A DNA stretch of 64,000 nt from an uncultured Bacteroides sp. GTDB taxonomy: Bacteria > Bacteroidota > Bacteroidia > Bacteroidales > Bacteroidaceae. The notes beneath the pieces were generated by a model. The model saw only the letters and a program-made list of their open reading frames with translations. It did no database searches and was not told the origin of the DNA. The stretch spans positions 1 through 64,000 of the forward strand of contig CAMTPA010000002.1 in the NCBI GenBank assembly GCA_947074275.1. Direction: 5' to 3'. The number at the start of each line of letters is the position of its first letter. Position 1 is the first letter of the stretch. Position numbers and translations under genes: made by a program. This document shows positions 1 to 64,000 of the stretch, one piece after another.

Positions 1-35
1 ATAGTTTGAGTGCTATTATATTGATTAGAATTATC

Positions 36-43
36 TATTTTTG
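36..43 (+). promoter_or_regulatory. -7 promoter box for rlmN
   Basis: TATTTTTG matches the Bacteroidetes -7 consensus TAnnTTTG and lies 29 nt before the rlmN start codon. No convincing -33 TTTG is seen at the usual distance. Confidence 0.5.
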
Positions 44-72
44 CATAAATATTTATTGGAAATTTACCTAAT

Positions 73-1113
73 ATGACTAAATATCCTCTTTTGGGAATGA
101 CATTGGCCGAGTTGCAGCTATTGGTAAAAGATATGGGAATGCCACTCTTTACTGCCAAACAAATAGCTTCTTGGCTTTACGATAAAAAAGTCGATAGTAT
201 TGACGATATGACAAATCTGTCATTGAAGTTTCGTACGATGCTGAAAGAGGATTATGAAGTTGGAGGCACATCTCCTGTAGAAGCGATGCGTTCGGTAGAT
301 GGTACAATAAAGTATTTATATCAAGTCAGTGAAAAGCATTTTGTAGAGGCTGTTTATATACCCGATGAAGATAGGGCTACACTCTGTGTCTCATCTCAAG
401 TGGGTTGTAAAATGAATTGCAAATTCTGTATGACAGGAAAGCAAGGTTTTTCTGCAAACCTAACTGCCAATCAAATATTAAACCAAATTAATTCGCTACC
501 CGAGCGTGATAAGTTGACGAATATCGTGTTTATGGGTATGGGCGAACCGCTTGACAACTTGGATGAAGTGCTGAAAGTGCTGGATATTCTTACCGCTTCT
601 TATGGCTATGGTTGGAGTCCGAAACGTATCACTCTGTCTACTGTGGGTTTGCGCAAAGGCTTGCAACATTTTATCGAAACCAGTGATTGTCACTTAGCTA
701 TTAGCTTACATTCTCCTTTCACTACGCAGCGCACCAGTTTAATGCCAGCCGAAAAAGCTTTTTCGATGTTGGAAATGATAGAATTGTTAAAGAAATATGA
801 TTTTAGCAAACAGCGCAGACTTTCATTCGAGTATATTGTTTTTAAAAACGTAAACGATTCTTTGATGTATGCAAAAGAGTTGGTTAAAATACTACGTGGT
901 CTGGATTGTCGAGTGAACCTGATTCGTTTTCATGCGATTCCCGGAGTTGACTTAGAGGGAGCGGATATGGAGACAATGACTCAATTTAGAGATTATCTCA
1001 CATCGCACGGTGTATTTACAACTATTCGCTCTTCTCGTGGTGAAGATATTTTTGCAGCTTGTGGAATGCTTTCGACTGCAAAGCAGCAGAATGAAAACAA
1101 TGATGAAGTTTAA
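73..1113 (+). CDS. rlmN: 23S rRNA/tRNA adenine-C2 methyltransferase RlmN
   Basis: Radical-SAM enzyme that methylates C2 of A2503 in 23S rRNA and, in the family, A37 of some tRNAs. The radical-SAM cluster motif CKMNCKFC supplies Cys112, Cys116 and Cys119. The substrate region GMGEPL and the C-terminal AACGM, which holds the second catalytic Cys (near 335), are both present. At 346 aa it has the usual length. The N-terminal helical domain that binds RNA is intact. The start lies just after a -7 promoter box. The gene precedes a DUF4837 gene that has its own -7 box, so it may be transcribed alone. Function is secure by motif; nothing is odd. Confidence 0.96.
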   Translation: MTKYPLLGMTLAELQLLVKDMGMPLFTAKQIASWLYDKKVDSIDDMTNLSLKFRTMLKEDYEVGGTSPVEAMRSVDGTIKYLYQVSEKHFVEAVYIPDEDRATLCVSSQVGCKMNCKFCMTGKQGFSANLTANQILNQINSLPERDKLTNIVFMGMGEPLDNLDEVLKVLDILTASYGYGWSPKRITLSTVGLRKGLQHFIETSDCHLAISLHSPFTTQRTSLMPAEKAFSMLEMIELLKKYDFSKQRRLSFEYIVFKNVNDSLMYAKELVKILRGLDCRVNLIRFHAIPGVDLEGADMETMTQFRDYLTSHGVFTTIRSSRGEDIFAACGMLSTAKQQNENNDEV

Positions 1114-1133
1114 TGTCATTTTTATCGTTTGTG

Positions 1134-1141
1134 TAATTTTG
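1134..1141 (+). promoter_or_regulatory. -7 promoter box before the DUF4837 gene
   Basis: TAATTTTG matches TAnnTTTG and lies 29 nt before the ATG, in the short gap after rlmN. It would drive the DUF4837-pdxA-lptE-secG gene run. Confidence 0.45.
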
Positions 1142-1170
1142 AATTTGTATAAACGTCAAATACTAACATT

Positions 1171-2208
1171 ATGAAAAAGTTTTTGTCTTATCTTGGTTTA
1201 GCAATTGTCGTGTTAATCGCCTTCTCGGCTTGTAAAGGACGTAAGGGTATATTGACCCCTACTGCCAGTGGACGACCTTATGAAATACTTGTGGTGGTAA
1301 AACTCGACCTGTGGGAGGCTCCAGCTGGTAGAGCATTGTATGATGTGCTTGATACAGATGTGCCAGGACTTCCACAATCCGAGAGATCTTTCCGTATTAT
1401 GTATACCTCACCTAAAGATTTTGATTCGACACTAAAACTGATACGTAATATTATTATTGTAGATGTTTCGGATATTTACACTAAAGCTGCTTTTAAATTT
1501 TCGAAGGATGTATATGCCTCTCCACAAATGATAATGACAATACAAGCTCCCAACGCAAAAGAGTTTGAAACTTTTGTAGAGGCAAATCGCCAGCAAATTA
1601 TTGATTTCTTCACAAAAGCTGAGATGAACAGACAGATGGCTTTGTTGGAAAGGAAACACAATGATAACGTTGCCCACAAAGTAGACAGTGCTTTTGGCTC
1701 TAAGGTTTGGCTTCCAGCTGAATTAACCTCTTCAAAGCAAGGAAAAGATTTTTTCTGGGCTTCTACTAATACGGCCAGTGGAAATCAGAATTTTGTTATC
1801 TACTCTTATCCTTACACAGATAAAGAAACTTTTACCAAAGAGTATTTTATTCACAAGCGTGACTCTGTGATGCAAGCTAATATTCCTGGTGCTCAAGAAG
1901 GAATGTATATGACAACTGATGCGGTGACGGTAGAAACTAAGCCTATCAATGTGCAAGGCAAATATGCTCAAGAAGCTCGTGGGTTATGGCGTGTGAAGGG
2001 TGACTTTATGGGTGGTCCGTTCGTGTCTCATACTCGCGTTGACACCATAAATAACCGAGTAGTTACTGCTGAGGTATTTGTATATTCACCCAATAAATTG
2101 AAACGCAATTTAATTCGTATGTTAGAAGCTTCTTTGTATACTCTTAAATTGCCAGGTGTAGAAGCAACGACAAATGTTGATACAACCGAAATAGAATCAA
2201 AAAACTAA
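1171..2208 (+). CDS. DUF4837 family lipoprotein
   Basis: A 345-aa protein with a lipoprotein signal: basic MKK, hydrophobic core, and lipobox AFSAC with the lipidated Cys at residue 21. The remainder is a soluble mixed alpha/beta domain that I recognise as DUF4837, a family confined to Bacteroidetes with no known biochemical role. It should be anchored in the envelope. pdxA follows 25 nt downstream, so the two are probably cotranscribed. I recall the family next to rlmN and pdxA in related genomes, but no functional link is established. Confidence 0.85.
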   Translation: MKKFLSYLGLAIVVLIAFSACKGRKGILTPTASGRPYEILVVVKLDLWEAPAGRALYDVLDTDVPGLPQSERSFRIMYTSPKDFDSTLKLIRNIIIVDVSDIYTKAAFKFSKDVYASPQMIMTIQAPNAKEFETFVEANRQQIIDFFTKAEMNRQMALLERKHNDNVAHKVDSAFGSKVWLPAELTSSKQGKDFFWASTNTASGNQNFVIYSYPYTDKETFTKEYFIHKRDSVMQANIPGAQEGMYMTTDAVTVETKPINVQGKYAQEARGLWRVKGDFMGGPFVSHTRVDTINNRVVTAEVFVYSPNKLKRNLIRMLEASLYTLKLPGVEATTNVDTTEIESKN

Positions 2209-2233
2209 GAATAGAATAAAATAAGAACGACTT

Positions 2234-3331
2234 ATGGAAAATAATAAAATTAGAATTGGTATCACACAAGGCGATATCAACGGGGTTGGTTATGAGGTGA
2301 TACTAAAAACGTTTGCCGACCCGATGATGTTGGAATTGTGTACTCCTATTATCTATGGTTCTCCAAAAGTTGCAGCATATCATCGTAAATCACTTGATTT
2401 ACCAACGAGCTTTAGTATTATTCATACCGCTTCAGAAGCTGCTAATAATAGATTGAGCATTGTGAATTGCACCGATGATGAAGTAAAAGTGGAATTTGCT
2501 AAAGCTGATGTTGAAGCTGGTAAAGCTGCTTTTGTTGCTTTAGAGAAAGCAATTGCCGAATATAAGGAGGGATTGATAGATGTTATTGTAACTGCCCCTA
2601 TCAACAAACATACCATTCAGTGTGAAGATTTTGCCTTTCCTGGTCATACAGAATACATCGAGCAAAAGTTAGGAGATGGAAGCAAATCTTTAATGATACT
2701 AATGAGGAATGACTTGCGAGTGGCTTTGGTGACAGGACATATTCCTGTGAAAGATATAGCTGCTTCTATAACAAAAGAGAGAGTTATGGAAAAAATTGCT
2801 ATCTTGAATGCTTCGCTCAAAGTTGATTTTGGCATTGGAGCACCGCGTATTGCTGTTTTATCATTGAATCCTCACGCTGGCGATGAAGGACTTATTGGAA
2901 AAGAAGAAGAAGAGATTATTATTCCCGCTATTCAGGATATGGCAAAAAAAGGATTCTTATGTTACGGGCCTTATCCCGCAGATGGCTTTATGGGTTCTGG
3001 CAACTTTGCTCATTTTGATGGTATTTTGGCAATGTATCACGATCAAGGACTTGCTCCTTTCAAAACATTAGCGATGGAGGATGGAGTAAATTACACCGCT
3101 GGACTTCCTGTGATTCGTACTTCTCCGGCGCACGGCACTGCTTATGATATAGCAGGTAAGGGCGTGGCCAACGAAGATTCCTTTCGTCAGGCTATTTATG
3201 TGGCTATGGATGTTTACCGGAATCGCGAACGTGAGAAAGCGGCCAGAGCGCATCCATTAAGAAAGCAATATTACGAAAAAAGAGATGATAGTGATAAGCT
3301 GAAGCTTGACACAGTTGACGATGATTTATAA
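2234..3331 (+). CDS. pdxA: 4-hydroxythreonine-4-phosphate dehydrogenase PdxA
   Basis: NAD-dependent oxidation of 4-phosphohydroxy-L-threonine in the DXP-dependent pyridoxal phosphate pathway; cytosolic homodimer. Three metal-binding histidines sit in TGHI (169), LNPHAG (214) and MYHDQG (269), with the same spacing as the E. coli residues 166/211/266. The conserved GHTEY and SPAHGTA blocks are also present. Length 365 aa is slightly above the usual 330 or so because of inserts in the N-terminal third and a charged tail. It sits between the DUF4837 lipoprotein and a sigma-54 activator with short gaps, consistent with an operon. Confidence 0.95.
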   Translation: MENNKIRIGITQGDINGVGYEVILKTFADPMMLELCTPIIYGSPKVAAYHRKSLDLPTSFSIIHTASEAANNRLSIVNCTDDEVKVEFAKADVEAGKAAFVALEKAIAEYKEGLIDVIVTAPINKHTIQCEDFAFPGHTEYIEQKLGDGSKSLMILMRNDLRVALVTGHIPVKDIAASITKERVMEKIAILNASLKVDFGIGAPRIAVLSLNPHAGDEGLIGKEEEEIIIPAIQDMAKKGFLCYGPYPADGFMGSGNFAHFDGILAMYHDQGLAPFKTLAMEDGVNYTAGLPVIRTSPAHGTAYDIAGKGVANEDSFRQAIYVAMDVYRNREREKAARAHPLRKQYYEKRDDSDKLKLDTVDDDL

Positions 3332-3359
3332 AGTTTTACGATAGAGTTTTTATTGAGAT

Positions 3360-4574
3360 ATGACAAGGGCGGAAATACAACAGGTGAAACTAAGATTCGG
3401 TATTATTGGTAATAACGAAACTTTATCACGCGATATTGATATTGCTATTCAAGTGGCACCTACCGATCTTTCTGTGCTGATAACAGGTGAAAGTGGAGTG
3501 GGAAAGGAGAGTTTTCCGCAAATTATTCATCAATATAGCAAGCGAAAACACGGCCAATATATAGCAGTAAACTGTGGAGCTATTCCTGAGGGAACTATCG
3601 ATTCTGAATTATTTGGTCACGAGAAAGGTGCTTTCACTGGTGCGATTGGTGAACGTAAAGGCTATTTTGGTGAGGCCAACGGAGGAACCATTTTTCTGGA
3701 TGAGGTAGGTGAGCTGCCTATGTCTACACAAGCACGCCTGCTTCGTGTGCTCGAAAGTGGTGAGTTTATAAAAGTAGGTTCTTCTAAAGTGCAAAAGACG
3801 GATGTGCGTATTGTTGCTGCTACCAATGTAAATTTGATGAGTGCAATAGCCGATGGACGCTTCCGTGAAGACTTGTATTATCGCTTGAATACAGTGCCCA
3901 TACAAGTGCCACCTTTGCGAGAACGGGGGGATGATGTATTATTGCTCTTTCGAAAATTTGCTACCGATTTTGCGGAAAAATATAGAATGCCTGCGATTCA
4001 ATTGACGGAAGATGCTAAACAAGTATTGCTGGCCTATACTTGGCCAGGCAATGTGCGACAACTGAAAAATATCACAGAACAAATATCTATTATAGAAACA
4101 AATCGGGATATTGATGCAAAAATACTGCAAAGCTATTTGCCATCTATTGGCTCTCCACGACTACCAGCCATTATGGGTAAAGATAATAAAAGCTTTGATA
4201 GTGAGCGTGAAATGCTTTATACTCTGTTGTTTGATATGCGGCAAGAAGTGTCCGAATTAAAGGTCATAGTACACAATCTGATGAATGAGCGTGGGGGAGA
4301 CGTTGCTGTAATGAATACTCCTGTGCCAGTTGTTCCTCCAGTTACTACCTTGCCTACAATTATTCATACTGTAAAAACGCCACTGTCTGATATGAGTGAC
4401 ATCCCCGAACCAACTGAGTATGTAGAAGAATCCCTTTCGCTCGATGATGTAGAGAAAGAGATGATACGAAAAGCATTGGAGAAACATAACGGGAAAAGAA
4501 AAAGTGCAGCTCAAGATTTGAATATCTCGGAACGAACACTTTATAGAAAAATAAAAGAATATGGATTGGATTAA
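3360..4574 (+). CDS. sigma-54 activator lacking a receiver domain
   Basis: Bacterial enhancer-binding protein of 404 aa. The AAA+ domain starts almost at the N terminus: Walker A GESGVGKE (43-50), the sigma-54 contact loop GAFTGA (90-95), Walker B GGTIFLDEV (about 109-116). A proline-rich linker (about 320-350) leads to a Fis-type helix-turn-helix at the C terminus ending in SERTLYRKIKEYGLD. No receiver, GAF or PAS domain precedes the ATPase, so activity is probably set by expression level or by an unseen partner. Its 3' end overlaps lptE by 14 nt, implying coupled translation with outer-membrane biogenesis genes. Confidence 0.92.
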   Translation: MTRAEIQQVKLRFGIIGNNETLSRDIDIAIQVAPTDLSVLITGESGVGKESFPQIIHQYSKRKHGQYIAVNCGAIPEGTIDSELFGHEKGAFTGAIGERKGYFGEANGGTIFLDEVGELPMSTQARLLRVLESGEFIKVGSSKVQKTDVRIVAATNVNLMSAIADGRFREDLYYRLNTVPIQVPPLRERGDDVLLLFRKFATDFAEKYRMPAIQLTEDAKQVLLAYTWPGNVRQLKNITEQISIIETNRDIDAKILQSYLPSIGSPRLPAIMGKDNKSFDSEREMLYTLLFDMRQEVSELKVIVHNLMNERGGDVAVMNTPVPVVPPVTTLPTIIHTVKTPLSDMSDIPEPTEYVEESLSLDDVEKEMIRKALEKHNGKRKSAAQDLNISERTLYRKIKEYGLD

Positions 4575-5082
4575 AATAATAAAACACGTAGCACTTATTT
4601 CGGTACTGCCTTTGCTTGTAATGGCTTGTACAATCTCTTATAAATTTAATGGTTCTTCCATCAATTACGACAAGGTTAAAACAATTTGTATTGAAGATTT
4701 TCCTATAAAATCGGCGTATGTATATGCTCCTCTTGGCACACGGTTTAATGACGAGCTACGAGATATATTTATCAGGCAAACCCGACTACAATTGGTGAAA
4801 GCTAATGGTGATTTGCATATTGAAGGAGAAATCACTGGATACAATCAATATAATGAGGCGGTACAAGCCGATGGCTACTCATCGAAAACGAAATTGACTA
4901 TAACGGTGAACGTTCGTTTTGTGAACAATACCAATCATACGGAAGATTTTGAACAACAATTCTCTGCTTTTCGTACGTATGATTCGAGCCAATTGCTCAC
5001 AGCGGTACAAGACCCTTTGATTGCGGAAATGGTTCAGGAGATTGTAGAGCAAATATTTAACGCAACTGTTGCTAACTGGTAA
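4561..5082 (+). CDS. lptE: LPS-assembly lipoprotein LptE
   Basis: Outer-membrane lipoprotein that plugs the LptD barrel and helps deliver LPS to the cell surface. Signal peptide with lipobox LVMAC (Cys23). The following KFNGSSINY and the alternating strand-helix pattern are typical of Bacteroidetes LptE, a divergent family found mostly by position and fold. Length 173 aa is normal. The start lies inside the last codons of the sigma-54 activator gene (14-nt overlap), so translation is probably coupled. A TPR-like gene and secG follow at 7 nt and 5 nt. Confidence 0.85.
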   Translation: MDWIKIIKHVALISVLPLLVMACTISYKFNGSSINYDKVKTICIEDFPIKSAYVYAPLGTRFNDELRDIFIRQTRLQLVKANGDLHIEGEITGYNQYNEAVQADGYSSKTKLTITVNVRFVNNTNHTEDFEQQFSAFRTYDSSQLLTAVQDPLIAEMVQEIVEQIFNATVANW

Positions 5083-5089
5083 TCTATAA

Positions 5090-5842
5090 ATGACAAATTT
5101 GAATCTTCAACAATGGATTCAGCATCCCGAAATGCTGAATAAGGATACATTGTACGAGCTTAGAATGCAGCTTGCACGCTTTCCTTATAGCCAAACGTTG
5201 CGTCTGCTATATCTTAAAAATCTGTTTTTACTTCACGATATTACATTTGGAGCAGAGCTTAAAAAAGCTACTTTATATATCACCAATCGGACAATACTTT
5301 TTTATTTACTCGAAGGAGACAATGTATATCCACTCCGCATAGAAGAAAAAGAGATTGAAAATGGTGAAGTTGTTGATGGCGATCGCACTCTGACACTGAT
5401 AGATGCTTTTTTGGCTAATATGCCCGAAGATGCTGCTGTATCTAAGGATTTGGATTACGCCACGGATTATACCTCTTTTTTGATGGAACACACCGACGGT
5501 GAAACCGAACAAGTAGAGGGTAGCCCTAAGCTAAAGGGGTTTGAACTCATTGATGGTTTCATTGAGCATAGCGAGGCTCAACCAGTTGCTTTTATGCAGT
5601 TGAACGATTTGGATGAAAATCCTGCGAATGACAACTTTGAACATCAACCCTATTTGCAAGAGGATGAAGACAATAGCTATTTTACAGAGACATTGGCTAA
5701 AATATACATAAAACAGCGCAAATATTCCAAGGCACTCGAAATAATTAAAAAGTTAAGTTTGAAATATCCAAAAAAAAATGCTTACTTTGCAGACCAAATT
5801 CGATTCTTGGAGAAATTGATTATTAACGCTAAATCAAAATAA
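5090..5842 (+). CDS. conserved protein with C-terminal TPR-like helices
   Basis: A 250-aa cytoplasmic protein without signal or membrane segments. The N-terminal part is helical; the middle is acidic and low-complexity (about 105-195). The C-terminal 50 residues (FTETLAKIYIKQRKYSKALEI and on) form a helix pair resembling a tetratricopeptide unit. I do not know a function. It lies tightly between lptE and secG, with 5-7 nt gaps, so it belongs to the same transcript and may serve protein assembly at the envelope; that is inference from position only. Confidence 0.75.
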   Translation: MTNLNLQQWIQHPEMLNKDTLYELRMQLARFPYSQTLRLLYLKNLFLLHDITFGAELKKATLYITNRTILFYLLEGDNVYPLRIEEKEIENGEVVDGDRTLTLIDAFLANMPEDAAVSKDLDYATDYTSFLMEHTDGETEQVEGSPKLKGFELIDGFIEHSEAQPVAFMQLNDLDENPANDNFEHQPYLQEDEDNSYFTETLAKIYIKQRKYSKALEIIKKLSLKYPKKNAYFADQIRFLEKLIINAKSK

Positions 5843-5847
5843 CAAAA

Positions 5848-6225
5848 ATGTTTTATCTATTACTAATTATCTTAATGGTTATTGCAGCCGTATTGTTGTG
5901 TTTCATCGTGCTGATTCAAAACTCAAAAGGTGGCGGTCTTGCATCGGGATTCTCATCTTCAAACGCAATTATGGGTGTACGTAAAACTACAGATTTTCTC
6001 GAAAAAGCAACGTGGGGATTGGCTATCTTTATAGTAGTGTTGAGTATTGGTGCTGCGTGGGTAGTTCCAACTCGTATCTCTAAAACACAAAACATTATCT
6101 TAGAACAAGCTCAACAAGAAGAGGGTACAAACCCTTACAATCTTCCAATGGGCACAGCTGCTCCTGTGGTAGAAGAGGTAGAAGTTGAAGCTCCTGTTCA
6201 AGCTACTCAGCAACCAGAAAATTAA
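5848..6225 (+). CDS. secG: protein translocase subunit SecG
   Basis: Small membrane subunit of the SecYEG channel that assists SecA-driven export. Two transmembrane helices (about 2-22 and 52-72) flank the conserved GGGLASGFSSSNAIMG loop. The C-terminal tail is acidic and rich in Pro, Val and Glu, as in other Bacteroidetes SecG. Length 125 aa. It is the last gene of the run that starts at the DUF4837 gene and is followed by a strong terminator. Confidence 0.93.
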   Translation: MFYLLLIILMVIAAVLLCFIVLIQNSKGGGLASGFSSSNAIMGVRKTTDFLEKATWGLAIFIVVLSIGAAWVVPTRISKTQNIILEQAQQEEGTNPYNLPMGTAAPVVEEVEVEAPVQATQQPEN

Positions 6226-6251
6226 CATTCGCACGAATATAGATATATCGT

Positions 6252-6295
6252 AAGGGCGATAGAGTCGTAAAGATTCTATCGCCCTTGCTGTTTTT
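6252..6295 (+). terminator. intrinsic terminator after secG
   Basis: Arms AAGGGCGATAGA and TCTATCGCCCTT form a 12-bp stem, extendable to 14 with a G-U pair, followed by a short T run. It closes the secG operon. Confidence 0.8.
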
Positions 6296-6314
6296 ATGCA
6301 AAAAGATGATGCAA

Positions 6315-6348
6315 TTTGACGCAAACAGTTAATATTTGGCTACCTTTG
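6315..6348 (+). promoter_or_regulatory. promoter of the MFS transporter gene
   Basis: TTTG (6315-6318), a 22-nt spacer, then TACCTTTG (6341-6348): a good match to the Bacteroidetes -33/-7 promoter. The start codon is 40 nt downstream. Confidence 0.65.
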
Positions 6349-6388
6349 TCTAATAAGTATCTATATTAATCCTGTTTTTTATATCACA

Positions 6389-7777
6389 ATGACAGAACTT
6401 TTAAAACAAAAACTCAATGATTCTAAAGTAATGCGCTGGAGTGTGCTTGCTTTGGTTGCTTTCACTATGTTGTGTGGCTATTTCCTAACCGACGTGATGT
6501 CTCCTTTAAAACCGATGCTCGAAAAAGAGTTGATGTGGGATAGCCTCGATTATGGTTTCTTTACCAGTGCCTATGGTTGGTTCAATGTATTCTTACTGAT
6601 GCTTATTTTCGGTGGGATTATTCTCGATAGAATGGGAGTACGCTTCACAGGTTCGTGGGCTTGTGTGTTGATGGTGGTAGGATGTGCCCTGAAATATTAT
6701 GCCGTAGCCTCTACTTTTGCGGAGGGCACCACGATTTTAGGTTTCAAAACGCAAGTGTTTTTGGCAGCTCTTGGCTATGCTATTTTTGGTGTAGGTGTAG
6801 AGATCGTAGGTATTACCGTGTCTAAGATTATCGTGAAATGGTTTAAAGGTAAAGAGTTGGCGTTGGCTATGGGCATCGAGATGTCTACCGCACGCATTGG
6901 TACTACATTGGCTATGGTTCTCACTGTGCCTATGGCCGAATACTTTGGTTTTTACGATGAGCTTGGCACATTTCACACCAACATTCCAATGCCGATTTTA
7001 TTCTGTTTGATTTTGCTTTGCATTGGCACAGTAGCTTTCTTCATTTACAACTTCTACGATAAAAAACTCGACCGGTCTTTGGAAGCCGATGGTGAAGAGC
7101 CCGAAGAACCTTTTCGTGCAAAAGATATATTGCTGATTGTAACTAATAAGGGGTTTTGGCTTATCGCATTGCTTTGCGTGCTGTTCTATTCGGCTGTATT
7201 CCCTTTTATTAAATATGCTGCCGATTTGATGGTGCAGAAGTATCACGTAGACCCTAAATTGGCAGGCACTATTCCTGGTTTGTTGCCTATCGGAGCCATT
7301 ATTCTTACACCTGTGTTCGGTTCGCTCTACGACCGCATTGGCAAGGGGGCTACTCTGATGATTATTGGATCTATAATGCTTATAGTGGTTCACACTTTGT
7401 TTGCTTTGCCTATTTTCAATGTATGGTGGTTTGCCACTATTATTATGATTATTCTTGGTTTTGCGTTCTCGTTGGTTCCTTCGGCTATGTGGCCCTCTGT
7501 GCCCAAAATCATTCCCGAACGGCAGTTGGGTACGGCTTATGCTTTGATTTTCTGGGTGCAAAACTGGGGATTGATGGGTGTGCCTTTGTTGATAGGATGG
7601 GTACTCGACACTTATTGCAAAGGCCCCGTAGTGGACGGCGCACAAACTTATGACTATACATTGCCAATGTCTATTTTCGCTCTTTTTGGTGTGTTGGCTC
7701 TTTTTGTTGGCATTTGGCTGAAAGCCGAAAACAAGAAGAAAGGGTATGGACTTGAACTTCCGAATATTCAAAAATAA
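6389..7777 (+). CDS. major facilitator superfamily transporter
   Basis: A 462-aa inner-membrane protein with about twelve hydrophobic segments in two halves separated by a charged loop near residues 225-245. The loop between helices 2 and 3 carries the MFS signature as GGIILDRMGVRFTG, with a second version, GSLYDRIGKGA, in the C half. The overall look recalls the oxalate/formate antiporter-like branch, but the substrate cannot be read from the sequence. A PqqD-like gene starts 6 nt after its stop and is surely cotranscribed. Confidence 0.88.
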   Translation: MTELLKQKLNDSKVMRWSVLALVAFTMLCGYFLTDVMSPLKPMLEKELMWDSLDYGFFTSAYGWFNVFLLMLIFGGIILDRMGVRFTGSWACVLMVVGCALKYYAVASTFAEGTTILGFKTQVFLAALGYAIFGVGVEIVGITVSKIIVKWFKGKELALAMGIEMSTARIGTTLAMVLTVPMAEYFGFYDELGTFHTNIPMPILFCLILLCIGTVAFFIYNFYDKKLDRSLEADGEEPEEPFRAKDILLIVTNKGFWLIALLCVLFYSAVFPFIKYAADLMVQKYHVDPKLAGTIPGLLPIGAIILTPVFGSLYDRIGKGATLMIIGSIMLIVVHTLFALPIFNVWWFATIIMIILGFAFSLVPSAMWPSVPKIIPERQLGTAYALIFWVQNWGLMGVPLLIGWVLDTYCKGPVVDGAQTYDYTLPMSIFALFGVLALFVGIWLKAENKKKGYGLELPNIQK

Positions 7778-7783
7778 AGGCTT

Positions 7784-8137
7784 ATGGCTACGAAAGAAAA
7801 AATCAACTTGTTGGATGTAGTTCCCTTCCGTAGCACACATATCACAACCGAATGGGAAGACGATTGCATTGTTATCGTCTTTCCACGGTTCAAATATGAG
7901 TGGATGAAACGTTTTATGTTGCCGCGTGGGTTGTCTGCCGATATTAAGGTAAGGCTCGAAGAACACGGCACGGCCGTGTGGCAATTGATTGACGGCGAAC
8001 GAAGTGTAGGGGAGATAATTGAAAAACTCGCAGAACATTTCGAAAACGAAACGAACTACGAGTCACGTGTCACTACTTATATTGCCCAGTTGCAAAAAGA
8101 TGGTTTTATTATTTACCTTCTTCCCGATCAACCTTAG
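7784..8137 (+). CDS. PqqD-like (RRE-fold) protein
   Basis: A 117-aa protein with the PqqD-family layout: beta-strand N terminus, then a winged-helix with LIDGERSVGEIIEKLAEHF and a final LQKDGFI strand. Such domains bind leader peptides in RiPP pathways, but many family members in Bacteroidetes stand alone with unknown roles. No precursor peptide or maturase is nearby; its only partner is the MFS transporter 6 nt upstream. Its last 29 nt overlap the 3' end of the convergent DUF4831 gene. Confidence 0.8.
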   Translation: MATKEKINLLDVVPFRSTHITTEWEDDCIVIVFPRFKYEWMKRFMLPRGLSADIKVRLEEHGTAVWQLIDGERSVGEIIEKLAEHFENETNYESRVTTYIAQLQKDGFIIYLLPDQP

Positions 8138-9170
8138 ACAAGCCTCCTGTTGCAGGGTTGAAGATAACCTTAATCGTTGAGTTTTTATTGAATAGCGCAG
8201 GTGCCAGATACTCTACCGTTCCAAACTGAGTGATAGGCATCTCCTCTTCAAGCAATATTTTTCTGTCTTTTGTGAGGGTTATCATAGCTCTTCCTGGCAC
8301 GTTGTATGCCACTCCATCCACCTTTTTCTTATTATCCTCTTCGGGGATGCTTACTGTTTTCAAATCTTTAATTGATATGTAGATTGGTTCGCCCGAAAGG
8401 TCGTTGTTTCCTACAATACCCAGCTTCTTTGAGAAGCGGAATGCCACCGCTTTGTCCAGCTCTTTATTGGGAGCCACCCGTATAGTATAAGGGATTGGAT
8501 CTATATCGTAATGTCCAGCAAACATTTCCGTCAACGCTTTTTCTTGGTCTTCCAAAGCTTCGAGCATTAGTTTCATTTGTTCGCCATCTTTGGGCATAAA
8601 GTCTGCTTGCCCACGCACCAATGCGTTTTTGCTTTCACGGATGCTATAAATCTCTTTTGCCACCAATTCGGCCATTTTAGCAGTTGAGTTGGCGGTCAAA
8701 ATCTCTTCAGTTAAGAAGTCGCGTGGATCTAATGCTTTTCGCTTTGCTGCTTCGGCAGGTGTGGCTGTGGTTTGTCCCGAACTGCTTCTTGGTACATTTA
8801 TCGATTTGATAAGACCGTCGTCCGTTAGTTCAATAAGCGGTGCGGTAGTTCGGTCTTTCATCTTCACAAAGTAAACGTTCTCTTTGTCGGGCACGCCTGT
8901 TATTTTTGCTGCAACACCCGTCAGGTCGTAATACTCTTCCGGTTCAGTCGACACGTTTTTTAGTCGTAGGTATCTATCGGCATATTTGGCAAACTCACCC
9001 GGTGTGTAGTTCACTTTATTTACTTTTGCTTCTATTTCAATGTAAGTTTTGGGCAGTGCATACGTCACTCCATAATCTTTTCCACGCATCACCCCCGAAA
9101 CTACTTCGGTTTGGGCGAATCCGCTCATCGTGGCTGCCAAAACTCCTGTTAAAAGAACGATTCTCTTCAT
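8109..9170 (-). CDS. DUF4831 family exported protein
   Basis: A 353-aa protein from the chosen start, with a cleavable signal peptide beginning MKRIVLLTG and ending SGFAQ. The body matches DUF4831, a Bacteroidetes family without assigned function that is rich in beta-strands and probably periplasmic or outer-membrane associated. The ORF track starts 12 codons earlier, at 9206, but that Met overlaps the -7 promoter box and precedes the signal peptide, so I use 9170. The 3' end overlaps the PqqD-like gene on the other strand. Confidence 0.85.
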   Translation of the reverse strand: MKRIVLLTGVLAATMSGFAQTEVVSGVMRGKDYGVTYALPKTYIEIEAKVNKVNYTPGEFAKYADRYLRLKNVSTEPEEYYDLTGVAAKITGVPDKENVYFVKMKDRTTAPLIELTDDGLIKSINVPRSSSGQTTATPAEAAKRKALDPRDFLTEEILTANSTAKMAELVAKEIYSIRESKNALVRGQADFMPKDGEQMKLMLEALEDQEKALTEMFAGHYDIDPIPYTIRVAPNKELDKAVAFRFSKKLGIVGNNDLSGEPIYISIKDLKTVSIPEEDNKKKVDGVAYNVPGRAMITLTKDRKILLEEEMPITQFGTVEYLAPALFNKNSTIKVIFNPATGGLSKVDREEGK

Positions 9171-9203
9171 TTCTCGCTTTTTGATGTTTACTGGTTTATA
9201 TAG

Positions 9204-9211
9204 CAAATTTA
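9204..9211 (-). promoter_or_regulatory. -7 promoter box for the DUF4831 gene
   Basis: On the minus strand this reads TAAATTTG (TAnnTTTG). It lies 33 nt before the proposed start and excludes the upstream Met offered by the ORF track. Confidence 0.55.
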
Positions 9212-9247
9212 GTGAAGTTATCTTGAAACTCCACTTCCTCTTAACCT

Positions 9248-10759
9248 TTATTCGCTTATCAGCTTGAATGCCATAGGCAAGTAGGCCACAATGTCGCTTG
9301 CGGTCATTCCCGTTTCGCCCAATTTCTTTTTAGCCAAGTCGCCTGCCAATCCGTGTGCAAAGACACCCATTTTGCAACAATCCTCTGCCGCATAACCTTG
9401 TGCCAGCAGTGCCAGCAAAACACCCGTTAGCACATCGCCACTTCCTCCCGTAGCCATTCCCGGGTTTCCAGTAGGGTTGAAGTAATAGCTGCTCGATGGT
9501 GTGATGATGGCTGTGTAGGCTCCTTTCAGCACAATGTAGACTTGTGCAGTTCGTGCTAATTCGGCGGCTTTGCTCAGTCTCTCAAATGAGTTTTGGCACT
9601 TACCCACCAAACGCTCCAGCTCTTTGGGGTGGGGGGTGAGGATAGAACCTTTGGGTAGTGTGCTGATGCACGAGCGATTGTTCGACAGGATATTCAACCC
9701 ATCGGCATCTACGATGATTGGCGATTGGCACTCTTTGATTTGTTCTAAAAAAGCAGCTTCGGTCAGTTCGCTCTGTCCCAGTCCGGGGCCTATTGCCACG
9801 GCGCGATAATCGTCGGTGTCGGTGGCTTCGCCAAATATTCTTTCGTGCAGGTCGTTTTCTACCATTGCTTCGGGCACGGATGTTTGCAAAATCACGTTAT
9901 TGCCAAAAGGTGCGTGAATGGTGAGTAATCCCACACCAGAGCGCAAACAGGCTTTTGCTGCCAGCACCGATGCGCCCGCCATACCGTAAGAGCCTGCTAT
10001 GAGCAAAGCGTGCCCAAACAGTCCTTTGTGCGCAAACTTAGGGCGTGTTTTTACGAGTGGTTGTATGTCGTCCAGTTCCAAAATCGAGTAGTTAGAGTCA
10101 ATCTCTTCGATGCCCTCTTTGCTCAGCCCTATATCCACCAAGTCCCAGTCGCCTATTAGTTCGGCATTTTCGGCAAACAAAAACGATAGTTTTGGCATTT
10201 GCAGGCTTAGGGTCACATCCGCTTTCACAATGTTGGCTCTCACGTTAAACGAGTTGTCCTCGCCCATCAGCCCCGACGGAATATCGATAGATACGATGGT
10301 AGCAGACGAAGAGTTGATAAGCTTCACCACGGCAGCAAACCCACCACTAAGGGGTTTGTTCAGCCCCGAACCAAACAAACCATCTATCACCAAATGGTCG
10401 GGTGTAATGGTGGGGGGCACAAACTGGTTGATGATTTCGTGAAAGGTCACTTCAGGCATCATTTGCAGCAGCTCCTTGTTGTATTCGCAATCGGCCGACA
10501 GCTTGTTTTTGGTATTAAATAAGTACACCTCTACGCGATACTCTTTTTCGCACAACATTCGTGCTACTGCCAATGCGTCTCCACCGTTGTTGCCCGGGCC
10601 TGCAAAAACCATAACGGGCATATCGGAATCCCAACGCTCAGCAATGGCTTCGGTTAGTGCCGTGGCTGCACGCTCCATCAGGTCGATAGAGCTTATGCCT
10701 TCGTTTTCTATTGTGTAAGCATCTAAGTTTTTGATGCTGCTTGTAGGGAATATTTTCAT
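9248..10759 (-). CDS. nnrD: bifunctional NAD(P)HX epimerase/dehydratase
   Basis: Repairs hydrated NADH and NADPH. The N-terminal YjeF_N/NnrE domain (residues 1-215 or so) epimerises S- and R-NAD(P)HX and shows the AGPGNNGGDALAVARML loop. The C-terminal NnrD carbohydrate-kinase-like domain performs ADP-dependent dehydration, with GPGLGQ, DADGLN, LTPHPKE and GNPGMATGGSGDVLTG. Length 503 aa is typical of the fused form. The ORF track adds 14 codons; the start at MKIFPTSS is preferred because the promoter box lies just upstream of it. Confidence 0.94.
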   Translation of the reverse strand: MKIFPTSSIKNLDAYTIENEGISSIDLMERAATALTEAIAERWDSDMPVMVFAGPGNNGGDALAVARMLCEKEYRVEVYLFNTKNKLSADCEYNKELLQMMPEVTFHEIINQFVPPTITPDHLVIDGLFGSGLNKPLSGGFAAVVKLINSSSATIVSIDIPSGLMGEDNSFNVRANIVKADVTLSLQMPKLSFLFAENAELIGDWDLVDIGLSKEGIEEIDSNYSILELDDIQPLVKTRPKFAHKGLFGHALLIAGSYGMAGASVLAAKACLRSGVGLLTIHAPFGNNVILQTSVPEAMVENDLHERIFGEATDTDDYRAVAIGPGLGQSELTEAAFLEQIKECQSPIIVDADGLNILSNNRSCISTLPKGSILTPHPKELERLVGKCQNSFERLSKAAELARTAQVYIVLKGAYTAIITPSSSYYFNPTGNPGMATGGSGDVLTGVLLALLAQGYAAEDCCKMGVFAHGLAGDLAKKKLGETGMTASDIVAYLPMAFKLISE

Positions 10760-10790
10760 TACTTTCCTGTCTAATCTGTTAAATGAGTCA

Positions 10791-10798
10791 CAAATATA
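10791..10798 (-). promoter_or_regulatory. -7 promoter box for nnrD
   Basis: Minus-strand TATATTTG, 31 nt before the ATG at 10759. It supports the shorter start of the gene. Confidence 0.55.
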
Positions 10799-10979
10799 CA
10801 ATTTCCGTAGAAGATAAAGTCGTTTTCACCCTGCTAACTATTTCTATACGTTCTATTGTTTATGCTCAAGGCCAAATATGCGATGTGGTTAGTCTTGATA
10901 AACCGACTACACACAAAGAACTTTTTCCTTTCGATGATTGTTTCAAATAAATTCATAATTAATTAAAAATCATACGACT

Positions 10980-11519
10980 ATGGCAAATAGAGAAAAAAGC
11001 ATTAAGCTATTGAACAAGGGTGTAGCAAAAGAGATTGAGACTGTATTGCAATACCTCTATTTTCAATTTCATTTCGAAGACAAAGGATATACTCATTTGG
11101 CAAAATTATTCAAAAGCGTAGCTATCAAAGAGATGATGCACATTGATATGCTTTCCGACAGGATTCTATTCCTGAAGGGTGATGTGATAATGAAGCCCGT
11201 TTCGGACATTGTTTATTTGGAAAAGAAAGATAATAAGATAGATCTCGATATAAAGAAAGTGCTTCAGATAGCTGCCGATATGGAAAGCAAAACGGTGGAC
11301 TTATACAACGACTTTGCAAAACAATGTGGCGAAGAGGGCGATGCTACATCTAAACGATTGTTTGAAAAACTGATAGAGATTGAAGAAGAACATCAAGATA
11401 CGTTTGATATTGAAGGTGATAATTACGAAAAATTTGGTGATACTTATTTGGCTTTGCAAACCATACAGCGTGTGCAAGGAAACGATGAAGATGGACATAC
11501 CGATGTGGGTATGAGCTAA
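10980..11519 (+). CDS. bacterioferritin-like ferritin
   Basis: A 179-aa four-helix ferritin. Aligned by eye with E. coli Bfr, the di-iron ligands are retained: Glu18, Glu51 and His54 (KEMMHID), Glu102 and an ExxH pair ending at His138. Met52, the haem ligand of true bacterioferritins, is also kept. The C-terminal tail (about residues 150-179) is acidic and longer than usual. It should store iron and detoxify peroxide or oxygen in the cytosol. It is monocistronic, preceded by about 200 nt of AT-rich sequence and followed by a 22-nt tandem array. Confidence 0.88.
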   Translation: MANREKSIKLLNKGVAKEIETVLQYLYFQFHFEDKGYTHLAKLFKSVAIKEMMHIDMLSDRILFLKGDVIMKPVSDIVYLEKKDNKIDLDIKKVLQIAADMESKTVDLYNDFAKQCGEEGDATSKRLFEKLIEIEEEHQDTFDIEGDNYEKFGDTYLALQTIQRVQGNDEDGHTDVGMS

Positions 11520-11534
11520 CTCTGAGCTCGATTT

Positions 11535-11622
11535 AGTTTCACCCTGTTGAAACAAAAGTTTCTCCCCCTTGGAACTAAAGTTTCACGGCCTTGAAACAAC
11601 AGTTTCATCGAACAGAAACTGA
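11535..11622. repeat. four-unit tandem array, 22-nt period, palindromic units
   Basis: Four consecutive 22-nt units begin at 11535, 11557, 11579 and 11601, each starting AGTTTC. Units 1, 3 and 4 contain an inverted GTTTC...GAAAC; unit 2 has the variant GGAAC. The period is exact with no spacer. The array lies between the convergent bacterioferritin and clpB genes, just before the terminator. It matches the architecture, not the sequence, of the array at 49419. Confidence 0.85.
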
Positions 11623-11675
11623 TGAAACTGTTTAGGTTTGATAAATTGTTTTTGTTTACTGAGCGCATTAAATAC

Positions 11676-11705
11676 AAAAAGCCTGACAAATGTCAGGCTT
11701 TTTTA
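11676..11705. terminator. bidirectional terminator between bacterioferritin and clpB
   Basis: AGCCTGACA and TGTCAGGCT form a 9-bp stem with a 2-nt gap, flanked by A5 on the left and T6 on the right. It can stop transcripts from both convergent genes. Confidence 0.85.
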
Positions 11706-11722
11706 TGAGTATAAAGGTAGTG

Positions 11723-14311
11723 TCAATTGCTGAATGTCAGCTCTGTACCATCGCTTTGCACAATGATGGGGCGAGTTCTATCTACCTCTTGTGCCAACAG
11801 CTTCTTCGACAAGTCGTTTAGCAAATAGCGTTGTATCGCTCTCTTCACTGGGCGTGCACCAAATTCGGGGTCGAAACCAGCTTTTGATATAAAATCCAAA
11901 GCCTCTTCGGTCAGCTCCAAGTCAACACCATTTTCGGCAAGCATCTTCTGAACAGCGTGAATTTGAAGTCCCACGATTTCCTTAATCTCTGTTTCGTTGA
12001 GAGGTAAGAACATAATGGTCTCATCAATACGATTCAAAAACTCAGGGCGAATGTTTTTTTTCAGCATATTCAGCACCTCTTGTTTGGTTTCTTCAATCAC
12101 CTGCTCCTTGTTTTCACCGTGCAGATTTTCCATCTGAGCCTGTATGAAGTGGCTACCCATATTCGAGGTCATAATGATGATGGTGTTCTTGAAATTGACT
12201 ACACGTCCTTTGTTATCGGTCAGTCGTCCATCATCGAGCACTTGGAGCAGGATGTTGAACACGTCGGGGTGTGCTTTCTCAATTTCATCAAACAATACTA
12301 CCGAGTAAGGTTTACGGCGAATCGCCTCTGTCAGTTGTCCACCTTCATCGTAACCCACATATCCGGGAGGTGCTCCAACCAATCGCGATACACTGTGTTT
12401 CTCTTGATATTCGCTCATGTCAATGCGTGTCATCATCGAGTCGTCATCAAACAAAAACTCAGCAAGAGCCTTTGCCAACTCTGTTTTTCCCACACCCGTA
12501 GTGCCCAAGAAGATGAAAGAACCAATGGGGCGTTTGGGGTCTTGCAAGCCAGCACGACTACGACGCACAGCGTCCGACACCGCGGCGATGGCCTCGTCTT
12601 GTCCTATCACACGCTGGTGCAACTCGTCTTCGAGGTGTAGCAGCTTGTCTTTTTCGCTTTGCAGCATTTTATTCACAGGGATACCCGTCCAGCGCGACAC
12701 AACATCGGCTATGTCTTCCGCATCTACCTCTTCTTTTATCATTGCTTTGTCGCCCTGCATCTGGCGAAGCTCTGCTTGAAACTCTTCTATCTCTTTATCC
12801 AGTTCGCCCAACTTACTGTAACGAATCATTGCTACTTTTTCGTAGTCGCCTTCACGTTCGGCTTTGTCGGCTTCAAACTTCAGATTTTCAATTTGCACCT
12901 TGTTTTCTTGGATTTTGTCCATCAGGGTTTTTTCGCTTTGCCATTTTGCTTTCAGCGATTTTTCTTGGTCTTTCAAGTCGGCAAGCTCTTTGCTGATGGT
13001 GTCCATCTTGGGCTTATCCTTTTCGCGTTTGATGGCTTCACGTTCTATTTCGAGTTGACGAATGCGACGTGATATTTCATCCAGCTCTTCGGGAAGCGAA
13101 TCTACCTCCATACGTAGTTTAGATGCCGCCTCGTCCATCAAGTCGATAGCTTTGTCGGGCAAGAAACGGTCGGTGATGTATCGGCTGCTCAGCTCTACGG
13201 CGGCAATTATCGCATCGTCTTTGATGCGCACGTGGTGGTGGTTTTCGTAGCGTTCTTTCAATCCGCGAAGGATGGAAATGGTGCTCAATGTGTCAGGTTC
13301 ATCTACTTGCACTATCTGAAAACGACGTTCAAGAGCTTTGTCTTTTTCAAAATACTTTTGATATTCGTCGAGTGTGGTAGCTCCAATCGAACGCAGTTCG
13401 CCACGCGCTAATGCAGGTTTCAGTATATTGGCCGCATCCATTGCACCCTCGCCCTTGCCAGCTCCTACAAGGGTGTGTATCTCGTCGATAAAAAGAATGA
13501 TGTCTCCTTCCGACTTTTTTACCTCATTCACTACCGATTTCAATCGTTCTTCAAATTCGCCTTTAAACTTGGCTCCTGCCACCAGTGCGCCCATATCGAG
13601 TGAATAGATGGTTTTGTTTTTTAAGTTTTCGGGCACATCGCCACGCAATATACGGTGGGCCAATCCCTCTACGATGGCTGTTTTTCCTGTACCGGGTTCG
13701 CCTATCAATATAGGATTGTTTTTGGTTCGTCTGCTCAATATCTGGAGCACACGGCGTATTTCATCATCGCGCCCTATCACGGGGTCGAGCTTGCCTGTGC
13801 GGGCAGCTTCGTTTAAATTGATGGCATATTTTTCGAGTGATTGATAAGTCTCTTCACTCGATTGTGAGGTCACTTTTTCTCCTTTTCTCAAATCGGCGAT
13901 AGCTGCACGCAGCTCTTTTTCACTCATCCCTGCATCTTTCAGTATGGTAGATGCCGTGCTCTTCACGTGTAGCAAAGCCAAAAGAATGGCTTCGAGCGAA
14001 ACAAACTCATCGCCCATTTCTTTAGAGTATTGATTGGCTTTTTGAAGCACTTCGTTCGACTCTCTGCTCAAATAAGGTTCACCACCCGACACTTTGGGAA
14101 GAGATTCTATCTGTTTGTTAATAACCAAAGCTATCTGTTGGCCGTTTACACCTAACTTTTGGAAGATAAAATTGGTTACGTTCTCACCTACTTTCATCAA
14201 GCCTGCCATTAAATGCACAGGTTCGATAGACTGTTGCCCGTTGGCATTCACCAAATTGATAGCCTCCTGAACAGCCTCTTGAGATTTAATTGTAAAGTTG
14301 TTAAAATTCAT
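11723..14311 (-). CDS. clpB: ATP-dependent disaggregase ClpB
   Basis: Hexameric AAA+ chaperone that, with DnaK, pulls polypeptides out of aggregates. Order: Clp_N double repeat (1-150), AAA-1 with Walker A GEPGTGKT (about 206), a coiled-coil middle domain (about 400-525) that marks ClpB rather than ClpC, AAA-2 with Walker A GTTGVGKT (about 609), and the D2-small C-terminal domain. Length 862 aa is standard. No ClpP-binding loop is apparent. The 268 nt upstream show no clear CIRCE or other heat-shock operator. Confidence 0.97.
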
Positions 14312-14579
14312 ATTGTATTATCTCCTTTAAATTTCATTTTTTTATAACGCTTTATTGTGCGCAAAAGATTTGCCATTGTCCGATTTCTGCCTATTTTTCA
14401 GCTTTTTAAGTTAATGGATTGACATTTTGTCATATTATTTTATGTGCAGTGCTTGCTGTTCTGATAAATTGAATCATAGATAAACGCCTTTTGCCCTCAA
14501 AAAAACGAGATTGATGTATCGACCAACTAAAAGGATTGTTGTATCTTTATCCACTCAAAAACAAATAATACATAAGTTT

Positions 14580-15167
14580 ATGATGACAGAAGAAGAGGAA
14601 TTGAAATTACCCGCTAACGTAATATTAATAGATGTAGCCTATCTCAACTTTATGATAGGAGATATGAAAAGATACTTTGAACGCAAACTAAACCGCACTT
14701 TACAGCAGATAGATTTGGCTTTGTTCATCGAATATTTGGCGATGGATGTCAAATATCAGGTAGGTGACAATGAAACACAGGTCTTGTTGATTTACAATAA
14801 TGAGAATACTAAAATCGTAAATACCAAACCATCGGATATAAGCAATGAGTTGGACGGAATGGCTTTTTCGGGCGATTTAGGTGAGTTTATCTTTGCTGGT
14901 GTGCCCTGCGAAGATATGGTTACAATTGATGAGCTGGTTCTCGATATATTACGTGTCGTTATAGACTCAACCGAGGTGCAACGAATTATCGTGCTCGCAG
15001 CGGACAAAAGCTATGATGCGGAAGTTATCGACTTGCTCGATACGGTAGAAAACAAGGAAGTGATTCAATATCGTATGAACGAATCAACCGATCGCATTTC
15101 ATACCATTGGGAGTTATTGGTGTTTCCTGTAATGCAGGCACTGGGCATTCAGCCCGATGAAATTTAG
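14580..15167 (+). CDS. conserved Bacteroidetes protein of unknown function
   Basis: Soluble protein of about 195 aa, acidic, without signal or membrane segments, with alternating strands and helices (ILIDVAYLNF, QVLLIYNN, RIIVLAADK). No catalytic motif is evident. The ORF track begins at 14511, but a near-consensus -7 box (TATCTTTA at 14542-14549) falls inside that extension, so the start at MMTEEEEL is preferred. The LysR gene starts 27 nt after its stop, so the two may be cotranscribed. I do not recognise a function. Confidence 0.7.
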   Translation: MMTEEEELKLPANVILIDVAYLNFMIGDMKRYFERKLNRTLQQIDLALFIEYLAMDVKYQVGDNETQVLLIYNNENTKIVNTKPSDISNELDGMAFSGDLGEFIFAGVPCEDMVTIDELVLDILRVVIDSTEVQRIIVLAADKSYDAEVIDLLDTVENKEVIQYRMNESTDRISYHWELLVFPVMQALGIQPDEI

Positions 15168-15194
15168 GAAATAACAAACATCATCGCCTGTGTT

Positions 15195-16091
15195 ATGTCC
15201 GACTTTCGATTGAGAGTATTTCAGAGTGTAGCCAAGAACCTAAGTTTTACTAAGGCCTCGCACGAGTTGTATATCAGCCAGCCTGCTATATCTAAACATA
15301 TACAAGAGTTGGAGGCTTGTTATCAAACACGCTTGTTTGATAGGCAAGGAAGTAAAATTTCACTGACCGAAGCTGGGAAATTGTTATTGGAACACAGTGA
15401 ACGCATACTCGATGCCTACAAGCAGCTGGAATATGAAATGCACCTGCTCAATGGCGAATATACAGGCGAGCTTCGGCTGGGAGCAAGTACTACAATTTCT
15501 CAGTACGTGCTTCCGCTGTTTTTGGGCAATTTCGTGCGGAAGTTTCCTCGAGTAAACCTGTCGGTAATGAGTGGAAACTCACGTACTATCGAGGCTGCTT
15601 TGCAAGAAAATCGCATCGACTTAGGATTGGTTGAGGGAGTTTTTCGTTTGCCCAATTTGAAATATACTACTTTTCTTAAAGATGAAATTGTGGCTGTGAT
15701 AAGTACGCAAAGCAAACTTATTGTGCCCGATGAGATAACACCACAGCAACTTATAGAGCTTCCGCTTGTGATGCGTGAACGTGGTTCGGGTACACTCGAT
15801 GTGATAGAACGCGCTTTATTGGCCCATCGAATCAAACTCTCTTCACTTCGTGTGTTGATGTATCTTGGAAGCACCGAAAGCATAAAACTGTTTTTAGAAT
15901 ATACCGATTGCATCGGGTTGGTCTCTGTGCGTTCGGTCACCAAAGAGTTGGCGGCAGGCGTGCTGCGCATAGTCGATATAAAAGATATGGCAATGAATCG
16001 CGATTTCTGCTTTGTGCAGCAGCAAGGACAAGAAGGCGCACTACCACACTTGTTTGCCCAATTTGCCATAAGCCACAGCAAAAAACTTTGA
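15195..16091 (+). CDS. LysR-family transcriptional regulator
   Basis: A 298-aa regulator with an N-terminal winged helix (residues 4-63; SFTKASHELYISQPAISKHI is the recognition helix region) and a C-terminal periplasmic-binding-like effector domain (about 90-295). Length and layout are those of the CysL/CbbR-like branch. The target is unknown: no divergently transcribed neighbour, the usual LysR arrangement, is present, because the preceding gene runs in the same direction and dpp4 follows downstream. Confidence 0.9.
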   Translation: MSDFRLRVFQSVAKNLSFTKASHELYISQPAISKHIQELEACYQTRLFDRQGSKISLTEAGKLLLEHSERILDAYKQLEYEMHLLNGEYTGELRLGASTTISQYVLPLFLGNFVRKFPRVNLSVMSGNSRTIEAALQENRIDLGLVEGVFRLPNLKYTTFLKDEIVAVISTQSKLIVPDEITPQQLIELPLVMRERGSGTLDVIERALLAHRIKLSSLRVLMYLGSTESIKLFLEYTDCIGLVSVRSVTKELAAGVLRIVDIKDMAMNRDFCFVQQQGQEGALPHLFAQFAISHSKKL

Positions 16092-16195
16092 TGAGAGTAG
16101 GGAGATGTGGTTATAATCTTAAAAAATAATAGTTATACCTGTTAATTTTAGCGGCATCTTCGATACGAATAGTCTATAATTTAATTAGTTTTGCA

Positions 16196-16203
16196 CAACT
16201 ATT
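16196..16203 (+). promoter_or_regulatory. -7 promoter box for the peptidase-lipA pair
   Basis: TAGTTTTG (TAnnTTTG), 30 nt before the ATG at 16234. Confidence 0.55.
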
Positions 16204-16233
16204 ATTTAACCCCCTCTCAATTATTAGGTGAAG

Positions 16234-18444
16234 ATGAAGAAAATGTTTTTTCTACTATTGCTGTCGTTGAATATCTGTGCTATTGTGGCGCAAAGCAATG
16301 AAAAACTAAGTTTGAAAGATGTAGTGGATGGCAAGTATCGTCCCCAAACAATCCGAAACATTGTTCCGATGCCCGATGGAGAACATTATGCTCAAATGAA
16401 CAATGAAGGTACACAAATCACAAAATACTCTTTTAGAACTGGCGAGCCTGTCGAAGTGATATTTGATGTAAATAAAGCGCGTGAGGGTGGTTTTAAAACG
16501 TTTGATAGTTTTCTGTTCTCGCCCAAAGGAACAAAGCTCTTGATTGCTACCAACACGCAACCTATCTATCGTCATTCTACTGTTGCCGAATATTATCTTT
16601 ACCCTCTAAGCAGAAATACCGATGGAGTGACTACCAACAACAAGCTTGAAAAACTCTCGGATGGTGGTGCTCAACAAACACCCGTGTTCTCGCCCGATGA
16701 AACAATGGTAGCTTTTGTTCGCAACAACAATATCTATTTGGTGAAGATGCTTTATGGCAATAGCGAAAGCCAAGTGACCGAAGATGGTGAGTTTAATTCC
16801 ATTATCAACGGGCATCCCGATTGGGTTTACGAAGAGGAGTTTGGAATGAAAAATGCACTGGAGTTCAGTCCCGACAATTCGATGCTTGCATACATACGTT
16901 TTGATGAAACCAATGTGCCTACATTCGATTTTCAGCTTTTTGCGGGCGAAGCACCCAAGCAAAGCCAATACGAAGATTATCCTGGAAGCTACTCTTATAA
17001 ATATCCTAAGGCAGGACAAAAAAACTCGAATGTAGAAGTGCGTACGTTTGATATTAAATCGAAAGTAACACGTACAATGAAAGTTCCCGTGGATGCCGAT
17101 GGGTATATTCCGCGCATTCGCTTCACCGAAGATCCTACAAAACTGGTGGTGATGACTTTGAATCGCCATCAAAACAAATTTGATATGTATTATGTTGATC
17201 CACGCTCTACCGTAGCAAAATTGGTGCTTCGCGATGAATCACCTTATTATATCAACGATAATATTTTCGATAATATCCAATTCTATCCCGAAGGTTTTAG
17301 TTTTTTGAGCGAGAAGGATGGATTCCCTCAATTGTACTGGTATAGTCCTGGTGGAAATCTTCAGAAGCAAGTGACTAAGGGCGATTTTGAAGTGAAATCT
17401 TTTTTGGGATATGATGCCAAAAATGGTGATTTCTATTATATAAGCAATGAAGACAGCCCGATGCGACAAGCGGTGTATAAAGTTGATAAGAAAGGGAAAA
17501 AAACAAAATTGTCTCAACAAGAGGGGATGAACAATGCTATTTTTAGCCCCTCGATGCAGTATTATGTCAATACATACTCCAACTTGAATACACCTACTGT
17601 CACCACGCTGAACGACAACAACGGCAAAGTGCTGAAAACATTGATTGCGAACAATGAGCTTAAAGATAAGGTTGCAAATCAATCTCTTCCTCAAAAAGAT
17701 TTCTTCACTTTCAAAACCCCTAATGGCATTGAGCTAAATGGCTGGATGATGAAACCAACTGACTTTTCATCTAACAAAAAATACCCAGTTATTATGTTCC
17801 AATACAGTGGCCCCGGTTCGCAGCAGGTGTTAGACAGCTTTGGTGTAAGCTGGGAAACTTATATGGCTACACTCGGCTACATCGTGGTTTGTGTGGATGG
17901 TCGTGGCACAGGTGGTCGTGGAGCAGAGTTTCAAAAAAGCACCTATCTTAAACTGGGTGTGCAAGAAGCAGAAGACCAAGTGGCCACTGCTAAATATTTA
18001 GGCACATTGCCTTATGTGGATAAAAATCGTATCGGTATTTGGGGGTGGAGCTATGGCGGCTATACCACGTTGATGAGTATGAGCGAAGGCACGCCTGTGT
18101 TTAAAGCAGGGGTAGCAGTGGCTGCACCTACCGATTGGAAGTTTTACGATACAATTTATACGGAGCGATATATGCGTACGCCCAAAGAAAACCCGACGGG
18201 ATATAAAGCCTCTTCTGCTTTTGACAGAGCAAATAAACTGAATGGTAACTTGCTCATTATTCACGGTATGGCAGATGACAACGTGCATTTTCAAAATGCA
18301 GCAGAGTATTCCGAACATTTGGTGCAGCTCGATAAGCAATTTGACATGCAAATCTACACCAATCGCAATCACGGAATTTATGGCGGCAATACACGAAATC
18401 ATTTGTATCGTCGTATGACTAACTTCTTTTTGAATAATTTGTAA
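16234..18444 (+). CDS. S9B dipeptidyl peptidase IV
   Basis: Exported serine peptidase that removes X-Pro or X-Ala dipeptides from peptide N termini. Signal peptide of about 20 residues ending IVAQ. The beta-propeller carries the double-Glu exopeptidase motif in DWVYEEEF. The alpha/beta-hydrolase part has the nucleophile Ser606 in GWSYGG, the acid in GMADDNV, and the base His in NRNHGIYGG. Total 736 aa, normal for DPP-IV. The ORF track begins at an in-frame GTG six bases earlier; ATG is preferred. The stop overlaps the lipA start (TAATG). The role is probably peptide nutrition. Confidence 0.93.
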   Translation: MKKMFFLLLLSLNICAIVAQSNEKLSLKDVVDGKYRPQTIRNIVPMPDGEHYAQMNNEGTQITKYSFRTGEPVEVIFDVNKAREGGFKTFDSFLFSPKGTKLLIATNTQPIYRHSTVAEYYLYPLSRNTDGVTTNNKLEKLSDGGAQQTPVFSPDETMVAFVRNNNIYLVKMLYGNSESQVTEDGEFNSIINGHPDWVYEEEFGMKNALEFSPDNSMLAYIRFDETNVPTFDFQLFAGEAPKQSQYEDYPGSYSYKYPKAGQKNSNVEVRTFDIKSKVTRTMKVPVDADGYIPRIRFTEDPTKLVVMTLNRHQNKFDMYYVDPRSTVAKLVLRDESPYYINDNIFDNIQFYPEGFSFLSEKDGFPQLYWYSPGGNLQKQVTKGDFEVKSFLGYDAKNGDFYYISNEDSPMRQAVYKVDKKGKKTKLSQQEGMNNAIFSPSMQYYVNTYSNLNTPTVTTLNDNNGKVLKTLIANNELKDKVANQSLPQKDFFTFKTPNGIELNGWMMKPTDFSSNKKYPVIMFQYSGPGSQQVLDSFGVSWETYMATLGYIVVCVDGRGTGGRGAEFQKSTYLKLGVQEAEDQVATAKYLGTLPYVDKNRIGIWGWSYGGYTTLMSMSEGTPVFKAGVAVAAPTDWKFYDTIYTERYMRTPKENPTGYKASSAFDRANKLNGNLLIIHGMADDNVHFQNAAEYSEHLVQLDKQFDMQIYTNRNHGIYGGNTRNHLYRRMTNFFLNNL

Positions 18445-19295
18445 TGAGCGAACGCGTGAAAAAGCCCGAATGGCTCAAAGTAAACTTCGGAGCCAATGGA
18501 CGCTATACTGATACAAAACGAATTGTAGACGAGCACAAATTGCATACGATATGTAGCAGTGGACGCTGTCCCAATGTTGGTGAATGTTGGGGCAAAGGAA
18601 CTGCTACATTTATGATTGGTGGTGATATTTGTACACGTAGTTGTAAGTTTTGCAATACTAAAACTGGAAAACCACAACCTCTAAATCCTCAAGAGCCAAC
18701 CTCTGTGGCTCAGTCCATCGCATTGATGAAGCTTTCTCACGCAGTTATTACTTCGGTAGATAGAGATGATTTGGATGATTTGGGTGCGTCTCATTGGGCT
18801 GTCACCATTCAAGAAATTAAGCGTCTGAATCCTGATATTACTATTGAAGTCTTGATTCCCGATTTTCAAGGAAGAACTAATTTAATAGAAAAAGTGGTGG
18901 AAGCTTCTCCCGATATTATTTCTCACAATATGGAAACAGTGCGTCGAATAAGTCCAATGGTGCGAAGTGCTGCCGATTACGATACCAGTCTGCTGGTGTT
19001 GCAGCGCATTGCCGAAACTGGTGTAGTAGCAAAAAGTGGCATAATGGTTGGGCTGGGCGAAACAGAAGCCGAAGTAGAAGAGTTGATGGATGATTTAATA
19101 AGAGTAGGCTGCCAAATACTGACAATTGGACAATACCTACAACCTACCTTGCGACACTATCCAGTTGCAGAATACATTCATCCACAGCAATTTGAGAAAT
19201 ATAAAAACACGGCATTAGATAAAGGGTTTTCAAAGGTAGAAAGTGCTCCTTTGGTGCGTTCGTCCTATCATGCCGATAAACACATCCTTAAATAA
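18444..19295 (+). CDS. lipA: lipoyl synthase LipA
   Basis: Radical-SAM enzyme that inserts two sulfurs into octanoyl chains on lipoyl domains. Both iron-sulfur motifs are present: the auxiliary cluster CSSGRCPNVGEC and the radical-SAM cluster CTRSCKFC. The C terminus has the conserved RSSYHAD, whose Ser ligates the auxiliary cluster. Length 283 aa is typical. The ATG overlaps the stop of the DPP-IV gene by one base, so the two are translationally coupled despite unrelated roles. No lipB is in the window. Confidence 0.96.
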   Translation: MSERVKKPEWLKVNFGANGRYTDTKRIVDEHKLHTICSSGRCPNVGECWGKGTATFMIGGDICTRSCKFCNTKTGKPQPLNPQEPTSVAQSIALMKLSHAVITSVDRDDLDDLGASHWAVTIQEIKRLNPDITIEVLIPDFQGRTNLIEKVVEASPDIISHNMETVRRISPMVRSAADYDTSLLVLQRIAETGVVAKSGIMVGLGETEAEVEELMDDLIRVGCQILTIGQYLQPTLRHYPVAEYIHPQQFEKYKNTALDKGFSKVESAPLVRSSYHADKHILK

Positions 19296-19324
19296 ACTCG
19301 ATTTAACTTTGAGAAATAAACTTT

Positions 19325-19420
19325 ATGAAGCGAAAAATAGTTGTTAGAGAGCAATCGTTTGAAAGAGTAAAACGAATTGATTGGTTAAGTATACAAAATA
19401 GGTTGAAAAATGAGGCGTAA
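19325..19420 (+). CDS. possible 31-aa basic leader peptide
   Basis: An ORF too short for the track: starts MKRKIVVREQ, ends RLKNEA, and overlaps the start of the membrane/Nudix-like gene by 11 nt. Eleven of 31 residues are Lys or Arg. It fills most of the gap after lipA and could couple translation into the next gene. There is no other support, and it could be chance. Confidence 0.25.
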   Translation: MKRKIVVREQSFERVKRIDWLSIQNRLKNEA

Positions 19421-20531
19421 GGGTATATTGTCGTGGAGTTTTAATATGTCGCTGGGATTTATTCCGGTGATTATTTCTATTTTGTTGTGCGAATGGTTGA
19501 CGGAGGGCATCGCAGTTTGTGTGGGCATAAGTATGGCTTTGTTATACTCTTTTTACTATATACGAAATAAAGAAAAAAGCATTCCCAACATTATTCTCTA
19601 TCTGTCTACGGCTATTTTGATACTTGTAGGAGTAGCAGCTTTGTTGTTTTCACAGAGCATTCCTCCCAGGGAGTATCCTATGGTTTTGGAGATTGCACTT
19701 TTAATTACCACTCTGACACTATTTCTTCATAAAAAACGATTTATAAACTCATATCTTAAACGAAGTCGTTTTGCCGATAAAAAGCGATTGGCACAAGGCA
19801 TTGAATCAAGTTTTGTGGCAATTCATATCTATTTGATATTGGGCTTTTTTCACGCTATCGCCATTGTCTTGAATCTGTTATTTGCATTTCCCACAAGTGA
19901 GGTTGCAAGAATTTGGCTGTATCACATCACACCGCCCTCTCTTTTGGTGCTAACCATCATTTTAAATCAAATCAGTATTTTGTATTTCAATAAAATATCA
20001 AAGCAGACTGAATATTTTCCTGTTGTCAATCCTAAAGGAGGTGTGATTGGTAAAACATTGGCTGCGGATGTTTTGGATGGAAAACATTCTACCGAACTTT
20101 ACCCTGTCATACGGATAGCGGTGTTGCACGATGGAATGTTGTTTCTGAGCGAACGCTCGCAAAACTTTCTTTTGGATAAGGGAAAAACAGATATACCTTG
20201 TGAATCCTATCTGAAGTTTGGTGAATCGCTTGAAGATGGTTGTTATCGCATAGTACAGAAATATTTTCCCAACGTGCCCAATCTCAAACCAAGCTTTAGT
20301 ATTATGTACCGATTTCAAAACGAAGTAACCAATCGTTTGATTTATTTGTATCTTTTAGATATTAACGATGAGGCGTTGCTCAACAATCAACGTTTTGTGG
20401 GTGGGAAGCTTTGGCAACTTCAGCAGATAGAGCAAAATATTGGTCAGAACTTCTTTAGCGAGTGTTTTGAAAATGAGTTCGACTATTTAAGAGATATTAT
20501 CGATATAAGAGAAATATACAAGGAATCTTAG
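19410..20531 (+). CDS. membrane protein with degenerate Nudix-like C-terminal domain
   Basis: A 373-aa protein. The N-terminal 190 residues hold about six transmembrane helices in three hairpins. The C-terminal 160 residues begin FPVVNPKGGVIGK, a typical Nudix entry strand, and continue with a strand-rich fold, but the Nudix box is broken: the GESLEDGCYRIVQKYFP stretch keeps the first Glu and lacks the REUxEE metal-binding glutamates. Hydrolase activity is therefore unlikely, and it may sense a nucleotide-like ligand at the inner face of the membrane. The 3' end overlaps the convergent methylase gene by 35 nt. I do not know a characterised homologue. Confidence 0.7.
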   Translation: MRRKGILSWSFNMSLGFIPVIISILLCEWLTEGIAVCVGISMALLYSFYYIRNKEKSIPNIILYLSTAILILVGVAALLFSQSIPPREYPMVLEIALLITTLTLFLHKKRFINSYLKRSRFADKKRLAQGIESSFVAIHIYLILGFFHAIAIVLNLLFAFPTSEVARIWLYHITPPSLLVLTIILNQISILYFNKISKQTEYFPVVNPKGGVIGKTLAADVLDGKHSTELYPVIRIAVLHDGMLFLSERSQNFLLDKGKTDIPCESYLKFGESLEDGCYRIVQKYFPNVPNLKPSFSIMYRFQNEVTNRLIYLYLLDINDEALLNNQRFVGGKLWQLQQIEQNIGQNFFSECFENEFDYLRDIIDIREIYKES

Positions 20532-21201
20532 ATAGGTTGGGCACTTTGCCTTTCCACTCTTTTATACTTTTCGTTTTTATAAATTCTCCTTCGCAAGTAA
20601 TGTTGGCTGCAATGCAAAGTTTTGTTTGCGGTTTGCAATGTTGTAGTATGTCTTCTATCATTTTGGCATTGCGATAGGGAGTTTCAATAAATAGCTGTGT
20701 CTGATCTTCGGCATACACCCTCTGTTCAAGCATCTTCAATTTTTTGATACGTTCGCCCGAATCTACGGGTAGATAGCCGTGAAAAGCAAAGCTTTGTCCG
20801 TTGAATCCCGATGCCATTACAGACAAGATGATTGAAGATGGGCCTACCAACGGAATCACTTTCAGGTTTTTGTATTGGGCTATGGCAACCACGTCTGCGC
20901 CAGGGTCGGCTATGGCTGGACATCCAGCCTCCGAAATTACCCCCATTGAATGACCTTTCAGTAGCGGGTTTAAGAAACTTGATATTTCTTCTTGGGTGGT
21001 GTGCTTGTTGAGCACATAAAATTGTAACGTGTCTATATCCAAACTCTTTTCTACCTTTTTCAGAAAACGACGTGCCGAGCGGACATCTTCCACGATGAAG
21101 TGCTGGATGCTCATTATTACATCTTTATTATAAGCAGGCAAAACCGATTCGATAGAGGTTTCTCCTAAAGTGACAGGTATTAAATAAAGTGCAGTTTCCA
21201 T
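20497..21201 (-). CDS. RsmI-like SAM-dependent methyltransferase
   Basis: Tetrapyrrole-methylase fold protein of 234 aa. It shows the SAM-binding elements SEAGCPAIADPGA and VPLVGPSSIILSVMASGFNG, and the FIETPYRNAKM block found in RsmI (16S rRNA C1402 2'-O-methylation). It is shorter than canonical RsmI (about 280 aa) and the N terminus is divergent; it belongs to a Bacteroidetes side branch, so rRNA methylation is likely but not certain. Its 3' end overlaps the upstream convergent gene. Confidence 0.82.
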   Translation of the reverse strand: METALYLIPVTLGETSIESVLPAYNKDVIMSIQHFIVEDVRSARRFLKKVEKSLDIDTLQFYVLNKHTTQEEISSFLNPLLKGHSMGVISEAGCPAIADPGADVVAIAQYKNLKVIPLVGPSSIILSVMASGFNGQSFAFHGYLPVDSGERIKKLKMLEQRVYAEDQTQLFIETPYRNAKMIEDILQHCKPQTKLCIAANITCEGEFIKTKSIKEWKGKVPNLSKIPCIFLLYR

Positions 21202-21401
21202 TTTCTGATAATTGTAAATGATATGTGCTATTGATTGCTGCTGATTAAAAGGGCTTGTTAGATGTTAACTTCTAATCTGTTGATTGTTTACATTTGGTGG
21301 CCTACTTGTTAATAAGTAGTAGCTCAATATTGCACAATTTGTTTTGAATTTGAATTAAATAAATTCGCCTCTTTAAGCGAATCTTAATATAGGGATATGA
21401 T

Positions 21402-21454
21402 AAAGGGACTTTTCGTGTTGTCAGAATCGACAACGTGAAAAGCCCCTTTTATTT
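21402..21454 (-). terminator. terminator after fabI
   Basis: A long interrupted hairpin: AAAGGG / CCCTTT, CTTTTC / GAAAAG and GTTGTC / GACAAC arms around a short loop, with small bulges. It lies 7 nt beyond the fabI stop and ends in TTTA on the minus strand. Confidence 0.75.
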
Positions 21455-21460
21455 TCTGTA

Positions 21461-22318
21461 TTATCCGTAGATGATGTTTCCGTTTTCGTCTTTGTATTCG
21501 TCAAGACCTTTTTCGTAGGTAGCCATTGCACGAAGGCTCATACCCACACTCGAGAAACCACCGTCGTGGAATAGGTTTTGCATTGTGACTTTGCGAGTTA
21601 AATCAGAGAACATCACGATGCAATAGTCGGCACACTCGTCGGCCGAAGCGTTTCCAAGTGGAGACATACGATCGGAGAAGTCGAATAGTTTGTCCATTCC
21701 TTTCACGCCCGAACCAGCTGTGGTAAATGTTGGCGATTGAGAAATGGTGTTTACGCGAACATTGTGCTCTCTACCGTAAATGTATCCAAAACTACGTGCG
21801 ATAGATTCGAGCAATGCTTTTGCGTCTGCCATATCGTTGTATCCGTAGAATGTGCGTTGAGCAGCCACATAGCTAAGTGCAACAATTGAGCCATATTCGG
21901 CGATAGCATTTATTTTTTTAGCAGCTTGAATCATTTTGTGGAACGAAACAGCCGAAATATCCAATGTTTTATCCAGCATTCCATAATCCAAATCATCGTA
22001 AGTGCGTTTTTTGCGTACATTGGGCGACATACCGATAGAGTGTAGAACGAAATCAATTTGTCCACCAAGAACTTCCATTGATTTTTCAAACACCGTGTGA
22101 AGCTCTTCTACATTGGTAGCATCGGCTGCGATTACTTCGCAACCCAACTTTTCGCCAAGTGCATTTACCTCGCCCATACGGATTGCCATAGGAGTATTTG
22201 ATAATGTGATGGTTGCTCCTTCTTCAACGGCTCTTACCGCTACTTTCCAAGCGATTGAATGTTCGTTGAGAGCACCAAAGATAATACCTCTTTTTCCTTT
22301 CAATAAATTGTAACTCAT
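21461..22318 (-). CDS. fabI: enoyl-ACP reductase FabI
   Basis: NADH-dependent reduction of trans-2-enoyl-ACP, the last step of each fatty-acid elongation cycle. Rossmann fold of 285 aa starting MSYNLLKGKRGIIFGA; the catalytic Tyr-(6 residues)-Lys pair is in YNDMADAK, and the substrate loop SQSPTFTTAGSG is present. The ORF track adds 32 codons upstream, but these lie across the promoter and read as non-protein; the start at 22318 is certain from family alignment. Monocistronic, between a strong promoter and terminator. Confidence 0.96.
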   Translation of the reverse strand: MSYNLLKGKRGIIFGALNEHSIAWKVAVRAVEEGATITLSNTPMAIRMGEVNALGEKLGCEVIAADATNVEELHTVFEKSMEVLGGQIDFVLHSIGMSPNVRKKRTYDDLDYGMLDKTLDISAVSFHKMIQAAKKINAIAEYGSIVALSYVAAQRTFYGYNDMADAKALLESIARSFGYIYGREHNVRVNTISQSPTFTTAGSGVKGMDKLFDFSDRMSPLGNASADECADYCIVMFSDLTRKVTMQNLFHDGGFSSVGMSLRAMATYEKGLDEYKDENGNIIYG

Positions 22319-22342
22319 ACCTTTATTAGTTAATTTTGGTTG

Positions 22343-22376
22343 CAAAGATAGGAACATTTTGCATAAAAACCCCAAA
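22343..22376 (-). promoter_or_regulatory. fabI promoter
   Basis: Minus strand: TTTG (22376-22373), a 22-nt spacer, then TATCTTTG (22350-22343). A strong Bacteroidetes promoter, 24 nt before the ATG. Confidence 0.7.
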
Positions 22377-22456
22377 TGTGTGCAGTCAAAAGCCGAAAAG
22401 GACAAAAAATACACCTAAACTATCAGATTGTACACATAGAAGGAGGGGGTGGGATT

Positions 22457-22464
22457 TATCTTTG
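22457..22464 (+). promoter_or_regulatory. -7 promoter box for the GH28 gene
   Basis: TATCTTTG, a perfect -7 box, about 200 nt before the GH28 ATG. If used, the transcript has a leader of about 190 nt containing the large inverted repeat at 22536-22588. Confidence 0.55.
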
Positions 22465-22535
22465 CATTCAGTTAATGAAGAAGTTATTTCATAATATTTA
22501 TTTAAGGTTAGAATTAGGTTAAGATGAATTATTAT

Positions 22536-22588
22536 CCTTATTTACCGTCAGACGGCTCGGGAGGGTAGTCTGACGGTTCGAGATAAGG
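22536..22588 (+). promoter_or_regulatory. large hairpin in the GH28 leader
   Basis: Two nested inverted arms: CCTTAT / ATAAGG outside and CCGTCAGAC / GTCTGACGG inside, with a 14-nt GC-rich loop. There is no T run, so it does not look like a terminator. The region between the fabI and GH28 starts is 345 nt and holds only the two promoters and this element. It could be a protein-binding or RNA regulatory element. Confidence 0.6.
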
Positions 22589-22663
22589 TACTTCTATCAG
22601 CAACTACACTAAACGAGATTTGTCCTTATTTTATTATTAATCCATAGAAACATTTGTATTTCA

Positions 22664-24280
22664 ATGAACAAATTAGCTAAAGGTTTTCTGTTTGTTGCTT
22701 CTGCATTCTTTGCGCTTACTGCTGTAGGCTGCCAGTCGCAATCGTGCTCACAGAAACAATCAACAATTGACGAAAGTATTTATAACGATCTTCCGTTTTC
22801 AATGCCTAAAGTGCAACAAGTGTCATTTCCTAACTACTCGGTGAGTATCGTGGAATTTGGCGCAAAAAGCGGCGGTATCTTTTTGAATACAGAAGCTATT
22901 AATAATGCCATCAAAGCGGTAAACGCAAAAGGTGGTGGTAAAGTAGTAATCCCAGAAGGGTTGTGGTTGACAGGCCCTATCGAACTGCTTAGCAACGTAA
23001 ACTTACACACAGAAGATAATAGCTTGGTGCTATTCACCGACGATTTTGAAGCTTATCCTATTATCGAAACATCTTTCGAAGGTTTGGAAACAAAGCGTTG
23101 TCAGTCGCCAATCTATGCAAAAGATGCTGAGAACATCGCTATTACAGGTTTTGGTACATTCGATGGTAAAGGCGATAGCTGGAGACCTGTGAAGAAAGGC
23201 AAGATGACTGCCAACCAATGGAAGAAATTGCTTGCTTCGGGTGGTGTGGTAGAAGACAATATTTGGTATCCTACTGCTGGTGCTTTGAAAGGTGCCAATG
23301 CGTGTAAGGAGTTTAATGTGCCCGAAGGCATTGAGACTGAAGAGGAGTGGAATGAAATCCGTCCTTGGTTGCGTCCTGTGCTGTTGAGCTTCATCAACTG
23401 TAAGAAAGTGTTGCTTCAAGATGCAACTTTCAAAAACTCTCCAAGCTGGTGTCTTCACCCATTGTCGTGCCACGATGTGACAATCAACAACATCAAGGTT
23501 TTCAACCCTTGGTACTCTCAAAATGGCGATGCGCTCGATCTTGAGTCTTGCAAAAACGTATTGGTAATCAATAGCTTGTTTGATGCTGGAGATGATGCAA
23601 TCTGTATCAAATCGGGTAAGAACGAAGATGGTCGTCGCAGAGGTCAGCCTTGCGAAAATGTAATCGTAAAAAACAACGTTGTGTTGCACGGTCACGGTGG
23701 TTTTGTTGTAGGTAGCGAAATGTCGGGTGGTGTAAAAAATATCTATGTGTCCGATTGTACATTTATGGGTACCGATGTGGGTTTGCGTTTCAAGAGCACT
23801 CGCGGTCGTGGTGGTGTTGTAGAAGGCATTTACATCAACAACATCAATATGATTGATATTCCTAACGAACCTTTATTGTTCGACTTGTTTTACGGTGGCA
23901 AAGGTCCAGGCGAAGAGACAGAAGAAGAACGTGCAGCCAACACCAAGAATGATTTGCCAGCTGTGACAGTAGAAACTCCTGCATTCCGTGATATTCACAT
24001 CTCGAATGTGTATTGCAAAGGTTCTGGCCGTGCTATTTTCTTCAACGGATTGCCCGAAATGCCTATCGAAAACGTAACCGTGAAAAACGTGATTATGTCT
24101 GATGCAAAAGAGGGCGTATTCTTGAGCCAAACAAAGAATGTGACTTTAGAAAATGTAGTAATCAAAACAACTACTCCACAACCTGAGTTGAACATCAGAA
24201 GCTCTAAAGATTTGACTATCGATGGCAAAGCTTACGAGAGTGTAGATGCTAAAGGCTTGAAGATGGATTTCAAGAAATAA
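22664..24280 (+). CDS. GH28 polygalacturonase, lipoprotein
   Basis: Pectin hydrolase of 538 aa anchored as a lipoprotein (lipobox AVGC, Cys23). The right-handed beta-helix carries GH28 signatures: NGDALDLESC and GDDAICIKSG supply the catalytic aspartates, GHGG the conserved His, and RFKS the substrate Arg/Lys. The EFGAKSGG start and internal insert (about 180-230) fit exo-acting or rhamnogalacturonan-type members. First gene of the PUL; preceded by a long structured leader and followed by a terminator. Substrate inferred as homogalacturonan or unsaturated galacturonides. Confidence 0.9.
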   Translation: MNKLAKGFLFVASAFFALTAVGCQSQSCSQKQSTIDESIYNDLPFSMPKVQQVSFPNYSVSIVEFGAKSGGIFLNTEAINNAIKAVNAKGGGKVVIPEGLWLTGPIELLSNVNLHTEDNSLVLFTDDFEAYPIIETSFEGLETKRCQSPIYAKDAENIAITGFGTFDGKGDSWRPVKKGKMTANQWKKLLASGGVVEDNIWYPTAGALKGANACKEFNVPEGIETEEEWNEIRPWLRPVLLSFINCKKVLLQDATFKNSPSWCLHPLSCHDVTINNIKVFNPWYSQNGDALDLESCKNVLVINSLFDAGDDAICIKSGKNEDGRRRGQPCENVIVKNNVVLHGHGGFVVGSEMSGGVKNIYVSDCTFMGTDVGLRFKSTRGRGGVVEGIYINNINMIDIPNEPLLFDLFYGGKGPGEETEEERAANTKNDLPAVTVETPAFRDIHISNVYCKGSGRAIFFNGLPEMPIENVTVKNVIMSDAKEGVFLSQTKNVTLENVVIKTTTPQPELNIRSSKDLTIDGKAYESVDAKGLKMDFKK

Positions 24281-24310
24281 TAGCTTTTTGAAATAAAATA
24301 AATGATGAGA

Positions 24311-24352
24311 AAGACAGTCTTTTATCAGTTGTTGATAGGACTGTCTTTTTTT
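24311..24352 (+). terminator. terminator after GH28
   Basis: AAGACAGTC / GACTGTCTT stem with a second inner stem TATCA / TTGATA, followed by a run of T. Confidence 0.85.
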
Positions 24353-24357
24353 GTCGT

Positions 24358-24365
24358 TATATTTG
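24358..24365 (+). promoter_or_regulatory. -7 promoter box for the DUF4861 gene
   Basis: TATATTTG directly after the GH28 terminator and 25 nt before the ATG at 24390. It shows that the ORF-track start at 24351 is too early. Confidence 0.6.
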
Positions 24366-24389
24366 TATGTGAAAAATAACATAAACAGT

Positions 24390-25598
24390 ATGAGAACAGT
24401 ATTTTGTCTTCTTATGAGCGTGTTTTGTTTCAGCGCATTCGCTCAGCCCACTACCAAAACAATCAAAGTGTCGGTGTCCAATCCTTCTACAATTAGCAGG
24501 GTAGACGAGCCAATCGTATTGAACATTCAAGAGCTGGATTTAGGGTTTGTGCCCAAATCGGCTGTGGTGATGCAGGCTGATAAAGAAATTCCTTCGCAGC
24601 TCGACGATTTGGATGGCGACCGTAAAGCTGATGAATTGGCATTTGTGGTGGATATGAATGCACGCGGCAAACGCACGTTTGATATAACTTTTTCTACCGA
24701 GAAGTCGAAAACTACTTATCCATCTCGCGTATATGCCGAGATGTTGGTGAGCGACAAAAAAGGCAAACACGTGCCTGTGCATTCGGTCTCAATTCCGGGC
24801 AGTGCCAATATCTACAATCAGATGCACCACCACGGGCCAGCTTTCGAGTCGGAGTTGGTGGCCTATCGCATTTATTTCGACCACAAGCAAACGATTGATA
24901 TTTATGGCAAATTCAATAAAGGCTTCGAAATAGAAGAGTCGCAGTTTTATCCTACCGACGAGCAATTGGCGCATGGTTTTGGCGATGATGTGCTCCGTGT
25001 AAGTGGTAGTTGCGGTGTAGGTGGTTTCAAGGGTTGGGATGGCAAGAAAGCCATTCATACCAATCCGGTGGATAGCCGCACGATGCGCGTGTTGGCCTAT
25101 GGCCCTGTGCGCACTATTTCCGAGCTTGAAGTAAACGGATGGCAATATCAAGGCAAAGAACTTGATGTGACCACTCGCTATACTTTGTATGCAGGGCATC
25201 GAGACGTGGTAGCGGAGGTGTTTTTCTCCGAGCCTCTCACCGATGAGGTGTTTGCAACAGGCGTGCAAGATGTGAAAGGATCGGTCTCTTATTCGGACAA
25301 CAATGGATTGGTGGGATGCTGGGGCACCGATTGGCCTGTGAACGACACCGTGAAATATGCCAAAGAGACTGTGGGGCTTGCCACCTATGTGCCGCAAAAA
25401 TACGTGGTGGCCGAGGCGAAAGATAAACCAAACTACCTCTATTTGGTTTCACCCAAAGGTGGCGACTATATAAAGTATTACTCTACCTTTACTTCAATGA
25501 AAGAGAACTTTGGATACAAAACTCCCGAAGCGTGGTTCAACTACATTCGCAATTGGCGTAAAGAGCTTGAACTACCTTGTGTGGTGGAGGTTTTATAA
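24390..25598 (+). CDS. DUF4861 family exported protein
   Basis: A 402-aa protein with signal peptide MRTVFCLLMS...AFAQ. It matches DUF4861, a beta-sandwich-rich family common in Bacteroidetes loci for uronic-acid polysaccharides, whose activity I cannot state. Conserved-looking His and Asp clusters include MHHHGPAFESE and WDGKKAIH. The N-terminal DLDGDRKADEL motif resembles a calcium-binding loop. It has its own promoter and terminator within the PUL, so it can be expressed independently of GH28. Likely a periplasmic enzyme acting on pectin fragments (inference). Confidence 0.82.
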   Translation: MRTVFCLLMSVFCFSAFAQPTTKTIKVSVSNPSTISRVDEPIVLNIQELDLGFVPKSAVVMQADKEIPSQLDDLDGDRKADELAFVVDMNARGKRTFDITFSTEKSKTTYPSRVYAEMLVSDKKGKHVPVHSVSIPGSANIYNQMHHHGPAFESELVAYRIYFDHKQTIDIYGKFNKGFEIEESQFYPTDEQLAHGFGDDVLRVSGSCGVGGFKGWDGKKAIHTNPVDSRTMRVLAYGPVRTISELEVNGWQYQGKELDVTTRYTLYAGHRDVVAEVFFSEPLTDEVFATGVQDVKGSVSYSDNNGLVGCWGTDWPVNDTVKYAKETVGLATYVPQKYVVAEAKDKPNYLYLVSPKGGDYIKYYSTFTSMKENFGYKTPEAWFNYIRNWRKELELPCVVEVL

Positions 25599-25623
25599 TA
25601 CGGTTGCTTCTTGTTGAAAATAC

Positions 25624-25662
25624 AAAAAGAGGTTGGAGAAAATCGTTCTCCAACCTCTTTTC
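25624..25662 (+). terminator. terminator after the DUF4861 gene
   Basis: Perfect 15-bp stem AAAGAGGTTGGAGAA / TTCTCCAACCTCTTT with a 5-nt loop and flanking A/T runs. Confidence 0.88.
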
Positions 25663-25721
25663 TATTTAATTTTTCCACATAGATGCACAAATAATGCACT
25701 TAATAGGACGATTATTCTTCA

Positions 25722-25749
25722 TTGAAATGATGTAGACAATATATCTTTG
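25722..25749 (+). promoter_or_regulatory. promoter of the GH43 gene
   Basis: TTG (25722-25724) and TATCTTTG (25742-25749) with a 17-nt spacer; start codon 40 nt downstream. Confidence 0.6.
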
Positions 25750-25789
25750 CAACATTGAAAATCAACATATTAATCATAATACACAATCC

Positions 25790-27472
25790 ATGAAAAATTT
25801 ACTGAAAGCGATGGGCTTATGCCTACTATTTGTTTCGAGTTCGGCGATTGCGCAAAACAACTATGTGTCTGAGGTCTGGGTGGCCGATCAGGGCGACGGC
25901 ACGTATAAAAACCCCATTCTTTATGCCGATTATTCCGACCCCGACGCGTGTCGTGTGGGCGACGATTATTATATGACCTCATCAAGCTTCAACTGCTTGC
26001 CCGGTCTTCAAATTCTTCACTCAAAAGATTTGGTGAACTGGACCATTATTGGCGCGGCTGTGCCCCACGCATTGCCACCAGTAGTTAGTCCTGAGCGTCC
26101 CGAACACGGCAATCGTGTGTGGGCACCAGCCATTCGTCATCACAACGGAGAGTTTTACATCTTTTGGGGCGACCCCGACCAAGGTGCTTATATGGTGAAA
26201 GCCAAAGACCCTGCTGGCCCGTGGAGCGAACCCGTGTTGGTGAAAGCCGGAAAAGGTATTATCGATACTTGCCCTTTGTGGGACGAGGACGGTAGAGTAT
26301 ATATGGTGTATGCCTATGCAGGCAGTCGTGCCGGTATGAAGAGCGTAATCACCATTTGCGAACTGAATGAAGACGCTACCAAAGCAATCACGCCCGGGCG
26401 CATCATCTTCGACGGACACGAAGCGCATCAGACTTGCGAGGGACCTAAATTCTTCAAAAAAGATGGTATGTACTACATCTTCCATCCCGCTGGTGGTGTG
26501 GCCACAGGATGGCAAGTGGTGCTTCGTTCCAAACACGTTTACGGCCCTTACGAAGAGAAAATTGTGATGGCACAAGGTGATACCGACATAAACGGCCCTC
26601 ACCAAGGAGCGTGGGTAGACACACCAACGGGTGAAGATTGGTTCTTGCATTTTCAAGACGTAGGTGCTTACGGACGTATCGTTCATCTGCAACCAATGAA
26701 ATGGGTAGACGGATGGCCTGTAATTGGTATCGATAAAAATGGCGATGGCTGTGGCGAACCAGTGGCTACTTACAAAAAACCAAACGTTGGCAAAACATAC
26801 CTCATCGTCACTCCACAAGAGAGCGATGAGTTTGATGGTCTCACTATCTCACCACAATGGCAGTGGCATGCAAATGCAAACGAGATGTGGGCTTACTGTG
26901 CGGGCGACAAAGGTTTTCTTCGCCTCTACTCTTATCCAGTGGTAGAAGATTGCAAGAACCTGTGGGATGTAGCAAACCTGTTGTTGCAAAAAACTCCCTC
27001 AGATAATTTTACGGCTACTATGAAACTTACTTTCAGCCCCGACAAGCGATATGCTGGCGAACGCACAGGCTTGGTGGTGATGGGAATGGACTACGCTGGT
27101 TTGATTCTTGAAAATACCGACAACGGCTTGGTGCTTTCGCAAGTAGACTGCAAGAAAGCAGACCGAGGAAACCCTGAAGTGGTAAACGAAACCCTCAGTC
27201 TAAAGGATAACACCATTTACCTACGTGTGCGCTTCACCGCCAATGGCGAGAAGATAGCAAGCGGAGATGGTACCGACCTAAAAGTGATTTGTGACTTTAG
27301 TTACAGCCTCAATGGTAAAAAGTACACCCCAATGGGCAAACCTTTCCAAGCACGCGAGGGCAAATGGATTGGTGCGAAGGTAGGCACGTTCTGCACTCGT
27401 CCTGCTATCAAAACCAACGATGGTGGTTGGGCCGATGTAGACTGGTTTCGCATTACAAAAAATAAGAAATAA
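25790..27472 (+). CDS. GH43 glycoside hydrolase with C-terminal beta-sandwich
   Basis: Inverting glycosidase of 560 aa, secreted by signal peptide (SSAIAQ). The five-bladed propeller (about 35-330) shows the base Asp in ADYSDPDACRV, the modulator Asp in IIDTCPLWDEDG and the acid Glu in HQTCEGPKFF. Residues about 345-555 form the GH43-type C2 beta-sandwich that completes the active site in beta-xylosidases and arabinofuranosidases. It probably trims xylose or arabinose from pectin side chains; subfamily not assigned. Own promoter and terminator. Confidence 0.92.
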   Translation: MKNLLKAMGLCLLFVSSSAIAQNNYVSEVWVADQGDGTYKNPILYADYSDPDACRVGDDYYMTSSSFNCLPGLQILHSKDLVNWTIIGAAVPHALPPVVSPERPEHGNRVWAPAIRHHNGEFYIFWGDPDQGAYMVKAKDPAGPWSEPVLVKAGKGIIDTCPLWDEDGRVYMVYAYAGSRAGMKSVITICELNEDATKAITPGRIIFDGHEAHQTCEGPKFFKKDGMYYIFHPAGGVATGWQVVLRSKHVYGPYEEKIVMAQGDTDINGPHQGAWVDTPTGEDWFLHFQDVGAYGRIVHLQPMKWVDGWPVIGIDKNGDGCGEPVATYKKPNVGKTYLIVTPQESDEFDGLTISPQWQWHANANEMWAYCAGDKGFLRLYSYPVVEDCKNLWDVANLLLQKTPSDNFTATMKLTFSPDKRYAGERTGLVVMGMDYAGLILENTDNGLVLSQVDCKKADRGNPEVVNETLSLKDNTIYLRVRFTANGEKIASGDGTDLKVICDFSYSLNGKKYTPMGKPFQAREGKWIGAKVGTFCTRPAIKTNDGGWADVDWFRITKNKK

Positions 27473-27498
27473 CCATCTTACCCTTTCTAAATAAAAAC

Positions 27499-27542
27499 GC
27501 ATCGCAAGCGTAGCCACCGTGCTATGCTTGCGATGTTTTTTT
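27499..27542 (+). terminator. terminator after GH43
   Basis: ATCGCAAGC / GCTTGCGAT stem with inner TAG/CTA pairing, then eight T. Its T run merges with the left end of the dispersed repeat. Confidence 0.85.
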
Positions 27543-27634
27543 AGATAGCTATATCCCGTTTGGTGGCAAGGCCTTGCCAGCGCGGTAGATAGGCCTTGTC
27601 AGGTCGGTAGGTAGGGCTTGCCACCAAAATGCCT
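27539..27634 (+). repeat. dispersed element copy A with 22-nt internal units
   Basis: The segment 27539-27628 is 80/90 identical to the reverse complement of 40638-40727. Inside, three units of exactly 22 nt start at 27569, 27591 and 27613, each opening AGGCCTTG or AGGGCTTG. Perfect outer arms GGTGGCAAG / CTTGCCACC let the whole core fold. It lies after the GH43 terminator and before the phosphatase promoter. Confidence 0.85.
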
Positions 27635-27697
27635 ATATAATGCTGTAAAGGAGGGTTTAAGTAGGAAGGATGATTGCCAATATGTTTCATTTCAACC

Positions 27698-27728
27698 TTT
27701 GTCTTTCGAGCTTTGTTGTTTATCTTTG
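27698..27728 (+). promoter_or_regulatory. promoter of the phosphatase gene
   Basis: TTTG (27698-27701), 19-nt spacer, TATCTTTG (27721-27728): an ideal Bacteroidetes promoter, 28 nt before the ATG. Confidence 0.75.
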
Positions 27729-27756
27729 TAAGCAGATAAACAATAAAAAGAATGAT

Positions 27757-28407
27757 ATGAAGAAATTAGTAATATTCGATTTGGACGGGACGTTGCTCGA
27801 CACCATTGCCGACTTGGCAAAAGCAAGCAATTACGCTTTGACGCAATTGGGATTTCCCACACACGATATGAAAGACTATCACATAATGGTGGGCAACGGT
27901 ATCAATCGCTTGCTCCAATTGGCCTTGCCCGAAGCAGAACGCACCGATGCGAATTTGCAAGCAATGCGCAGCTACTTTGTGCCTTACTACAACTTGCATA
28001 ATGCCGATGAAAGTGCTCCCTATCCGGGCATTCTCTCACTGCTTACTACTTTTCAAGACAGAGGCATCATTATGGGGGTAGCATCCAATAAATACCAAGC
28101 TGCTACCGAAAAACTTGTCGCTCACTATTTTCCTACCATCCGCTTTGTGAAAGTGCTGGGACAACGCGACGGAATACCGCCTAAACCCGATGCCGAGATT
28201 GTGGATGAGATTGTTTCGGCGGCAGGAGTAGCCAAAGAAGAGGTGCTTTACGTGGGAGACTCTGGAGTAGATATGCAAACAGCTCTGAACGGAGGTGTCA
28301 CCGCTTGTGGTGTGACGTGGGGTTTTCGTCCACGCACCGACTTGGAGCAATTCAATCCTCGCTACATAGTGGATGAGGTAGAGGATATTAGTGGTCTGGT
28401 GCTTTAA
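27757..28407 (+). CDS. HAD phosphatase, phosphoglycolate phosphatase-like
   Basis: Cytosolic HAD-IA phosphatase of 216 aa. Motif I FDLDGTLLDT provides the nucleophile Asp, motif II is VASNK, motif III Lys lies in PPKPD, motif IV in YVGDSGVDM. The cap and length fit Gph-type phosphoglycolate phosphatases, though substrate range in this family is wide. The ORF track begins 29 codons upstream, before the promoter; the start at MKKLVIFD is certain. It interrupts the PUL but has its own promoter and terminator. Confidence 0.9.
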   Translation: MKKLVIFDLDGTLLDTIADLAKASNYALTQLGFPTHDMKDYHIMVGNGINRLLQLALPEAERTDANLQAMRSYFVPYYNLHNADESAPYPGILSLLTTFQDRGIIMGVASNKYQAATEKLVAHYFPTIRFVKVLGQRDGIPPKPDAEIVDEIVSAAGVAKEEVLYVGDSGVDMQTALNGGVTACGVTWGFRPRTDLEQFNPRYIVDEVEDISGLVL

Positions 28408-28441
28408 GGCTATTTTTTGTAACCACGCTTCGGCAAAAAAC

Positions 28442-28492
28442 AATCTCCACAGTCATAAATCGAAATTATGACTGTGGAGATTGATGGTTTTT
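28442..28492 (+). terminator. terminator after the phosphatase gene
   Basis: Perfect 17-bp stem, arms 28442-28458 and 28466-28482 (core CTCCACAGTCAT), 7-nt loop, then GATGG and a T run. Confidence 0.85.
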
Positions 28493-28831
28493 ATCGTAGC
28501 CTCTGCACCGACTGTCAACTCACTTTTTATATATTCATTGCCAGCCATTTGCTATTGGCAATTTGTTGTTTTCGATAAGAATAAATGTTTTCGGGGATGG
28601 AGTATGTATAAAACCTATAAAAAGTATGTAAATTATTATCTTTTTCATTTTTCTGTAACTCGTTTACTAAAAGGCTTCTAAAACAAAAATACTGTGCATT
28701 TTTCATTAGAATGTGGAATATTTGGTGGGAATAGCTGAAAAAATGACAAAAGTAGATAGGGGTATATTTGCAATCCTAAAAACTCTTCTATATTTGCCCT
28801 CCAATCTCAATAATTAATTTTATAGATACGA
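28493..28831 (+). promoter_or_regulatory. AT-rich intergenic region with two -7 boxes for the esterase gene
   Basis: The 424-nt gap after the phosphatase gene holds the terminator, then AT-rich DNA with no supported ORF. Two TATATTTG boxes occur at 28763-28770 and 28789-28796, 62 and 36 nt before the esterase ATG, suggesting tandem promoters. Nothing else is seen. Confidence 0.5.
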
Positions 28832-30157
28832 ATGAAAGGTAAAAGGGTTGTCCTTGTTTTATTATTATTGTTAATAGGTTTTTCTAATCTCTGCTATTCG
28901 CAAAAAACAAATATTAAAGACTATGTACGTGTGGAAATAACTCCCAACCACGACGATTGGACTTATCGTGTGGGTGAAGAGGCTTCTTTCCAGATTCGTG
29001 TGGTTCGCAACAACGTGCCTTTAAAAAACGTGGATTTGACCTATGAAATAGGGCCAGAGAAAATGACTCCAACTAAAAAAGGAAAAAGCAAACTCGAAAA
29101 TGGAGTACTCATTGTAAAGGGTGGCACTATGAAAGCTCCCGGCTTTATCACCTGCACAGGAAAAGTAACTGTGGATGGCATTGATTATACCAACTACGTA
29201 AATGTGGGCTTTAGCCCCGAACAGTTGCAACCCACTGCACAGCTTCCAAATGACTTTTTGTCATTTTGGGAAAACACCTTGTCAGAAACATCGAAAATAG
29301 ATATGCAGCCTCTTTTGACGCTGCTTCCTGAGCAATGCACACCTTCTTATAATGTATATCACGTGCGTCTGCAACATTATAAAAAAGGCTCTTATATTTA
29401 TGGCACACTTTGTGTACCTACTGCACCGGGAAAGTATCCGGCTGTGCTGAGAGTGCCGGGCGCAGGAGTGAAAAAGAATCCTGCCGAAACAGTACTGGCA
29501 GAAAAAGGGATGATTACTCTTTCTATTGGAATCCACGGGATTCCATTGACACTGCCCAATGATGTGTATGGTAATTTGCAAAATGGAGTTTTAAACAATT
29601 ACGCTTTCTACCATTTAGACGATAAAGAAAATTATTACTATCGCAGAGTTTATACAGGATGTGCTCGCGCATTGGATTTTTTGACTACGCTGCCCCAATA
29701 TGATGGAGAAAATTTGGGCGTGATAGGTGGAAGTCAAGGTGGTGCTCTTGCTATGGTGACAGCCGCACTCGATGACCGAGTGAAAGCAGTGGTGGCCTAT
29801 TATCCAGCACTTTGCGATTTGACTGGCTATTTGCACGGACGTGCTGGTGGATGGCCAGGTATGTTTAACGAGAAAAATCAAAAACTAAACAATAAACCAG
29901 AGAAAGTACTAACTTCTCACTATTATGATGTAGTCAATTTCGCTCGCTTCATTAAGGCTCCCGGCTATTACTCTTGGGGCTACAACGATCCGACTTGTCC
30001 GCCTACCTCGATGTATCCTGCCTACAATGTTATCGAAGCACCGAAACAATTGTTCGTTGCTCATAGCACAGGACACTGGCGAACAAAGGAACAAGATGCT
30101 ATAACAATCAACTGGTTGTGCGAACAATTGTTGAAAAACTCAATAGTATCAGAATAA
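28832..30157 (+). CDS. acetylxylan-esterase-like (CE7/AXE1) hydrolase
   Basis: Secreted 441-aa esterase. Signal peptide ends CYSQ. Residues about 30-130 form an Ig-like beta domain; about 135-435 are an AXE1/cephalosporin-C-deacetylase-type alpha/beta hydrolase. The nucleophile elbow is GGSQGG, a HG-containing oxyanion segment is GIHGIP, and the base His is in HSTGHW. It probably removes acetyl groups from the PUL glycan, for example acetylated pectin or xylan. Gap to susC is 144 nt with a -7 box, so it may be a separate unit. Confidence 0.85.
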   Translation: MKGKRVVLVLLLLLIGFSNLCYSQKTNIKDYVRVEITPNHDDWTYRVGEEASFQIRVVRNNVPLKNVDLTYEIGPEKMTPTKKGKSKLENGVLIVKGGTMKAPGFITCTGKVTVDGIDYTNYVNVGFSPEQLQPTAQLPNDFLSFWENTLSETSKIDMQPLLTLLPEQCTPSYNVYHVRLQHYKKGSYIYGTLCVPTAPGKYPAVLRVPGAGVKKNPAETVLAEKGMITLSIGIHGIPLTLPNDVYGNLQNGVLNNYAFYHLDDKENYYYRRVYTGCARALDFLTTLPQYDGENLGVIGGSQGGALAMVTAALDDRVKAVVAYYPALCDLTGYLHGRAGGWPGMFNEKNQKLNNKPEKVLTSHYYDVVNFARFIKAPGYYSWGYNDPTCPPTSMYPAYNVIEAPKQLFVAHSTGHWRTKEQDAITINWLCEQLLKNSIVSE

Positions 30158-30211
30158 CAAAAAATGCAGCGTATAAAATAGATTTTGCACATATTGAGCT
30201 TTACATCTGTC

Positions 30212-30219
30212 TATTTTTG
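30212..30219 (+). promoter_or_regulatory. -7 promoter box for the susC-susD operon
   Basis: TATTTTTG, 82 nt before the susC start. A TTTG lies 24 nt further upstream (30184-30187), at the long end of the accepted spacing. Confidence 0.5.
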
Positions 30220-30301
30220 CGGCCGATGAAAACTATTTTGTCGTATTGACTACAATGCGATCGTACTAAAACAATCTTTATTTTTTAATAACTTACTAAA
30301 C

Positions 30302-33300
30302 ATGCAAAGAATGTCTAACCAAGTGAAACACATGCGCACAGTGATGCTCATGCTATTCGCTGCGCTAACTTTTAACCTATCAGCGCAAACAATCACCGTA
30401 ACGGGTGTTGTAACAGATTCGACAGGTGAGCCTATTATTGGTGCGTCTGTTGTGGAGAAAGGTAATACCTCTACGGGTACTGTTACCGATCTTGATGGAA
30501 ACTTTACTTTGAGCGTTCCTTCAAAAGCTACTCTGGTTGTTTCGTACATTGGTATGAAAACCCAAGAGGTTGCTGTGAAAGGACAATCAAGAATCAATGT
30601 AACTCTAAATGATGACACACAAGCTCTTGATGAGGTTGTTGTAATCGGTTATGGTACTGTACAGAAGAAAGACCTTACAGGTTCGGTGGCTTCGGTAAGT
30701 GCAAAACAATTGGAAGCAATTCCTGTAGCAAGTGCTTCGGAGGCTTTGACTGGTAAGTTGGCTGGTGTATCTATCACTACAACTGAAGGGTCACCCGATG
30801 CTGACGTGAAAATCCGTGTTCGTGGTGGTGGTTCTCTTTCACAAGACAACTCTCCTCTTTACATTGTAGACGGTTTTCCTGTGACCAGCATCAGCGACAT
30901 TGCACCTGCTGATATTCAATCTATCGACGTGCTGAAAGATGCTTCGTCTACTGCTATCTATGGTTCGCAAGGTGCCAATGGTGTAATCATCATTACTACC
31001 AAATCGGGTAAGGAAGGTAAAGTTCAAGTGAACTTTGGTGCTTCTTTCGGATGGAGACAAGTGACCAAGATGACCAAGAGTATGGATCCATACAACTATG
31101 CGTATTATCAATACGAAATGGGATCGACTGCTTATGGCAATTACAACGATTTGGAAATTTGGAAGTCTCGCAAAGGTACTGATTTTCAAGATGAAATATT
31201 TGGAAATGTAGGCAACCAACAACAATATAACGTAAGTGTGAGTGGTGGTACTAAAGAGACAAAATTCTCTGTGTCGTACAATCGCAACAACGAAAACAGC
31301 ATTATGCGTGGTTCGGGCTTTGCAAAAGATAATATCAATGCAAAGGTAAACACACAACTGAATAAATGGATTAAGTTGGAGTTCAACGCTCGTTTGGCTA
31401 ATACAAAAATCAATGGTTTGGGTAGTGGCGCCGATACGAATGAATCGAATGCGGCCAACTCAATTGTAGCCAACTCAGTGCGTTTCCGTCCGGTAGATCC
31501 ATTGGAAACATCAACAGATGATGGTGACGAAAGTGAAACATCGCGCCAATACAATCCGATTGAGCGTTTGGATGCAACTTACAAGAAAAGAAATGACTTT
31601 AAGCAAAACTACAACATCGGTTTGGATTGGACACCTATCAAAGGTTTGAAGTTCCGCTCTGAGTTTGGTTATGGCTTCAGAAGACTGGATGTGGATCAGG
31701 TATGGGCAGCACCTGCTGTGCAAAACTCAAACTTGGGCGACAATGGTATGCCACAAGTGGTGTTGACAAAACTGCAAAACCGCAACTGGAGAAACGCCAA
31801 CACCGTGACTTATGACGGAAAATTGTTTGGTGGTCGCGACCGTATCAACGTGTTGCTTGGTGAAGAATCATCGAGTGGACGTGATGTAGAGCACATTATG
31901 ACTGCAACTGCGTTTCCTAAAGATATGACAATTAGCGAAGTGTTGGCTAATATGGGAGCTGCGGGCAATACGCATCCTACTCAAAGTACAATCGGTTTCA
32001 ATGACAATAGACTTTCATTCTTAGGACGTGTGAACTATACATTGGCTGAACGTTACTTGTTTACTGTAACAATGCGTGCCGATGCTTCATCTAAGTTTAC
32101 CGACGGAAATCGTTGGGGATATTTCCCGTCAGCAGCTTTCGCTTGGCGAATGAATGAAGAGAAATTTATGGAAAGCACTCAAGATTGGTTGTCAAACTTG
32201 AAGTTCCGTCTCTCTTACGGTTCGGTAGGTAACGACCGTATCCCTGCTGGTTTGATGCACACTACTTACTCTATGGCTGCTGCTACTTCAAAAGGCCCTT
32301 ACTTTGGTGAGATATTCAACTCAATGATGGAACACGGGTCAACTCTATCCAATCCTAAATTGAGATGGGAAACAACTACTACTCGTAACCTTGGTTTCGA
32401 CTTTGGTTTCTGGAATAATCGCGTGTCGGGTAGCATTGATGCTTACTGGAATACAACCAAAGACTTGTTGATGCGTACTGAAATTCCTGCTAATACAGGT
32501 TATTCTTATCAATATCAAAACTTTGGTCAAACATCAAACAAAGGTTTGGAGTTGCAATTGAATGCTGTGCTTGTAGAACGCAGAAACTTCAGCTTGGATT
32601 TCAATATGAACATCGCTTGGAATAAAAACCGCATTGATAAACTTGATACAGACAATCCTTGGCAAAGCTCAAACTGGGCTGGTTCTACTCTTTCTAAATA
32701 CGAAGACTTCCGTGTAGAAGAAGGTGGACGCTTGGGTGAAGTATGGGGATATAAAACAAATGGTTATTATACTGTATACGACCCAGTAACTAACCCAACA
32801 GGCGATCTGGTTTGGAAAGGTAGTGCATGGGGACCTCGCGAAGGGTTGGTTGATAACTCTCCTGATATTACTGGCGGTAGATATTATCCTGGTGGCTTAA
32901 AGGTTGAAGTAGATGAGAACGGTAATCCTTTGAAACAACGTCTTGGCAATACAATCGCTCCTGTTAATGGTGGTTTTGGTGTGTCGGGTACTTGGAAGAA
33001 CCTTGACTTTACAGCTTTCTTCAATTTCTCTGTTGGCAATAAACTTATCAACGGTACAAAATTGGCTACTGGCTTCCGTGCAGGCTCGTCACTTGGTTAC
33101 AACTTGAACGCAGACTTCAACTTGGATAATCGTTACACTTGGATTGACCCTGTAACAGGTATGAATATTGGTAACCCTTCGAACAGCACAATTGCTGCTT
33201 ACGGCGGTATTGCTAATGTAGCTACTCGTTTGAACGAATTGAATCAAGGTGCTAATCTATACAATCCTGCTGGTGTAACAACTATGCAATTGATTGACTA

Positions 33301-33562
33301 TGCCGTAGAAAATGCCTCTTTCTTACGTGTACAAAACATCTCGGTAGGTTATACATTGCCTAAGAACTTGGTAAGAAAAGTGTGGTTGGAAAATGTGCGT
33401 ATCTATGCTACTGCTTACAATCTCTTCACATTTACGAAATACTCAGGTGCTGACCCAGAAGTAGATACATCGAGCAAGCGCAACGCTATGTGTCCGGGTG
33501 TAGACTATGCAGCTTATCCTAAGAGCCGTTCATTCGTAGGTGGTATTAATGTTTCATTTTAA
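30302..33562 (+). CDS. SusC/RagA-family TonB-linked outer membrane protein
   Basis: Glycan importer barrel of 1086 aa. Signal peptide (SAQTITVTG start of the mature part), a carboxypeptidase-regulatory-like beta domain (about 25-110), the TonB box region around DEVVVIGYGTVQKKDL, plug (to about 240), and a 22-stranded barrel ending in the aromatic strand FVGGINVSF. There is no STN domain, so it is not a FecA-type transducer that signals to an anti-sigma factor. susD follows 19 nt later. Named SusC-like by family; the glycan is inferred from neighbours. Confidence 0.95.
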   Translation: MQRMSNQVKHMRTVMLMLFAALTFNLSAQTITVTGVVTDSTGEPIIGASVVEKGNTSTGTVTDLDGNFTLSVPSKATLVVSYIGMKTQEVAVKGQSRINVTLNDDTQALDEVVVIGYGTVQKKDLTGSVASVSAKQLEAIPVASASEALTGKLAGVSITTTEGSPDADVKIRVRGGGSLSQDNSPLYIVDGFPVTSISDIAPADIQSIDVLKDASSTAIYGSQGANGVIIITTKSGKEGKVQVNFGASFGWRQVTKMTKSMDPYNYAYYQYEMGSTAYGNYNDLEIWKSRKGTDFQDEIFGNVGNQQQYNVSVSGGTKETKFSVSYNRNNENSIMRGSGFAKDNINAKVNTQLNKWIKLEFNARLANTKINGLGSGADTNESNAANSIVANSVRFRPVDPLETSTDDGDESETSRQYNPIERLDATYKKRNDFKQNYNIGLDWTPIKGLKFRSEFGYGFRRLDVDQVWAAPAVQNSNLGDNGMPQVVLTKLQNRNWRNANTVTYDGKLFGGRDRINVLLGEESSSGRDVEHIMTATAFPKDMTISEVLANMGAAGNTHPTQSTIGFNDNRLSFLGRVNYTLAERYLFTVTMRADASSKFTDGNRWGYFPSAAFAWRMNEEKFMESTQDWLSNLKFRLSYGSVGNDRIPAGLMHTTYSMAAATSKGPYFGEIFNSMMEHGSTLSNPKLRWETTTTRNLGFDFGFWNNRVSGSIDAYWNTTKDLLMRTEIPANTGYSYQYQNFGQTSNKGLELQLNAVLVERRNFSLDFNMNIAWNKNRIDKLDTDNPWQSSNWAGSTLSKYEDFRVEEGGRLGEVWGYKTNGYYTVYDPVTNPTGDLVWKGSAWGPREGLVDNSPDITGGRYYPGGLKVEVDENGNPLKQRLGNTIAPVNGGFGVSGTWKNLDFTAFFNFSVGNKLINGTKLATGFRAGSSLGYNLNADFNLDNRYTWIDPVTGMNIGNPSNSTIAAYGGIANVATRLNELNQGANLYNPAGVTTMQLIDYAVENASFLRVQNISVGYTLPKNLVRKVWLENVRIYATAYNLFTFTKYSGADPEVDTSSKRNAMCPGVDYAAYPKSRSFVGGINVSF

Positions 33563-33581
33563 TCAATAGCGAATAAGAAAT

Positions 33582-35510
33582 ATGAAAAATATATTCAATA
33601 AAATAGTGATTGGTGCAGCAGCCTTGGGTATGATGACAACATCTTGCTCTGACTTCCTCGATCAATCATCACCTTCAGAACTGACTGAAGAAACCGTATT
33701 CAATTCGGTGTATTATGCAAATAATGTATTGAATAAGGTATATGGTAGTTTGACCAATGATCAAACCTATTCACAATACTTTCCTATTGTATGGTGTACC
33801 AACTCAGATTATGAATTGGTAGACGGATTTGGAAACGATGCCACCAACGCTTCGAGTGAGCGTGGTAATATGAACTACAATCAAAACCCAGGATGGGCAA
33901 ACTTGGCAAGAGCGTGGGATTCTATGTTTAGTGCAGTAGAGTATGCCAACATCGTAGTGAATGGTATTAATAATAGCGAATTGCTTAATACAGACAGCCG
34001 TTCGGAAGCTTTGAAGATTAAGGCAGAGGCGCAAACTCTTCGTGCGATGCTTTATTTGGATTTGATTCGTAATTTTGGTGACCTTCCTATGAAGATGGAA
34101 CCATCGAAACCCGATTTGAGCAATGCTTACTTGCCAAAGACTAATCGCGATGAAATACTTGATTTTTTGATTGCAGACTTAGAAGAAGCTGCTGAAAACT
34201 TGCCTTGGGCAGGCACCGTCTCAACCGAACACGTAACAAAAGGATTTGCACACTCATTATTGGCTAACATTGCTTTGACTCGTGCGGGTTGGGCTATTCG
34301 TGAAGCTTCTATTCCTGGATATGAAACAGCAGTAGGTAGCGATCCATCTTATCCTACACAACGTCCTGATGCTGCTGTGCGCGAAGCTTTGTATCAAAAG
34401 GCTCTGACACATTTGAATGCTGTTATCAATTCGGGTAGACATCAATTGAACCCATCTATCGAAAATCACTGGTATTTGGTAAATCAATTGGAACTTGACA
34501 ATAACTACCGTGAAAATATCTTTGAAATTCCTATGGGATTGGGTAGAAGCGGGGAGCTTGGTTATACTATTGGTGTGCGTATCAATGGGCCTTCTTCTCA
34601 ATACGGTGAAAAAGGTAACTCATCGGGAAAGATGAAGCTTCCTGCTCCTTATCTTTGGTCGTTCAATAAAAACGATTTGCGTCGTGATTTGACTTGTGCT
34701 CCTTATGTACTTAAAGAAACGGATGGCAAAATCGTAGAAGATTTTGATGGCAACAAGCCTTTTGAAATGTATGTGGCTAAGTGGGATATTCGCAAGATGA
34801 GCGAAAAATGGAGAAGTGTAGCTATCGAAACAGGTAATGCGAAATGGATGTCGGGCATCAATGTTACTAAAATGCGTTATTCGTATGTATTGTTGATGTA
34901 TGCCGAGGCTATGAATGAACTTTATGGTCCTGACCAAGTAGGTGGTTGTGGCTTGTCTGCACGTCAAGCATTGGCACAAGTTCATACACGTGCTTTTGCT
35001 GCTGCCGATAAAGCAGATGCGCAAGCTTATATCAACTCAATACCTGCCGATAAAGTGTCGTTCTTGAATGCTATTGTTGATGAAAATGCTTGGGAACTGG
35101 TGGGCGAAGGCTACCGTAAATATGATTTGGTTCGTTGGAACTTGTTGGGTGCCAAGATTGATCAAATGAAGCAAGATTATGTAGATCAGCTGCCTGAATA
35201 TCCTGCTCGTCTTTACTTCAAATACAAAGCGGATGGTTGCACAATTGATATGTCTACCGTGCAATGGTATGCAACCAAAGATGAACAAGATGCAATGGCT
35301 GCTGAAGGTGCTGCCGAGGGTTGGTCATACAAAACATTCTGGGGTGCTGAGTTGACAACTTCTAACCCTCAAAACTTGAACGATAAGTTGCCGGGTATTA
35401 GTGCTGGTTTGGATGCGACCGTGAAAAATAGATACTTAATGCCTCTTGGGTCGACTACTATTTCGGCTTCAAATGGCACATTGAGCAACTCTTACGGATT
35501 TTCTAATTAA
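33582..35510 (+). CDS. SusD/RagB-family nutrient-binding lipoprotein
   Basis: Surface lipoprotein of 642 aa forming the lid on the SusC barrel. Lipobox TTSC (Cys22) followed by SDFLDQSSPSELTEE, the standard SusD start. N-terminal TPR-like helices (LRAMLYLDLIRNFGDLP) are followed by the variable glycan-binding half. It is longer than the usual 520-580 aa, with extended loops in the C-terminal third. Paired tightly with susC and followed 21 nt later by a third surface lipoprotein gene. Confidence 0.94.
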   Translation: MKNIFNKIVIGAAALGMMTTSCSDFLDQSSPSELTEETVFNSVYYANNVLNKVYGSLTNDQTYSQYFPIVWCTNSDYELVDGFGNDATNASSERGNMNYNQNPGWANLARAWDSMFSAVEYANIVVNGINNSELLNTDSRSEALKIKAEAQTLRAMLYLDLIRNFGDLPMKMEPSKPDLSNAYLPKTNRDEILDFLIADLEEAAENLPWAGTVSTEHVTKGFAHSLLANIALTRAGWAIREASIPGYETAVGSDPSYPTQRPDAAVREALYQKALTHLNAVINSGRHQLNPSIENHWYLVNQLELDNNYRENIFEIPMGLGRSGELGYTIGVRINGPSSQYGEKGNSSGKMKLPAPYLWSFNKNDLRRDLTCAPYVLKETDGKIVEDFDGNKPFEMYVAKWDIRKMSEKWRSVAIETGNAKWMSGINVTKMRYSYVLLMYAEAMNELYGPDQVGGCGLSARQALAQVHTRAFAAADKADAQAYINSIPADKVSFLNAIVDENAWELVGEGYRKYDLVRWNLLGAKIDQMKQDYVDQLPEYPARLYFKYKADGCTIDMSTVQWYATKDEQDAMAAEGAAEGWSYKTFWGAELTTSNPQNLNDKLPGISAGLDATVKNRYLMPLGSTTISASNGTLSNSYGFSN

Positions 35511-35531
35511 TCGAATATTTAATACGGATTT

Positions 35532-37214
35532 ATGAAATTGAATAAAAAATATATGATGGCTATGTCGGGAGCATTTATGCTCTTGGCTGCCACAACTACA
35601 TCTTGTGTTGATGACAACGATTGGAAAACAGATGCTGCTTACGACCGTCTGTTTAGCCCTACAAGTTTGAGTGTTAGTGCCGAAACTACGGCTGCCGAAG
35701 TTAGTTGGAAAGCTTATCCAGGTTCGGAATATTATATTCTTGAATTGAGCACAGATTCACTTTATGGTTTTACCGAAGAGATTCGTCCTACATCCAAAGT
35801 GTATGGCCAAGATGGTGACATAACCAAATCGTCTTATGTTGTTGAGAACTTGAATAGCAATACTCAGTACTTCATTCGTGTGAAAGCTTGCTCTAACACA
35901 ACTGCCAGTTCAAACTGGGCTTATTTAGAGAAGGTTTCTTTTTCTACAAAGGCTGAGAATATTTTGAATGCGGTAAGCCCTGCTGATAAGGGTGAAGATT
36001 ATTTTATCTTGAGTTGGGAAGCTGGCCTTGCTGTGACTCACGTGGTTTATGCTGAGATTATAGGTAGCGATGAAAACGGTACTCCTGCTTTGGGCGAGTC
36101 TCAAATTGTTACGTTGACTGCCGAAAATATAGCAGATGGAAACGTTACTATTTCGGGATTGAAGGCTTCTACTGGCTATGCAGTGGGTATCTTTAACGAT
36201 GGACACTCTCGTGGAACACGTACAGTCACTACTCGTATGCAGTTGCCCGATGCTGATGTGAAGCTTTATATTGATGCTGGTCAAACATTGACACAAGCCA
36301 TGCTTAATGAGTATGCAAGTGAAGGTAGTGTGACTGTGTGTTTTGAAGATGGTGCTGAATATACGATAGTTGGCGAAGATGCAGCAACTGGTGAAGTGGC
36401 TGGCTTGACAATTCCTTCGGGTATGTCTATCACATTCTTTGGTAATGAAGGTGAGAACAAGGCTACTTTGAAATTATCGCGTGAGATTATTTTTGGTGGT
36501 GTACACGGATACATTCGCTTCGACAACGTGACGATTGTAGATGGTGGTGCGCAATACTTGTTCAATCAAGGTATAGATGCAAGCATCGAAGAGGTGACTT
36601 TCAGTAATTGCGAACTGAATAACTTTGCACGTAGCATCGTTCGTTTCAAAGATGAAAAGTCGATTACAGTAGATCGTTTGACATTTGAAGATACACGTAT
36701 CAACAACCAAGGTAGTGGAAACTATGCTATGATTTCATTGGATGCGAAAACGTATGCTGTAAACAACATTGTATTCAATAACACAATATTGAACACAATA
36801 CAGCACAATGTGGTGGCACTCAATCACTCGTCACGTGGCTGTGCCACGGTAGATGTTGTAGAGTTCAACAACTGTACTCTTTACAACTACGTAGGTGGTA
36901 CTCGTTACTTGCTCGACGCTGGTTCTACCAGCCAAGGCCCTGTGTTGAGTATCAACAACACGATTCTTGCTAAAACATTTGGTGCATCGTTGAGCGATGG
37001 TGTGTGGGGTTCTACTTCACGTGGTGCTCGTACTAAAGAGATTGTAGTAAACAACTCTTATATGACACTGGATGGTGTGTTTGGTAGCAACGCATTCAAA
37101 GGATATAGCGACTATTCAGGTACTTCTGAGGCTCTGTTTGTAGATGCTGCTAATGGCAATTTCTCAATCAAGGATGGTAGCTTCCCAAGTGGTGTAGGTG
37201 CCGATTTTGAATAA
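35532..37214 (+). CDS. surface lipoprotein with fibronectin-like and beta-helix domains
   Basis: A 560-aa lipoprotein (lipobox TTSC, Cys25) in the position of a surface glycan-binding protein. Residues about 40-235 look like two fibronectin type III-like sandwiches (NLNSNTQYFIRVKA; GLKASTGYAVGI). Residues about 245-555 are repetitive short strands with Asn ladders (FNNTILNT, EFNNCTLYN), a parallel beta-helix of the DUF4957/DUF5123 type seen near pectin loci. No lyase or hydrolase residues can be assigned. Probably binds the polysaccharide; weak catalysis is not excluded. A terminator follows. Confidence 0.82.
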   Translation: MKLNKKYMMAMSGAFMLLAATTTSCVDDNDWKTDAAYDRLFSPTSLSVSAETTAAEVSWKAYPGSEYYILELSTDSLYGFTEEIRPTSKVYGQDGDITKSSYVVENLNSNTQYFIRVKACSNTTASSNWAYLEKVSFSTKAENILNAVSPADKGEDYFILSWEAGLAVTHVVYAEIIGSDENGTPALGESQIVTLTAENIADGNVTISGLKASTGYAVGIFNDGHSRGTRTVTTRMQLPDADVKLYIDAGQTLTQAMLNEYASEGSVTVCFEDGAEYTIVGEDAATGEVAGLTIPSGMSITFFGNEGENKATLKLSREIIFGGVHGYIRFDNVTIVDGGAQYLFNQGIDASIEEVTFSNCELNNFARSIVRFKDEKSITVDRLTFEDTRINNQGSGNYAMISLDAKTYAVNNIVFNNTILNTIQHNVVALNHSSRGCATVDVVEFNNCTLYNYVGGTRYLLDAGSTSQGPVLSINNTILAKTFGASLSDGVWGSTSRGARTKEIVVNNSYMTLDGVFGSNAFKGYSDYSGTSEALFVDAANGNFSIKDGSFPSGVGADFE

Positions 37215-37243
37215 TTCTTAGTAAGTTAAGATAAATAAAGAGG

Positions 37244-37283
37244 AAAGCCCATTCGTCTGTAAAAAGATGAATGGGCTTTTTCT
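37244..37283 (+). terminator. terminator after the PUL
   Basis: AAAGCCCATTC / GAATGGGCTTT stem, extendable by a G-T and three more pairs, followed by T5. Ends the susC-susD-SGBP transcript. Confidence 0.85.
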
Positions 37284-37305
37284 GTACATTGTGGTTAGGA
37301 TGAGC

Positions 37306-37926
37306 CTAATACTCTTCCAACTCTCCTTTTCCTTGTCTTATTATCTCTGGTTCGCCACTTGTGCAATCTACCACGGTAGATAGTTCGTAGCCACCTATGC
37401 CGCCATCTATCACCAAGTCTACCAGTGCGCCATATTTCTCTTCAATCAATTCGGGGTTGGTCACATATTCAATGTCATCGTCTTGATAGCCCGGCAATGT
37501 AGTAGTCATAATCGGGGCATCGAGTAGGTGAGCTATTTCACGGATGATGTTATTATCGGGCATACGAATACCTACTTCTTTTCGGTTTCGGAATATCTTT
37601 GGCAGTCTATTTGTACCGTTCAAAATAAAGGTGAAGGGGCCTGGTAGGTTTCTCTTCATCAGTTTAAACATATTGTTGCTCACTTTGGCATATTCGCTGA
37701 TGCTGCTCAAATCGTAACAGATAATAGACAAGTTGTTTTTACGTGGATCGATGTTTTTAATTCGGCAGATGCGTTCTATTGCTCGCTCTTTCAATCCGTG
37801 GCAGCCAATGGCATACATCGTGTCGGTGGGGTAGATAATCAAACCACCATCGTTGAGTATATCCACTATTTCTTGCAAATCTTGTGGATTGTTGTTTTTG
37901 TTATATAGTTTCAGTATCATACGCAT
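37306..37926 (-). CDS. YrdC/Sua5-family threonylcarbamoyl-AMP synthase
   Basis: Makes L-threonylcarbamoyladenylate for t6A37 in tRNA, or is the related YciO. A single YrdC domain of 206 aa without the Sua5 C-terminal domain. Typical segments: GGLIIYPTDTMYAIGC near the N terminus, KNNLSIICYD, and LPGPFTFIL. The PGPFTFIL and MPDNNI stretches and the missing Sua5 extension place it nearest YciO, whose activity is weaker in other bacteria. A second in-frame Met two codons in is an alternative start. Precedes no tRNA modification gene here; the asmA-like gene lies 17 nt upstream in the same direction. Confidence 0.85.
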   Translation of the reverse strand: MRMILKLYNKNNNPQDLQEIVDILNDGGLIIYPTDTMYAIGCHGLKERAIERICRIKNIDPRKNNLSIICYDLSSISEYAKVSNNMFKLMKRNLPGPFTFILNGTNRLPKIFRNRKEVGIRMPDNNIIREIAHLLDAPIMTTTLPGYQDDDIEYVTNPELIEEKYGALVDLVIDGGIGGYELSTVVDCTSGEPEIIRQGKGELEEY

Positions 37927-37943
37927 TGAAATTAAATAAAGTG

Positions 37944-40481
37944 CTATAACCTTTTAAGTAAGTCGAGTGCTTTTTCTACCGCCTTCTCTTTTACTTTTCC
38001 TTTTAGTGAGTCGGTGTTGTTGGTTGTGGTAGAGTCCAACCCTATTTTCTTTCCCAACTCTTGCAACATTCTATCACCAGCCGATTCGGTAGCTTGCTTT
38101 ATCATACTTTTAGTGTCTATCGACACGGTTGGCGAGCTAAATGTGCCGCCTATCTTTAGGTCGATTGTGCCCAGTTTAGACAGACTTGGTAGTTTTACTT
38201 TTCCGCTGTAATCAATCGTCTGGTCGAGACCCGTAGAGCCTGAAAGCGTGATTGCGTAATCGCCCAATTTAATATCAAATGGCTGGGTGAGCAACCTTCC
38301 ATCTTTGATGTCGAATTGGAGTGCCATATCGCGTACTTTCATATTTTTCAAGCTGGGTTGGCCCACGGCATCGGCTATATCATCTATCACCTTCACACCA
38401 CTTAGGCTCAATTCTCTGGTAGATAGCTTGCCATTGGCTTGGAGTGTGTTGAGTATGGGGTTCATCTCTGCGTCAAATGTTGTTTCCAAATCCATACTTC
38501 CTGAGAAATGTCCCTTTAAACCGCCAAATACAGGAGCCATTTGCTTTACTAAATCCAGTTCTTTGTAGGCTTGCTCAAAACTGATTTCGTTGAGTCGCAG
38601 TGCTCCTTTTAGTTCGGGTGCTGTTTTGTTGGTGGTGACGTAGTGCCCATTCATCAAAATGTTTCCTCCCATTGTGTGTAGCGATAAGTTGCTCATTTCC
38701 ACCTTTGCATCTTTTACTACCAGTTTGCCATTGATGTGTTTCAATTTCATCTCTTTGATAAGAAGCTCGTCTATGTTGGCATTCATTTTGAAATCGATGT
38801 TTTTGGGCACGATGAGCAAGGTGGGCACCTGCTGTTGTGTGGCAGTTTTTTGGTTTGCAGGGCTGGATGTTGTGGTGGTAGAATCGCTCACCTCGGTCAT
38901 AAAATCGTTTAGGTTTAGTAGCTTGCTTTGCACATTGACGTTTCCTTTGAGTGTGCTGTTTTGCAAGGCAAATCCTAAGTAGTTTTCAAAGCGGCTGTCC
39001 AACGTGAAATCACTGTTGCCCACTATCACTTTGGTCTCGCTCAGTTGCAAGTATTGCGGAGTAAAGGTGAACAAAGCCTTGTTTATTTTCACATCGGGTA
39101 TTGTGTTGGTTTGTAGCTGCATATCAGACACACGGATGTGTCCCACAGCCTTTACACGGTCGTATTGTTTTTTAGCAAGATAAGACAACAGACCCGATAA
39201 ATGAATATCGGTAGACACAAGTCCGTTCAGGGTGATGGTTTCTAATGGGAAAACTTGGTCTATCATCCCTAAATTGAGTGTTCCCTTGGCATTGAATTGA
39301 AATTCTGGTTCCGATTGCGGTGTTTTAATCCATCCGCTCAAACTGAATGGGTTGCCTGCCAATCGGAAATCGAATGGCTCGATCGTGACCGAAGTTTTAT
39401 CTATCTTTCCGCCGGGGTTGTAAACTTCGGCTTGTATGTTTATTTGGTCTATTCCTGCTGGGAGCGATGGATATTGGAATTGTCCGTTTTCTACATTCAA
39501 AGCAAGGTGGAAAGTGGGCACAATGCTGTCGCCTATCACATCGCCTTTGGCCGAGGCTACCAATTGAGCAGTGCCTTGAGTTTGCAGTTGCTCAAAGTCG
39601 GTGGTATAGATAGAAGGTACCAGCGAAAGCAACTCTTTGAAAGAGATTTCGTTGGTGGCAAGATGAAGATCCATTGACTTGATGGAGTCGCCCAGTGTGA
39701 ACCAACCGCCAAAGCTGGTGGTGATGGCGTTGAGGCAAACTTTGTTCTCTTTTAGCACGTACTTCTGACTTGCAAAATCGGCATCCAAATACATCTCTGT
39801 CGATAGTGTGACATTCGACATATAGGGCACACCGTGGCTTTGCAGGCTGATGAACGATGCACCTCCTTGTAGGTTTACCACCGTTTGGTTGCTACTGAAA
39901 TCGCCCGAACACAATAGATTGAAATTTTCCACACTTCCATATAGGTCGGCTTTGCGATTGTCGTACACCACATTCATATTAGTGATAACAAAGCGATCGA
40001 GATTGATGTGTAATGTAGAATCGCTGACTGCGATTTTCTCTTCTATTTTTCTGTGGTCTTCCTTTTTTATTTCATTGATGGTGTCTGCTTTCAAGATGTT
40101 CCAATTGGCCTTTCCGCAGGGCAGCACAATGGCGTTGAAAGTGGAATTGGTCAGTTCGATGTTGGTAACTTCGTAACCGCTTTTCCCTAAAAACGAAAAC
40201 AGGTTTACACCAGCCGTCAAACCATCGGCTTTTACCAATGTGTCTGCCTCAAACTCATCTACTCCTTTAATCCAAAAATTTTCTAACGTGACCGATACCA
40301 TCGGGAAGTTGCGAAAGATGCTAATGTCCAACTTTTGAAAATCGAACTGTGCATTCAGTAGTTTGTTACCCTCTTTTTTTATCATCTCATCTATCTTTCC
40401 GCGAAAGGCGAATGGAAGAATTAGTGCGATAACAATGGCAGCCAAAATAAGGATGCTTATGGCTTGAATAATCTTTCTCAT
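37944..40481 (-). CDS. AsmA-family envelope protein
   Basis: An 845-aa protein with one N-terminal transmembrane helix (about 5-28, IIQAISILILAAIVIALILP) and a long periplasmic body of repeating beta-strands with an AsmA-like C-terminal domain (GYALTL-type repeats ending in FDIKLGDYAITLSG). Such proteins form phospholipid-carrying grooves bridging the envelope in other bacteria; that role is inferred here. Start set at MRKIIQAI; the track adds 11 codons. A Pro/Thr/Ser linker near 535-550 separates two halves. Confidence 0.85.
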   Translation of the reverse strand: MRKIIQAISILILAAIVIALILPFAFRGKIDEMIKKEGNKLLNAQFDFQKLDISIFRNFPMVSVTLENFWIKGVDEFEADTLVKADGLTAGVNLFSFLGKSGYEVTNIELTNSTFNAIVLPCGKANWNILKADTINEIKKEDHRKIEEKIAVSDSTLHINLDRFVITNMNVVYDNRKADLYGSVENFNLLCSGDFSSNQTVVNLQGGASFISLQSHGVPYMSNVTLSTEMYLDADFASQKYVLKENKVCLNAITTSFGGWFTLGDSIKSMDLHLATNEISFKELLSLVPSIYTTDFEQLQTQGTAQLVASAKGDVIGDSIVPTFHLALNVENGQFQYPSLPAGIDQINIQAEVYNPGGKIDKTSVTIEPFDFRLAGNPFSLSGWIKTPQSEPEFQFNAKGTLNLGMIDQVFPLETITLNGLVSTDIHLSGLLSYLAKKQYDRVKAVGHIRVSDMQLQTNTIPDVKINKALFTFTPQYLQLSETKVIVGNSDFTLDSRFENYLGFALQNSTLKGNVNVQSKLLNLNDFMTEVSDSTTTTSSPANQKTATQQQVPTLLIVPKNIDFKMNANIDELLIKEMKLKHINGKLVVKDAKVEMSNLSLHTMGGNILMNGHYVTTNKTAPELKGALRLNEISFEQAYKELDLVKQMAPVFGGLKGHFSGSMDLETTFDAEMNPILNTLQANGKLSTRELSLSGVKVIDDIADAVGQPSLKNMKVRDMALQFDIKDGRLLTQPFDIKLGDYAITLSGSTGLDQTIDYSGKVKLPSLSKLGTIDLKIGGTFSSPTVSIDTKSMIKQATESAGDRMLQELGKKIGLDSTTTNNTDSLKGKVKEKAVEKALDLLKRL

Positions 40482-40537
40482 ATTTTTCGTTTGCTTTAAA
40501 TCAATCTGCTTCAAATACAGACTATTATAATAAAAAA

Positions 40538-40545
40538 CAAAATTA
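40538..40545 (-). promoter_or_regulatory. -7 promoter box for the AsmA gene
   Basis: Minus-strand TAATTTTG, 57 nt before the preferred start, between the gene and dispersed repeat copy B. Confidence 0.45.
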
Positions 40546-40637
40546 ACAAAATGTTTAGAAAACAGGCTCTATATTGTGGTAAATATGAGATAAATAGCCC
40601 AAAAGCGATGGCGTGTCTGGTATGTATAGATACTTGG

Positions 40638-40727
40638 TTTGGTGGGTAGCCCTATCTACCGACCTGGCAAGGCCTACCTACTGCGCTGGCAAGCCCTTGC
40701 CAGCAAACGGGATATACCTATCCAAAA
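40638..40727 (-). repeat. dispersed element copy B
   Basis: The reverse complement is 80/90 identical to 27539-27628. It has the same ungapped length and internal 22-nt phrasing (GCAAGGGCTTGCC, GTAGGCCTTGCC, ATAGGGCT). As in copy A, it lies after the stop of one gene (helicase) and before the promoter of the next co-directional gene (AsmA). Confidence 0.85.
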
Positions 40728-40759
40728 TACCGTTGTTATAGGAGTTGATAATGAGTGTT

Positions 40760-42766
40760 TTACCGCTTTCTTTTTCGCAGCTCTTTGGCGATGCGCCATT
40801 GCAATTCGGCCAGCTCCTCGTTGCCCGCTCTTTCGAGTGCGTTTCCAAAGAGTTCGTGCGCTGTGGCGTGATTGGGTTTCAGCGATGTGGCTTTGTCGAA
40901 ATCGGTAATGGCACCCTCTACGTCATTTTTTGCCAGTCGCAGTTTGCCACGATTATAATAGGCCTTAAAACTTGCTGGAGCTATTTCCAAAGCACGAATG
41001 AAACAGTTATCCGCTTCAAAATAATCACCCATATCAAACAGGGTGATTCCTTTCCGAATCCAAGCATCTACATAGGTAGGATATAGTTTCAAGGCCTTTT
41101 CGTAGTTGGCAAGGGCTGCCCGGTCATCGTGTGCTTGCGTGATGCACTCGTTGCCCATCAGTAGATATTCGTGCGCATACGTTTTCAGTACCTCTTGTTG
41201 CTGATGGTTCTGCTCTTTGAGTCGTTTGTTTTCTGTGCGTAGCTCATTCAGCAAGTTTAGTTTACGGCGTATGTATCTGCGGGGCACGGGTTTTTCTATG
41301 TCGTAGCGCGAATGAATGGCTTTAAAAAACTGCTCCAAGCACTCTTCCATATCGCCTTTGTCGAAAGCGCGAACCGCAGCCACGTATTGCACATCTGCTT
41401 GTGCTTGTTTCAAGGCCTTGTCTATGGCTTGGCGGTTGTTGAATCGGGTGGAGAAATTGACAATCTCTTGCCGAACAAATATGTCGGAGCGGTTGATAGG
41501 CTTCTTTAGCTGTATTCCTTCCAGAGAGGTGCATCGACTCAGTGCTACATACGCTTGTCCGCCTGCAAACACACCACCTGTAAAGTCTATCACAGTGCGG
41601 CTAAAGGTGAGTCCTTGACTTTTGTGTACGGTAATGGCCCAAGCCAAGCGGATGGGGTATTGAGTAAATGTGCCCAATACTTCTTCTTCAATCTCCTTTT
41701 TTTCTTCGTTGTATTTATAGCGGATGTTGCGCCACGATTCCAATTTTACGTCGCACTCTTTTCCGTCATCGGTCGTCACATAAATGGTCTCTTCCGTTTT
41801 GTCGATGCCCGATATGGTGCCGATGGTGCCGTTCACCCACCTACGTTCGTAATCGTTTTTGATGAAGATGATTTGTGCGCCAACTTTTAGCATCAGCTCT
41901 TTGGAGGTGGGCAAGCTGCTTTCGGGAAAGTCACCATCTATCTTTCCTTTTAGTTTGATGGGTTTGCCCGGTAGCTCCTCCAATTTCTTGTCGTTGATAA
42001 AGTCTACATTGTCACGGCGAGTAGCCAGCGTGATATACATATCCTCTTCCGATGGTTCGGCATCTGCGCCATATCGTGTGTTCAGCAGTTGCAGGTCGGC
42101 AGCGTTGGCCGTATTGTTTCGTATATGGTCCAAAACGTTTATAAACACGGGGTCAGATTGCCGGTACACCTTTTGTAGCTCGATAGCCACAAGGTCTATC
42201 TCGCCAAATACTCGTGCATCGAAAAAATGGGGAGTGGGGTAGAAGCGGTTTAGTATTTCACGCTCGTCGCTCTTCACCACAGGCTCAAGCTGAAACACAT
42301 CGCCCACTAATAGAATTTGTTTCCCTCCAAATGGGTCGCGCAGGTTGCGCGAGTAGACACGAAGAATGCGGTCTACGGCATCGATAATATCGGCACGCAC
42401 CATCGAAATTTCGTCGATAATCACTAATTCCACTTGCTCTAACAGCTTGCGGTGTGGCTTGGAGTATTTAAAAAACTCGTGAATACGATTGCGCTGCAAA
42501 CTAAAGTTAGGATCGTCGGGCAGCAACGGATGGAAAGGAAGTTTAAAGAAACTGTGCATTGTGCTTCCACCCGCATTGATAGCTGCGATACCCGTAGGAG
42601 CCAGCACCACGTGCTTCTTTTTGGTGTTGGCACACACGTATTTCAGAAACGTAGATTTACCCGTGCCTGCCTTGCCAGTGAGAAATACCGACTGGCGGGT
42701 GTATTGGATAAGATTCAACGCATCTTGAAATTCTTTGTTGCTGCTATCTACGGTGTGTGTGCTCAA
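40760..42766 (-). CDS. Pif1-like SF1 helicase fused to TPR repeats
   Basis: A 668-aa protein. The N-terminal 430 residues are a superfamily 1B helicase of the Pif1/RecD type: Walker A GKAGTGKST (31-39), Walker B VIIDEIS (about 115), GDVFQLEP, and late motifs TVHKSQGLTF and YVALSRC. A helical linker follows (about 440-530), then three tetratricopeptide repeats (about 540-650: ANYEKALKLYP, CFIRALEIAP, DFDKATSLKP). TPRs on a Pif1-type helicase suggest a protein partner at replication or repair sites. Cof gene is 13 nt upstream in the same direction. Confidence 0.9.
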   Translation of the reverse strand: MSTHTVDSSNKEFQDALNLIQYTRQSVFLTGKAGTGKSTFLKYVCANTKKKHVVLAPTGIAAINAGGSTMHSFFKLPFHPLLPDDPNFSLQRNRIHEFFKYSKPHRKLLEQVELVIIDEISMVRADIIDAVDRILRVYSRNLRDPFGGKQILLVGDVFQLEPVVKSDEREILNRFYPTPHFFDARVFGEIDLVAIELQKVYRQSDPVFINVLDHIRNNTANAADLQLLNTRYGADAEPSEEDMYITLATRRDNVDFINDKKLEELPGKPIKLKGKIDGDFPESSLPTSKELMLKVGAQIIFIKNDYERRWVNGTIGTISGIDKTEETIYVTTDDGKECDVKLESWRNIRYKYNEEKKEIEEEVLGTFTQYPIRLAWAITVHKSQGLTFSRTVIDFTGGVFAGGQAYVALSRCTSLEGIQLKKPINRSDIFVRQEIVNFSTRFNNRQAIDKALKQAQADVQYVAAVRAFDKGDMEECLEQFFKAIHSRYDIEKPVPRRYIRRKLNLLNELRTENKRLKEQNHQQQEVLKTYAHEYLLMGNECITQAHDDRAALANYEKALKLYPTYVDAWIRKGITLFDMGDYFEADNCFIRALEIAPASFKAYYNRGKLRLAKNDVEGAITDFDKATSLKPNHATAHELFGNALERAGNEELAELQWRIAKELRKRKR

Positions 42767-42779
42767 TGTTCTGTTCTAA

Positions 42780-43565
42780 TTAAATAATTCCAAAGTGTTC
42801 TAAGGCATTCTTTATACCATCCTCATCAACCGAAGTCGTCACGTAGTCTGCCACCTCTTTTACATCTTCTTTTGCATTGCCCATAGCCACACCTATGCCA
42901 GCGTGGCGTAGCATTGTTATGTCATTTCCACCATCGCCAAAGGCCATTGTATCTTCCAATTTCAATCCAAAGTGGTTGATAATGGCATCAATGCCTTGCT
43001 GCTTGGTGGTACCTTTGGCTGTGATGTCGGCAAATGCAGGATACCAGCGTCCAATCTCGCAATTGGGAATTAAGTGGTGCATTTCATCCTCTTGCTCTTG
43101 TGTCATAAAAGGGGTCATCTGGAATATTTCCGTTTCGGTAGCTTCCTCCAATGTACGTTCGGGAATAGGATTTACGTGTAGGTAGTCGTAAAAGATGGTT
43201 TTCAGTAAATCGTTGGGCTGACAGGCTGCTATCGTGTGTTCGGCTACAAACAAACAAGCATAGTTGTTGTTGCGACAGATTCTTCCCAATGCCAAAACCT
43301 CATCGTGTGGGATGGGGGCTTTGAATACTACCTCATCACCCACAAAACAGTAAGCGCCGTTCATTGTCACATACCCATCGATAATGCCCAACGACTGAAT
43401 GGCCTCTAAGTTGTTGATAAGAACTTTGGGGCGACCTGTAGCGATAAATATTTTGTGCCCATTGTTGTGGGCTACCTTTAAAGCGTCGATGGTAGATTGT
43501 GGGATGGCGTGTGTACCGAAACTTACTAATGTTCCGTCTATATCGAAAAATAGAGCTTTCTTCAT
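42780..43565 (-). CDS. Cof-type HAD-IIB phosphatase
   Basis: Cytosolic sugar-phosphate or nucleotide phosphatase of 261 aa. Motif I FDIDGTLVSF, motif II ATGRP, and motif IV FGDGGNDITML with GVAMGNA and ADYVT after it are standard for Cof/YbiV-like HADs with a C2 cap. The substrate cannot be told. The gene heads a pair with the helicase (13-nt gap) and has a minus-strand -7 box TACTTTTG at 43591-43598, divergent from the MalY gene. Confidence 0.92.
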   Translation of the reverse strand: MKKALFFDIDGTLVSFGTHAIPQSTIDALKVAHNNGHKIFIATGRPKVLINNLEAIQSLGIIDGYVTMNGAYCFVGDEVVFKAPIPHDEVLALGRICRNNNYACLFVAEHTIAACQPNDLLKTIFYDYLHVNPIPERTLEEATETEIFQMTPFMTQEQEDEMHHLIPNCEIGRWYPAFADITAKGTTKQQGIDAIINHFGLKLEDTMAFGDGGNDITMLRHAGIGVAMGNAKEDVKEVADYVTTSVDEDGIKNALEHFGII

Positions 43566-43590
43566 TTTGTATATTCTTTATTTGGAGTTG

Positions 43591-43598
43591 CAAAAGTA
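43591..43598 (-). promoter_or_regulatory. -7 promoter box for the Cof-helicase pair
   Basis: Minus-strand TACTTTTG, 25 nt before the Cof start codon. Confidence 0.55.
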
Positions 43599-43696
43599 CG
43601 AAAAAGATAGCCCTGCTTCCTACCATACTTGTGGTAATTTTATGGTATATAGGGCGTTTTTTCTTCTTTTAGTTTTCTTTATGTTCTGCCGAATCG

Positions 43697-43704
43697 TACA
43701 TTTG
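43697..43704 (+). promoter_or_regulatory. -7 promoter box for the MalY/PatB gene
   Basis: TACATTTG, 32 nt before the ATG; divergent from the Cof promoter. Confidence 0.55.
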
Positions 43705-43736
43705 TTTTCGATTCTAACTGTAAACAAGCAGCGATT

Positions 43737-44906
43737 ATGAAATACAATTTTGATGAAATAATAGACCGAAAAGGTACAGACTCAGTAAAGTGGGACGGTG
43801 TAGAAAACATTTGGGGTAGAAACGACCTTACGGCAATGTGGGTGGCGGATATGGATTTTCGTACCGCTCCGTGTGTGATAGAGGCTTTGCGCAGACGCCT
43901 CGAACACGAAGTGCTTGGCTATACTTTTGCTTGCGAAGATTGGTACACCTCCATCACTCATTGGGTGAAATCACGCTACGGATGGGCAATCACACACGAG
44001 ATGCTCACTTTTATGCCAGGCATTGTGCGTGGTTTGGCTTTTGCCATTCAGTGCTTCACACAAAAAGGCGATAAGGTTTTGGTGATGCCTCCTGTTTATC
44101 ATCCCTTTTTCTTAGTGACCGAGCACAACGAGCGAGAAGTGGTTTACAGTGCGCTCGACTTGATTGACGGGCAATACCGCATCAACTTTGATAGATTAAA
44201 ACAAGATGTACAAGGATGTAAATTGTTTATATTAAGCAATCCGCACAACCCCGGTGGACGTGTGTGGAGCAAAGAAGAGCTGGCGCAGTTGGCTGCTATT
44301 TGCCAAGAGAGTGGAACAATTGTGATTTCCGATGAAATTCACGCCGACCTCACGCTTCCACCTCACAAACACACCACTTATGCGCTTGTATCAGAGCAAG
44401 CACGGATGAACTCGTTGGTGTTTATGTCGCCCAGCAAGGCTTTCAATATGCCGGGGGTAGCCAGTTCGTATTGCATCATCGAAAACCCCGAACTCAACCG
44501 TCGTTTTCAGTCTTATATGCAAGCGAGTGAGTTTAGCGAAGGGCATTTGTTTGCTTACCTCACAGTGGCTGCGGCTTATAGCAATGGTAGTGAGTGGCTC
44601 AGTCAAGTGATAGACTACATCAAAGGCAACATCGATTTTACAGAAGAGTATCTTCAACGTTTTATACCACAAATCAAGATGATTCGTCCGCAGGCTTCTT
44701 ATCTCATCTTTTTGGATTGCAGAGATTTGGGATTAAATCAAGAGCAGCTTAATAAACTATTTGTAGAAGAAGCACGTTTGGCACTCAACACTGGGACTAC
44801 TTTTGGAAAAGAGGGTGAAGGTTTTATGCGTCTCAATGCGGCTTGCCCCCGCAGTGTGCTCGAAAAAGCGTTGCAACAATTGAAAGAGGCGGTGGAAAGG
44901 AGATAA
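43737..44906 (+). CDS. MalY/PatB-family PLP-dependent C-S lyase
   Basis: Fold-type I pyridoxal-phosphate enzyme of 389 aa, usually acting as cystathionine beta-lyase. The family start (FDEIIDRKGTDSVKWD), the substrate region MWVADMDFRTAP, the PLP-binding NPHNPGGRVW, and the Schiff-base Lys in SPSKAFNMPG are present. It would release homocysteine, pyruvate and ammonia from cystathionine or degrade cysteine to sulfide. metY lies 4 kb downstream, so sulfur amino acid functions are loosely grouped, but they are not cotranscribed. Confidence 0.9.
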   Translation: MKYNFDEIIDRKGTDSVKWDGVENIWGRNDLTAMWVADMDFRTAPCVIEALRRRLEHEVLGYTFACEDWYTSITHWVKSRYGWAITHEMLTFMPGIVRGLAFAIQCFTQKGDKVLVMPPVYHPFFLVTEHNEREVVYSALDLIDGQYRINFDRLKQDVQGCKLFILSNPHNPGGRVWSKEELAQLAAICQESGTIVISDEIHADLTLPPHKHTTYALVSEQARMNSLVFMSPSKAFNMPGVASSYCIIENPELNRRFQSYMQASEFSEGHLFAYLTVAAAYSNGSEWLSQVIDYIKGNIDFTEEYLQRFIPQIKMIRPQASYLIFLDCRDLGLNQEQLNKLFVEEARLALNTGTTFGKEGEGFMRLNAACPRSVLEKALQQLKEAVERR

Positions 44907-44911
44907 AATAA

Positions 44912-44950
44912 CTACTCCCATCATACAATGTCATTGTATGATGGGAGTAG
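44912..44950. terminator. perfect 19-bp hairpin between convergent genes
   Basis: Arms 44912-44930 and 44932-44950 are perfect reverse complements (outer CTACTCCCATCATA) around one base. No T run follows on the plus strand; on the minus strand TTATTTTA follows. Probably a terminator for the Rpn gene and a 3' end structure for the MalY gene. Confidence 0.65.
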
Positions 44951-44971
44951 AATAATTGGATACTTGTGCGT

Positions 44972-45868
44972 TTATAATTTATCAATCACTTCCATCTCCA
45001 ACCCTGTAGTCTTCTGTATCATTTCGATAGGTGCACCCAGTTGCTTCATAGAACGAGCCATCTTCATACGCTCCTCTTCACGTCCTTCTTCACGTCCTTT
45101 TTCCATTCCCTTTTCCATTCCCTTTTCAAGACCTTCTTCATATCCCTTTTCGAGTCCATCTTGGGTAGCTGCCTCTATTACTGATAGATATGTTCGGTAG
45201 GAGTTCAGGCTGTTGTTGTAGCGCACACGGTCGTCGGGCGATAAAGCTTGCACGTCGACTATCTCTTCAAGCTTCTCGAACACCGCTTTCTGTGCCTTGA
45301 AAGGCATACGTTTTAAAGTTTCCATATTTTTCAATACAAATATCCAACGTTCAAAATTATTCTCACATTCCTGCTCTGTCTTGGTAAACAAGGGTAGAGC
45401 TATAAAGATGGGACGTAGCTTATCCGAGAACAGCTTTCCCGTGTCACGGTCTGCCAATATAACATCCGTGCGCAGTTTCTGGTTTTCGTCTCCAAACAGG
45501 AAGTTCATCAGGAACACCCCGTACACCGCCTTGATGTTGAACATCCAGTTCTCGCCCTTCTCGCCTTGCCGGGTGATGGCACTCGACAGGTAGAACAACG
45601 CCCGCTCCTTGAAATGCACCTGTGAACGGTTCTGCATCTCCACGATAATCTGCTCGCCCGTGTCGGTGGTGCAATAAATGTCGTATATCACCACTCGCTC
45701 ATCTGGATAGAAAGGCATCTGTTCGTTGTTGAGGAAAGTAAGGTCCGTTATCACCCGCTCACCTTCGAGCAATGCGTTCAAGAAGTCTATCAACAACTCT
45801 TTGGTCACCTCTTGGCCGAATATTTTTTTGAACCCGTAGTCGGTAAACGGGTTGATGAATCTGCTCAT
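44972..45868 (-). CDS. Rpn-family PD-(D/E)XK nuclease/transposase-like protein
   Basis: A 298-aa protein starting with FINPFTDYGFKKIFGQE, the hallmark of Rpn/PDDEXK_2 proteins, with the nuclease core YDIYCTTDTGEQIIVEMQNR. The C terminus (about 240-275) is a run of EKG/EEG repeats encoded by 12-nt imperfect repeats, then a KTTGLEMEVIDKL helix. Such proteins are widespread in Bacteroidetes, move between genomes, and in E. coli promote RecA-independent recombination. No terminal inverted repeats or target duplication are visible, so it is not a complete insertion sequence. Confidence 0.9.
   Translation of the reverse strand: MSRFINPFTDYGFKKIFGQEVTKELLIDFLNALLEGERVITDLTFLNNEQMPFYPDERVVIYDIYCTTDTGEQIIVEMQNRSQVHFKERALFYLSSAITRQGEKGENWMFNIKAVYGVFLMNFLFGDENQKLRTDVILADRDTGKLFSDKLRPIFIALPLFTKTEQECENNFERWIFVLKNMETLKRMPFKAQKAVFEKLEEIVDVQALSPDDRVRYNNSLNSYRTYLSVIEAATQDGLEKGYEEGLEKGMEKGMEKGREEGREEERMKMARSMKQLGAPIEMIQKTTGLEMEVIDKL
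45081..45152 (-). repeat. 12-nt imperfect tandem repeat inside the Rpn gene
   Basis: Six 12-nt units (type CCTTTTCCATTC and variants) encode the EKGM/EEGR repeats. In-frame units could change in number by slippage without breaking the frame. Confidence 0.7.
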
Positions 45869-46009
45869 AATATTTCTAATGGTTTATTTTGTTTGCAATT
45901 AGTTGTTTGCAAAGAAACTAAAAACGGATGAATTTATCTCTTTTCTCCCTCTGTTTTTTTGTGCTCACAACATCAACAACACTTATTTTCACAATAAACA
46001 GTTGATAAG

Positions 46010-46040
46010 TTTGAATAAATAATAAAATACTTTACATTTG
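46010..46040 (+). promoter_or_regulatory. promoter of the T9SS cargo/FISUMP pair
   Basis: TTTG (46010-46013), 19-nt spacer, TACATTTG (46033-46040): ideal Bacteroidetes promoter, 50 nt before the ATG. Confidence 0.7.
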
Positions 46041-46090
46041 TGAGAGGATAATTCTAACTATATTTATTAACCCTTTAATTCTGCAATTGA

Positions 46091-46567
46091 ATGAGAAAAA
46101 CTGTAACGTACTTATTCTTATTGGGTCTTCTATTTCCCGTGTCTCTATGGGCCGAGAACAATGCTTTGCTTGTTTGGACTAAGAGTGGCGAAAAAGTGTC
46201 CTATCTGTTGAGCGACCGCCCCGTGGTGTCTTACTCGGGCGACGATCTGCTTTTGACTACCACTGAGGTGAGCGTGGCCTACCCACTTGGCGACCTTCAC
46301 AAATTTACTTTCGATGAATCTTCTACTACGGGCATCGGTGATGCGATAGAAGATGTAAGCAGCTCTATGGAGTATCGTGACAACACGCTGTTTTTTACCA
46401 GCTTGAACTCCGGCTCGATGGTTTGGATTTACTCCACTTCGGGGCACTTGATGGATAGCGGAAAAGCGGATGCCAATGGCGCGCTTACTTTCTCTGTTTC
46501 TACCTACGAAAAGGGTATGTATATTTTGAAAACCGAAACACTCACTTATAAAATTATCAAGCAATGA
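46091..46567 (+). CDS. small T9SS-secreted protein
   Basis: A 158-aa exported protein with signal peptide ending SLWAE. Residues about 25-80 form a small strand-rich module (NALLVWTKSGEKVSYLL ... YPLGDLHKFTF). The last 70 residues fit a type A T9SS sorting domain: VWIYSTSGHLMDSGKADANG, KGMYILKTE and the basic end YKIIKQ. With so little between signal and sorting domain it is almost only a display unit. Its stop overlaps the start of the FISUMP gene (ATGA). Confidence 0.8.
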   Translation: MRKTVTYLFLLGLLFPVSLWAENNALLVWTKSGEKVSYLLSDRPVVSYSGDDLLLTTTEVSVAYPLGDLHKFTFDESSTTGIGDAIEDVSSSMEYRDNTLFFTSLNSGSMVWIYSTSGHLMDSGKADANGALTFSVSTYEKGMYILKTETLTYKIIKQ

Positions 46568-47295
46568 AACATTCTGTACTATTTAAACTCTCTTTACTGA
46601 GTTTGTTGTTTTCTCTATTGGCTATTAACGTGCAAGCACAAGGTTTCACTGTTCACGAAAAAAACAAAAGTGCTACTTATTATCCTCACGAAAGAGTAGA
46701 TAGCATTGTATTTTCTACTACTGCTTCTACTGACAAGCCTTCTACTGATACCCCTGCGCCCACTTCAGGTACAGCCATCGACTTGGGTTTGAGTGTGAAA
46801 TGGGCTGCTTACAACGTAGGTGCTACTGTTCCCGAAGAGTATGGTGGTTACTATGCTTGGGGTGAATTGGGAGAGAAAAGCAATTATGATCGGGACACCT
46901 ATCAATATAAAGAGGCTTATATCGGTGATAACATCAGCGGCACGCAATACGACGTGGCCCGTGCCAAGTGGGGTGATAGCTGGCGTATGCCCACTTTGGC
47001 GGAATTTAAGGAACTTGACAACAAGTGCAAGTGGGAATGGGCTACCTACAACGGTGTAGATGGTCGATTGGTGACAGGGCCTAACGGTAATAGCATATTT
47101 TTTCCTGCTGCGGGTAACCGTGATGAGGAATATATAGACGGCATAGGCAGCATTGGCCGCTATTGGTCAGGTACATTCGCAAGCAGTAAAGATGGTACAT
47201 ATGGTCTTTATTTTTATGATAGTGATGGTCGCCTTCCGGGAATCAGATCTTTCGAATCCTACTACGGTAGGTCAGTGCGCCCCGTCTCAGACTAA
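46564..47295 (+). CDS. exported FISUMP-domain protein
   Basis: A 243-aa secreted protein with signal peptide ending NVQAQ. After a short module (YYPHERVDSIVFST) that echoes the N terminus of its partner and a Thr/Pro linker comes the Fibrobacter succinogenes major paralogous domain: AIDLGLSVKWAAYNVGA, YYAWGE, WGDSWRMPTLAEF, FPAAGNR and YWSGT. The fold is shared with C-type-lectin-like formylglycine-enzyme relatives; its role is unknown, and it occurs in many surface proteins. It lacks a T9SS tail itself. Translationally coupled to the upstream T9SS cargo gene. Confidence 0.82.
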   Translation: MKHSVLFKLSLLSLLFSLLAINVQAQGFTVHEKNKSATYYPHERVDSIVFSTTASTDKPSTDTPAPTSGTAIDLGLSVKWAAYNVGATVPEEYGGYYAWGELGEKSNYDRDTYQYKEAYIGDNISGTQYDVARAKWGDSWRMPTLAEFKELDNKCKWEWATYNGVDGRLVTGPNGNSIFFPAAGNRDEEYIDGIGSIGRYWSGTFASSKDGTYGLYFYDSDGRLPGIRSFESYYGRSVRPVSD

Positions 47296-47395
47296 TAGGG
47301 CGTATGCTTCGCATTCGATTTATAAACCGATACTTAAAATTATAAACTCTTTTGGTGGGTAAAGCGTGAATAGAAACACGCTTTATCCACCATTC

Positions 47396-47869
47396 TTATA
47401 TATGTATGCCATAAGAGCATTTCACCTCATCCATCACAAAGGTGCTTTCCAGCGAGCCGAGGCTGTCTATTGCACCCAAAACGTTGAGTATAAACTCTTG
47501 GTAATACTTCATATTGGGGGCGTGTATTTTGAGCAAGTAGTCGTAGTTGCCCGATATGTTGTAGCATTCGGTCACTTGGGGGATGTCTTTGATGATGCGC
47601 ACAAACTCGGCTGCAATGTCGCGATTGAGGCGACGAAGCTTCACGTTGCAGAACACCACAAAGCCTTGGTTGAGCTTTTCGGCATCGAGCACGGCGATGT
47701 ATTTCTTGATATAACCGTTGCTTTCGAGCCGTTTCAGTCTTTCGAACACAGGGGTAGAAGAGAGGCTGACCCGCGAAGCAAGCTCTTTGGTGGTGAGGCG
47801 AGCGTTGTCTTGCAATGTACGTAATATCTGCAAGTCCACCTTATCCAATTTTTCGATAGATGTTGCCAT
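47396..47869 (-). CDS. Lrp/AsnC-family regulator
   Basis: A 157-aa feast/famine regulator: N-terminal helix-turn-helix (residues 8-60; LTTKELASRVSLSSTPVFERL) and C-terminal RAM ligand domain (about 70-150). Divergent from metY across a 181-nt region with overlapping promoters and a near-central inverted repeat, so it very likely controls metY and itself, with methionine or a related amino acid as candidate ligand (inference). Confidence 0.92.
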   Translation of the reverse strand: MATSIEKLDKVDLQILRTLQDNARLTTKELASRVSLSSTPVFERLKRLESNGYIKKYIAVLDAEKLNQGFVVFCNVKLRRLNRDIAAEFVRIIKDIPQVTECYNISGNYDYLLKIHAPNMKYYQEFILNVLGAIDSLGSLESTFVMDEVKCSYGIHI

Positions 47870-47936
47870 AAGAATGATTTTCTGCTAAAGTTGGTTTTAG
47901 AGCATACATTTAGAATATTCACTCTGATTGTAGATG

Positions 47937-47965
47937 CAAATGTAGTGTTATTTTCTGTATTTCAA
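47937..47965 (-). promoter_or_regulatory. lrp promoter
   Basis: Minus strand TTG (47965-47963), 18-nt spacer, TACATTTG (47944-47937). It lies back to back with the metY promoter. Confidence 0.6.
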
Positions 47966-47966
47966 T

Positions 47967-47984
47967 TATATCTTGTGCGATATA
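47967..47984. promoter_or_regulatory. candidate Lrp operator
   Basis: Perfect inverted repeat TATATC-(6 nt)-GATATA that covers the metY -33 element and abuts the lrp -33 element. This position suits a repressor or autoregulator. Confidence 0.5.
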
Positions 47985-48003
47985 TCTTTCTGCCATACCT
48001 TTG
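47973..48003 (+). promoter_or_regulatory. metY promoter
   Basis: TTG (47973-47975), 20-nt spacer, TACCTTTG (47996-48003), 47 nt before the ATG. Confidence 0.65.
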
Positions 48004-48050
48004 CAACCAAGATAATAACAAAAATAATCACCTCTTAAAAATAAACAGTT

Positions 48051-49337
48051 ATGGCAACAAAAAATTATCGTTTTGAGACTTTGCAATTACACGTTGGTCA
48101 AGAACAACCCGATTCGGCAACAGGTGCTCGTGCCGTTCCTATTTATCAAACCACCTCGTATGTGTTCAACAACTCGGCTCACGCTGCCGATCGTTTTGGC
48201 TTGCGCGATGCAGGCAATATTTATGGTAGATTGACAAACAGCACACAAGGCGTGTTTGAAGAGCGAGTAGCTGCACTCGAAGGTGGAGTGGCAGGTTTGG
48301 CGGTAGCTTCGGGTGCGGCGGCCATCACTTATGCTTTCGAGAATATCACCCGTGCTGGCGATCACATCGTATCTGCCAAAACCATTTATGGTGGCTCTTA
48401 CAATCTCTTAGCGCATACTCTGCCCAACTATGGTGTAACTACTACCTTTGTAGATCCTTCCGATCTTTCTAACTTCGAGAAAGCTATCCAGCCCAACACC
48501 AAGGCTGTGTTTATCGAGTCGTTGGGCAATCCACATTCAAACATCATCGACATTGCGGCGGTGGCCGACATTGCTCATCGCCATAAAATACCGTTGATAA
48601 TAGACAACACCTTTGGCACTCCCTATTTGATTCGTCCCATCGAGTACGGGGCAGATATTGTGGTGCATTCTGCCACCAAGTTCATTGGAGGTCATGGCTC
48701 TTCTTTGGGTGGAGTGATAGTAGACTCTGGTAAGTTCGACTGGGTGGCATCGGGCAAGTTTCCACAGCTTACCGAACCCGATCCAAGCTATCACGGAGTT
48801 CGCTTTGTAGATGCTGCTGGCCCTGCTGCCTATGCGGTGCGCATTCGTGCGGTGTTGCTTCGCGACACAGGTGCTACCATTAGCCCGTTCAACGCTTTCA
48901 TTTTGCTGCAAGGCTTAGAAACTCTCTCACTTCGAGTAGAACGCCACGTGGAGAATGCCTTGAAAGTGGTGCAATTCTTAGAAAATCACCCCAAGGTGAA
49001 GAAGGTGAACCATCCATCGCTTGCCTCTCACCCCGACCACGCACGCTACAAGCACTACTTCCCACAAGGGGCAGGCTCTATCTTCACTTTCGAGATTGAA
49101 GGCGGGCAAGAAGAGGCGCATCGCTTCATCGACAGCTTAGATATATTTTCGCTACTTGCCAACGTGGCCGACGTGAAATCGCTGGTGATACATCCAGCCA
49201 CCACTACCCACTCGCAACTCAACGCTACTGAGCTGGCCGAACAAGAGATTTATCCGGGCACTGTGCGCCTGTCTATCGGAACCGAGCACATCGATGATAT
49301 TTTGGAAGATTTAGCACAAGCACTCGATAAGGTATAA
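48051..49337 (+). CDS. metY: O-acetylhomoserine sulfhydrylase
   Basis: PLP enzyme of 428 aa that forms homocysteine from O-acetylhomoserine and sulfide in methionine synthesis. Cys/Met-metabolism family features: FETLQLHVGQ start, RLTNSTQGVFEERVAALEGG, and the Schiff-base Lys210 in HSATKFIGGHG. The length and the LRDTGATISPFNAFILLQGLETL segment distinguish MetY from shorter MetB/MetC. Divergent lrp gene and shared control region suggest amino-acid-responsive expression. A 23-nt tandem palindrome array follows. Confidence 0.93.
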   Translation: MATKNYRFETLQLHVGQEQPDSATGARAVPIYQTTSYVFNNSAHAADRFGLRDAGNIYGRLTNSTQGVFEERVAALEGGVAGLAVASGAAAITYAFENITRAGDHIVSAKTIYGGSYNLLAHTLPNYGVTTTFVDPSDLSNFEKAIQPNTKAVFIESLGNPHSNIIDIAAVADIAHRHKIPLIIDNTFGTPYLIRPIEYGADIVVHSATKFIGGHGSSLGGVIVDSGKFDWVASGKFPQLTEPDPSYHGVRFVDAAGPAAYAVRIRAVLLRDTGATISPFNAFILLQGLETLSLRVERHVENALKVVQFLENHPKVKKVNHPSLASHPDHARYKHYFPQGAGSIFTFEIEGGQEEAHRFIDSLDIFSLLANVADVKSLVIHPATTTHSQLNATELAEQEIYPGTVRLSIGTEHIDDILEDLAQALDKV

Positions 49338-49418
49338 CGTCCATTTCTCAGTATATATCTAATTGATTAATAGAACATTCTTTACTACCTAATTTCAAGA
49401 GTTATATTCAGCTAATAA

Positions 49419-49510
49419 AACACCCGGATGTTGTGAGGTAAAACATCCGGGTGTTTTTGGTGATAACATCGGGGTGTTTTACATTGCAACACCCCGATGT
49501 TGTGACTACT
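49419..49510. repeat. four-unit tandem array, 23-nt period, alternating palindromes
   Basis: Four units start at 49419, 49442, 49465 and 49488. Each is a 14-nt core (AACACCCGGATGTT, AACATCCGGGTGTT, AACATCGGGGTGTT, AACACCCCGATGTT) plus 9 nt. Core 2 is the exact reverse complement of core 1, and core 4 of core 3, so two hairpins can form. It lies between convergent metY and the giant T9SS gene, whose stop codon is within the last unit. Confidence 0.9.
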
Positions 49511-52500
49511 TCACAAGTATTTTTCCTATCTTGTCTGCAAATTGTGTCTTCACCACTACTATATACACACCGCTTGGTTGGCGAATGGAGTAGGTGTAGG
49601 CATCTATGTGCGTGTGTGCAGAGCGTAGCATTCCGTCGGTGGTATATATCTGCACACGTTCTATTGGGTCGTCTACCGATGAAGTCACTAAAATGGTTTG
49701 TTCCTCCAATGACGATATGGTGATGGTCGACTCAAAATTCTCTTGCATTCCCGTTTCATAGGTCAGCAAATAGCGTCCGTTAGTTTGTCCCGGTAGCTGT
49801 ATGGTGCTTTCCTTTTCTATTGGCAGATAAGAGTTGGTATAGCTATCATACAAAGATAAGTTTTCAAATCCGCTTGCGATGTAGAAGCTCACCGATACAG
49901 AGTCTTCGCTATTGCTGTATATGCCAAGTGGAATGGTAGATACGCGGCTACCTATTGTCTGAATCTGCATTGCTTGCTCTTCCCCGATGGTGTAGATGAC
50001 GGGATAATCTTCGCAATCGCTGTTTAGCAATGTGGGCACGTATGTTTCTGTGTTGGCATCATCTTCGCTTGTAGTGGAGCTTTGCAACATAGCCGTTCCT
50101 TGCATTCCGTTGCGAGTGGCTGTCATATAGAGCTGATTGTATTCGTTGTCTACACTTCGGGTGAGGTTGGCAAGTGTGCGGCTGCCCGTTGTCATCATGG
50201 ATAGGTTGTAGGTCACGGTGGGGTTGGCAGTCTCTCCGCTGTTGAGACGCACAAAGAAGCCTTGCATCGGTGCCAGCGAGGTAACTGCATCGGCAGACGA
50301 AGCCCCGATAACTCCTTCCGTTCCCATAATTACCGCTGTTTGCTTGTCTTCGGTCATAAGCCAGTATTTGGTTTCAAACTTAGGATTGGCTGCAAAAAAC
50401 TTCTGCATATCAAGATGACACATAAATGGGTTGGCAAGTAGATAAAGACGGTTTGTCGTTTCTTTGTTGCCCAGTAGATTTCCTGTGGACGACATTGTTT
50501 GGCTCAGATTTATTTGTAAGTTGGGGTTCGAAACACTTAAACCATCGCTTGCCAGCAAGCCTGCTTTGGTGCGATATGTACTCACATCGGTGTCGTCGCC
50601 TCCATCGCTGCTGCCCGTTGTGGTGTAGTAGCTAAACTTGGAGTCCGATTTTGGCAAACGGATGTGTGTGATGTTTTTGTCTTTCTGCACGGAACGAATC
50701 GTATAGCCCGTTCCCGGTAGATATTGCACTTTCACATCGTTGTACACACTGCTCCACGCTGCTTTGATGGCAACGTTGCGACTGGTTTGTGAGGCTGCAT
50801 TACTTGTTCCTCCATTAAACTCGTAGGTGGTGGCTGTTACTTTGTCCCACGCGCGTTGGTAGATAGCCGGATTGAACCGATTGTTTGTAGCCGTGGAATA
50901 GGCGATGTTTTCAAATGCGTGAGTTTCTTGTTTTCCCGTTGTACTGGTGGTATACATATCGCCTGCCACCACTCCATACAAAGGTGTGCCCAATAGATAC
51001 CATTTCTGGTTGTTGATGGTGAAGTCGACGTGTGCTTTGTTGTATTTCAGCAAGTGCGGATTCATCATTCCAGTGCCCGTTTTAAAATAAATGCGGTCGC
51101 AGGTGTTGCCATAGAATGTGGTACACGGGTAGTAGGTTTCACTGCTCGATACCACTTTGTCATTCACCACCATATCGTATTCAATGTCGGTAGTTGCTTT
51201 TTTGATGATGAGCGTATCGGTAGACATATTCAAAGCCTTGTTGGTAGAGCTTATTGCGCTCAATGAAGCCAACCGAGGAGCTTTGCTGTCTGTCCGGTCT
51301 ATAATTACCTTGGTAAACTTCATCGGCACAAACGATTTGCGATTTTCCGACTGAGTATTCAGGTAGTTGTTGTCATTGGATTGATAAGAGCTTGGGCCAT
51401 AAAAGTCGATAGCTTCGGCACGTCGCCAATTGGCATCGTTGTTCCAATTCCAATTGCTGTCTCCTCCAGTCCATACTTGATATTCGGGCACAATTTTGAG
51501 TGGCATAATTACGGCTCCTTCGCACGCATTAGATGTTTCGGTGGTGTTGAGTATGTATTCGCTGAAATAAAACTTTAATACATAAACATATCCTTCGCGA
51601 AACGTGATGGGGAGATTGCTGTTGGCATCTATACTAAAGTAGATAGCCACGTAGTTATTGTCCTCGCCACGTTTGATGTTGAGCCAATTGATATATCCCA
51701 ACTGTTTAGACTGGGAAACAGCCGAACCCACATTGGGGTCGTTGGAGTCGATTAGGTAAACCCGCTGGAAGTTTGAGCTACTGTTGGTCACATTCAGAAG
51801 TTGCGAATAGGTGGTGCTGCTGAATGTAATGGAGTTTTTATTGATAGGTAGCTTCAGGTAATATTTGCTCCGTGTGGCATCGGTAGATGGATTAGTGCTT
51901 GTAGACACCACCTCTTTTATTTGCGACAAGCCGATGCGCAATGGCACAATGCTTCGCGAGCCGTAATCCACTCCGTCGATGCCCACCGTCATACTTGGTG
52001 CCAGCGAAGAGGCGGTGATAGACAATGCTTGCGGCTCTAAACACAGCAAGTTATATCCCGTCTGGTATTGGCTTTTTACAGGCTTGTCGATGGGGATAGC
52101 AAGGAAATAATAGATAGTGCCCAACGGTGGATTGATAGCTGGAGAATAATTCTTTTTATAAAGCGTCAACGTGTTGTCGGAGGTCGACCCTGTATTTTTG
52201 CTTTTGGTTAGCTCTATCAACAACGCTTTCATTGCTGGTGTATATTCGCCCGCTGCTTGATAATCGCTAATGAGGGTAGCGGCAGGATAGATGTTGCGGA
52301 ATTTTTTGAGCGCAGTGTATGCCGAAAATGGAGTAGTGCTACTTCCATTGTCTTTGTTGGTGGTGTATCCGCCCGATGCGGTGGGATAGTAAATGCTGTT
52401 CTTAAAATCGTATAGCGTACCTTTATACCAATCGAAATACATATCTAAACTGTCGGTAGAAAGTTGCTTGATTACACCATTTTGCACGTATTGCAATTGG

Positions 52501-55013
52501 CGCACCGCAAATGTAGGACGCGTATTGGCACACACGTCTGTGCCCCCGTGATAGAGTGTGGTGCTTCCGTTCAGTTCTATTGTGGCAGTTCCCATTAGTT
52601 CGAACGAGGTGTACACATTGCACTGTCGGCTTTTGGTGTAATATGCGCTGTTTTTTAGTTCGGTTATAATGTCCGAAGTCAGTACGTCACCTTGGTTGTA
52701 AGGGCTACTAATGTTGAATAGAATGTAGTATTCGCGTCCTGCTGTAATAGGCATATCGGCAGTTCCTATCAATGTAGCCTGAAATGACAAGGCGGCCTTG
52801 TTTTTCTTTTCATCGCTATCGTAATAGGTAGACTTGAACACTTTGGTTTTTTGGTTGCTTAGCAATTGGTTGTAGTTGGTGTTGTAAACATCTATTCGCT
52901 CGGTTGCTGCAATAGATGGTTCTTCTACATAAATGCTATCATAATAGCTTTTGATATTGAGCGAGTCGATGGCGCTTGTGCCCTTACGTCCAAACTTTAG
53001 TAGGAAATAACTGTAATAGGCCGACCCATCCACTGCTGCTACTCCATCGCACCTTACACGTGCTTTCTCCAAAGCCTTAGCTTCGGTGCGATCGGCCGCA
53101 GCCACGGTGCTCCCATCAGTGTTTATTCCACTCAAATAGTTATCGTATATCCTTTTGTCTACAAAACTATAACCTATTGGCAGAGAGAAAGCAGACGAAG
53201 TGCTGGTTGTGGCCACAAGGTCTAATAGACGGAAATAATCCAAGTCGACGTGTACTACTGCACTTTCTCCACACATTGGGGCACGAAGAGTTGCTTTGCC
53301 CGCTGGTTTGGTCATATAGATTTCAATATCATCAATCACAAAATCATCTCCTGCCGAGCTGATTTGATTATTGACAATCCGAAGCCCCATTTTGGTAAAG
53401 GTGATTTTAGGCACGTCGAAACTGAAAAATATTTGCTGCCAAGAGTTTCCACCATCGGCACTTCCTACTGGCATTGTGCCCGTAGTGAAAGTTTTCATTA
53501 TCATTTCTGTACCGTCCGTTTTAGTGCCTACTATCTCAAAGTTCATATTAGGGCCTAAATAACCTTGACTGTTCACATTTCGTATCCAAGTAGAAATATA
53601 CAAATGAGTGCCCGGACAGCAAGCATCGCTAATGTCAAGATTGGAAATAACGCCTTGTGCCTCGGACGCATCTACATAATACATAAAGCCAGCCTTTGTT
53701 TTGCCACTATTGGTATACAGCCGGTCGTACACGCCCGAGTAACACCAATTCATTTTGGATGTGGGCAAAGTTGTAACAAAAGCATACTCACTCCAATCTG
53801 CTGCCACATAGTTTGCAAGGCTGCTGGTGGTGTCACTTGCGTGAAAACCATACGAACTTTCGTACCAAGGCAACTGCCTTGCCATATATTGCTTGAAATT
53901 AACCGATCCATTAGCATTGACACTATAAGTGTTGTAGTCAAAGTCTCGCTTGGTCACCAACTTGTATTGCTGTGCCAGCTTTGCTGAAGTTCGGCTTGCC
54001 CAACCGTCAATTTTAGGTCCCACATTGTCTTTGTTCTCATAGGTAATATCGAATTTAGCAATACATTTTCCTGCACTGTTTCTGAGGTAGCACACTCGTT
54101 TCGTTCCCGATGTGGTCACGGCAGGAAGTGCTAATATGTGGCCGTTGTATATCTTTCCATCCACGATGCCATTATTGTTCATCGTTCTTGTTTTAATTGT
54201 GTCGGTATAAATTGTGCCTGTTGTAGCATTGTTTGTAAAACACTCCCAGTAAAATTCATTTGTGGCTGATGTGCCACTACGGGTGGCTTTGTATGTACCA
54301 TCGCTATTCTTAACAAAATAATTCGATTCGCAGTTTAATTCATACCCTGTTACTATCCCTGCTATTTGAATGTTTTGATAAGTCTCTTTCGGACCTATCA
54401 ACAATTGCATTCCAGTAGGTGCTATCATCGAATAACTTTCCAAAGGGCTTTCTTTAGAGGTAAGTTCTATTTTATCCGCTATCTCTTTCGCCGATTTTAT
54501 GTCGAATATCAGTCGATAAGAAAGAGTTGGTTCTATATTACCGCTTCTTGCCAGTTTGGACACGTCGCAAGCGATGGAGGTGCCTATACTGGCACTTGTA
54601 ATGGTGGGATACTTACAATCGGTTTCTTTTCCTTTTGCCGTACCGAATAACACTCCATTGTTGTTGGAAAAAGTACCAGTTATTCCTGTGAGGGTAAAAG
54701 TGGTTGGTAAATCCGCCTTTGTGTCGAAACGAAACCAACGCATATATCTCGATATTTTTTTTGTTTGTGGCTGCAAAATGCGTGTACCACTATTGGGATT
54801 GATGTACACCGTTTGGCGCAAAATATGAGTAGCTTGCAAGTCGGTCACTGTGCCGTCGCCATTGTTCATACGCTTGGCGTTTCCTATTGCAGGATATGGA
54901 GCGTCTTTACGCTCCAAAGTCAATGTGGTTTGTGCATAGCTTGCCTCTATTGCTGTAACAAAACACAGCAAAAACAGCGAGATGTATCGGATGATATTTC
55001 TTATATTTTTCAT
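49506..55013 (-). CDS. giant T9SS-secreted surface protein
   Basis: An 1835-aa secreted protein: signal peptide (to about 28, ASYAQ), then a long Ser/Thr/Asn/Tyr-rich beta-strand region without recognised enzymatic motifs. A jelly-roll-like segment occurs near 465-560 (CCPGTHLYISTWIRN ... FVIDDIEIYMTKP). A WTGGDSNWNWNNDANW motif near 1165 is of a kind seen in large Bacteroidetes adhesin-like proteins. The last 75 residues are a type A T9SS sorting domain (VQIYTTDGMLRSAHT, GVYIVVV, IGKILVK). Its start overlaps the stop of the fimbrillin-like gene by 4 nt. Probably a cell-surface adhesin or fibre component. Confidence 0.85.
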   Translation of the reverse strand: MKNIRNIIRYISLFLLCFVTAIEASYAQTTLTLERKDAPYPAIGNAKRMNNGDGTVTDLQATHILRQTVYINPNSGTRILQPQTKKISRYMRWFRFDTKADLPTTFTLTGITGTFSNNNGVLFGTAKGKETDCKYPTITSASIGTSIACDVSKLARSGNIEPTLSYRLIFDIKSAKEIADKIELTSKESPLESYSMIAPTGMQLLIGPKETYQNIQIAGIVTGYELNCESNYFVKNSDGTYKATRSGTSATNEFYWECFTNNATTGTIYTDTIKTRTMNNNGIVDGKIYNGHILALPAVTTSGTKRVCYLRNSAGKCIAKFDITYENKDNVGPKIDGWASRTSAKLAQQYKLVTKRDFDYNTYSVNANGSVNFKQYMARQLPWYESSYGFHASDTTSSLANYVAADWSEYAFVTTLPTSKMNWCYSGVYDRLYTNSGKTKAGFMYYVDASEAQGVISNLDISDACCPGTHLYISTWIRNVNSQGYLGPNMNFEIVGTKTDGTEMIMKTFTTGTMPVGSADGGNSWQQIFFSFDVPKITFTKMGLRIVNNQISSAGDDFVIDDIEIYMTKPAGKATLRAPMCGESAVVHVDLDYFRLLDLVATTSTSSAFSLPIGYSFVDKRIYDNYLSGINTDGSTVAAADRTEAKALEKARVRCDGVAAVDGSAYYSYFLLKFGRKGTSAIDSLNIKSYYDSIYVEEPSIAATERIDVYNTNYNQLLSNQKTKVFKSTYYDSDEKKNKAALSFQATLIGTADMPITAGREYYILFNISSPYNQGDVLTSDIITELKNSAYYTKSRQCNVYTSFELMGTATIELNGSTTLYHGGTDVCANTRPTFAVRQLQYVQNGVIKQLSTDSLDMYFDWYKGTLYDFKNSIYYPTASGGYTTNKDNGSSTTPFSAYTALKKFRNIYPAATLISDYQAAGEYTPAMKALLIELTKSKNTGSTSDNTLTLYKKNYSPAINPPLGTIYYFLAIPIDKPVKSQYQTGYNLLCLEPQALSITASSLAPSMTVGIDGVDYGSRSIVPLRIGLSQIKEVVSTSTNPSTDATRSKYYLKLPINKNSITFSSTTYSQLLNVTNSSSNFQRVYLIDSNDPNVGSAVSQSKQLGYINWLNIKRGEDNNYVAIYFSIDANSNLPITFREGYVYVLKFYFSEYILNTTETSNACEGAVIMPLKIVPEYQVWTGGDSNWNWNNDANWRRAEAIDFYGPSSYQSNDNNYLNTQSENRKSFVPMKFTKVIIDRTDSKAPRLASLSAISSTNKALNMSTDTLIIKKATTDIEYDMVVNDKVVSSSETYYPCTTFYGNTCDRIYFKTGTGMMNPHLLKYNKAHVDFTINNQKWYLLGTPLYGVVAGDMYTTSTTGKQETHAFENIAYSTATNNRFNPAIYQRAWDKVTATTYEFNGGTSNAASQTSRNVAIKAAWSSVYNDVKVQYLPGTGYTIRSVQKDKNITHIRLPKSDSKFSYYTTTGSSDGGDDTDVSTYRTKAGLLASDGLSVSNPNLQINLSQTMSSTGNLLGNKETTNRLYLLANPFMCHLDMQKFFAANPKFETKYWLMTEDKQTAVIMGTEGVIGASSADAVTSLAPMQGFFVRLNSGETANPTVTYNLSMMTTGSRTLANLTRSVDNEYNQLYMTATRNGMQGTAMLQSSTTSEDDANTETYVPTLLNSDCEDYPVIYTIGEEQAMQIQTIGSRVSTIPLGIYSNSEDSVSVSFYIASGFENLSLYDSYTNSYLPIEKESTIQLPGQTNGRYLLTYETGMQENFESTITISSLEEQTILVTSSVDDPIERVQIYTTDGMLRSAHTHIDAYTYSIRQPSGVYIVVVKTQFADKIGKILVK

Positions 55014-56338
55014 GGTTTAATCACTATCACGTATATTTTTCGTTGCAGAACGGTGGGCGTACCATAGTCGTTTACCGTATAATTCAGCGTATAAAGCACT
55101 CTACCTGCTTCGCCCGATAAGGTGGCTTCGTACCAGCCGTTGTCGGTACTGTCATATTTTAGTTCGCTCACAAACATATCTGTTGAAGTCCCTTCTATCT
55201 GTGTGGCTACAACGCTTACATTCGCATCGCGCACCAGTTCGTTGGTTGCCAAATTGTATAGGCGAGGTCTTAAAATAAATTGTCCTCCGCTTTTGAATGT
55301 GCAATAGAACACTTCGTTGGCATCGCTCGTGATTTGAGCTTCGGGATACCCTCCAATTGGGGGATAGAAATCGATACGTGGCTTAAACTCGTAGTCGGTG
55401 AGTGCCACAGGTATTTTAAGAAACGTGTTTCTTGCCAACGATTCTACTTCGGTGAGCGTGTAATGAGTGTCTACCTCTGTTTTTCCATCACGAAGCGTGG
55501 TTATGGTAAAACCGATGGTGTTGGTATATATTGGTTTGGCGGTTTCGTTTAAGTACAAAGTATAAGTTGGTTTCGTTGTTGCATCCTTCACCACCGCTAT
55601 GCTCGATGCAGGCACAAACTCCCTATTGCCCGATGTGCTTGTGGAAGGAAGTTGCACGGTGCCAGTTCTTGGAAATAAATAGATGTTGTTTGCTCCATTG
55701 AGCGATACGTTGTTCATTGTTATTTTTTGCACGCTGATTTTCTTTGTTGATAGGTTGCTGAAGCTAAACTCAACTTTTGCTATCATACGTTTCACGGGGA
55801 TTTCAATCGTTTGCATTTGCCTGTTCGACACCGTGACATTGGTGACACTTGTCATTGGTATGTGGTTGGTGACAACATCAAATCCATTTCCATTGACGGT
55901 ATAAACCATATTATTGGCATTTTCGGTTGTTATGGTTGCACCTACCGTAGCAAAAGCTGTGGGAACACTCATGTTGGCAAACGTATAAAGACGCTTATTC
56001 CCATTTTTAATCAGAATATTTTGGGTATAGTTTTTCAGCGAAACCTCTTCTTGCTCGAATGGAATAGCGGTGGTGGTGGTAAATGAACTGCGATTTACTA
56101 CGGCTTCGATGGTGTTGTTAGTAGCGTCGACTATAACGATGTGCCAATCATAAATCATCTCTTGAGCAGTTGCGCTCACTCCCATATCAGACGATGTTAA
56201 ACTTCTGCTGATATTGAATGACAAGAGTGATGTATCAACCGATGTAGTCTCTTTTGCATTGTCATCGCTTGTCGAGTCGCAAGCATACATTAGCCAACAG
56301 CCAATAAGTATTGCTGCATATATAAGTCTTTTACCCAT
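55010..56338 (-). CDS. fimbrillin-like lipoprotein
   Basis: A 442-aa outer-membrane lipoprotein (lipobox LMYAC, Cys20). The layout resembles the FimA/Mfa2 fimbrillin families of Bacteroidales: an N-terminal transthyretin-like beta domain with EEVSLKNYTQNILIKNGNKR and LYTFANMS, then PVKRMIAKVEFSF starting the second domain. A third Ig-like part follows after GGYPEAQ (about 335). The start at MGKRLIYA is preferred; the track adds 6 codons. The stop overlaps the start of the giant T9SS gene (ATGA), so the two are made together. It may be an anchor or a minor fimbrial subunit. Confidence 0.72.
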   Translation of the reverse strand: MGKRLIYAAILIGCWLMYACDSTSDDNAKETTSVDTSLLSFNISRSLTSSDMGVSATAQEMIYDWHIVIVDATNNTIEAVVNRSSFTTTTAIPFEQEEVSLKNYTQNILIKNGNKRLYTFANMSVPTAFATVGATITTENANNMVYTVNGNGFDVVTNHIPMTSVTNVTVSNRQMQTIEIPVKRMIAKVEFSFSNLSTKKISVQKITMNNVSLNGANNIYLFPRTGTVQLPSTSTSGNREFVPASSIAVVKDATTKPTYTLYLNETAKPIYTNTIGFTITTLRDGKTEVDTHYTLTEVESLARNTFLKIPVALTDYEFKPRIDFYPPIGGYPEAQITSDANEVFYCTFKSGGQFILRPRLYNLATNELVRDANVSVVATQIEGTSTDMFVSELKYDSTDNGWYEATLSGEAGRVLYTLNYTVNDYGTPTVLQRKIYVIVIKP

Positions 56339-56680
56339 TTTGTTATATCTGTTCAACTTGCTCAGTAATTATGTTCTATAAAAAACTATTAACGAACACT
56401 AATTGTTCTGTGTTACATTCTATTTTATCGTTTTGATATATCTCTATTTAATTTGACGATTCGATTTTAAAGTGTTTATAGTTGAGGTGTGCAATGTGAA
56501 CAGTTGTAAAGCCAACTGTTTATATCTCATAAATCAGATGTTGACAGTTGACACAATTCATAAAATCGCCTTTCGTCTTCATCTATTTGGTGCAGAGAGA
56601 ACTTATAAAATGTGGTGAATAAACAAACGATGCGATAACTATTTATTATTTTTGTAGCTGATAACAATGATAATGCGATT
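56339..56680. promoter_or_regulatory. divergent control region, fimbrillin-like gene and surE
   Basis: A 342-nt AT-rich gap. A surE -7 box TATTTTTG lies at 56647-56654. AACAGTT / AACTGTT arms (56499-56520) make a small inverted repeat, and TGTTGACAGTTGACA at about 56538 is a short direct repeat. No clear -7 box for the fimbrillin-like gene is visible on the minus strand, so it may use another sigma factor. Confidence 0.45.
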
Positions 56681-57448
56681 ATGGAAGAAAAACGACCATT
56701 GATATTCATCTCCAACGACGATGGGTACACGGCAAAAGGCATACAAGAGTTGATAAAATACTTGCGTCCGATAGGCGATATTGTAGTAGTGGCTCCCGAT
56801 GCAGCACGTTCAGGAAGTGGGTGTGCTATTTCGGTTACAGTTCCCGTACACTACCAGCTGATTGAAGAGGATGAAGGACTATCTATTTATAAATGCACAG
56901 GCACGCCTACCGACTGTGTGAAGCTCTCTTTTCACACCATATTGGGCGATCGTAAACCCGATCTAATAGTGAGCGGCATAAATCACGGCGACAACTCAGC
57001 GACGAACGTACACTATTCGGGCACAATGGGGGTGGTGATTGAAGGATGTCTTTGCGGCATCCCCTCAGTAGGCTTTTCGATATGTAGCCACGACCCCGAT
57101 GTAGATTTTAGTGCTACTGCCAAGCATATTCAGCAAATAGCTACCAAAGTGTTGCAAAACGGGCTACCACCATTGACCTGCCTCAATGTCAATTTTCCCA
57201 ATGTGGAGGAGATAAAGGGCATCAACATTTGCGAACAAGCACGGGGCTACTGGAGTCAAGAGTGGGAATCGTGTCCGCGTAAAGGAGATGAGAACTATTT
57301 TTGGTTGGCGGGAAGTTTTGAAGATGCCGAACCGCACAACGAAAAAACCGATCGTTGGGCACTCCACCACGGATATGCAGCTATTACCCCCATTCGGATT
57401 GATATGACCGATTATCCATTTATAGATAAACTAAAGGAGTGGTTTTGA
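56681..57448 (+). CDS. surE: 5'/3'-nucleotidase SurE
   Basis: Metal-dependent nucleoside monophosphate phosphatase of 255 aa. The N-terminal [11 protein letters not shown] holds the metal-binding Asp pair; further ligands are in ARSGSG and [12 protein letters not shown], and [12 protein letters not shown] follows. Length is normal. lpxB starts 22 nt after the stop, so the two form a transcript; this surE-lpxB pairing is common in Bacteroidetes as far as I recall. Confidence 0.95.
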
Positions 57449-57470
57449 CGCTTCGATAATATATTTTTGT

Positions 57471-58616
57471 ATGAAGTATTATCTGATTGTAGGAGAGGCC
57501 TCGGGCGATTTGCACGCTTCACACTTGATGGCAGCCTTGAAGAAAAAAGATCCGCAAGCGGAGTTTCGCTTCTTTGGTGGCGATATGATGGCGGCGGTAG
57601 GTGGTACGCAGGTGAAGCATTATCGCGATTTGGCCTATATGGGCATCATTCCTGTGTTGCTGCATCTTCGCACGATTTTGTCTAATATGAAGCGTTGCAA
57701 GCAAGATATAATCGACTGGAGCCCCGATGTGCTGATTCTTGTTGATTATCCCGGTTTCAATCTTCAAGTAGCACAATACATCAAATCACATACTTCCATT
57801 CCTATTTATTATTACATCTCCCCCAAAATATGGGCTTGGAAAGAGTATCGCATTAAAAATATCAAGCGAGATGTTGATCAGCTTTTTTCTATACTTCCTT
57901 TTGAGGTTGATTTTTTTGAGAAGAAACACAGCTATCCGATTCATTATGTAGGAAACCCCACCGTAGATGAGATTACTGCTTTTGAAAAGGCTGACCAGAT
58001 GAATAGAGAGGAGTTTTTAGAAACCAATGACCTGAGCGACAAACCCATCATTGCGATATTGGCAGGTAGCAGAAAACAAGAGATAAAAGACAATCTTAGC
58101 AAGATGATTGAGGCCGCATCTCAATTCCCTCGGTATCAATTAGTCGTGGCTGGTGCTCCTTCTATCCCTATCGAATATTACAAGCAATTCCTGAAAAATA
58201 GGGATGTAAAGCTTATATTCAATCAAACCTATCATTTGCTGAAGTTTGCTGAGGCCGCATTGGTCACTTCGGGCACGGCAACCTTGGAGACGGCTCTTTT
58301 CAATACTCCTCAAGTGGTGTGTTATTATATGAACTTTGGCAAAGTGGTGTCATTGTTACGAAAATGTGTATTGAAAGTGCCTTATGTATCATTAGTCAAT
58401 CTGATAGCAGGCAGAGAGGTTGTCACCGAGTTGATAGCTGATGGAATGACAATAGACAATGTGCGTAAAGAACTGGAACTGATGCTTACTGATGCCGAAT
58501 ATCGCAAGAAGATGTTTGCAGGCTATCGAGAAATGCGAGAGCGACTGGGTGAGGCAGGCGCACCCAAACACGCAGCAGAGATGATAGTAGAATTGTTGCA
58601 AGAAAAAGATAAATGA
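57471..58616 (+). CDS. lpxB: lipid-A-disaccharide synthase
   Basis: Membrane-associated GT19 glycosyltransferase of 381 aa that joins UDP-2,3-diacylglucosamine and lipid X. Start MKYYLIVGEASGDLHAS, FFGGDMM, the IYYYISPKIWAWKEYR signature, AGSRKQEIKDNL, and LVTSGTATLETAL in the UDP-sugar site are all in place. Cotranscribed with surE; followed by a terminator. Confidence 0.96.
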   Translation: MKYYLIVGEASGDLHASHLMAALKKKDPQAEFRFFGGDMMAAVGGTQVKHYRDLAYMGIIPVLLHLRTILSNMKRCKQDIIDWSPDVLILVDYPGFNLQVAQYIKSHTSIPIYYYISPKIWAWKEYRIKNIKRDVDQLFSILPFEVDFFEKKHSYPIHYVGNPTVDEITAFEKADQMNREEFLETNDLSDKPIIAILAGSRKQEIKDNLSKMIEAASQFPRYQLVVAGAPSIPIEYYKQFLKNRDVKLIFNQTYHLLKFAEAALVTSGTATLETALFNTPQVVCYYMNFGKVVSLLRKCVLKVPYVSLVNLIAGREVVTELIADGMTIDNVRKELELMLTDAEYRKKMFAGYREMRERLGEAGAPKHAAEMIVELLQEKDK

Positions 58617-58638
58617 TAAACTTTTAGTTAAAATGAAG

Positions 58639-58668
58639 AAGTCGGTGCAGTAAATGGCCGACTTTTTT
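58639..58668 (+). terminator. terminator after lpxB
   Basis: AAGTCGG / CCGACTT stem with a 12-nt loop, followed by TTTTT. Confidence 0.85.
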
Positions 58669-58707
58669 ATTTTAATAACGTAAACTACTTAAAGATGAAC
58701 GAATAAT

Positions 58708-59448
58708 ATGAAAAAGTTTAATTGGATTTTGATGACCTTGATGGTCTTTTTTGCGACAACTACTTTCCAATCGTGCGACAACAGTGATGGATATTCAATT
58801 GGCGATATTGGTGCAAGCTGGGCCACCGTGCGTGTTTTAGGAGGTAATAGTTATTATTTAGACTCCGATCGTTTTGGCACATTGTGGATTTCGGCGGATG
58901 CAGCTCGTTGGTATAAACCCGTAGACGGTGAACGTGTGGTATCCTACTTTAACCCACTTGTGGATGATTACAATGGTTATGATATGGCTATCAAACTCGA
59001 AGCTATCTATCCCATTCTTACCAAAAAAGTAGAAGAGATAACCTCTAATAACGAAGAGGATTTTGGCAATGACCCCATTGTGATTATGGAAGGCGATCTT
59101 TGGGTGAGTAATGGCTATATGAATGTGGTGTTTCGCCAAAATGTGCCAGCCAATGAAAAGCATCGTATCAGTTTGGTACAAGGCGAGCTAATTGATGGTG
59201 ATAGCGAAGAGTATGTGTACTTGGCATTGCGCTACAACACATACAACGATAAAACAGGACGTTGGCGTGATGGTGCTGTATCTTTCAATTTGAATGAAGT
59301 GGACTTTGCAAACAAGAAAGGCATTATATTGAAGCTAAACTCTGAGGTGAATGGAGAAGTAGAATTGCAGATAGACCTAAAGCAATCGGCAGAAAAGCAA
59401 TCTGAAGTCTTTAATCGCATAACACTTCAAGAAAATACGATACGATAA
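58708..59448 (+). CDS. NigD-like lipoprotein
   Basis: A 246-aa lipoprotein (lipobox QSC, Cys23). The two-part beta structure with WATVRVLGGNSYYLDSD near the start and YVYLALRYNTY near the end fits the NigD-like family, named after a protein of the nigrescin bacteriocin locus of Prevotella nigrescens but widespread in Bacteroidetes without any bacteriocin context. Function unknown; no immunity or bacteriocin genes are nearby. Monocistronic. Confidence 0.78.
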   Translation: MKKFNWILMTLMVFFATTTFQSCDNSDGYSIGDIGASWATVRVLGGNSYYLDSDRFGTLWISADAARWYKPVDGERVVSYFNPLVDDYNGYDMAIKLEAIYPILTKKVEEITSNNEEDFGNDPIVIMEGDLWVSNGYMNVVFRQNVPANEKHRISLVQGELIDGDSEEYVYLALRYNTYNDKTGRWRDGAVSFNLNEVDFANKKGIILKLNSEVNGEVELQIDLKQSAEKQSEVFNRITLQENTIR

Positions 59449-59455
59449 AAAACGA

Positions 59456-59508
59456 AATTCTATACGAAAAGAGGGCTACACTTTGTAGCCCTCTTTTCGT
59501 ATAGAATT
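59456..59508. terminator. perfect 24-bp hairpin between convergent genes
   Basis: Arms 59456-59479 and 59485-59508 are perfect reverse complements (core GAAAAGAGGGCTAC) with a 5-nt loop. Internal A4 and T4 runs allow termination in both directions for the NigD-like gene and cdsA. Confidence 0.85.
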
Positions 59509-59525
59509 ATCGTGGAAGAAACTTC

Positions 59526-60362
59526 TTAAAATGAAATGAGATATAGATAGGCAACAGCGGCAGGTATAGCCATTAGTGCGCTATCAAAACGGTCGAGCAT
59601 ACCACCGTGACCAGGCAATATGTTTCCAGAATCTTTGATGTTCAATTGTCTTTTTAGCAACGACTCTGTCAAATCGCCCCAAGTGCCAAACACAACTACT
59701 ACCAATGACAATCCAATCCACTCTAAAATGCTCATAAATGGGAAGAAGTGAGCGCATAAGAAAGAGATAGCAATACAAACAATCGCTCCTCCTATCGAAC
59801 CCTCCCAAGATTTTTTAGGTGATATGCGTTCAAATAAACGATGCTTCCCAAATAGAGAACCTATACAGTAAGCTCCCGAATCGTTTAGCCAAAGGAAAAC
59901 GAATACAGACAATGGTAATACAAAATTATATTCAATATTTCCAGTTGCTTCGTTGTATTGAAACGCCAATACGTTGAGCAAAGCAAAAGGCAATGCTATA
60001 TAAAGTTGGCTGAACATAGAATATGCCCAATTCATCACGGGGTTTGGCTTTTTTAAATACAATTCGCTAATGAACAGATACAATATTAATAGCAAATAAG
60101 GTATGAAAATCTGTGATGAGTAGTTGCTCATATTAAACATCATAAAAGCTAAAAAGAGATATATACCTCCTAATACAGTTATGGTTTTATTGATATTCAC
60201 CCCTTCTGTTCGGTTGACAAGTTGACCAAATTCACGAATTGTCAGTGCCGTGATAATCACAAAAAGAGAACCGAAAGCCAATGGACTCCATAGTATGAAG
60301 CCCACAATAATGGCTACAAATAGAACGCCCGTTACGGTTCTTAAAATAAAGTTGTTTTTCAA
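59526..60362 (-). CDS. cdsA: phosphatidate cytidylyltransferase
   Basis: Inner-membrane enzyme making CDP-diacylglycerol from phosphatidic acid and CTP. A 278-aa protein with about eight hydrophobic segments and the CdsA signature near the C terminus: LLKRQLNIKDSGNILPGHGG followed by LDRFDS. Last gene of the rsfS-ftsH-cdsA run (13-nt gap to ftsH). Confidence 0.96.
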   Translation of the reverse strand: MKNNFILRTVTGVLFVAIIVGFILWSPLAFGSLFVIITALTIREFGQLVNRTEGVNINKTITVLGGIYLFLAFMMFNMSNYSSQIFIPYLLLILYLFISELYLKKPNPVMNWAYSMFSQLYIALPFALLNVLAFQYNEATGNIEYNFVLPLSVFVFLWLNDSGAYCIGSLFGKHRLFERISPKKSWEGSIGGAIVCIAISFLCAHFFPFMSILEWIGLSLVVVVFGTWGDLTESLLKRQLNIKDSGNILPGHGGMLDRFDSALMAIPAAVAYLYLISF

Positions 60363-60375
60363 GATTGCTATTTTT

Positions 60376-62424
60376 TTATTTATTAGAATCTTCTATTTCA
60401 CTTTTAGGTTCAGATGCTTCTTCTGTTGCTTTTTCAAGGTTGGCTTTAAATTCTTCCTCCTCTTTAGCCACTCGCTTAGCAAGCTCTTTTTCTGCATCAG
60501 CAGCCTCTTTGCTCTCTTTAGCAGCCATAATCTCTTCCGAACGTGACAACCAAGGACGCTTTCCAAAGATTCTTTCTACATCTTCTGCAAAAATCACCTC
60601 TTTTTCAATCAATAATTGGGTCAATTCTTCGTGTCCCTCTTTGTTGTCGGCAAGTATCTGTTTGGCACGATCGTATTGCTCATTAACCATTCGTTTTACT
60701 TCCTCGTCAATCAATTCAGCTGTTTTTTCGCTATATGGTTTGTTGAAAGAGTATTCTTCGTTGTTGTAATAGCATAAATTAGGTAGCTTTTCACTCATAC
60801 CCAAATAAGCTATCATACCGTAAGCTTGCTTAGTTACCCGCTCCAAGTCGTTCATTGCGCCAGTTGAGATTCGTCCTAAAATCAAATCTTCGGCAGCTCT
60901 ACCACCCAGTGTCGCACACATTTCATCCAGCATTTGCTCTTTGGTCGTAATCTGACGCTCTTCGGGCAAATACCAAGCAGCTCCCAATGCACGTCCGCGA
61001 GGAACAATTGTTACTTTAATCAGTGGATTGGCATACTCCAACAACCACGAAATAGCAGCGTGTCCAGCTTCGTGTAGAGCTATCGAACGGCGTTCGGCTT
61101 CGGTTGTGATTTTAGTTTTCTTCTCCAAACCACCGATAATGCGGTCTACTGCATCCAAAAAGTCTTGTTTTCCTACAAATTTCTTTCCGTGACGTGCGGC
61201 GATGAGTGCGGCCTCGTTGCACACATTGGCAATATCTGCCCCTGAAAAACCTGGAGTTTGTCGAGCCAATAGATCAATATCTACGCTTTCATCTATTTTG
61301 ATAGGGCGCAGATGCACTCCAAATACCTCTTTACGTTCATTCAAATCGGGAAGATCAACGTGAATTTGACGGTCGAAACGACCTGCACGAAGAAGAGCCT
61401 TGTCGAGCACATCCACACGGTTGGTAGCAGCAAGAATAATAACTCCACTGTTCGAGCCAAAACCGTCCATTTCTGTAAGAAGCTGATTCAATGTGTTTTC
61501 GCGCTCATCATTGCCACCCATTGCAGGGCTTTTGCCACGAGCACGTCCTACGGCATCAATTTCGTCGATAAATATGATGCAAGGAGCTTTTTCTTTTGCT
61601 TGGCGGAATAAATCGCGAACACGTGATGCGCCAACTCCTACAAACATCTCTACAAAATCGGAACCTGCCAACGAAAAGAATGGCACATTTGCTTCGCCTG
61701 CTACTGCTTTGGCCAACAAAGTTTTACCAGTTCCCGGAGGGCCCACAAGCAAAGCTCCTTTAGGTATCTTACCACCTAAATCAGTATATTTTTGAGGTTC
61801 TTTCAAGAACTCTACAATTTCCTCTACCTCAGTTTTGGCTTCTGCGAGTCCGGCTACATCCTTAAATGTAATACGATTTGCACCTCCTTTTTCAAAAAGC
61901 TGTGCTTTCGATTTGCCTACATTGAATACGTTGCCAGCACCACCACCGCCACCGCCGCCCATACGACGCATAAAGAATATCCAAAGTCCGATTAAGAATA
62001 CAAATGGTAGTATATTAAGCAGAATTCCCCAGAAATAATCTTTCTTTTTATCATAACTTTTCGATCCATCAAACAAGCCAAGCTCTTTTTGTTTCTCCAA
62101 GTATTCATCCAGTTTGTCTCTCGAAGGGCCTTCGGTTGTTATCATTGGATTACGTCCTACTTTGGTAGAGTCTTGTTTAAATACATCTCCAATGTATTGA
62201 GGCTTAATATAAACTTCAACCGAATTATCATCGTAGCCTACAACTTTGCTGATATATCCTTTCTCTACATAGCTCTGAAATTCGTCATAAGGAATGTTTT
62301 TGCTTACAGAGCTTCCTTGATTTGACCACCAAAGCCCTAATAGCATAAGGGCTATAATCATATAAAGCCAGTTCAGATTGAACTTTGGCATATTTACTTT
62401 TGGTTTATTATTATTGTTGTCCAT
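60376..62424 (-). CDS. ftsH: ATP-dependent zinc metalloprotease FtsH
   Basis: Hexameric membrane protease for misfolded membrane proteins and short-lived regulators. Two transmembrane helices (about 18-34 and 132-151) flank a periplasmic domain. A glycine-rich stretch follows the second helix (GGGGGGGAG). AAA+ Walker A GPPGTGKT at 228-235, zinc site HEAGH at 451-455. The C-terminal tail (about 620-682) is highly charged, rich in Glu, Ala and Lys, probably coiled. Length 682 aa fits Bacteroidetes FtsH. Confidence 0.97.
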
Positions 62425-62440
62425 AATTCATTAAGAGGGG

Positions 62441-62800
62441 TTAGTCAATGTTGGGAATGGATATTAATTTGGCATCTGCCCACAAATGCTCCAGGTTATA
62501 GAAGTTTCTAACTTCGGGTAGGAAAACGTGTACCAGCACGTCGGCATAATCCATTGCTACCCATTCGGCGTTGCGTAGCCCATCTACCGCAAAAGGCTTT
62601 GTTTGAGTACCTTTTATCGTGAAGCTTTTTATCGAATCTACAATAGCACTTACCTGGCTGGGAGAGTTACCTTGACAGATAACAAAGTATTTGCATATCG
62701 TATCATCTATTTTAGTTAAATCTGCAACAACAATATCCTTACCTTTTTTTTCTTGTATTCCTTCGGTTATTTTTTCAATTAATATTTTGGTCTCGTTCAT
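62441..62800 (-). CDS. rsfS: ribosome silencing factor RsfS
   Basis: A 119-aa protein that binds uL14 and blocks subunit joining in starved cells. The family segments DDTICKYFVICQGNSPSQVSAI, DGLRNAEWVAMDYADVLVHVF and YYLE-like FYNLEHLWADA are present. First gene of the run, with ftsH 16 nt downstream. Confidence 0.95.
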   Translation of the reverse strand: MNETKILIEKITEGIQEKKGKDIVVADLTKIDDTICKYFVICQGNSPSQVSAIVDSIKSFTIKGTQTKPFAVDGLRNAEWVAMDYADVLVHVFLPEVRNFYNLEHLWADAKLISIPNID

Positions 62801-62886
62801 CTATTTGTTAAATATTTCAATGTATTTGTATAACAGTTCTGAATAATCTTTGTTTCGCTTATACACGAATCTTAAGATAACTTTTA

Positions 62887-62917
62887 CAAATATACGCTGA
62901 TTTCTTATATATAAGAA
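62887..62917 (-). promoter_or_regulatory. rsfS promoter with adjacent palindrome
   Basis: Minus-strand -7 box TATATTTG (62894-62887), 86 nt before the rsfS start. Just upstream lies a perfect 16-nt palindrome TTCTTATATATAAGAA (62902-62917), overlapping the -33 zone, where no TTTG is seen. It could be an operator for rsfS-ftsH-cdsA. The remaining DNA between rsfS and the tRNA shows only the tRNA promoter. Confidence 0.45.
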
Positions 62918-63012
62918 CGTTAGAGCACAAATCTCATAGTTTTTTTGTTTTTGGAACGTTATTTTATCTTTTCATCAGAATTTGTGTGTGTTTTAAAATA
63001 AACATTTTAATG

Positions 63013-63042
63013 TTTGTTATTTATAAATTCTTTCTATCTTTG
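63013..63042 (+). promoter_or_regulatory. promoter of tRNA-Gln
   Basis: TTTG (63013-63016), 18-nt spacer, TATCTTTG (63035-63042), 46 nt before the tRNA 5' end. Confidence 0.7.
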
Positions 63043-63088
63043 CAGCCAATAACTATACTAATTATTCTTTTCGTTGAATAAAAAAGAA

Positions 63089-63159
63089 TGGGCTATGGTG
63101 TAATGGTAACACTACAGATTCTGGTCCTGTTATTTCTGGTTCGAGTCCAGATAGCCCAA
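63089..63159 (+). tRNA. tRNA-Gln (anticodon CUG)
   Basis: Full cloverleaf: acceptor TGGGCTA / TAGCCCA, with the weak U1-A72 pair typical of tRNA-Gln; D stem GTGT / ACAC; anticodon arm ACAGA-TTCTGGT-CCTGT giving CUG; T arm TCTGG-TTCGAGT-CCAGA; discriminator A; CCA not encoded. The base pair closing the anticodon loop (31-39) is an A-C mismatch. Reads CAG codons. Confidence 0.95.
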
Positions 63160-63164
63160 CAATA

Positions 63165-63189
63165 GCTTCCCTTATCGGAGGCTTTTTTT
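63165..63189 (+). terminator. terminator after tRNA-Gln
   Basis: GCTTCC / GGAGGC stem (one G-T pair), 6-nt loop, then T7. Confidence 0.85.
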
Positions 63190-63192
63190 ATT

Positions 63193-64000
63193 TTATTCGA
63201 CTACGCTTTTCAACAAACTCATTAGCTCATTTCTTTTCACGGGTTTTGCGATAAAGGCATTGCATCCCACTTCTTTTGCGCTCACTTTGTCCGAATCGAA
63301 TGTATTGGTGATGAGGGCTATAATAGGTGTTTCAATATCAAATTCTCTTATCTTTCGTGTGGCATCAAGCCCATTCATTACAGGCATTCTCATATCCATT
63401 AGTATACAATCGAATTGTTGTTTTTTTGCTATGTCAAGTGCCTCTATTCCGTTTTCTACACGTGTCAATTTATCGTTTCTTAATATTGCCTGTATCAGCA
63501 TATAGGTGCTGTAATCGTCTTCTGCTACAAGAATGGTTCTGCTCTTGTTTGCATTTGAGGTGTTGTTCACTTTCTTTTTATGGAGCTGATAGACGTTGCT
63601 GTTTTGAGCTGGTTGTATAGGCTCGTTTTTTTGAGTTATAGTTGTTTCTGAAGGAAACCATACCCAGAAACAAGATCCTTTTCCTTCTATGCTATCAAAC
63701 CCTATCTTACCACCACAAGCTTCGGCAATGGCTTTGCATATTGGTAGCCCCAGACCTGTGCCTTGTGCAAAGTTGTCCAGTTTCTCAAAACGCTCGAAAG
63801 CTAAATGTTGCTTTTCTTTGGGTATTCCGATTCCTGTATCTTTTACATAGAGCTTCACTCCGTTGTCAACACATTCGCATCCCAAAGTGATAGTTCCAGT
63901 TGAGGTGTATTTAAAAGCATTGCTGAGGAAATTTGTACATACTTGCAGCACCCTGTTCTTATCGAGTGTGACAAAACAAGATTGATAAGGATTATCGAGT
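63193..64000 (-). CDS. hybrid histidine kinase, 3' part (cut by window edge)
   Basis: C-terminal portion of a two-component hybrid kinase; the frame stays open to base 64000, so the true start lies outside. The ATPase domain shows the N box VCTNFLSNAFKYT, the G1 box DTGIGIP, an F box in FERF, and the G2 box GTGLGLP. After a linker comes a receiver domain with acidic pocket VAEDD, phospho-acceptor Asp in LMDMRMP and Lys in IAKPV. The conserved Thr/Ser region reads ALITNT, a small departure from the usual ALTA. The ORF-track start at 63951 is an internal GTG. No DNA-binding domain follows the receiver. Confidence 0.93.
   Translation of the reverse strand, partial: LDNPYQSCFVTLDKNRVLQVCTNFLSNAFKYTSTGTITLGCECVDNGVKLYVKDTGIGIPKEKQHLAFERFEKLDNFAQGTGLGLPICKAIAEACGGKIGFDSIEGKGSCFWVWFPSETTITQKNEPIQPAQNSNVYQLHKKKVNNTSNANKSRTILVAEDDYSTYMLIQAILRNDKLTRVENGIEALDIAKKQQFDCILMDMRMPVMNGLDATRKIREFDIETPIIALITNTFDSDKVSAKEVGCNAFIAKPVKRNELMSLLKSVVE

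Follow-up and report, generated by a model that had tools for sequence, protein, structure and literature searches.

A lineage-specific, high-copy repeat of 22-nt palindromic units in an uncultured Bacteroides species, with a BIME-like build and the probable behavior of a miniature mobile element

Introduction

The repeat described here has features in common with three known systems. Like the REP, BIME and REPIN sequences, it consists of short imperfect palindromes that are extragenic, high in copy number and set in regularly spaced clusters in either orientation, and it also has their mosaic composition and their extreme differences in abundance between relatives (PMC2817692, PMC3116915, PMC3733652). 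Clustered, high-copy, extragenic imperfect palindromes are what we find in both of its known carriers, the genome studied here (G000) and a second species of the genus (G160). Nevertheless, the unit here is of 20+2 nt and comes in sets of 3-4, neither carrier has a Y1/RAYT gene, and the unit parse reveals no unpaired GTAG or CGTC foot, the GTAG lying inside the pairing word GGTAGATAGG. GTAG repeats have been listed in other phyla, the Bacteroidetes appearing only with CGTC repeats (PMC3733652). The element works like a BIME or REPIN, yet it lacks two of their defining features, the RAYT and the unpaired foot.

The second system is BrickBuilt, a MITE of Porphyromonas gingivalis, which we take to belong to the same order and which is likewise intergenic and species-limited, with an internal tandem repeat of similar length, inverted ends and long predicted stem-loops (PMC4596501). 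BrickBuilt is composed of 23-nt plain direct repeats in 1-22.8 copies, with a long non-repetitive leader and tail and IS5-type ends (PMC4596501), whereas the element here has 22-nt palindromic units, mostly 3-4 of them, no leader or tail, and GTTTGG rather than GAGACC ends. Since both the ends and the unit length differ from the published table, we dismiss identity with BrickBuilt. The third system, the FopS paralogous small RNAs of Bacteroides thetaiotaomicron, is multicopy and intergenic too and comes from a related group, but in these RNAs a single-stranded 5' region is combined with one terminator hairpin (PMC11697453), and there are none of the tandem 22-nt palindromes seen here; this difference in structure excludes a FopS identity. 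Nor is the element a known Rfam family: at the gathering score it was unmatched, and only a tRNA (63089-63159) was found.

Structure of copy A

The window, that is, the whole 64,000-nt stretch of DNA that was analyzed, contains the following features.

27499 to 27536, plus strand: terminator hairpin of the GH43 gene, 16 pairs and a T run, with copy A directly after it
27539 to 27634, plus strand: copy A in the bounds of the earlier reader, the element with its outer extension; 80/90 to copy B, 40 places genome-wide
27559 to 27570, plus strand: left terminal arm TTTGGTGGCAAG, complementary to 27617-27628; its GTTTGG end is conserved in both species
27617 to 27628, plus strand: right terminal arm CTTGCCACCAAA, which pairs with the left arm in predicted folds
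27562 to 27581, plus strand: unit 1, GGTGGCAAGG-CCTTGCCAGC (unit parse)
27584 to 27603, plus strand: unit 2, GGTAGATAGG-CCTTGTCAGG (unit parse), preceded by the spacer GC
27606 to 27625, plus strand: unit 3, GGTAGGTAGG-GCTTGCCACC (unit parse), preceded by the spacer TC
40638 to 40727, minus strand: copy B, which matches copy A
40641 to 40704, minus strand: copy B core (locus L002), three units, 64 nt (unit parse)
11536 to 11619, plus strand: four-unit GTTTCA-N6-TGAAAC array, a second word set, related to copy A in architecture only

Most of what an earlier note had read from this DNA could be reproduced. Aligned without gaps, copy A (27539-27628) and the reverse complement of 40638-40727 agree at exactly 80 of 90 positions, as claimed; the runner-up place in the window, both strands considered, reaches 51/90. 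The claimed 22-nt phrasing is found by Tandem Repeats Finder as period 22 in both copies (27569-27623 in A, 40648-40697 in B), the outer arms TTTGGTGGCAAG and CTTGCCACCAAA are indeed complementary, across 12 bases, and the hairpin at 27499-27536, the terminator of a GH43 gene that ends upstream, directly precedes copy A. The note gave the length of the element correctly and missed its regular inner structure, three 20-nt quasi-palindromes separated by 2-nt spacers. The unit motif has 4 matches in the window, against 0.02 expected from shuffles. Folded as DNA, the plus strand of copy A beats 200/200 dinucleotide shuffles (z -3.75); folded as RNA, it beats 193/200 shuffles (z -2.2).

Copy number and mosaic composition

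Two copies inside 64 kb could be the product of a local duplication between two spots, the reading that the earlier note would have preferred had the genome contained just these two. A BLASTN search of its own genome with copy A gave 44 matches at 40 separate places on many contigs, which establishes the dispersed family that the note had proposed. A 19-base half-junction pattern had 196 matches in G000, as opposed to 3 for the reversed control; 148 of the 196 fall in 59 sampled elements, giving an estimate of ~78 elements, and the corresponding estimate for G160 is ~81. Because the family is genome-wide by both measures, local duplication within the window is ruled out as the source of the pair, and we leave it practically no probability. 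The elements parsed were 59 from G000 and 44 from G160, a sample of 103. Because several G000 elements (L089, L091, L093, L098) are situated at contig ends or close to them, the true number of copies is probably higher than the count; at L093 (end of G000:C124) the contig stops inside the element and runs into AGATCGGAAGAGCACACGTCTG, which resembles a sequencing adapter that stayed in the assembly.

Two 10-nt half-sites placed back to back make up one unit, an imperfect palindrome of 20 nt, and a 2-nt spacer after it brings the pitch to 22 nt. Elements of G000 mostly have 3 or 4 units, and 35 of the 44 from G160 have 4. The half-site words are few: GSTGGCAAGG is present in both genomes, GGTAGATAGG or GGTAGGTAGG are the G000-type words and GGTGAGTAGC or GGTGACCACG the G160-type, the word set having changed between the two. 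The inverted ends GTTTGG...CCAAAC are conserved in both species, and a weaker outer TATA..CCCG sequence is common to them as well. Against dinucleotide shuffles, the folds of the sampled elements have mean z values of -3.6 and -4.4.

The copies resemble each other only modestly, with a median pairwise likeness of 74% in G000 and 66% in G160, and of 85% and 79%, respectively, between nearest neighbors. Despite this, exact blocks of 30-53 nt are common to otherwise different copies and certain word positions are 95-99% invariant, which points to a reshuffling of whole 10-nt words between copies, the copies being mosaics. Identical words are depleted in adjacent half-sites (23 vs 41.5 expected in G000; 20 vs 38.9 in G160). 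We do not read this depletion as selection against perfect hairpins, nor do we rely on it, because it also arises when a unit made of two different words is duplicated in tandem.

Dispersal and the question of a mobilizer

Contigs C49 and C4 of G000 have in common, letter for letter, 88 nt that run from GTTTGG to TATAGCTA between unrelated flanks; this block defines the moving unit at this pair and is a recent duplication into an unrelated spot. Moreover, for eight of the G000 sites the flanking genes could be located in 1.2 Mb sampled from the close relative G163, where all eight spots lack the element, and at the copy B spot in another relative, G102, synteny is kept around a short gap that lacks the element. 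The dispersed miniature element that the earlier note had suspected is thus supported by the 40 places, the exact 88-nt pair and the eight empty G163 spots, and of the two further signs that it had named, empty sites were found. Target duplications, the other sign, were searched for and not detected: there was no excess of 2-9 nt flanking direct repeats at symmetric offsets 0-30. Of the usual features of a MITE, the element therefore displays terminal inverted repeats and dispersal with empty sites, and no target duplication.

The Y1/RAYT transposase (PF01797) had 0 matches in G000 and G160, whose assemblies are 93% and 88% complete, and with Y1_Tnp missing from both carriers we reject a RAYT-driven REPIN. 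Transport as plasmid or phage cargo is likewise dismissed, there being no match to the element in plasmids and phages and no copies in viral contigs by exact pattern. An IS-derived MITE, mobilized by a DDE transposase that recognizes its ends as has been proposed for BrickBuilt, would account for the inverted ends, the intergenic position, the internal tandem repeat and the copies in the tens, and BrickBuilt itself occurs in what is presumably the same order (PMC4596501). Nevertheless, the GTTTGG ends are unlike the IS5-type GAGACC ends of BrickBuilt and target duplication was not detected, and we consider this origin quite improbable.

One G160 element (L053) is flanked by orthologs of genes on two G000 contigs, each of which lies beside an element (L007, L016). 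A rearrangement through the elements is one possible explanation of this arrangement.

Genomic context

Overlap with an ORF of 100 aa or more is seen in only 3 of the 103 elements sampled. When a simple ORF rule is used for gene calling, the gaps that hold elements are tandem in 28 cases, divergent in 15 and convergent in 10 in G000, and 26, 8 and 9, respectively, in G160, classes close to those of the window's own gaps. A terminator-like hairpin within 60 nt and directed at the element accompanies 5/56 in G000 and 3/43 in G160. Given these counts, and gap classes like the local background with 15 divergent cases, the earlier suggestion that the element settles just behind terminators does not hold as a general rule; it describes a property of copy A.

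The same data bear on whether these are RNA elements, either transcribed hairpin arrays that affect transcript stability or small RNAs. In favor of such a role, the folds are stabler than shuffles, and 28 G000 and 26 G160 elements are located between co-directional genes. Divergent gaps are also occupied, however, a strong terminator precedes copy A, Rfam gives no match and the FopS small RNAs differ in structure, all of which makes an RNA role very improbable.

Species range and shared sites

In a BLASTN comparison of 160 genomes, G160 was the only other carrier among the 159 other species of the genus, 158 of the 160 lacking the family at the sensitivity used. A 38-base pattern matched G000 alone among 399 genomes of the taxonomic family, and in a scan of a contig collection the GGTAG family had no named carrier.

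About eight of the G000 elements sit at gene ends that are occupied in G160 too. A rough estimate, not a test, which uses 112 flanking genes and assumes the gene counts, would lead one to expect ~2. Pairs of elements at such common sites have a mean likeness score of 21.8, much the same as randomly paired elements of the two species (21.6), whereas likeness inside one genome is greater (scores 34.1 and 32.8). Both independent insertion at favored spots and conversion of old sites fit these results.

Other word sets with the 22-nt pitch

At the spot that corresponds to copy A, the relatives G161 and G163 have a four-unit GTTTCA-N6-TGAAAC array with a 22-nt pitch and G102 has a decayed three-unit GTTTCA array. 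The GTTTCA pattern has 140 matches in G000 and, at 22-nt pitch, matches in 90/160 genus genomes, with tens to >200 in many, although genomes with one or two may be chance cases; the reversed control gave almost none. Among the GTTTCA chains in 1.2 Mb of G163, 11/14 have exactly four units. The array at 11536-11619 looks like a member of a large repeat family, of which our literature searches found no description. In the contig collection, the strict pattern was found in one Porphyromonas MAG, as a perfect array (L204; CAMCJO010000067.1, 5069-5128), so the GTTTCA family extends beyond the genus. This match, together with gene content, suggests that the DNA belongs to the order Bacteroidales. 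A third palindrome family (GATAAC), GATAACTGTTAACAGTTATC, forms 35 clusters in 1.2 Mb of G163; in 32/32 close pairs the palindromes are exactly 44 nt apart, or two 22-nt pitches, with a 24-nt stretch between them. The G163 gaps that match two G000 element sites hold this family. The middle of the palindrome pairs is TA-rich; an example (L246) is on G163 contig C1 near 44454-44520.

Perhaps these several word sets with one 22-nt architecture form a single undescribed superclass, in which shared machinery reads the pitch and the palindrome, and not the sequence itself, while word sets turn over between lineages; this we offer tentatively, as a doubtful possibility. We found no matching repeats in the Bacteroides literature that was searched.

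The regularity of the arrays also raises the question of whether they are functional DNA sites, the 10-nt words being half-sites of a multimeric DNA-binding protein with a nucleoid, supercoiling or insulator role. Selection would then preserve the arrays at particular intergenic spots, with a constant pitch and number of units, and let the word set drift. The pitch is indeed fixed at 22 nt and the unit number nearly so (four units in 35/44 G160 elements and in 11/14 GTTTCA chains of G163), all 32 closely spaced GATAAC pairs keep their 44 nt, and some word positions are 95-99% invariant; furthermore, the ~8 elements at G160-occupied gene ends show no extra likeness (21.8 vs 21.6) and three relatives hold GTTTCA arrays at the copy A spot. 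On the other hand, the elements are not tied to one gene-gap class, and the family is absent from 158/160 genus genomes (at the sensitivity used) and from the sampled taxonomic family. We retain such a function, as an unlikely alternative, because of the fixed pitch, the fixed unit number and the shared spots.

Discussion

The explanation that we prefer, with a probability of roughly 0.62, is that copy A belongs to a lineage-specific, high-copy, non-coding repeat with a BIME-like build and the behavior of a non-autonomous miniature mobile element. The family has a modular 22-nt anatomy, conserved inverted ends, ~78 copies and one exact 88-nt duplication, and the element is absent from the matching sites in relatives. 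We imagine that an enzyme acting in trans, and not of the RAYT/IS200 type, would recognize the hairpin-forming ends and copy the element into intergenic DNA, and that recombination or conversion between copies would then reshuffle the 10-nt words into mosaics of 3-4 units. Recent transposition must be rare, because most copies are only ~85% alike to their nearest neighbor. A host function at copy A is probably absent, and the element may be kept between genes simply because it is harmless there. Against the reading as a mobile element stand the lack of a target duplication and the absence of a Y1 transposase in both carriers, as well as the gene ends common to G000 and G160, which exceed the rough chance estimate and would not result from random insertion.

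If this explanation is correct, BIME-like mosaic palindrome arrays would flourish in one of the major phyla of the gut in the absence of RAYT, the transposases that account for such arrays elsewhere, and another mobilizer must exist. The repeats also show where the assembly breaks and where rearrangements may occur. It is the presence of several word sets on one architecture that is the interesting part, and the 22-nt pitch common to these unrelated sets makes possible a search for a protein that recognizes the pitch.
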